Source: Cyanobacteriota bacterium SRBZ.bins.94.201705
Lineage (GTDB): Bacteria > Cyanobacteriota > Cyanobacteriia > Cyanobacteriales > Cyanobacteriaceae
DNA length: 32,438 nt
Direction: 5' to 3'
Assembly (NCBI GenBank): GCA_030549855.1
Contig: JAUQQP010000028.1
Span: 1-32,438, forward strand
Under the pieces are notes generated by a model. It did no database searches. It had not been told where the DNA came from and worked only from the letters and a program-made list of their open reading frames with translations. Shown here piece by piece: positions 1-32,438 of this stretch (its first letter is position 1; the number at the start of each line of letters is the position of its first letter). Position numbers and translations under genes: made by a program.

Positions 1-165
1 GTAGGAAATAAAAATGTTGTTGAGGGAGAAATAGATGGCAAATACATACCATTAAAGGACGGTACACCAGGAGACATTTGTTATCCATACAAAATATCAA
101 CAATAATAAAAAAAATTCAACCCATCCCTTATGAAGCAGACGAGTATAAACCTTGCTCTGAGTAG
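1..165 (+). CDS. 3' end of an unrecognised gene (partial)
   Basis: An open frame enters from the left edge and runs 54 codons to a TAG at 163-165. The visible peptide is charged and contains a Gly/Pro-rich stretch (KDGTPGDICYPYK) followed by a lysine-rich segment, and ends in PCSE. I do not recognise the family. The heptose-phosphatase-like pseudogene just downstream suggests a sugar-nucleotide or surface-polysaccharide neighbourhood, but that is inference from context. The frame could itself be a decaying remnant, since the next 170 bases carry no gene. Confidence 0.4.
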   Translation, partial: VGNKNVVEGEIDGKYIPLKDGTPGDICYPYKISTIIKKIQPIPYEADEYKPCSE

Positions 166-301
166 ATTGTTTTATAACAAGAAAAATACACTTTATATTG
201 ACTCAGTTCAAAATACAAACAACTATCTAACATACGGTAAAAGCGAGTACACCTCGGGGGCGAAATTAATCCCATAAGTTAGACCTGCTGAGGAAACTAT
301 A

Positions 302-695
302 GCCAATAGCATAACCATACAAGTATGCAAAGACTTTGAATTTTTACCGGTTGCCGGCAATTCAGAGAGGTATAGCGAGAAGATTTATTAACAAGGAGAA
401 ATTGCACAATATCCCTGCAAACATGTTAGAAGTCCTTAAAGCTAATTCCGTAGAAATAGACTACACAGATAACTGTGACTGCAGGAAGCCCAAAACTGGT
501 ATGATAGAGGGAGATTCAGAAACAGACATACTTATGGCCAAAAATGCAAACATTCTATCGGTAGTGGGTGAATATTTAAAAATCGATTCGGGTTTTCAGT
601 GTGAAAGTATTTTCGACTTGGCTACTGTTTTGTCTAAGAAAACTATAGGAGAAAATGCAAATATAATTGGAAGAATAATGGCAGTTACAAGTTAA
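302..695 (+). pseudogene. decayed HAD-IIIA phosphatase, GmhB-like (D-glycero-D-manno-heptose 1,7-bisphosphate 7-phosphatase family)
   Basis: The frame from a TTG at 336 encodes 119 residues with typical GmhB/HisB-N family pieces: QRGIARRF (normally NQRGIARG), the zinc-loop end DNCDCRKPKTGM, and GDSETDILMAKNANI, the third HAD motif. The N-terminal part with the catalytic DxDGV motif is absent. Another frame (329-349) reads KDFEFLP, a segment that normally lies about 20 residues before the QRGIAR motif. An extra T in 'aattcagag' (360-368) separates these frames. Two internal segments also look deleted: the first half of the Cys cluster before DNCDC, and the helix between GM and GDS. Family members are about 170-190 residues. 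I infer a broken gene from a heptose or capsule pathway. Confidence 0.65.
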
Positions 696-710
696 GGAGG
701 CATCGCAAGA

Positions 711-736
711 CGATAAAAAGGTTATTTTGAAATAAC
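711..736 (-). terminator. probable intrinsic terminator after rfbC
   Basis: Read on the minus strand, a 6-bp stem GTTATT/AATAAC (721-726 with 731-736, loop of 4) is followed at once by CTTTTTATC. It lies about 20 bases past the rfbC stop, where a terminator for the murF-rfbC pair is expected. The stem is short and AT-rich, so it may be weak. Confidence 0.4.
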
Positions 737-755
737 AAAAGGAGGATTCATTGAA

Positions 756-1304
756 TTACAAAAGGAAAATTTCTGCGTCTTTGAGGTAAGGGGCGTTGGC
801 ATCTTTGTGGGATAAAATTGGCCTTTCCTTAAGATTCCAATCAATGTTAATTTCTGGATCATCCCAGCGAATAGCCCTGTCGTATTCCTTGTGATAATAA
901 TTGGTGGTTTTGTAGAGGACATCTGCCACTTCTGATAGGACTAAAAAGCCATGGGCAAAGCCGGCAGGAATCCACAACTGTCTCTTGTTTTCTTCACTTA
1001 AAACCACCGCAACCCACTGTTTAAAAGTGGGGGAGTTTTTACGAATATCAACAGCAACGTCGAGAATTTCTCCCCTGACAACCCTTACTAATTTATCCTG
1101 TTTTTGGTAGAGTTGATAGTGTAATCCCCTGAGGACATTTTTGCGAGAATGGGAGTGATTATCCTGGACGAAATTGGGGTTGAGCCCCGTTTTTTCCCGG
1201 AAGGTGATGGCGTTAAAACTTTCAAAAAAAAAGCCTCTTTCGTCCTCAAAAACAGTGGGCTCAATTATCAAAACATCAGGAAGATTTGTAGGAAGGACCT
1301 TCAT
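756..1304 (-). CDS. rfbC: dTDP-4-dehydrorhamnose 3,5-epimerase
   Basis: A 182-residue protein of the RmlC family, which epimerises C3 and C5 of dTDP-4-keto-6-deoxyglucose in cytosolic dTDP-L-rhamnose synthesis. Visible family features are the N-terminal DERGFFFESF (about 21-30), NHSHSRKNVLRGLHYQ (about 49-64) with the expected catalytic His62, the conserved Lys71 region, the WIPAGFAHGF loop (111-120), a Tyr in the YKTTNYY segment (131-137), and the DRAIRWDDPEINIDW signature (142-156). The length is normal for the family. The start at 1304 lies inside the 3' end of murF, giving a 29-bp overlap, so the two genes are almost certainly co-transcribed and perhaps translationally coupled. I see no strong Shine-Dalgarno sequence. 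rfbA, rfbB and rfbD are not in the window. Confidence 0.95.
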   Translation of the reverse strand: MKVLPTNLPDVLIIEPTVFEDERGFFFESFNAITFREKTGLNPNFVQDNHSHSRKNVLRGLHYQLYQKQDKLVRVVRGEILDVAVDIRKNSPTFKQWVAVVLSEENKRQLWIPAGFAHGFLVLSEVADVLYKTTNYYHKEYDRAIRWDDPEINIDWNLKERPILSHKDANAPYLKDAEIFLL

Positions 1305-2679
1305 TTTCTAGGCACGGCTGGTTGAAAAGACTAACAATACTGTCTACGACTCGGCCTAAATCGAGAGAATGAGAGGCCTTGAATAAAATTCTATCACCAG
1401 GTTGTATAAGAGTAGAAAGGGTGGATGACAATTCCTGGGTGTTGTGGAAAATATGAGTAGGAATACCCTGGGCGCCGTGGGCAATTTCTAGAGTGGCATC
1501 TTCGTCGGCCAACACCAATAATAAGTCTAGATTTAGACTTTTGACAAATTCTCCCACCTGACGGTGAAGGGAAGCAGAATAATCTCCTAATTCCTTCATG
1601 GTACCTAAGACGGCGATGCGACGTCTCCCCTCCTCCTGCGCCAACAATTTTAAGGAAGCAATCATGGATTCAAAGCCGGCATTATAGGTTTCGTCTAAAA
1701 GAATAATATCATTGGGCAAGACATGACGAGTAGCCCTGCCTTTTGGCAAATTGATGGAGATTCCAGCTTGTAATTTTTCCAAATCTATTCCCAATACTTT
1801 GGCAGTAGCAATAGCGGCTAAATAGTTGAGGGCATTATGTTCTCCTGTTAAGGGAAGAGGATACAATTTATTGTCAACCTTAAGGGTATTTTTGTCAACC
1901 AGTTCACCCCGAAAATTACCGGATTTAAGGCCATAAAAAATAGTTTCTCCAGACCAAAATTTTCGGGCAGTTTCTACTAGCAAATCATTGTCAGCATTGA
2001 GAAGAGCAACCCCAGATTTATCCATGTATACTAAGAGCTCACATTTAGCTTCTGCAATGGCTTCTCTTGAGCCCAAAAGGCCAATATGTGCGGTGCCGAC
2101 ATTGGTAATTACCCCAATATTAGGTAGGGCAATTTCTGTGAGAAGGGCAATTTGTCCTCTCCCCCTCATGGCCATTTCAATTACAGCATATTTGTGGGTT
2201 TCATTTATTTGTAAAATCGTTTTGGGCACCCCAATTTCATTGTTATAATTGGCCTCAGTTTTTAACACTTTTCCGTCTAAACTCAGTACGGCACTAATTA
2301 ATTCTTTCGTAGTGGTCTTCCCCACAGAACCAGTAACAGCAATAACTGGTAAATTGAGATATTGTCGCCACCATTTGGCTATTTGCTGATAGGCAGCCAG
2401 GGGAGATTTGACCATTAACAAGGGCAGGTTTAGTCCCTTTATTTTGGGGGAATTCTCTTTAACAATACAGGCAATAGCACCTTTGGCAAAAGCTTGAGAA
2501 ATAAAATCGTGTCCGTCAAAATTCTCCCCTTCCAAAGCCACAAAAATCTCCCCCGGTTTTATAGTGCGGGTGTCTGTACTAATGCCTCCACAATTTCCTG
2601 AAAAAAGAGGGGAACAAGCCTCCGTATAATTAGCGTCAGTGATTTTACGGATAAGGTCGAGATTAGGAAAAGATTTCAT
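1276..2679 (-). CDS. murF: UDP-N-acetylmuramoyl-tripeptide--D-alanyl-D-alanine ligase
   Basis: A 467-residue Mur ligase that adds D-Ala-D-Ala to UDP-MurNAc-tripeptide in the cytosol, the last soluble step of peptidoglycan precursor synthesis. The N-terminal domain has the MurF-type STDTRTIKPGEIFVALEGENFDGHDF (34-59). The central ATPase domain carries the P-loop GSVGKTTTK (117-125), EANYNNEIGVP (142-152) and EMAMRGRGQI (168-177). AEAKCEL (209-215) contains the lysine expected to be carbamylated. The C-terminal domain has DETYNAGFESM, where family members usually have DxYNANPxSM. Length is normal. It is the first gene of a two-gene minus-strand unit with rfbC. The 155-bp gap to the divergent gene at 2835 should hold its promoter. 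Confidence 0.95.
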   Translation of the reverse strand: MKSFPNLDLIRKITDANYTEACSPLFSGNCGGISTDTRTIKPGEIFVALEGENFDGHDFISQAFAKGAIACIVKENSPKIKGLNLPLLMVKSPLAAYQQIAKWWRQYLNLPVIAVTGSVGKTTTKELISAVLSLDGKVLKTEANYNNEIGVPKTILQINETHKYAVIEMAMRGRGQIALLTEIALPNIGVITNVGTAHIGLLGSREAIAEAKCELLVYMDKSGVALLNADNDLLVETARKFWSGETIFYGLKSGNFRGELVDKNTLKVDNKLYPLPLTGEHNALNYLAAIATAKVLGIDLEKLQAGISINLPKGRATRHVLPNDIILLDETYNAGFESMIASLKLLAQEEGRRRIAVLGTMKELGDYSASLHRQVGEFVKSLNLDLLLVLADEDATLEIAHGAQGIPTHIFHNTQELSSTLSTLIQPGDRILFKASHSLDLGRVVDSIVSLFNQPCLENEGPSYKSS

Positions 2680-2834
2680 AAAAGCCGGGACAAAAAATCA
2701 GTAATTTAAACGATAGAAAACATAATTATTTGGATTAGAATTTACCATAGGGGGGAGTATAAGAAAAGCGGAAAGGAGATGATTAGTCAAACCCTTAGGG
2801 GAGAAGGATAATATAAGGCGAGAGATGAGAAGCC

Positions 2835-4145
2835 GTGAGTGCCAACACCATGTCACCCAGTATATACTCTGGCGCAGGAGATGAACAGTATCTCTACGAA
2901 CACCTGCTGGAGTGTGTGAAAACCCAGTCGCCTGAGCAGGTGTTGGAAAGATTCAGACATCTGTTCATTATAGCAAAGAGATACGACAATCAAAGGGTGT
3001 TGGAGTCGCTGGCGAGGATAATCAGTAAAAAACAGGCAGTGGAATACTTCCCCTCCATCTTAAACCGTTGTTGCTACATTTTGATCAACCGTTGGCAAAT
3101 ACAACCACAAACTCAGGGGTTTGTAGTAGAATTGGTGGAAATGTTCGAGAAGCTGCCGGCGGGGGTGGGTGTTGGTGGTGGCTATGCCCGCACCTACTCT
3201 GGCAGAATGATTCAGCTAGTAAGGCATTTTCTGACCACTGACTATTATAAGCAACTTAAAAGGCTGGCCACTATCATTAGCGAGAGTTTGGAAAGGAAAA
3301 ACAACAGCCTAAGCCAGAAAGAAGAGACTGTAGGCAAACTGATTATCCGTTACCCCTATCTTTATGATCATTGTCTCCTAGGACCTGACAGTGATAAAGA
3401 ACAACAACAAACAGTATACCAGCTGAGACGGGAAATGGAAAGGAAGTTTGAAACCCAATTGTCGAAATTTGTGATACAGCAGGTAAGATTGGCAAGGGGG
3501 GAAACAGAGAGGGGGAAAGTAGTATCTGTGGTAACCAATCCCACTCTTCTCAGTGACAAGGATTTGAATAAGAGTTTAAGACATTTTGTGGGCCCAGTGG
3601 AGAGGGGTTATTCCTACCAACAGTTGTCTAGCAGTTTCCTGAGTTATACCAGTGATGTGCGCAACTACCAGATGTTTAAAGACAGCCTGTACGAGTACAT
3701 TGTACAGTCTATTGACGAGAAATACGGCAGACACAGTTTTAACAGGAAACTATACGAGAGGATACAACAGATATATCCCCAACATAATAACGCCAAGCCA
3801 GATGAGTTTCTGAAAATGCGCACTTACTCTCAACTGTTCAACTATCTGGTAGTAGAGAGTCCCCAAAATCCGAATCATCTGGTATTTATGGATATGATCA
3901 GTAATATGGGCACCACTAAGACTATTGGCTTGCTGCTGAAGATAGTCTTATTGTGTAGCAAGGTGAAACCCTATTTGGAAAAACGCTTCTCGATTCTGTT
4001 TAATCATTATGAGTCTTTCACGAGGGAGGGTGCGGCATGGCTAATAAGAAGCCTAGAGAAACTCAATGTTGCTTTTACTGTCCATTTTGGCAACCTAGAC
4101 ATTTCTTTTCTCCGACGGGTTTATGCTGGGGGGTTTTGTGGTTGA
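2835..4145 (+). CDS. conserved cyanobacterial protein of unknown function
   Basis: A 436-residue soluble protein without signal peptide or membrane segment. It is largely alpha-helical in appearance and rich in Arg, Tyr and Gln. I do not recognise a named domain, although the overall sequence looks like a conserved cyanobacterial hypothetical. The region of 200-235 (QLRREMERKFETQLSKFVIQ) looks coiled-coil-like. A Gly/Val-rich loop sits near 112-118. The GTG at 2835 is used here; an ATG at 2850 (starting MSPSIYSGAGDEQYLYEH) is an equally good start. The gene diverges from murF and is followed by the asparaginase gene on the same strand after a 99-bp gap. Codon use and length indicate a real gene; the function is unknown. 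Confidence 0.75.
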   Translation: MSANTMSPSIYSGAGDEQYLYEHLLECVKTQSPEQVLERFRHLFIIAKRYDNQRVLESLARIISKKQAVEYFPSILNRCCYILINRWQIQPQTQGFVVELVEMFEKLPAGVGVGGGYARTYSGRMIQLVRHFLTTDYYKQLKRLATIISESLERKNNSLSQKEETVGKLIIRYPYLYDHCLLGPDSDKEQQQTVYQLRREMERKFETQLSKFVIQQVRLARGETERGKVVSVVTNPTLLSDKDLNKSLRHFVGPVERGYSYQQLSSSFLSYTSDVRNYQMFKDSLYEYIVQSIDEKYGRHSFNRKLYERIQQIYPQHNNAKPDEFLKMRTYSQLFNYLVVESPQNPNHLVFMDMISNMGTTKTIGLLLKIVLLCSKVKPYLEKRFSILFNHYESFTREGAAWLIRSLEKLNVAFTVHFGNLDISFLRRVYAGGFCG

Positions 4146-4244
4146 AATAGAGATAGTTGATAGAAATTTTCAAGTAATTGGAGAAGGACGAAAATGTGAG
4201 ATAATGGGGATTCAGACAAAACCGGCAGAAAGAGACAATGCAGA

Positions 4245-5198
4245 ATGACTAGATTGAAAAGGCCAAGTTATCCTCGGTTGGAGGTGAATCTCCTGAGGGA
4301 GGGGATTGTAGAGTCCATTCATCAGGCAGAGGTGGTATTAGCGGATGACAAGGGGAGGGTGTTGGCGGTAGCGGGAGACGCCCAAACCTTTTCCTTCATG
4401 CGCTCAGCCATGAAGCCGTTTCAGGCGTTGGCGGTGACTACCACAGGCGCAATTGAGCGTTTTGACTTAAATGAGAAGGATCTGGCTATAATTTGTAGCT
4501 CCCATCAAGGTACAATAGAACAGGCTAGGAGGGTTTTTAACATTCTCTGGCGTGCAGATGTAGACCCTAGTTACTTAAAATGTCCCATACCCCCTGGTAA
4601 AAATAGTCCCCTACAACACTATTGTTCGGGAAAACATGCAGGAATGTTGGCCGCCTGTCAACAGCGTCATTGGAGCCTTGAAAATTACTATCATCGTAGT
4701 CACCCAGTACAACAGCTTATTCTCCACAAAGTGGCTGAACTTCTTGGCATCCCCCCAGCGGAAATAATGGTAGCCAGAGACGATTGTGGTGTGCCCACCT
4801 ACGCCTTAGAGTTGTCTCAAATGGCCACTCTTTATGCCAAATTAGCCAGTGGCAACAGTATTGAACTAGAGAGGATTGTCCGGGCAATGACTAGTCATCC
4901 CGCCATGGTAGCAGGGGAGGGGGCTTTTGACACCGAGGTTATGAGTTTATCCGATGGCAGACTTGTTTGTAAATCTGGTGCGGAAGGAATACAGTGCATT
5001 GGCAACCTCCAACAGGGTATGGGTATTGCCATTAAGGTATTAGACGGTGCCAAACGGGCCAAATACGCCGCCGCCATTCACGTTTTGAAACAGATGGGAT
5101 GGATTACCCCTGCCGTTGCCGACACCCTTGGTGACAAATTCCTTCGCCTGGATGACTATCGTCGTCTCGAGGTTTCTGGCGACTTGTCCCTGCTTTAG
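4245..5198 (+). CDS. L-asparaginase, R. etli AnsA-type (Asparaginase_II family, PF06089)
   Basis: A 317-residue protein that should hydrolyse L-asparagine to aspartate and ammonia. It belongs to the Rhizobium etli inducible (thermolabile) class, unrelated to E. coli AnsA/AnsB. The key motifs are all present: RSAMKPFQALA with the Ser54/Lys57 pair, CSSHQG with Ser86, HYCSGKHAGML with Cys127 and Lys130, and RDDCGVPTYAL with Cys181. These match the R. etli catalytic Ser48/Lys51/Ser80 and zinc-site Cys135/Lys138/Cys189 with constant offsets. The protein is therefore probably active. There is no signal peptide, so it is cytosolic. The ATG at 4245 gives the normal family length. The gene is followed by a long gene-free spacer. 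Confidence 0.9.
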   Translation: MTRLKRPSYPRLEVNLLREGIVESIHQAEVVLADDKGRVLAVAGDAQTFSFMRSAMKPFQALAVTTTGAIERFDLNEKDLAIICSSHQGTIEQARRVFNILWRADVDPSYLKCPIPPGKNSPLQHYCSGKHAGMLAACQQRHWSLENYYHRSHPVQQLILHKVAELLGIPPAEIMVARDDCGVPTYALELSQMATLYAKLASGNSIELERIVRAMTSHPAMVAGEGAFDTEVMSLSDGRLVCKSGAEGIQCIGNLQQGMGIAIKVLDGAKRAKYAAAIHVLKQMGWITPAVADTLGDKFLRLDDYRRLEVSGDLSLL

Positions 5199-5293
5199 GT
5201 TACTTGCTGCCGCCTCCCCCTTCCTCCCTGCCCTATTGCTTCTTGTTCCTCTTTATCTCTCTCTCACTATTGATTATTAATATCATTTAAATT

Positions 5294-5400
5294 ATGCCCA
5301 GCCCCGCCCCTGGCAGTCACGTCTCCTGCCGTCCCCCTATTACCTCTATTGTAGCGCGCCGCCGTTTTTTTGTCAAGGGCACATTTGGCTCAAGTGTCTT
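5294..5400 (+). repeat. dispersed repeat copy 1 (hairpin-containing)
   Basis: Copy 1 of a diverged ~90-bp repeat whose second copy is at 6764-6870. The shared core is GCCC, then CCCTGGCAGTC, then CCTGCCG, a TA-rich stretch with TAGC, GCCG and TGTCAAGGG, in the same order and near-equal spacing. GGCAG and CTGCC can pair as a stem. The homology seems to extend left through the pyrimidine-rich tract. Copy 1 lies about 95 bp after the asparaginase stop. Confidence 0.6.
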
Positions 5401-5405
5401 TTTCG
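5381..5405 (+). terminator. possible intrinsic terminator after the asparaginase gene
   Basis: ACATTTG (5381-5387) and CAAGTGT (5391-5397) form a 7-bp stem with one G-T pair and a 3-base loop, followed by CTTTTTCG. It lies 180 bp past the stop codon and inside the repeat copy, so it may equally be a property of the repeat. Confidence 0.35.
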
Positions 5406-6763
5406 TCCTAAAAATACTGGAGTCAACAACCCCGCACTAGTCTTTACTATCTCTTAAATTGACTGCCAATGTTTACTCCCCTTTTGGATAATAAAAATTC
5501 TGCCTTCAGTAGGTGTACTAATCCTTATATAAATAGCTAGAATTTAAACTGTTAAACATTATCTTTAACCACACCAGAAAATATACAGTAAAGGCCATAA
5601 ATTTATTGTTTATATACAAGGCGAAATTATAGGGGAAATACGGACAGTACGGATAGATTAGGAAAATTATTACATACCTGAAGTGCCCTCTATATCTGTA
5701 GATAGCTTCCTCTGTAGCCTCAGTAAAACCAAGGGCAAAACGAAAATTTGTCCAGAGGAAAAATAAAATGCCCTATGTCTGTTTGTGAATGGCAGAAGCA
5801 ATTACTGTTTGAATAAAAACAGTAGGGCAAAAGGCATACTTGAATAATAATACTTTACTAATGAAAGTTGGTAGAATACGGGGAATTAACTGGAAGGCAG
5901 ATTGGGAAACAAATAAGGTTTTTAAGGAAAGGAAAAAATGTTTCTGAGAGGAAAAAGTTAAGACAAAACTTTAAGGCAACAGGCTATCACTAACCTTAGG
6001 CTACCTGGAGGGAATAATTATGTAGTACCAGGGGAAACAGGAGGTTAAATTCTTTTTTCTGTCAGATTACCAGAGGAATTATTTCTTTGGAATGTTATCA
6101 CAATATGCATGTATAAACGGGGTGGGTTACCAATTCAGTTTCTGGGGAGGGTATGTTTAGTCTCTGTAATTTCAAGAATTGGATTGACTGATAGGCGACA
6201 CCAGAGTTTAAGTATCTCATGGCAGATGCCATATAATAGGAATTAGGCTGACGTTGTTGAAATTGAGGTGATTGTGAGTGGAGGTATTTTTGTAATTCTA
6301 CCAAAGAAAAACCATAGGCAAAGTAAAGTTTTTTTGACGGGGTTTAAGTCTACTTATTCCCCCACCAAGATAACACTCCTATGATTTATGCTCTTATTTT
6401 ACCTCATTTATGAACATGGTACCCAAACCTCAGTTGTCTCGGTTTATTTCTAAATTCCCTCACTACCACTCATGCTGCCGTCTTTTGCCGGATGCGAAAA
6501 ATCCTTTTCTCTTGACTTACCATCCTTATTCCCTTTCTTCCTACACCCCCTTTCTTCCCACTTCTCGACTTTATTGTCATTATTGTCATTTTTTGTCCCT
6601 CTGTTCCCTCTCTTTTTGATTATTTTTCCTACTAAAGCCCCCTAGCCACAATCCTGTTATTTTTTCTCTTCGCTTTTCAAATTCTCCCCCCTGTCTCCTT
6701 GTTTATTGCTACTATTATCTTTTACTACCCCAATCTTTATGATTATCTCTCTTATTAAGAAAA

Positions 6764-6870
6764 CGCCCAGGCACAGCCCTGGCAGTCCTTTCGCCTGCCG
6801 CCCACATCTATCCCTTATTCTAGCAAGCAAATCGGCCGTATGTCAAGGGTTCGTCTGGATTTGTCTTTAC
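6764..6870 (+). repeat. dispersed repeat copy 2 (hairpin-containing)
   Basis: Copy 2 of the repeat at 5294-5400, in direct orientation about 1.47 kb away. It keeps CCCTGGCAGTC, GCCTGCCG, CTAGCA, GGCCG and TGTCAAGGG. It ends about 85 bp before the ATG at 6957, so it could lie in that gene's leader or promoter. Confidence 0.6.
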
Positions 6871-6956
6871 TTGTGTTGTGACACCATCTGACAATAGAAT
6901 ATCATCAATTGGGTATTCTCAATAGAAATCAGAAAAAGGGAGTAGGGATAAGGATT

Positions 6957-9266
6957 ATGTCTTCCCCACCGGTAGATAAACCCTACAAAAGTAGGTTGTT
7001 TAACTTTCTGAATAGTCAGTATATAAGGATTCACAGTGGGGTAAACAGAAAACTAAGGCAATGGGGTATAGCAGTGAGGGGGGGATTAGAAATTGTATTG
7101 TTTCCCTTCCTCCGGTTGTGGGAGATTATAACTAAGACTGGCAATAAAAGTTTTGCCTCAGCAAAGAGAAAAAGTGGGGGTTTTTTGCCTGAAGCCGCCT
7201 GTGACAAAATAATCCGGCAGGTGACAGAGAAAATGGTAAGGGAAAAGGATTTACCAGTATTGCTTATTCATGAGTTTCAGGGGTTGGCTTGTCGTTTGCA
7301 AGATGGGTGTATTGTGGGGGTGATGGCAAACAACCAGGTAAGGGAGATAATACCCAGGAATAGACAGCAAGAGATTAGTGAGTTGATTGAGGCAGTTTTA
7401 GCAAGTAATGAAGTGAGACTGGGAGATAATCCGATAATAGTATGGTTGGATAGGTTTATTTCTGCTGTGGAGGGTTATATCTTTTCCCCCCAGCCTCCAC
7501 AAGGGGATGCCATAATGACAGGCTGCCGTGATAATGATAGCATGGAAATGGGAAGAGCTTATGTAAACGGCAAGGAAGGCCATTCCCATCCTACTAGCTA
7601 TTTTCATGATAGCCAAGATGAGCCTCGGGTAGGGCATTATAACTCCGACTGGCTGCCTTCTCGCGTTAAAACAGTGATTCTGGCGGCTATTAATTATTTT
7701 TTTGGCAAGAAAAAGAAGAGTCTTTCCCCCTCCAGCCTATCTCCAGCCTCCACTGGTAGCAATGTTGAAAACAATCCTCCGGCGGATATTAGAAATAGTT
7801 TTACCCCCCCCTCAGGAAAAACCAATAATGCTGTGGGTATATCCTTGTTGTCTTTCGAGGCTGATAGTAGAATTCACAAACTCGCAAGGAAGATTTTTTC
7901 CCCTCTTTTGCCGGCGAGAAATAATAACAATTCTTCTCCCAGCAGGCAAAAAAGGGAAGGGGAGGAGGTGGTTTCAAATAGTGGGAAATACAATTGGGTT
8001 AAAATTAGACTTTTAATTGAGGCGGCTATTGATTATTTCTTTGGCGGGAAAAATCCTCCTGTCTTCCCCAGGGATGCCACTGCCGCTTCTGACACCATTT
8101 TATCTACTCCAACTGATGCCAGTGTCTTTCCCGAAACCATTTCATCCACCCCCACAAATACCACTATAACCCCTAATACCATCTCCTCTACCCCTGTAAA
8201 AGCCAATGTCTCTGACAACAGTATCCCACAGGCATCCACTGGTGGCAGCGTTACATCTAATAGTATGGCTTCCATTCCTACTGATGCTAGCCTTATTCCC
8301 AAGACTATTCTATTGGGTAAAAGTATTAAGTCTTATGTTGAGACAATTAAGACTAAAATAACAAGTTTGGGTGGCGGTGTTTTTTCTAGACTTTTGTTGC
8401 CAGGGGAAAATCAAAATCAAATCAAGGAGGGGAGTATAAAAACAACGGGAAATCAGTCTCCTGTCGGCAAAAATGAGTTGGAGGAATCTGTCTGGGAGAA
8501 AGACAACCCTTTCCAGCTGAAACTGCTTATTATGGCAGCCATTGAGTATTTTTTTGGCAAGAATTCACCTGTTTGGAGAAAAAATAGTTTAGCCAATACC
8601 ACCCCTCCCTTGCCTCCTCTTAGTCATATTAGTCATCTCCAACGAGACAACCCCATCTCCCTGTATCCGGATGAATCTGTATGTCTCCCAAGAAGTGACG
8701 AATCCCCAGTAGAGGGGGATGAATTTGCTTTTCTCTCCTTCCCCCCTACTGGAGGTAGTAGTAATTCGATGGTAGGGAGTAACAGTAGAGGTGACATGAA
8801 TGCCTCTGTATCTGTGGAGGATGAATTTGCTTGTCTTTCCTTTCCCTCCACTAGGAGTAGTAGTAATCCCATGGTAGAAAATAGTGGTAGAGGTGACATT
8901 ACCACCTCTTTTTGGGAATCTGCTTGTCTTTCCTCTCCCACGGGTAATGGTGAGTCTACTAATATTCAAGGTGATAGTAGTATAAAACAGGCGGTTGTAG
9001 AAAAAAATCAAAAGTCGGGGATAAGAGACGACTATTACTTTGCAGACAGGGAAATAGAAGTCGACATAGTGGAAACAAGGTATGAAAAACACTTGTTACA
9101 AGTAATCCTAGAAAAATTAGATGAATTGATGCTATGGCTGGAGGAGTTGATAATAGGGGTTGTAAGGTGTGTGGGAGAATGGTTGGCAAGAGAATGGAGT
9201 AGAGAGAGGGGGAAGATAAAACAACAGCAAGAAGACAAGAAGGAAACAGGGAAAAGACAAGACTGA
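6957..9266 (+). CDS. large repeat-rich low-complexity protein, conserved N- and C-terminal parts, function unknown
   Basis: A 769-residue protein from the ATG at 6957 (an AAGGA-like site lies just upstream; a TTG 48 bp upstream is less likely). The first ~180 residues look folded and conserved, with a hydrophobic stretch near 38-56 (AVRGGLEIVLFPFLRLW) that could bind membrane. Then come three spaced copies of a helix motif, hydrophobic-AAIxYFFGKK, at about 247, 360 and 531. They are separated by Ser/Thr/Pro/Asn-rich linkers. One linker is a tandem 14-residue repeat (379-448), and another contains three ~31-34-residue units starting DEFA (about 588-680). The last ~60 residues are helical and amphipathic (EKLDELMLWLEELI). 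The architecture resembles cyanobacterial hypothetical proteins with a YFFG motif and a LMLWLEE tail. Its own 3' half is duplicated and decayed downstream. Confidence 0.75.
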   Translation: MSSPPVDKPYKSRLFNFLNSQYIRIHSGVNRKLRQWGIAVRGGLEIVLFPFLRLWEIITKTGNKSFASAKRKSGGFLPEAACDKIIRQVTEKMVREKDLPVLLIHEFQGLACRLQDGCIVGVMANNQVREIIPRNRQQEISELIEAVLASNEVRLGDNPIIVWLDRFISAVEGYIFSPQPPQGDAIMTGCRDNDSMEMGRAYVNGKEGHSHPTSYFHDSQDEPRVGHYNSDWLPSRVKTVILAAINYFFGKKKKSLSPSSLSPASTGSNVENNPPADIRNSFTPPSGKTNNAVGISLLSFEADSRIHKLARKIFSPLLPARNNNNSSPSRQKREGEEVVSNSGKYNWVKIRLLIEAAIDYFFGGKNPPVFPRDATAASDTILSTPTDASVFPETISSTPTNTTITPNTISSTPVKANVSDNSIPQASTGGSVTSNSMASIPTDASLIPKTILLGKSIKSYVETIKTKITSLGGGVFSRLLLPGENQNQIKEGSIKTTGNQSPVGKNELEESVWEKDNPFQLKLLIMAAIEYFFGKNSPVWRKNSLANTTPPLPPLSHISHLQRDNPISLYPDESVCLPRSDESPVEGDEFAFLSFPPTGGSSNSMVGSNSRGDMNASVSVEDEFACLSFPSTRSSSNPMVENSGRGDITTSFWESACLSSPTGNGESTNIQGDSSIKQAVVEKNQKSGIRDDYYFADREIEVDIVETRYEKHLLQVILEKLDELMLWLEELIIGVVRCVGEWLAREWSRERGKIKQQQEDKKETGKRQD
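8091..8300 (+). repeat. in-frame 42-bp minisatellite (five 14-residue units)
   Basis: Exactly 210 bp encode five consecutive 14-residue units: DTILSTPTDASVFP, ETISSTPTNTTITP, NTISSTPVKANVSD, NSIPQASTGGSVTS, NSMASIPTDASLIP. The first three are close and the fourth is the most diverged. The period keeps the reading frame. It sits in the linker between the second and third YFFG modules. Confidence 0.8.
8718..8960 (+). repeat. in-frame tandem repeat, units of 102 and 93 bp
   Basis: Three consecutive units begin at GATGAATTTGC (8718), GATGAATTTGC (8820) and GGGAATCTGCTTGTC (8914). Each encodes (DEF)A(F/C)LSFPxT, a Ser/Asn-rich run and a GRGD-like end. Spacings of 102 and 93 bp are multiples of three, so the frame is kept. 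The same three-unit layout recurs out of frame downstream at 9499, 9597 and 9675. Confidence 0.7.
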
Positions 9267-9490
9267 GACAACATGGGGATAGGGGGAAAAAGGGATAGGC
9301 AGCCATTGAGGATTATTGTGGCAACTCAGCCGCCTGGAAAAGTAAAAATTGTCTAGCAAATACTAACCCCCTGTTTCCGCCTCACAGCGTTGTATCACTT
9401 ATAGCCATAGCAGTTATATCCGAGACGCTGTCTTTTGGCGGGTGGGTGTAGCAGTGGGGAGTCTATGGCAGAAAAGAATCTCTAACAAGA

Positions 9491-10020
9491 GGGGGAATGA
9501 ATTAGCTTGTCTTTCTCTCCCTCAGTGGAGATAGTAGTAATTCTGGGGGAGGGGATAATAGTAGGAGTGACATTCATTCTACCACCTCTGTGGGGTGAGT
9601 TGGCCTGTCTTTTCTCCCCCCCACAGTGGTAACGTCGTTGTAGAAAACAATTCCAGAGGCAGCATGACTGTGGGGAATCCGTTTGTTTTTCTCACTCTGT
9701 GGCAAGTGATGGGTCTACTAGTATTCAAAGTGGTGGTAGAATGGAACAAGCATGAGAGACAATCAAAAATCAGAAATAAAAAGACGACCATTGCTTTGCC
9801 AATAGAGGAATAGGAGTAGACACAGTGGAAATAGGATATAAAAACAGTTGTTGTAAATAATCCTGGAGTTAGACGGATTGATGCTATATAGGAAGAAGAG
9901 TTGATAATAGGGATTGGGGTTAATAGGAATTAGGGTATGGGTGGAGAAAAGGAAAACTAAACAACAGCAGAGTTATGGGGGGGTAAACAGAAGGTAAACA
10001 AAGAAAACAGTAAAAAAAAC
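9491..10020 (+). pseudogene. decayed tandem duplicate of the 3' part of the 6957-9266 gene
   Basis: This stretch matches about 8718-9260 of the upstream gene in the same order. It has three GAAT..GCTTGTCTTTC-type units, GGGTCTACTAGTATTCAA (gene: GAGTCTACTAATATTCAA), CAATCAAAAATCAGAAATAA, TAGACACAGTGGAAATAGG, GATTGATGCTATATAGGAAG, GTTGATAATAGGG and AAACAACAGCAG. The offset is about 780 bp. Unit spacings have become 98 and 78 bp, and stops and shifts break every frame, so it cannot encode the protein. 9267-9490, between gene and copy, holds nothing I recognise. Confidence 0.75.
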
Positions 10021-10023
10021 AGG

Positions 10024-10767
10024 ATGGGCAAAAGGGACAACAGTAGTATAATAGCCAGTGGGAATCTAGACTACCGGAATAGCAAAAAACCTATGGAAGA
10101 TTATTCCTCCTGTTGTTTGATTTCTCCCCCCATAGAATCCATCCACCTGGAAAAGACAGTGAGATTGGGGATAATGGCGTCGGGGAATGGGAGTAATTTT
10201 GAGGCAATTGCCAAGGCGATTGCAGAGGGTTTATTGAATGCTAAAATCGAGTTATTGATATATAACAACCCAGGTGCGAAGGTAAAAGAAAGGGCAGACA
10301 AATACGGGGTAGAATCATTATTGTTAAATCACAGGGAGTTTGCCAGCAGAGAAGCCTTGGATGAAGCAATAGTAGACTGTTTCAAGAGAAAAGGGGTAGA
10401 GTTAGTAGTGATGGCGGGATGGATGCGGATTGTCACCAAGGTGTTACTGGAAGCCTTCCCAGAAAGGGTAATAAATATACATCCCAGTCTTTTGCCTAGT
10501 TTCCGGGGGATGAATGCAGTGAAACAGGCGTTAGAAGCGGGAGTAAAGATTACTGGCTGTACTGTACATATTGCTACCCTAGAAGTAGACAATGGTCCCA
10601 TTCTAGTCCAGGCTGCAGTACCCATTCTACCAAATGACACGCCAGAGACTCTTCATCAGAGAATTCAAAATCAGGAACATCGTATCATAATTCAGGGTAT
10701 TGCCCTAGCAGTCTTAAGAAGCAGGGGGAAAGATGCAACAAACCCGGTTGAGTCTATTAGCCAGTAG
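10024..10767 (+). CDS. purN: phosphoribosylglycinamide formyltransferase
   Basis: The enzyme transfers a formyl group from 10-formyl-THF to GAR, step three of de novo purine synthesis, in the cytosol. The Rossmann-like fold starts at VRLGIMASGNGSNFEAIA (46-63). The catalytic set is present: Asn151 and His153 in INIHPSLLPSFRG, and Asp189 in LEVDNGPIL. The conserved VVMAGWMRI precedes it (128-136). The enzymatic core runs from residue ~46 to ~230. The 45-residue N-terminal extension is poorly conserved in appearance. The ATG at 10024 lies at the very end of the decayed duplicate and has AACAGG immediately before it, too close for a good ribosome site. The true start may be the ATG at 10093 (MEDYSS...). 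The 3' end overlaps the next gene by 35 bp. Confidence 0.93.
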   Translation: MGKRDNSSIIASGNLDYRNSKKPMEDYSSCCLISPPIESIHLEKTVRLGIMASGNGSNFEAIAKAIAEGLLNAKIELLIYNNPGAKVKERADKYGVESLLLNHREFASREALDEAIVDCFKRKGVELVVMAGWMRIVTKVLLEAFPERVINIHPSLLPSFRGMNAVKQALEAGVKITGCTVHIATLEVDNGPILVQAAVPILPNDTPETLHQRIQNQEHRIIIQGIALAVLRSRGKDATNPVESISQ

Positions 10768-11065
10768 CCTTTTCAACCGCCTTAGCGATTTTTTTGCCAA
10801 CCCCTGGAGGAGACTGTCTCTAGTGTTTATTGCCTGGTTGTGGGGATATGTCACCTCCGATTTGGTTTCCACTAGTGTCTCTCAGGCGGGGAAATGGGAT
10901 ATACCAGTGGCCACCTGTTATCTTATACTGACAGAGGGGATTAGTATTTGGGTGTATAGACAAAGAGATAGAAACAGGAAAATACAGTGGCTTGATATAC
11001 TTAACTCTTGGAAGATAGGTTTTGTCTTTGGCTTGTATGTAAGTGCCATGACACTGTCTTCCTGA
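10733..11065 (+). CDS. ycf20: Ycf20 / DUF565 family protein
   Basis: A 110-residue protein of the DUF565 (Ycf20) family found in cyanobacteria and plastids. Plant and algal relatives have been linked to thermal energy dissipation; the molecular role is not settled. The N-terminus MQQTRLSLLASSLFNRLSDF and NPWRRLSLVFIAWLWGY (23-39) are typical. There are two or three hydrophobic helices (about 29-45, 58-76, 92-108), so it is a membrane protein, probably thylakoid. The ATG at 10733 lies inside purN, with a 35-bp overlap suggesting co-transcription. Its TGA abuts the stop of the convergent SSB-like gene without a single base between. Confidence 0.85.
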   Translation: MQQTRLSLLASSLFNRLSDFFANPWRRLSLVFIAWLWGYVTSDLVSTSVSQAGKWDIPVATCYLILTEGISIWVYRQRDRNRKIQWLDILNSWKIGFVFGLYVSAMTLSS

Positions 11066-11497
11066 CTAGAAGGGGATATCATCGAGATTTTTTGTTTTTA
11101 TTTCCTCATCATCATCCTCCTCCTCCTCCTCATCTGAAAGTGGTGAGGAAGAATCCCACGACAACGACTCACTGCCGATGACATCAGAAGAGTCGCTTTC
11201 TAAAAGGGGGTAGATGTGAGAAAGAGTCATACTAGCCACTTTCTCCTTATAACCGTTCTTCTCTATTGTATCCATGCGGAGACGCCCCTGAACTATCACC
11301 TCATTCCCCTCATGGTATCGCTGTTCTATATCTACTGCTAGACTACCCCATGCTACAACCTTAAGAAGACAAGGGGGGTTATTAGGAATAGGATTGTCGA
11401 ATTCTAGCATCATTTCAGTGATAGCCAATTGATTATCCTGGGTGTATCTTAATTGGGGGGTGGAGACGATTTTGCCAGCGAGAATACAACTATTCAT
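11066..11497 (-). CDS. single-stranded DNA-binding protein, Ycf41-like
   Basis: A 143-residue protein of the SSB OB-fold family from the ATG at 11497 (MNSCILAGKIVSTPQLRYT), in keeping with cyanobacterial homologues that begin MNSC; a longer frame to 11548 adds 17 atypical residues. The OB-fold covers about 1-100 with LLKVVAWGSLA and GNEVIVQGRLRM. The tail is Ser-rich, then strongly acidic (EEEEEDDDEE), and ends DDIPF, the usual SSB tip that docks repair and replication partners. Cyanobacteria often carry this shorter SSB/Ycf41-type protein in addition to or instead of a bacterial-type SSB. No partner gene is nearby. The upstream gap leads into the long repeat array. Confidence 0.85.
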   Translation of the reverse strand: MNSCILAGKIVSTPQLRYTQDNQLAITEMMLEFDNPIPNNPPCLLKVVAWGSLAVDIEQRYHEGNEVIVQGRLRMDTIEKNGYKEKVASMTLSHIYPLLESDSSDVIGSESLSWDSSSPLSDEEEEEDDDEEIKTKNLDDIPF

Positions 11498-11899
11498 AGA
11501 TTTATATTTCCAAAAGTTAATTTGTTTCTCTTTCCCATTGTGACACAAATCCGCCTTCGGATGGGAGGAATCTCAAAATGAGATATGTCAGCAGCCAATG
11601 GCGGCAGGTAGAGGTAAGAGGTTGTTACCCGAAGGTGAATAGTATTTTTCAGCCAGAGGTTTAATTCTATTTGTCACTCTTTAGAGAAACATTTATCAAC
11701 CTCAAGTCATGTTGCTACTAGACTTTAGCTAGGGATAGAAAATTTCTGCCACCTTTTTGCAACAATTCTATAACCCTTCCTCAACTGGTATCATTGTCTT
11801 CTGCCAACAGGAAACGACAGTGATTAAGGGAGACTTGCATAAAAAATACTGACATTAGCATTGAAAATACTCGACTGTAGGACAATTTTATCCCCACCC
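11498..11899. other. upstream region of the SSB-like gene, no gene seen
   Basis: No gene is supportable here. A perfect 5-bp hairpin ATCCG/CGGAT with a 4-base loop lies at 11551-11564, followed by mixed-composition DNA without the repeat words that dominate from about 11900 onward. The promoter of the SSB-like gene must lie here but I cannot identify it confidently. Confidence 0.4.
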
Positions 11900-12902
11900 A
11901 TTTGATAGAGAAGTGTTTTCAGCCTGACTATCAGCAAGATGCCTATTAGACGGATGTTTTTAGCATTTTACTCAAGGGAGTGTCCAGTGTGGAAGTATTA
12001 TTGGTGTGACTTCAATGGGTGTGACTTGAATGGGAGGTTTCTAGGCGGATGACTGTTGTCAGGAAGAATTAAATGAGGCGTATATTTGGCAGACTGCCGT
12101 TGTTGGTGTCAATAGAGTGGGGGGTGGCTAGCATAATCAGTAGGGGATTCTTATTAGCCTAAGAGGAAGGCATTTATACTAGTAGGAGACTTTACCACTG
12201 AGTATTCATACAAGTATTTTTTACGCCATTAGGTTAGGGTAGATGGGGGGTGGTTGTAAGTTTAGTGGCTGGGTGGGATGTGTATTATTGGGATGATTTT
12301 GCTGGGGGAAATTCCCAGAAGAAAGGCATTAGTGGGATTACAACTGGTGGCAGTTAGCGGGATTGTTATCATGACTCTCCTGGAGAGGATGGTTTGATTA
12401 TAAGGGTATACCTGGTAAACAACTACTGTGGGATTGGTTTTATGGGGGGTATCGAGTAAACGACTGTAGTTTAAATAACTAGGGGGTATATCTAGAAGAC
12501 GACTATTGGCAAGGATAATTTTACTAGCAAGGGAATCTAGTAGAATAATCGTCAGTATGATTTTCCTGGGGAAATTCCATCAGATTGTTTTTACTTTCAC
12601 TCAACTGGGGAGACTGTTTATTGTTGGTTTATTTGTTGGTGTGGTTTTACTGGAGGAGGTATCAATAAAGCCACTGTTGTCGGTTTCACTCAGGTGTCTG
12701 GAGGGGAGTTGTCGTGGGTGTCATATGACTAAAAGAAATGTTTATTTTTGGCATGATTTTACTTGAGTAGGAGGCTACTGTTGTTGGTTTTATCCCCCTA
12801 CCTCTGTCAGGCTATTGTTGTAGACGTAAGTAGGGGATAGTTTTACTGGAGGAAGTGTCTGGGAGACAGGTGGGGGAGTAGCCGCCAGACAGATATACAT
12901 TG

Positions 12903-13410
12903 CCGGATTGACTTTACTAAAATAGACAGGCATTGTTAGGATTACTTGGGGTATTGTTGCTGTGACTAGACTGGAGATAATAGTATTTGGGGGAATACAT
13001 GACTGTAGTCAATTGTTGTCAGGGTTGTTTTGCGGTAGACTGTCTAGTAGAAGGGTGTTTTTGGCATAACTTTACTGGGGAAGTGTCTAGGAAACTAGCA
13101 TTGTTAGGGTTATTTACTAGAGTGTATTTGGTAGACGAATATTATAAGCCTTGGCTGAAGGGAGTGTCTGGCAGGGGGGTATTGTTGGCATGACTAGACG
13201 AGGAGAATGTGTGGAAGAAGAAAGTTGTGGGTGGATAGTATTGAAAGTTTTGTCACCATGACTTTTCCAGGGAAGATGGTTGACAGGTGGCCGTCGTTGG
13301 TATGATTATCTAGTGGACGACTATTGCTAGGGTGACTTGAATAGGAGTATCTGGGAGTAGGGGAGAGTGTCTGGCATGCAAGGATAATTGTCGGGTTGAC
13401 TTGGGAGGTA
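12903..13410 (+). repeat. higher-order repeat copy A inside the array
   Basis: Aligns in order with copy B at 14170-14545. Shared landmarks are TTGACTTTACT..ATAGACAGG, GGGGGAATACATG (B: GGGGGATACATG), GTATTGTTGGCATGACTAGA (B: GTGTTGTTAGCGTGACTAGA), GACGACTATTG..AGGGTGAC and TATGTCTGGCATGCA-like (13370s). Copy A is longer by insertions. Confidence 0.6.
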
Positions 13411-14169
13411 CTCAGGGGCAAAATGTTGTTAGTAAAAGGCAGAAGGAGGAGTTTCTAACAGATAAGTATCGTTTGGCGTTAATCTGCTGGAGAGATGCCT
13501 AGCGGGATACTCTTATTAGTTTCACTCTCTGCTGAGATTGTCTGCTAAAAGACTATTATCAGCCAGAAGCTAGAAATGGGATTGGCTTGAGGGTGGTGGC
13601 GTGGCGTTGGAAGGCGACTCTACTGGAAAACAGATGTAGTGGATGTTGTCAGACACAGTTGGCTGGGGGTAGATATGGCAAATGATTGGTGTTGGCATGT
13701 GGGGGTGGAAGGCAACCGTTATCAGCATGAGTCGGGTAAAGGTAAATCCTTGTGGTGACTTTACTGGAAAAGGTATGTATGACACTGCCGTTTTTGGCGT
13801 GACTTTGCCGGAGAGGTAGTCTGGCTTTATTAAGGGAAATAAACGGCTGACACCATTGTTGGAATGTATAGAGGAGTGTTTGGCAAAAGTGATTTGTAAG
13901 TATGACTAGACTGAAGAATTATTTAGCCTGCCACTGTCACCAGCCAGGAGTCAAAAGTAGGATGACTTAGCGGGAGGGGGTAAACTGGATTTGGCGAGGG
14001 GGAAACGGGTGACGAGTATTGTTAGCTTGATTTTAGCGGGGTAAAAAAAGGCAACTGTTGTTGGGATAACTCTCCTACTGTCAAAAGATTGTTTTTGGTG
14101 TCAACCTCGAGGAGTAGTTTTGATGGAGAGAGTATCTAGTAGACGGGTTTTGACTGCTAAAAAGACATT

Positions 14170-14545
14170 GCAGGGTTGACTTTACTGGGATAGACAGGTG
14201 TTGTTGGGGTGACTTGTGGCTGGGAATAGTTTGACTATGGGGGGATACATGGTATACAAGTATTGTTAGATTAGCTTTATAGAAAGACATTTGATACTGT
14301 AGGCTTGAGGGGGAATGTCTAGCCGCTAAGTGTTGTTAGCGTGACTAGAGGAGAAAGTGGGGTAGAAGGATGTTGTTGATTTTCCCTTATACGGGTGTCA
14401 GTCTACCGCCGGCTGATAACTGTCGTTATTATGACTCCACAGAGAGGATTTTCAAAAGACGACTATTGTAAGGGTGACACTGGGGAAGTTTTTGGGAGAC
14501 AACTGAAGGGTATGTCTGGCATGCAGAGATTGTCGATTAGACTTC
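14170..14545 (+). repeat. higher-order repeat copy B inside the array
   Basis: Collinear with copy A, about 1.1-1.27 kb downstream of it. A fainter third match lies near 15780-16020 (ATACA..CAAGTATTGTT, then AATGTCTAGCAG..AAG). This indicates segment duplication on top of the short units. Confidence 0.55.
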
Positions 14546-14611
14546 ACCAGGGAAGATGAAGGTGGTAGACTGTTGCTAACTACATGTCGGGTGGCAGGGG
14601 GATGTCGTTAG

Positions 14612-14690
14612 CTAGCCAGAAGGCGACTGGGATGAGGCTGGGAGGTGTCTAGTATATAACTGGGGGAGGTAAGTAGAAGAGTTTTGTTAG
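14612..14690 (+). repeat. 75-bp direct repeat within the array, copy 1 (copy 2 at 16396-16470)
   Basis: The two copies share AGCC(A/G)GAAGG, ATGAGGCT, GTGTCTAGTATA(T/C)AACTG, GGAGGTAA and TAGA(A/C)GAG in the same order, about 1.78 kb apart. They are among the best-preserved long-range matches in the array, which suggests a comparatively recent copying event. Confidence 0.65.
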
Positions 14691-17600
14691 GATGAATCTG
14701 CTAGGAGTAGACACATGGCAAATGAGTATTGTTGTAGCGATGAGGGAAGAGTCTAGGAGGCAACTATTGTCATTATAAGAGTGAGGGCAAATTTTTATTG
14801 TGACTTTTTCAAAAGAGGTGTATATCAGACAAACATATTTGGTTTCACCCTGCTGACGGGGAAAGTCTCATTAGAAATAGACGACAAGTATTCTTGTCAG
14901 GGTTATCCCATTTATCCCATGGGAAGGTATTTAGGAAACAAGTTTTATTAGGATGACTTTCCTGGAGGAAGTATCTACTATTGGATGAGTATTATGGGGG
15001 GTAGTCTGACAGGAGGCTATTTGGCAGACGGGTATTGTTGTTATACCAGAAGACAGCCCCATGGTCCATATACAATTGCTTTAAAAAAAACTACACTGGA
15101 AATTAGTCTTCCTAGACTGGGGGAAGTGTTTTACAAGCAACTGTTGTGGTTAGCCGAATGGAGGCGGTGGTTGTGAGTGAGAGTTGGCGGTGTCTATCCA
15201 TGGAGAAGGTGTTGTTAGCATAACCCAGCCAAGTCTAGTATGCCATCACTGTTGGGGGGATTTTGCCGGGTTTAGGGGGGAAAAGTCCATCGGCTTGTTA
15301 TGGTATTAGAGTAACATATTGGAGTAACCCGGCTTGGTGATGGGAGATAAACAAGTGTCATTAGCCTTCCTGTAGGAAGATAGCCCAACTTTACTGGAAT
15401 GGACACATGTTAACAGATATAATTGGTAGGCACATGTTTTTAAAAGTACTGTGATAGAGGCATTAATGCGTTTAGAAGACAAACGTTGTGTTGTTAGCCT
15501 AAATAGACTGAGATGCCGGGGGGAAGGTGTGGTTTGTATGAATTCAAGGGAGAATGTTGGTCGTTGTTGGTGTAAATTTATTGGTAGGGTGGGTATCTTT
15601 AGGATAGGGTGATTTAGTTTTAATACTTAAATGTTACTAGGCTGGGTTTAAGAAAATACTGAGGGGAGTGTTAGTGGCATACAGGAGAAGTTTGTCGCCA
15701 GTGTGACTAGACTGGTATGCCACTAAAGGGAAGCTATAGTGGAGTTTTCTTGGTGTAACCCGGAAGACGGAGGGATGATTAGACTGAGGCATACACACAA
15801 GTATTGTTGGTATTGTTAGACTGACTACACTAAAAAGCCTCATGAGGCATATACAGGTATTTTCGGCCTGACTATACTAGAAAATAACCTCATCAGACAG
15901 AGAAAATGTCTAGCAGTAAGATGTCTTTAGTGTAACACTGAGAGGGAGATTTAGGCAGCAGTAGTTATTGACGTGACTCAGATAAGGATGTCTATCTGGT
16001 AGACTGGTGTTGTTAGTACAACTTTCTCCCAAAGAGACGATAGAGGGGGATAGCGAGGCAGGCGAGGGATGTATCCGCCAACAAAATCATTCCACCAGAG
16101 AGGGTTTACAATACGAGTATACCCAGTATAAGCTAGCCGGGGTTATTTAGCGGGTATTATTAAAACGAGTTGACATAGAGGGGGGATAGGGGACAATTGT
16201 TTACTGTTGGCATTATCCCAAAAAAAGAAATATTAGACAAGTTTTGTTGGCGTGGCTTGGGGGGATGGGGAGACTATTGTTGTTAGATTTGGTTGGGGTA
16301 AAAGACAACTGAAGAGGGTTTCTAGTATACAAGGGTTGTTGGCTTGATTTCTCTAGAGGATATCTAGCAGACAATTGTAGTGAGTTTTTCTCCAAGTAGC
16401 CGGAAGGTGGAATGAGGCTAGAAAGTGTCTAGTATACAACTGAAGGAGGTAACTAGACGAGTGTTAGCTGTTGGGGGAAGACTTGGAAAAAATGTGGCAG
16501 ACGACTGTTTCCAACCTGCTGAAGGGGAGGCAGCATGAGTCGACTCAATGTGGGGGAGATAATTGATATGGGATAAAGATAGCCACAGGTATCGCTAGGT
16601 TTGGGTTTGACAGAGGTTGGGAGACTATTATCTGTCATTGTTACTCCTGGATAGACTAAGGGGGTTGTGGAGGAGATATTTTTGGTTTCAGCTAACTGGG
16701 GAATATGGTACAGACTCGTTATTTTAACTCAGCGGGAGACGTTTGGAAGGAAAGTAGTGGTATATGACGAGACAGAGGAATACACAAGCCATTGTTATTC
16801 GGATTACACTGTCGACTAGGAGGAATGGGTGGCAGACGGGTGAGGGAGGATTTTACGCCGAGAGTATTCAACTGTTGTCTATGGGAAAGAATACCAAAAG
16901 AAGTGGTGTTATTAACAGTAAGAGGATATTTAGCAGGCAACTGTTGTTGGTGTGGAAAAGCGGGAGAATATCTATCCAGTAGGCATCAATTCTCAGTATC
17001 GCCTTGCTTTAAATAGGAAGGGGGAAAAGACAGTTGTTGAGGTAACTGTGGAGAAAAAAAGTTGGGGGTGAGGTGGGTAGAGGGAGTTTGTTGACAGGGA
17101 TGACTCCACCCCAATGTCTAGCAGACAATTGTTGTTGGTGATTTTGTTTTGGGGAGTATATGATGGCAGGAGATAGTTGTGGGTTTCACCTGGGGAAAGC
17201 GATTATTTATTCCCGGGGTGATTCAACTATAGAGGTATTTACTATAAGGGTATATATATACAAATTTGCTGGGGGGTATTTAATAGGCTGGCATTGTTGA
17301 GACTGGATAGGCTGGTATTGTTAAGGCTAGTTGGGTTTGGGGGATGTATACTGAACAATTGTTGAGGCAACTAGAGTGGGGGGGAGGCAGGTTACTGTTG
17401 AGTATTGTCAGTATAAGGGGGAGGGTAAATGCCTGTTTAGTAGAAGAGTGTTGTTAGTCTAAAGGGGGGTATTTGTCTGGCAGAAAAGTGTTATTGGTGT
17501 TAATTTCCAGGGGGTATACTAGAGGAGATAACTATTGGGTAGACAATGTCAGGGAAGGCAATAGTTGACTGTTGTGGTGATGAGGGATTGGCAAAAAGAG

Positions 17601-17967
17601 GATGAATAATGGGAGTGGAAAGATTCTGGCAGACAAGGGAATTTGGTGTCATGCCGGCAGGCGGGGGTTGGTTGTAACCTTTATAAAATTTTAAAAAAAA
17701 AAACTAGGGCGAAGGAATACTCCTGTTTGTAGAGATTTTTGATGTCGCCATTTTCATTTAGTAAACAACTGTTGCCGCTTTTGCCAGGTTTAGCTGGCAT
17801 TTTGGGGGGTGGTAGGTTTTATTCTACCAAAAAAGGTGGTGTCATTTTTGAGGGATGAGTGGTGTTGCTGTCATTCAACCGAGGAGGATTGTCATTGTTA
17901 CTTTACTGGAGGAGGATATTAACTAATAATAGGGATTAGTGGCGTGGTCTATAATATTGGTGAAACA

Positions 17968-20397
17968 ATGCGTATTTCTTTAAACTGGTTGAAAGAATTT
18001 GTACAGGTAAAACTGTCAGCGGAGGAATTAGCCAAGACTCTAACCATTGCTGGTTTTGAAGTGGAAGAGATTGAGGATAGACGCTTATGGGCAGAGGGAG
18101 TGGTTGTGGGGAAAGTATTAGAGTGCATCCCTCACCCCAATGCTGATAAACTAAGTGTATGTAAAGTAGATATTGGGGAAAAATCTCCTTCTCAGATTGT
18201 ATGTGGTGCGTCTAATGTAAGGGAGAATATACTGGTTGCCGTTGCCAAGCCGGGGAGTTATTTGCCTAAGGTGGATTTGAAAATTAAACCCACTAAATTG
18301 AGGGGGATAGAAAGCAATGGTATGATTTGTTCATTGGCAGAGTTAGGGTTAGAAAAAGAAAGTGAGGGGATACATATTCTAGAGGGGGATTATAAAGTAG
18401 GGGAGGATATTCGCCCGATTCTAGGTTTAGACGATGTTATCCTAGAAGTAACTGCCACTGCCAATCGCGCGGATGCTTTGAGTGTGGTGGGGGTAGCCAG
18501 GGAGGTAGCCGCCTTAACTGGGGAAAAACTCACCCTGCCGCAGATTGAGGGGAAAATCAACCCCATAGCCTCTGACAAGGTAGCCATTGAGGTGGAAAAC
18601 TCTTCTGCCTGTCCAGCATATATTGCTACAATCATCGAAGGAGTAAAAATTGCGCCTTCCCCCGACTGGTTAAAAAGACGTTTACAGGCGGCGGGGATAC
18701 GCCCTATAAATAATGTAGTTGACGTCACTAATTATATCCTTTTAGAATGGGGGCAGCCTTTACATGCCTTTGACAAAGATAAGCTACATACCATTGCTAA
18801 CAGTGACAGTTTGACAGTAGGTGTGCGTTTTGCCAAGGAGGGGGAGACTTTAACAACCCTAGACAGTCAACAGAGAAAATTAACTCCCCAAAACTTACTC
18901 ATTACCATCAACAACAAGCCAGTAGCCTTAGCCGGTATAATGGGTGGTGAGGAAAGCGAGGTTGACGAAAATACTCAGAATATCTTACTAGAGGCTGCCC
19001 TTTTTGACCCAGTTGTAGTTCGTCGTAGTGCAAAAATTCAAGGAATTCGTACAGAATCTTCTACTCGTTACGAGAGGGGAGTAAACCAGGTAGAGTTAGA
19101 GAAGGCTTTAAATAGGGCGATTTCTCTCATCACCCAACTAGCTGGTGGCTTTGTTACCACTCAAATTATAGCCGACTATCGCTCTTATTCTACTCCCGTT
19201 ATTGAATTGAGACTCCAGCGTTTGCATCAGGTGTTAGGAAAGGTAAAGAGGGGGGATACAATTATGGACATTCCTCCCCTTGATGTAGTTAGGATTCTAG
19301 AAGACTTAGGGTGTCAACTGGAGGTAAAAACAGAATCCCCCCTGGTGTGGCGGGTAAAAATTCCTCCCTATCGTTATCGAGACTTAGAAAGGGAGATAGA
19401 CTTAATTGAGGAGGTAGCCAGACTTTACGGTTATGACAATTTCCATGACACTCTTCCCTCCCTTCCCTCAGTAGGCTATCTTCCTACCAATTATCAGATT
19501 CAAAGGCTTGTTAGGGCAAACTTGAGGGGATTAGGGTTAACAGAATTGATGCATTACTCCCTAGTCAATGCCAAGGTGGCAGGGATTAAAATTGCCAATC
19601 CCCTGTTTGTGGAATATTCCGGTTTAAGGAGTAATTTGATTGACGGTTTAATTGACGCCTTTGAATACAACATCCAACAGGGGAATGGTTGTTTAAATGG
19701 TTTTGAAATAGGGAGGATTTTCTGGGTGGAAAACGGGGAGAAACGAGAGGCGGATGCTTTAGGGGGAATATTGGGGGGTGACTTATATACCGAAGGCATT
19801 TGGGTGAGAAGCGGCAAACCCCAACCCATGACATGGTATGAAGCGAAGGGAATCCTTGACAGTTTCTTCAACTCCCTGAGGTTACCCATCACATATCAAG
19901 CAGAGTCGGGTGACAGTCGTCTTCATCCTGGACGCACTGCTGGTTTGTGGTTAAATAAGAATAGGATTGGTGTGTTTGGACAACTCCATCCTCGTTTACG
20001 ACAACAAAGAGACTTACCTGACAGTGTTTACGTATTTGAGTTACAATTAGACCCTATAATCAGCTTTTTACAACAAAGGCACATACAAACCCCAACCTTT
20101 AAACCCTATTCTACCTACCCGGCGGTAGAAAGAGACATAGCCTTCTTCATCTCCACAGACATACCCGTGGCAGAGGTAGTCTCGGTAATGAGGAAGGCGG
20201 GTGGCAAGTTGTTAGCTGACGTGAGGTTGTTTGACGAGTATAAAGGGGAGAATGTGGCAGAGGGAAAAAGGAGTTTAGCCTTTACCCTTGTCTACCGCTC
20301 TCCTGATGGTACACTAAAAGACAGTGATGTAGAGCCAATTCATGATAGAATCCGTCAAACCCTCAGCCAGCATTTTGACATTATCCTCCGCAGTTGA
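17968..20397 (+). CDS. pheT: phenylalanine--tRNA ligase beta subunit
   Basis: An 809-residue subunit of the alpha2-beta2 enzyme that charges tRNA-Phe in the cytosol; pheS is not adjacent, as is common in cyanobacteria. The ATG at 17968 ([12 protein letters not shown]) is the conserved start; a GTG 24 bp upstream is less likely. Domains in order: N-terminal segment; tRNA-binding EMAP-type domain (about 40-150, [15 protein letters not shown]); B3/B4 editing domain (about 215-385, GRG-free [16 protein letters not shown] and GQPLHAFD); B5 (about 411-480); the core with [14 protein letters not shown] (about 477); and the C-terminal FDX-ACB anticodon-binding domain (about 710-809, [14 protein letters not shown]). 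Length and motifs are normal, so the gene is intact although repeat DNA presses on both ends. Any promoter must lie in the array. Confidence 0.96.
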
Positions 20398-20972
20398 TAG
20401 GGAGATAGGGGTTAGGTATTGGGAGGGATAAGGCTTGTCTTCACTGTGGGGGGATGGCTGGGGAGGAAAGGGGCATATAATAGCAGTATTCCGATAGTCA
20501 TCCCTTCTCCAGGGGTTTATAATCGTAAGCCTATATATTGGGTTTATCTTGTCTCTACTAGGGGGGGATATATAAATGCCTCCCCGACTGTATTTGAATG
20601 ACAATCATTTTACTTTGTTTAGGAGAAATGGGAGGATAATAGTCTACTGACATCTGGGGGTGTAGTAACTAGTCTTCACAGTAACGGGGGTAGGCTTGCT
20701 TGACCCGGGGCATGTACAATAATAGTCATCCCAGGATTAGCCTTTGGAAAACCTTGTGAGTCTTTCTGGGATTGTTAAGGTTATAAATGATTAACTGTCT
20801 CAATTGTAGCCTTTGAAAAACTCCACTCAGGAAAGGGGGTAACTAGTTTTTTGTGTCTGCCAACAACAATTGTCTTCAGCCAGTCTGTTTACCGGTTAAA
20901 ATCCTCCCCCAAACTCCTCCTTGTTGCCGCTTGTCTGCCAATGATAATCATCCTCTTGGCGAAAAAAGATAT

Positions 20973-21006
20973 AAAAGGTGTGGGAGTAGAAAAGGTGTGG
21001 GAGTAG
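20973..21006 (+). repeat. perfect 17-bp tandem duplication
   Basis: AAAAGGTGTGGGAGTAG occurs twice in succession without a mismatch (20973-20989, 20990-21006). Its perfection shows that it is younger than the degenerate repeats around it. Confidence 0.9.
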
Positions 21007-21043
21007 AAAAAAGACTGGGAAGGAAAACCAATCCCATAGGAAT

Positions 21044-21510
21044 GATAAAGACTTTTTCTCAGAAGACAGTTTATATCCCAACAATCATCATCCCTCCTCC
21101 ACACATAGCAATGATAATAACCTTCCCCCAGAAGATAGTCTATATCGCAACAACCGTCATCTTTTGGCTAACACGCGGGAGTGATAATACCTTTGCCTCA
21201 GAAGACAATTCATATTCTGACAACCATAATCCTCCCGCCAATACAAGGGAATGATAATAACTTTCCCCCAGAAAACAGTTTATACAACCATAATCTTCCT
21301 ACCAATACAAGGGAGTGATAATAACCTTCCTCCAGAAGATAGTCTATATCGCAACAACCGTCATCTTTTGGCCAACACACGGGAGTGATAATAACTTTCC
21401 CCAGAAGACAGTTTATATCCTAACAACCATTATCCTTCTATACATAGTAATGACAATGACTTTTCTGCAGAAGACAGCTTATATCCTGAAAACCCCCATC
21501 TTCACCTCTA
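21044..21510 (+). repeat. ~70-bp tandem repeat, seven units
   Basis: Units start at GATAA.. (21044), 21113, 21183, 21253, 21317, 21387 and 21452, with spacings 69, 70, 70, 64, 70 and 65. Each reads GATAATAACTTTCCCCAGAA, then a GACAGT-TATAT block, then CAACCATNATC and a block ending GGGA or AGTA. Units 2 and 5 are especially close (both contain AGATAGTCTATATCGCAACA and GTCATCTTTTGGC), as are units 4 and 5 at their junction (ACCAATACAAGGGA), hinting at copying of multi-unit blocks. Confidence 0.85.
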
Positions 21511-21616
21511 AATTCCCAGCCGGGGATGGTAAGGGAATGGTGAGGAGTCTTAACCGCAGACGAATGATAATCATTCTACAATAATATCAGGTAACCGGGA
21601 AAAGTAGCAAAACACA

Positions 21617-21703
21617 GACGAGTAATGGCAGTTGTTGTCTTAAATTCCCTGTGGAGAAAGTCAACAGATGTAGACGAATGACAATCATTATCTAATATTG
21701 ACT
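21617..21703 (+). repeat. ~90-bp direct repeat copy 1 (copy 2 at 21804-21893)
   Basis: Both copies share AGACGAGTAAT, GTTGTCTTAAATT, CCTGTGG, AGTCA, ACGAAT, AATCATT and TAATA in order, 187 bp apart. Each contains one Fur-box-like palindrome near its right end. Copy 2 differs by a G-run expansion and point changes. Confidence 0.75.
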
Positions 21704-21803
21704 AAAAGTCATCCCGGATTCCCGCTGTGGGGGGAGGTTGATGGCAGGCGAAGGATAATATCCCCCAATAATGGCGGGTGACTGGGAGGGGGTAGCTAAG
21801 GAT

Positions 21804-21893
21804 AGACGAGTAATAGTAGTGGTTGTCTTAAATTTCCTGTGGGGGGGGAGTCAGCGGCTGTATACGAATAATAATCATTCTTTAATAGTAACT
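21804..21893 (+). repeat. ~90-bp direct repeat copy 2
   Basis: Second copy of the 21617-21703 element. It carries a run of eight to nine G after CCTGTG and the palindrome variant AATAATAATCATT. Confidence 0.75.
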
Positions 21894-21947
21894 GGGAGAC
21901 GCAGGGGGGTGATAGTCGTCGTCAGAGGGGGAGGAGAGGGAACGTCT

Positions 21948-21966
21948 TATAATGATAATCATTATT
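21948..21966. promoter_or_regulatory. near-consensus Fur-box-like palindrome
   Basis: TATAATGATAATCATTATT agrees with the classical 19-bp E. coli Fur box (GATAATGATAATCATTATC) at 17 of 19 positions and is a perfect palindrome in its central bases. It lies 15 bp past the stop of the minus-strand comF-like gene and about 690 bp before the next plus-strand start, so no gene is in an ordinary position to be controlled by it. It is the best of seven related palindromes in this spacer (AATGAYAATCATT-like at 20597, 20940, 21563, 21677, 21867 and 21951), so it may be a repeat element and not an operator. Confidence 0.4.
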
Positions 21967-21980
21967 TTTGTGTTAGGCAA

Positions 21981-22640
21981 CTAGTAGGAAGACAGTGAAA
22001 GGGTGGCAATACCCACTGTTTTTAGTTTTCCCCTGGTTAATACGGCTTTAGCCTCCCTGAAGGTGGTGCCGGTGGTGTAAATATCGTCCACAATGAGAAT
22101 GGAGGTGTTTGGTTTGATTTTCTTTTTGTAGTCTTTAGCCAACTGGAAGGCTTGCCGGATGTTTTCCTGTCTTTCCGTGGGATTGAGGTTAAACATTGCC
22201 TTTGTATTTTTAACCCGTAAAAGGAGACGGGGTTGGAGGGTATAACCGGTTATTTTACAAAAGCCTCGGGCTACCAATTCCGCCTGATTATAGCCTCTAG
22301 TTTTTAATTTTTGCTCATGGATGGGGATAGGTACAACTATTAGTTGTTTGTATTGTCGCCGATGGTTATAGGCTATCCATTTTTCTCCCAACCATTGTCC
22401 AAACAATTCTCCCAATTCCTTCTTTCCATTGTACTTTAAAAGGGCTATACATCGTCTCAAATGGCCATCATATTTCCCCCAGGAGAAGAGAAAAAATCCC
22501 TCCTCCAACCAGAGGAAATTATCCGTCAGTTGACAACAGGCCAGTTTTTGTTGACAATAATAACAGAGCCCATTTTCTGCTACTGTTCCACACACTGGAC
22601 AATTTGGTTTTAGGAATAAGTCTAGGATAAATTTAAGCAT
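21981..22640 (-). CDS. ComF family protein (phosphoribosyltransferase-like)
   Basis: A 219-residue protein from the ATG at 22640 (MLKFILDLFLKPNCPVCG); an upstream in-frame start at 22757 would add 39 atypical residues inside the divergent gene. The N-terminal zinc finger has CPVC (14-17) and CYYC (26-29). The PRTase domain has VPIPIHEQKLKTRGYNQ (103-119) and the PRPP loop ILIVDDIYTTGTT (181-193). ComF proteins are needed for DNA uptake in competent bacteria and interact with the ssDNA-handling machinery; in cyanobacteria a role in natural transformation is plausible but unproven here. Its start codon is only 10 bp from that of the divergent DUF3531 gene, so each promoter must lie in the other's coding region or both leaders are nearly absent. 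Confidence 0.88.
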   Translation of the reverse strand: MLKFILDLFLKPNCPVCGTVAENGLCYYCQQKLACCQLTDNFLWLEEGFFLFSWGKYDGHLRRCIALLKYNGKKELGELFGQWLGEKWIAYNHRRQYKQLIVVPIPIHEQKLKTRGYNQAELVARGFCKITGYTLQPRLLLRVKNTKAMFNLNPTERQENIRQAFQLAKDYKKKIKPNTSILIVDDIYTTGTTFREAKAVLTRGKLKTVGIATLSLSSY

Positions 22641-22650
22641 TGTAGGCCAA

Positions 22651-23100
22651 ATGGAAGTTAAATTTAGGGAGTTTAATCCTTTTGATTTGTGGATTTGGTT
22701 AGAATTTGAAAATGCCCCCTCTGACATGGAGAAACAATATGTAGAGGAGTTATTCAACTCCTGGTTTTACATAGGTAAACTGGGGGGTTTTAATGCCGAA
22801 AATTTGCAAATCCAGGAAAGGGGAGTAGACATTAGCTATCTGGAGTATGATGAAGAATATGCGGACAATGCTATGATGGCACCTATGCATAACATGGGAG
22901 AATTCGAGTATTTAGGCAATTGGGCGAGATGTTGGTTTGATTTGGGCACTAGTGATTTAATTGCTTTAGACATTCTTATTAATTCTCTGCGGGAATTATC
23001 AAAAGACTATGTAGCCATAAAACAGGTGATTTTCGGAGGAGAGAATGAAGACTGGAAGGTAGACAGGAAAAACGAATATGCTGAGTTTGATTCTTATTAA
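22651..23100 (+). CDS. DUF3531 family protein
   Basis: A 149-residue soluble acidic protein of the DUF3531 (PF12049) family, found in cyanobacteria and plastids and of unknown function. Typical features are MEVKFREFNPFDLWIWLEF at the start, SDMEKQYVEELFNSWFYIGKLGGFN in the middle (24-48), MHNMGEFEYLGNWARCWFDLGTSDLIALDILINSL (79-114) and a C-terminal acidic end. No signal peptide or membrane segment is present. It diverges from the comF-like gene with a 10-bp gap and converges with the small membrane protein gene with a 7-bp gap. Confidence 0.85.
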   Translation: MEVKFREFNPFDLWIWLEFENAPSDMEKQYVEELFNSWFYIGKLGGFNAENLQIQERGVDISYLEYDEEYADNAMMAPMHNMGEFEYLGNWARCWFDLGTSDLIALDILINSLRELSKDYVAIKQVIFGGENEDWKVDRKNEYAEFDSY

Positions 23101-23107
23101 AATTAAG

Positions 23108-23347
23108 TCATCTTTTGGTAAAATTTTCTAGCTGTTTCAACCCCCAAGAAAGAAAAATTGCGGCAAAGAGAATGCCAATTGCCGGATTGAAGAGGGGTTG
23201 CCACAGTCGATACCAAATCTCCCAACCTAGGGAGACACCTAAGAATTTGCCAGTTAAGGCTACTACAAACCAAATAAAGCCAATAATCACCACAAAAACA
23301 TCGGCTACTAGGAATCTTTCTAACCACAACAACAGTTTTTCTTTCAT
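23108..23347 (-). CDS. small conserved membrane protein, unknown function
   Basis: A 79-residue protein from the ATG at 23347 (MKEKLLLWLERFLVADVF); an extension to 23377 adds ten residues less likely to be used. It has an amphipathic N-terminus and two hydrophobic helices (about 14-37 and 54-72), with FNPAIGILFAAIFLSWG in the second. The pattern resembles small cyanobacterial integral membrane proteins. The overlapping frame at 23103-23390 is a shadow. It shares a 97-bp intergenic region with apt, in which a palindromic promoter element serves both directions. Confidence 0.65.
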   Translation of the reverse strand: MKEKLLLWLERFLVADVFVVIIGFIWFVVALTGKFLGVSLGWEIWYRLWQPLFNPAIGILFAAIFLSWGLKQLENFTKR

Positions 23348-23388
23348 AGGCCAAGCCGGGAGAAGAAAATGATTCAATTATCCCCACC

Positions 23389-23400
23389 AATTATATAATT
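23389..23400. promoter_or_regulatory. palindromic -10 element shared by apt and the small membrane protein gene
   Basis: AATTATATAATT is a perfect 12-bp palindrome and so reads TATAAT on both strands (23394-23399 plus; 23395-23390 minus). It lies 45 bp before the apt ATG and 42 bp before the divergent ATG. Flanking CCCC and GGGGG could extend a hairpin. No good -35 hexamer is visible, so this is a candidate only. Confidence 0.4.
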
Positions 23401-23444
23401 AAGGGGGATTCGACTCCCGGTACACCTACAGAAGTGACAACAAA

Positions 23445-23966
23445 ATGGACATAAAGGCTTTAATCCGCAACATTCCTGATTTTCCTAAACCGGGTATTAT
23501 TTTCAGGGATATTACTACACTACTGAAGGACGCTAAGGGGTTAAAATATGTAATCGATTCTTTAGCCTATAAATGTGAACAACTGCCCAGTCTTCCGGAA
23601 TATGTCATAGGTATAGAGTCAAGGGGGTTTATATTTGCCCCTGCCTTAGCTTATCATCTCAATGCCGGTTTTGTGCCTGTGCGGAAAAAAGGGAAACTCC
23701 CTGCTGCTGTTTATAGTATCGAATACTCTTTAGAGTATGGCACAGATACTTTAGAAATACATCAAGACGCAGTCTCTCCGGGTGCTAAAGTAATGATTGT
23801 AGACGATGTAATAGCCACGGGAGGCACAGCCAAAGCCGCTGCCGACTTGCTTACCAGAATTGGCTGTGAGATTGTGGCCTTTGGTTTTATTGTAGAATTA
23901 AAGGGGTTGGGAGGGAGGAATAGACTTCCTAATGTGCCCTGTTTAACTCTTGTGGAATACGACTAA
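23445..23966 (+). CDS. apt: adenine phosphoribosyltransferase
   Basis: A 173-residue enzyme that salvages adenine to AMP using PRPP, in the cytosol. [24 protein letters not shown] (1-24) is the usual start. [15 protein letters not shown] (56-70) and the PRPP-binding loop [14 protein letters not shown] (116-129) are intact, as is [10 protein letters not shown] (78-87), the flexible catalytic loop region. Length matches the family. It lies in a dense block of unrelated housekeeping genes and converges with the TPR gene with a 34-bp gap. Confidence 0.96.
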
Positions 23967-24000
23967 TTTTTAGGGTTTTTGGCTGCTAAAATAATCTGAC

Positions 24001-24942
24001 CTAACTAGGTTTCTTGCTTAATTCTGTAATCTTTTCCTTGGTTTTTCTCCATTCTCTTTCCAGGGGCTTTCTGGTGGTTTCGAGGGGGAGTTGTTCTTTT
24101 TTCCTCAGGGCTATTTCAAAGTTTTTCAAAGCCTCCTGGAGAGTATTGATGTCATTTTCCTTAGTGCCTTTGGCTCGTAAAATTTGTCCTTTGAGATAGT
24201 ATAATTCTGGATTGGAGGGGGTAGCTTCCAAGGCTTTATTGACAAAAATAAGGGCCAAATCATATTCTTTCAAGTCTCTATAGGCAATAGCAATGCCACG
24301 GTGGACAAGGTAAGAAGGTGCGGCGTAAGATTGAAAATTATCAATAGCTTGTCTAGGGTTGGAGAAGGGCAATTTTATTGCCAAAAATAGATTAAGATAA
24401 CCCTGGAGCAAATTCAATTCTGGGTCTCGAGGGTCAATTTTTTTAGCCCTATCCAAATAGTCTAACACTAATTGTAACCTTTCCAGGGCGGCAATGGGTC
24501 CATTTTTTTGATATACACTGGCACCTAGAAGAAAATTTCCTACTGCTAGGTATAAATTACTACGGAGGGGGTCAGAAGAGGCAAGAGTCTTGGCATTATC
24601 TATGGTTTTTTGGGCAAAAAAGGCCAAAGCCTCCCAGTTATTTTCAGTATAAGCCAGGGAAGCTAGGAGGGCGGTGGTGAGGGGGTCAACCTGATAACGA
24701 TTATTGGTATTATTTTTGTCCAGGTAGGCTAAAAGACGTTGTTTGGCGAGGGGATAGTTTCCTTCTTCAAAGAGGATGCGGAAGGCAGCCTCGGTTTCGT
24801 CGCTGATGTTACGGGGATTGGTGATGCGGAAGGGGTCTTTAGCTAAACTAGAATTAGATACCAACAGAAGGGAGGAAAGGGTTAAAATAGCGGAAAGAAG
24901 ACGGGGGTAGACACCACTGCGGCGGGGGAAGAGAAAAGGCAT
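24001..24942 (-). CDS. secreted TPR-containing protein (Sll0301-like)
   Basis: A 313-residue protein from the ATG at 24942. This start is chosen because AGGAG lies ten bases before it and a clear signal peptide follows: PRRSGVYPR, then a hydrophobic core LLSAILTLSSLLLV, then a cut near SSLA/KDPF. A start at 24999 would bury the signal. The mature protein begins KDPFRITNPRNI, a feature I associate with a conserved cyanobacterial family. Helical repeats of TPR type are seen at about 180-205 and 220-260 (LEATPSNPELYYLKGQIL). It probably acts in the periplasm or lumen as a protein-protein adaptor; partner unknown. It diverges from the ABC ATPase gene with 71 bp between. Confidence 0.8.
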   Translation of the reverse strand: MPFLFPRRSGVYPRLLSAILTLSSLLLVSNSSLAKDPFRITNPRNISDETEAAFRILFEEGNYPLAKQRLLAYLDKNNTNNRYQVDPLTTALLASLAYTENNWEALAFFAQKTIDNAKTLASSDPLRSNLYLAVGNFLLGASVYQKNGPIAALERLQLVLDYLDRAKKIDPRDPELNLLQGYLNLFLAIKLPFSNPRQAIDNFQSYAAPSYLVHRGIAIAYRDLKEYDLALIFVNKALEATPSNPELYYLKGQILRAKGTKENDINTLQEALKNFEIALRKKEQLPLETTRKPLEREWRKTKEKITELSKKPS

Positions 24943-25013
24943 AGTAATACTTCTCCTGTGTTTGCTAACCCAAGACAACCATGAATGAATTGTAGCCAAA
25001 AATCTGAGGGATT

Positions 25014-25712
25014 ATGCTGAATCTGAGGAATGTGTTTTACCATCCTGCCACTACACCTCATCCTATTTTGGCGGATATCAGCTTAAGTTTACCACCCCAG
25101 AGGCTAGGACTGATTGTAGGTAGAAGTGGTGCAGGCAAGACTACCCTATTAGAGATTCTAGCAGGGTTAGCAGAGAGGACTGGGGGAGAGATTTGCTGGA
25201 ATACCACCCCTCTTTCTTCTGAGGATTTGCTAAAGCTTAGTGGTATTGTTTTTCAATTTCCAGAAAGACATTTTTGTGGTAGTAACATACTAGAGGAATT
25301 AAGACTAGGACATCCTGAAATCAGTGCCAGTAGGATTAGGGAGGCTTTAGCAGAGGTAGGCCTAGAAAATATTAGCTATGATACACCACCCCATGCCCTG
25401 AGTGGAGGACAACAAAGACGCCTATCTTTGGCAGTACAACTAATCCGACAACCTAATATTCTACTACTAGACGAGCCTACTGCCGGGTTGGACTGGGAGA
25501 TAAAACAACAACTAGTACATCTTCTGTCGCGACTAAAGCAACATTGGACAATACTAGCTGTAACCCATGATGCCGGTGACTTGGTTGGGATTGCCGACTA
25601 TTGTTGGCGTTTAGAGGGGGGTAGAATTTACCCCTTAGACAAGAAAGATTGGCAGGTTTTTAAAAAACCCCCTATCCCCTCTCCTCTTGTTTACCCTAGA
25701 AGTTGCTGTTAA
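25014..25712 (+). CDS. ABC transporter ATP-binding protein, AtNAP14/ABCI11-like
   Basis: A 232-residue stand-alone ABC ATPase. Walker A is GRSGAGKTT (36-44), the Q-loop is in FQFPERHFCG (80-89), the signature is LSGGQQRRLS (129-138), Walker B is ILLLDEPTAGLD (149-160), and the H-loop His is at 185. FQFPERHF resembles energy-coupling-factor type ATPases. The plant relative ABCI11/NAP14 affects transition-metal homeostasis in chloroplasts, so a metal or vitamin importer role is possible, but no transmembrane partner is next to it. A GAGGG site precedes the ATG. Its product probably joins membrane subunits encoded elsewhere. Confidence 0.85.
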   Translation: MLNLRNVFYHPATTPHPILADISLSLPPQRLGLIVGRSGAGKTTLLEILAGLAERTGGEICWNTTPLSSEDLLKLSGIVFQFPERHFCGSNILEELRLGHPEISASRIREALAEVGLENISYDTPPHALSGGQQRRLSLAVQLIRQPNILLLDEPTAGLDWEIKQQLVHLLSRLKQHWTILAVTHDAGDLVGIADYCWRLEGGRIYPLDKKDWQVFKKPPIPSPLVYPRSCC

Positions 25713-25769
25713 ATGGTCCCCTTTTGTGTCAAAATACTAGTACTAACAAAAGTTAACTGTTGACATCCC

Positions 25770-26924
25770 GTGGTAGGAACGAAGGAAAAATTACAGGTTG
25801 GTGACACTCCCTTGAACAGTTTAGCTAGGACGAAAAATGACAATATTAGTTACAGGGTCAAAACAGGTTGGAGAGGCATAATAGAGGAATACAGGGAATA
25901 CCTACCGGTAACAGAGGCCACACCCATTATCACTCTGAGGGAGGGGAATACACCTCTTATTCCTGTGCCTTCCATTGCTAAGAGAATTGGGCGCCAGGTA
26001 AAAGTATATGTGAAGTACGACGGGTTGAACCCCACTGGCTCATTCAAAGACAGGGGGATGACAATGGCCATCTCCAAGGCGAAGGAGGCAGGCGCCCAGG
26101 CGGTTATCTGTGCTAGCACTGGTAATACATCCGCAGCGGCAGCAGCCTATGCCACCCGCGCCGGCATGAAGGCTTATGTAATTATACCTGACGGTTATGT
26201 AGCCCTTGGGAAACTGGCCCAGGCGTTAATCTATGGCGCGGAGGTATTAGCCATCGACGGCAACTTTGACGATGCCCTTACTATTGTCAGGGAGATGGCC
26301 AATAATTACCCCGTCACCCTCGTCAATTCCGTCAACCCCTATCGTCTGGAAGGGCAGAAAACCGCCGCCTTTGAAGTGGTAGACGCTTTAGGATACGCCC
26401 CTGACTGGTTAGCCATCCCCGTAGGCAATGCCGGCAACATTACCGCCTATTGGATGGGCTTCTGTCAGTACTACAGCGAAAACAGATGCGATCGTCTCCC
26501 CAAAATGATGGGGTTTCAAGCCTCTGGCTCAGCTCCCTTTGTCCAGGGGCATCCCGTACTACAACCCGACACCATTGCCACCGCCATTAGGATTGGCAAT
26601 CCCGCTAACTGGGAAAGGGCCTTGTGTGTTAAGGAGGCTTCCAATGGGGAATTCCATGCTGTCACCGACAGTGAGATTCTGGAGGCTTATCGCATTCTAG
26701 GCAGGGAAGAGGGGATTTTCTGTGAGCCTGCCAGCGCCGCTTCTGTCGCCGGTGTGTTAAAATTAAAGGACCGCATCCCCGATGGTGGTACTGTGGTTTG
26801 CGTTTTGACGGGCAATGGTTTAAAGGATCCCGATAGTGCCATGAAAATAGGGGAAACTGGCATCAAAGGTGGCATCAAGGCCGATATCGACTCCATTGCC
26901 CGCATTATGGGCTTTCTTCCCTAG
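25770..26924 (+). CDS. thrC: threonine synthase
   Basis: A PLP enzyme that converts O-phosphohomoserine to threonine. The frame gives 384 residues from a GTG at 25770. The PLP lysine is Lys93 in [25 protein letters not shown] (about 114-128), [13 protein letters not shown] and [12 protein letters not shown] (about 217-228) form the cofactor pocket. [12 protein letters not shown] and [13 protein letters not shown] complete the family pattern. The catalytic fold is full length. The start is uncertain: there is no ATG before residue 97 and only a poor ribosome site at the GTG; a TTG at 25812 is another option. It converges with the histidine kinase gene. Confidence 0.95.
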
Positions 26925-26989
26925 CAGAAGGGGCTAAGGGTCTTGACAAGTTCCCCTCTTCGGTGCTATTATGGTGGGAGTAGGCTGGG

Positions 26990-29900
26990 TCACAAGCCTC
27001 TATTACAGTTATAAGCCCCAACCCCTACCTGCCCCACCACCCCCCCTAATCCCTGGTGGAGAAGAGACAGGAGGGAGTCGAAGTCAAATTGGTGGAAGTG
27101 GTATAAGAGTTTGGACATAAAGGGGTAAAGGGGAGTGTTGTGGGTGAGGTTGAGGAGGTGGAGGAGTTGTTTTTTGGCTTCTACCAAGTCTTCCTCCAGG
27201 AGGCTGGGAATCTTTTTTAGGATAGACTCGATTTCTGACCAATTGTCAATGGCTTCTGGCGAGAAATTTTGGGGAATAATATTCTCTTCATCTCCAGGTT
27301 TTAGCCACAGGGATAGGGAATTGAAAACTCGGTTGAAGGCGGCATTAAAGAAGGGTAAAAGGGTTTGAATTTGGGCTATATTTTCGTTTTTCAACCCTAT
27401 TTCTAAGTCTCTGGCAACTTGGAATAATTCTTCTGCACCCATGTTACCAGCTACCCCTTTCAAGGCGTGTAAAATTTCCCTAGCTTTAGTAAAATTCCCC
27501 TCTTCTATAGCTTTTTGAATTTGGCGGTTTTTGTTTTTATTATTTTCAAAAAACTGAATTAAAAGCCTCTTATATAACTCTTTATTATTGCCTAAACGAG
27601 ATAGGGCAGACTGGATATTAATGCCTTCTAATGGGGGAATTTCTTCTGGTTTGTAAGAGGGGGTATGGCGGGAATTATCCACAACCGGTGGAGATATTTT
27701 CTCCTTCGGCAGCCATTTTAAAAGGGTGTCTCGCAGTTGGTGGGGGTTAATGGGTTTGGTGAGATGATCATTCATGCCAGCCTTGAGACTCAATTCTTTA
27801 TCCCCCGACATGGCATGGGCAGTCATGGCAATAATGGGTATCTTTTTATAATATTCTCCCTCTAACTGTCTAATCCTCCTGGTGGCTTCTAAGCCATCCA
27901 TCTGAGGCATGGAAATATCCATCAATACCAAATCGTATTTCTGTGACTTGATTTTTTCTAAGGCAACAAAACCGTTTTCTGCTATGTCAATTTCCACCCC
28001 CCGTAACAACTCTAAAATTATCTCCTGATTAATCTCATTGTCTTCCACCAATAGGAAACGACACCGGCTGAAACAATCAAAAGAGGGATAGGGGAGAAGG
28101 GAGTGGGAAAGATGTGAATTGGCGTTGAAAATGCTAACAATGGCATTGAAAAGACTGGATTTGGTGACGGGTTTGGTAAGAATAGCCTTAACACCGTGTT
28201 TGTTTGCCAACTCTTCAATCTCAGCGGAGGGATAGGCAGTAATCATCAATACTGGTGGGAGATGTGAGATACGAGGATTGGCTTTTAAAGCCTGCAGAGT
28301 CTCAATGCCGTTGAGGTGTGGCATCTGCCAGTCGAGGATGAGAAGTTGATAATCCTCTCCCCCTCTTTCTAATTCCTCTATCACCTCCAATCCCGACTTC
28401 ACCGTCTTGACTACAAAGGAGTAAGATTCCAAAAATCTGGCAATTACCTCTCTGGTGATGCTGTTGTCGTCGGCTACTAAAATTGGTTTTACCGTCAGAT
28501 GGGAAAGACTACGGGGAATTAGATTGCCTAGACTATCCCCCTTTTCCAACTCTACGGTGAAGTGGAAAATACTCCCTTTACCCTCTTCACTCTCTACCCA
28601 TATACTCCCCCCCATCATTTCCACTAAACGACGACATATTGCTAAACCTAATCCTGTACCACCGTATTTACGCGTAATCGAACCATCCGCTTGAGTAAAG
28701 GGTTGAAACAGTTTATTGATTTTGTCTTTACTAATTCCTATCCCCGTGTCTTCTACGCAACAGTATAGTCTTACTCTTTTGTTTTCAGTCTCCTGACACC
28801 TCAGCCTGACGAGAATTTGTCCTTTCTCCGTAAATTTTACTGCATTGCCCACCAGATTTATCAGGATTTGGGATAAACGAAGGGAGTCTCCCTTGAGACT
28901 AAAATCAATTCCCTCATCCACGTCGAATATTAATTCTATGCCTTTCTGTTCGCATTTCAGGCCGAAGAGATTAGCTACATCCCCTAGAATATTATCTAGC
29001 CAAAATTCATTTTTCTCTAACTCCAGTTTTCCGGCTTCAATCTTGGAAAAGTCAAGGATGTCATTGATGATCAACAACAGGGATTCACAGGCTTTTTCGA
29101 TTTTAGTCAGGTAATTTTTCTGTTTTTCATCCAAAGGAGTCTGTAAAGCCAACTTAGTAAAACTAAGAATAGCATTCATGGGAGTGCGAATCTCATGACT
29201 GACAGAGGCAAGGAATTCACTTTTTGCTTTGTTGGCTAAGTCGGCAGCTTCCTTGGCTTTTTCCAATTCCTGTTGTACTTTCTTAATGTGGGAAATATCA
29301 CGGGAAATAGCTAGTATGATTTTCTCATTGGGACTGGGAATGGCACTAAGGGATACTAAACAGGGTATAATAGTACCGTCTTTTCTTTGTATCTCCCACT
29401 CGAATACACAACTGCCGTTTTCCAACGCCTGGCGGATATATTCTTCCGCCAACTGGGAGGAAGGCTTGCCATTGGGTTGATAGGGTGGGGAAAAGTCGGC
29501 GGGAGTTTTGCCAATAAGGTCCTTTTTTGTAATACAACCGTGTAGAGTTAAAGAGGCTTGGTTACAGTCGATGTATCTACCGGTGGTAACGGAAATGAGG
29601 GAAAGTGCGTCATTGGATGACTCAAAAAGGGTGCGATAACGGTTTTCACTCTCTTGTAGTTTTAGGTATAGGGCTTCTCTTTCTTTAACTTCCTGCATGA
29701 GAATTTGGTTGGTGGAGAATAAGGCGGCTTGGGTTTGTTTGAGGGTTATTTCGGATTTTTTCCTGGCGATGGCATTGCTGAAGAGTTTACCCACCAGTTG
29801 TAATAGGTTGGTTTCTCCTTGACTCCACTGATGGTGGTTTTTGACAGCAATAGCAGTTAAAAATCCTACTATCTCATTGGACATTTGGATAGGCAATGCC

Positions 29901-32389
29901 ACAAAGGATTTAATGTTTAACTGTTGGAATAATGCCTTTTCTGTTTCTGCTAGTGGCGGTGGTGGGAAATCCTCCAGGGAATTAATCATCACTATCCACT
30001 GGGTTTGTAATTGTTGTACTAGCCACGAAATTAAACGTGTTGAAATTTGCCAGTCACTTAAATCTACGTCGCTAATACGGGATTGACTTTGATGGGAGAG
30101 GGAAAATGTATGTTTCTCCTTATCAAATTCAAAAATACTAATTTGTTCTATTTTCAAAAATAAGGCGATGGCAGTCAAGGCAGAATTGATATATTCATCT
30201 ATCTTCTCCGCCGGTATTATAAACAGATTAGTAGCAATTTCTGAAACCAATCTTTCAATTTCATTTAGGTAACGAAGGGCAATGGCTTTTTCTTCTGCTA
30301 TTGCCAATGCTTCCCTCAATTCAGCAGTGCGTTTTGCTACTTTATTTTCCAATTCTAAATTTAATTTTTCCAATTCCAGACGGGCTTTTCTTCTTTCTAT
30401 CTCGGCAGCAGCCCGAGAGGCAAATATTTGCAGTATTTCTTTTTTGACGGAAATATCTGGAATTTCCTGCTGACTCAAAGCTACCAAAAAGCCGATTATT
30501 TGTCTTTTGCTGTTGTACAATCCTATGCCCAAGTAACTGTAATTTTCTCCCTCCTTGAAGAGGGGGTTATGACGATATTTGCTTCGGATATTGGGGAGAT
30601 AAAGACAATAGCTAGGGTTATTTTGTTTTAGAATTTCTTGACAGGGTGTTGCCTCCAAAGAGTAGCTGAAATTTTCTTTAAACTCTCCCTGGTGGTAGTA
30701 AATAATAGTGGTAGCCACATGGGGAGTTTCTGGTTGTATTTCCGAGAGACATACGGTATCGGCAGGGAGAATTTTAGCCAAATATTCTACAAGGGATTGG
30801 AAGAATTTTTCTTCTGTTTCTCCCGTAACTCCTCTTGCTATGTGGCGGATGGCATTTTCTATTTGTTTTCTCTCCTCTATGCTGCTGATAATGCCTGTTA
30901 TTTTTTCTATTTTCAAGTCAAAAGAGGCATTAATAACCCCTCTATCCAAAACCCAGATGTATTGATTGTTTTTCTTCCTAAAACGATACTCGCAACTGAA
31001 GGCAGTTTGGGGATATTTAGTAGGCTTTTTAGCTTGGATAACTCCTGCTACATCGTCTGGGTGAATTTTATCCAACCAGAGAATATCTTGTTGAGGCATT
31101 TCTTCTGGGGTATAACCCAGTAAGTCAGAATATGCCCCTTCCCATTGTAATTTTTCCCCTGTAGAATACTCATAGATAATTTGGCCAATAGCATTCACCA
31201 GCAGTTGATTCCTTTGTTGTAATGCCTCTTTTTCTTGCTGGAAAATCTTTAGGGGAGTAATGTCTCTAGCGGAAAACAAAATAGTATTTTCCCTACTGGG
31301 AATAATCTTGGCGTTAACCAACAGATAATGTCGACGATTATATTTGTCTGTTACCACCAATTCTTGATTACAAATCTCCCCCCCTTCCCACAATTGTTTA
31401 AGGGAAAGACAATCTTTCCCCAACAGATTTTGGATGTTGTCCATAGTTTTCACTTCTTGGAGGGAGTAGCCGAAGACAGTGGAGACACTGGGGGAAATAA
31501 AGGTGAATTTTCCTTCCCTATCTGTTAGCAAAACTACGTCTTTTATGCTTTCCAAAATACAACGATATAATTCTTCTGACTCTTTCAAAGCCAATTCTGC
31601 CAGATGTCGACTAGTTTCGTCTTGTAGGGTGAAAATAAAATAGAGGGGGTTGCCGTTGGCATCACTGTGGAGGGAAACATTTAACAAACCCCAGAAAACA
31701 CTGCCATCCTTTCTAAGATAACGCTTAGTGAGGGAGTAGCTGTCAATTTTTCCAGCCAACAGTTGAGTCATCAAATGGGAATCCAGATATAAGTCTTCGG
31801 GATAAGTCAAATCCCACCAGGTTTTATTAACAATTTCCGCTGGGGTATAACCAAACATGGTTGCCAGGCGTTGATTTACCCTTAACCATTTGCCTTTTAA
31901 CCCCACATGTGCGATGCCGATAGCCGCCTTTTCAAAGGTTATACGATATAAATCCTCAGTGTTTTTGAGGGCAATTTTTATTTCTTCCACGGGGTTAACA
32001 TCGGTAGCACCTCTGCTGATTCTCCTGGTACATTTTAGCGGCCAATAGTTCAATTTTAACTCCAATTCTCTATCTGAAAAAGGTAGGGTTATGTAGTCGG
32101 CAGCCCCAGCTGTAAACGCCTCTATTTTCTCCCTCTCATCAAACTTTTCGCTTATTATTATCAAGGGTATTTCCTCACTTTTAGTCAAAGCCATGACTTC
32201 CGTTTTCTTGACAATAAAATCTGCGAATTCGACGAAAATTATGTCTATGTTGCCGCGGCTGTTATACTCCAGACTCTCAATAGCTGCCAGGTGACAAACT
32301 ACTCCCCTTGCTTTCAGGAAAGCCAACAACTCCCGCGTGGCCCTACTTATTTCATTGTGGGTTATGATGAGGGAAGTCCGCGGGTACAT
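26990..32389 (-). CDS. hybrid sensor histidine kinase with pseudo-receiver, 4 PAS, 2 GAF, 2 receivers and HPt
   Basis: An 1799-residue signalling protein from the ATG at 32389, preceded by GAAGGG (a GTG 33 bp upstream is weaker). Approximate order: receiver-like domain (3-120), PAS (145-262), PAS (270-380), PAS (390-510), GAF (515-665), coiled coil (668-710), GAF (715-878), coiled coil (880-915), PAS (917-1040), HisKA (1053-1120) with His1065 in SVSHEIRTP, ATPase (1165-1285) with [16 protein letters not shown] and GTGLGLAI, receiver (1302-1420, Asp1353 in LILDWQMP), receiver (1444-1560, Asp1491 in LMDISMP) and HPt (1593-1700, His1641 in [10 protein letters not shown]). The phosphorelay chain is complete. 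The N-terminal receiver has Glu in place of the phospho-Asp (VEF) and Leu in place of the Lys (ITLPF). No transmembrane helix is evident, so it is probably a cytoplasmic sensor. The PAS-GAF array could sense ligands, redox or chromophore; no chromophore Cys is recognised. The output partner is not in the window. Confidence 0.9.
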
Positions 32390-32438
32390 TTTCCCTTCAT
32401 CACCTATCCCACTCGTACCCACCTATCCTTCTCCCTCC

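Follow-up and report, generated by a model that had tools for sequence, protein, structure and literature searches.

The spacer in front of purN in the analyzed genome consists for the most part of a second, decayed copy of the end of the neighboring gene. The locus lies in a window of 32,438 nucleotides, which is the whole stretch of DNA analyzed here. The window is contig 25 of the genome, whose purN relatives mark it as cyanobacterial; among the best 80 of 572 purN loci from named genomes, the highest identity was 69% (Unicellular cyanobacterium SU3). Very probably, a single tandem duplication of the last third of this gene, probably after the split from G001, the sole genome of the same genus among the 60 relatives searched, produced a copy that was dead from birth and has since decayed, with the DNA upstream of purN left unchanged. 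The features of the locus are listed in Table 1.

Table 1. Features of the purN locus (positions in the window)
Feature	Position	Strand	Description
Parent gene	6957..9266	+	769 aa; cyanobacterial protein; ATG 6957 aligns with the G001 start
Copy 1	8534..9297	+	Last 733 nt of the gene, including the stop codon, and 31 nt of 3' flank
102-nt coding repeat in copy 1	8721..8939	+	Three units, starting at 8721, 8823, and 8916
Copy 2	9298..10037	+	Decayed non-coding head-to-tail duplicate; most of the spacer before purN
102-nt repeat in copy 2	9499..9620	+	Units starting at 9499 and 9597; weak third unit near 9676 (by eye in the alignment)
TATAAT, possible purN -10 box	10047..10052	+	Conserved in G001 (L046 9254); just outside copy 2
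purN (phosphoribosylglycinamide formyltransferase)	10093..10767	+	TIGR00639 2e-71; PF00551; start shared with G001

Duplicated Unit and Significance of the Similarity

The two copies abut on the same strand, head to tail, beside the parent gene, and are colinear over 740 nt with an overall identity of about 76%. A strict local alignment matched positions 8711-9162 with 9488-9916, where 322 of the 423 aligned bases are identical (score 220); for 300 dinucleotide shuffles, the mean score was 24 and the maximum 34. With softer gap costs, the alignment extended to 8534-9295 and 9298-10037 (527/690 aligned bases identical), and its score of 471 compares with a maximum of 108 in 300 shuffles. The best score between copy 1 and 126 real spacer pieces of the same genome, both strands counted, was 42.

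The region is purine-rich (GC skew 0.34) and holds short repeats, as would be expected if the similarity reflected chance or shared low complexity. The strict score is nevertheless far above those of both the shuffles and the real spacer pieces, and the similarity is colinear throughout, so shared low complexity was rejected; the probability of such an origin is close to nil. Thus, the pairwise alignment proposed as a check by an earlier reading of the sequence alone (hereafter, the sequence-only reading) confirms the repeated segment reported there, at an identity beyond that expected from low complexity.

That reading placed the segments at 8718-9260 and 9491-10020; the repetition holds, but about 185 nt were missed at the left of each. 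It also described the duplicated part as the 3' half of the gene, whereas the unit comprises only the final 32% of the gene at 6957-9266. The unit is devoid of a start codon and carries its own stop, the TGA of the parent gene at 9264-9266. The three-unit repeat was rightly assigned to both segments, the third unit in copy 2 being weak and recognized by eye. The edges of the duplicated unit do not match the boundaries of the 102-nt repeat, which sits inside the unit, and, by eye, retain no clear microhomology.

Parent Gene

No family match was found for the parent protein in Pfam or NCBIfam. Relatives of the gene (E ≤ 0.001) were found in 35 of the 60 relative genomes searched. Motifs were read by eye in the window gene, its G001 counterpart, and six other relatives. 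The AAIxYFFG motif occurs three times in the parent protein, which also has a conserved C-terminal tail. Motifs of the AAIxYFF type number three in the window gene and in G001 and two in each of the six relatives from outside the genus, all of which also have the conserved tail. The presence of these motifs outside the genus indicates that the motif repeats are older than the genus. With 769 aa, the parent protein is longer than the open frames of the 12 family members of other genera with a match (493-582 aa). A second copy of the parent gene was not found elsewhere in the genome (2.87 Mb, 51 contigs).

The parent gene has a dN/dS of 0.40 relative to G001, compared with 0.02-0.08 for five neighbor genes; purN and ssb were left out of this comparison. 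Judging from these ratios, it is under weak constraint, and its change is unusually rapid for the neighborhood.

Empty Site in the Related Genome

Gene order around the locus is the same in G001 (contig C67, L046): rfbC, murF, a 436-aa ORF, asparaginase, the relative of the parent gene, purN, a 110-aa ORF, and ssb. The labels rfbC, murF, and ssb, as well as pheT below, are our assumptions, based on the look of the translations. In G001, 183 nt lie between the end of the parent-gene relative (L046 9115) and the start of purN (9299), whereas 826 nt separate the parent-gene stop from the equivalent purN codon (10093) in the window. Similarity between the two genomes resumes at L046 9252, corresponding to window position 10045.

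No second copy was detectable in the G001 spacer (L046 9116-9251). It scored 21 with copy 1 and 22 with copy 2, and 164 and 126 of 300 shuffles, respectively, did at least as well; with the final 100 nt of copy 2, the score was 22 (58/300 shuffles). The best score of this spacer, 29, was obtained with the tail of G001's own gene (8/300). By sequence comparison, the junction in G001 is therefore an empty site that lacks copy 2. The sequence-only reading had suggested looking for the junction in relatives; G001 has the same gene order without the copy. The evidence for the empty site comes from G001, the one relative in which the junction is present. The 12-15 kb fetched around the gene in six other family members did not reveal purN, and these genomes are uninformative on the junction.

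A further difference from G001 was observed upstream. A short intergenic element that has 27 other hits in the genome occurs at window positions 5240-5379 and 6750-6849, on either side of about 1.4 kb that is absent from G001. The distance from asparaginase to the next gene is 1758 nt in the window and 353 nt in G001. The segment between the element copies may have been lost by G001 or gained here through recombination between the copies.

Decay of the Second Copy

The three forward frames of copy 2 contain 16, 15, and 15 stops. In the three-way alignment, which is poor in the repeats, copy 1 and copy 2 are separated by 15 gap events, 12 of which are not multiples of three, whereas none of the 7 events separating copy 1 from G001 is of this type; each set includes the unaligned end as one event. 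The frames of the second segment are thus broken, as the sequence-only reading had stated.

With G001 as the outgroup, 46 private changes were counted in copy 2 and 22 in copy 1 (P = 0.004). A separate alignment of the tail gave 36 and 16, respectively (P = 0.006). The full three-way MAFFT alignment was set aside for rates, because it misplaces the repeats and the copies are only 62.5% identical in it; its counts (copy 1, 68; copy 2, 114; G001, 96) point in the same direction. The rates rest mainly on the pairwise local alignments and the tail alignment. Assuming that G001 is the outgroup, copy 2 changes about twice as fast as copy 1. Such a ratio is about what would be expected of a neutral copy beside a parent with a dN/dS of 0.40. 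Together with the empty site and the frame-breaking gaps, the faster change of copy 2 bears out the history of tandem duplication followed by decay that the sequence-only reading had put forward.

Private changes of copy 2 at codon positions 1-3 number 12, 16, and 18. The comparison of the two copies gave a pN/pS of 0.54, much as did that of copy 1 with G001 (0.50; Fisher P = 0.88). Relaxed codon-position bias, also proposed as a check, therefore did not separate the copies, but this comparison has little power because the parent gene itself is weakly constrained.

Copy 2 might instead have been kept for a function, as a promoter spacer or insulator for purN, as a non-coding RNA, or as a gene-conversion reservoir for the 3' end of the parent. 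This would be in line with the persistence of 740 nt although about one quarter of the aligned bases differ from copy 1, and with the tail of copy 2, which is 79% similar to copy 1 versus 76% overall. However, this more similar tail corresponds to the part of the parent under the strongest constraint. Furthermore, copy 2 changes faster than copy 1, G001 manages without it, and a search of the window with Rfam at gathering scores gave no match. Retention for a function is highly improbable in view of these data, and copy 2 is presumably without function.

Age of the Duplication

On the G001 branch, 52 private changes were found, compared with 22 on the copy 1 branch (P = 0.0005); in the tail alignment, the numbers were 32 and 16 (P = 0.02). 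The two species change at similar rates. Private residues number 2-6 in each species for purN (four outgroups), 5-12 for the N-terminus of the parent protein (four outgroups), and 2-6 for its C-terminus (six outgroups). Given these similar rates, a shorter copy 1 branch is what a duplication later than the split would produce. With the age of the split taken as 1, the counts date the duplication to approximately 0.6-0.8 (0.59 and 0.67; 0.83 with the poor alignment).

Alternatively, the duplication may predate the split. G001 would then have lost all of its second copy, recombination between the copies being one possible route. In the tree of the tail, the copies are not grouped, and copy 2 is weakly joined with G001 (51/67); in 22 columns, copy 2 agrees with G001 and copy 1 differs. 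Segmental duplications are, moreover, commonly lost by recombination, according to a study of worm lines (PMC3857721). But copy 1 and its G001 orthologue, if separated after the duplication, would have equal branches, since the species rates are similar, and the observed branches are 22:52 and 16:32. This older date also requires an extra event, and no remnant of a copy was detected in the G001 spacer. It is considered unlikely, and the duplication probably took place after the split from G001.

Proposed Mechanism

The anatomy of the locus is best explained by a single head-to-tail duplication of approximately 764 bp, which took in the last third of the gene with its stop and the next 31 nt of 3' flank. 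Such an event would convert an arrangement X-U-Y into X-U-U-Y, with the new junction at 9297/9298, downstream of the gene. The first U would end the protein as before, so that the length of the parent gene would be kept. The second U, having neither a start codon nor an upstream frame, would have been untranslated from birth. Copy 2 would then have accrued substitutions (about twice as many as copy 1), frame-breaking gaps, and stops, becoming most of the purN spacer. With the stop codon inside the unit, the gene probably never grew longer, and copy 2 was probably non-functional from the outset. The expansion of a repeat-bearing gene assumed by the sequence-only reading fits neither this position of the stop nor the unit edges, which ignore the 102-nt repeat.

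A different course of events would be tandem duplication of the whole gene; the second copy would have been coding for a time and would later have lost its 5' two thirds by deletion. The differences between the copies are indeed concentrated at synonymous sites (pS 0.39, pN 0.21), as if both had once been constrained, but the same excess could result from transition bias together with constraint acting only on copy 1. The 5' two thirds were not found elsewhere in the genome, and two events would be needed where one explains the present anatomy. Duplication of the whole gene is thus quite unlikely, and duplication of the gene end alone is preferred.

purN Start and Leader

The ATG at 10024, which is the first for purN in the mechanical ORF list, lies upstream of the point where similarity with G001 begins and overlaps the first hexamer of a promoter-like site at 10025. 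The match at 10025 takes in the TATAAT box; three such matches were found, compared with 3.5 expected in shuffles. The first listed ATG in G001 (9278) has no ATG opposite in the window, and the ATG shared by the two genomes is the one at 10093. The automatic purN start at 10024 is therefore probably wrong, and the locus serves as a warning in this respect.

According to the sequence-only reading, the start codon of purN lies at the edge of the copy, and the duplication may have altered the purN leader. The start common with G001 is 10093 rather than 10024, and an altered leader does not agree with the positions of the TATAAT box and the shared start, both of which are outside copy 2. After the change to X-U-U-Y, the original DNA would still adjoin purN, so the leader would be unchanged; the 740 nt before purN would represent its original context. 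The leader appears to have been left in place by the event.

Comparison with Known Systems

Partial tandem duplications occur in bacteria. As in other partial tandem gene duplications that leave a truncated pseudogene, a head-to-tail copy of part of a gene lies by an intact parent, with broken frames and faster change. The present case is the same in kind, here dated by the empty site in the sister species, and copy 2 has survived, although duplications of this type are easily lost. Duplicated segments that contain incomplete genes are also described, in the study mentioned above, for mutation-accumulation lines of worms (PMC3857721).

In Rickettsia, the breakdown of bacterial genes into fragments has been established (PMC2374718). 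The variable segments described in that paper likewise consist of gene-derived DNA broken by indels and stops into short ORFs. There, mostly whole genes decay in place in reduced genomes, whereas at the present locus an additional partial copy is decaying next to an intact parent. Trichodesmium, another cyanobacterium with long spacers, is 40% non-coding according to a published account (PMC4649490), compared with 19% outside ORFs of at least 100 aa in 381 kb here; the comparison concerns these proportions.

No description of the locus formed by this gene and purN was found among the titles listed in literature searches, which does not exclude one in print. Copy 2 is a case of ordinary pseudogene formation, of a known kind, caught while still readable. 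It opens no new kind of mechanism. Its value is that of a clear bacterial spacer derived from a partial gene copy, with the parent adjacent and an empty site in the sister species, and copy 2 could be a calibration point for neutral decay in the genus.

Spacers Elsewhere in the Genome

Spacers were surveyed in the window and 20 stretches, 381,380 bases in total. The stretches, which represent 12% of the genome, were taken from the start of contigs 1-20 (20 kb or the entire contig), which gives contig ends too much weight. In this sample, 81% is covered by ORFs of at least 100 aa and 19% is outside them; 43 spacers are at least 400 nt long, five of them in the window.

By blastn against their own 4-kb flanks, 9 of the 43 spacers had a hit. 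A long colinear copy of a flanking gene was found in only one, the purN spacer with copy 2. The remaining hits were arrays, short intergenic elements, short matches, and a pair of tRNA-Lys genes. Internal similarity was found in 11 of the 43 spacers, one of these having only a palindrome. Flanking ORFs compared with the spacers by tblastn gave hits in another count of 11/43, in seven of which the only match was an ORF overlapping the spacer; the other four spacers are located at window 21255, L057 5341, L062 16371, and L070 3143. This tblastn test missed copy 2 and is thus blind to copies as decayed as this one, and gene copies older than copy 2 would escape the survey.

In this sample, the growth of arrays is at least as visible a source of spacers as gene copies. 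The sequence-only reading held that the locus shows how non-coding spacer arises in this genome. With one gene copy versus 11 spacers with internal repeats, this wider claim is not borne out by the sample, although it is unsupported rather than disproved. Small tandem duplications of 3' ends could in principle be a steady source of spacers in the genus, copy 2 being the youngest in view and the others decayed past recognition; we regard this as very unlikely.

Several other spacers contain recognizable structures. In L070, positions 3245-3500 (spacer 3143-4122), between two tRNA-Lys genes, show 47-49% protein-level similarity to the nearby ORF 534-2099 and are a probable remnant of a relative of this ORF. 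Tandem arrays were found in spacers of L058 at 13569-14339 and 16569-16983. They are approximately 83% and 95% alike, with GC skews of -0.36 and -0.41 and main lags of 36 and 87, and may represent an early stage of the degenerate arrays seen in other spacers.

In the window, the region between ssb and pheT (11549-17943) extends over 6.4 kb without an ORF of 100 aa and has a GC skew of 0.40 throughout. Degenerate direct repeats are scattered through it (e.g., 14613-14685 and 16397-16465, 79%), and it shows a weak autocorrelation, with lags of 41-44 and 15. By blastn, this long spacer (11560-17900) had no other copy in the genome. A tandem array with units of about 70 and 134 nt, 72-84% alike, occupies positions 20973-21893, before the gene at 21981-22757.

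Finally, a recurrent intergenic element was observed in L062 (16573-16680, 17292-17400, and 18006-18073) and L066 (9000-9060 and 9755-9815). By eye, it has a promoter-like head with TTGACA and, further on, GATACTGG. This element possibly represents a family of small RNAs or promoters.
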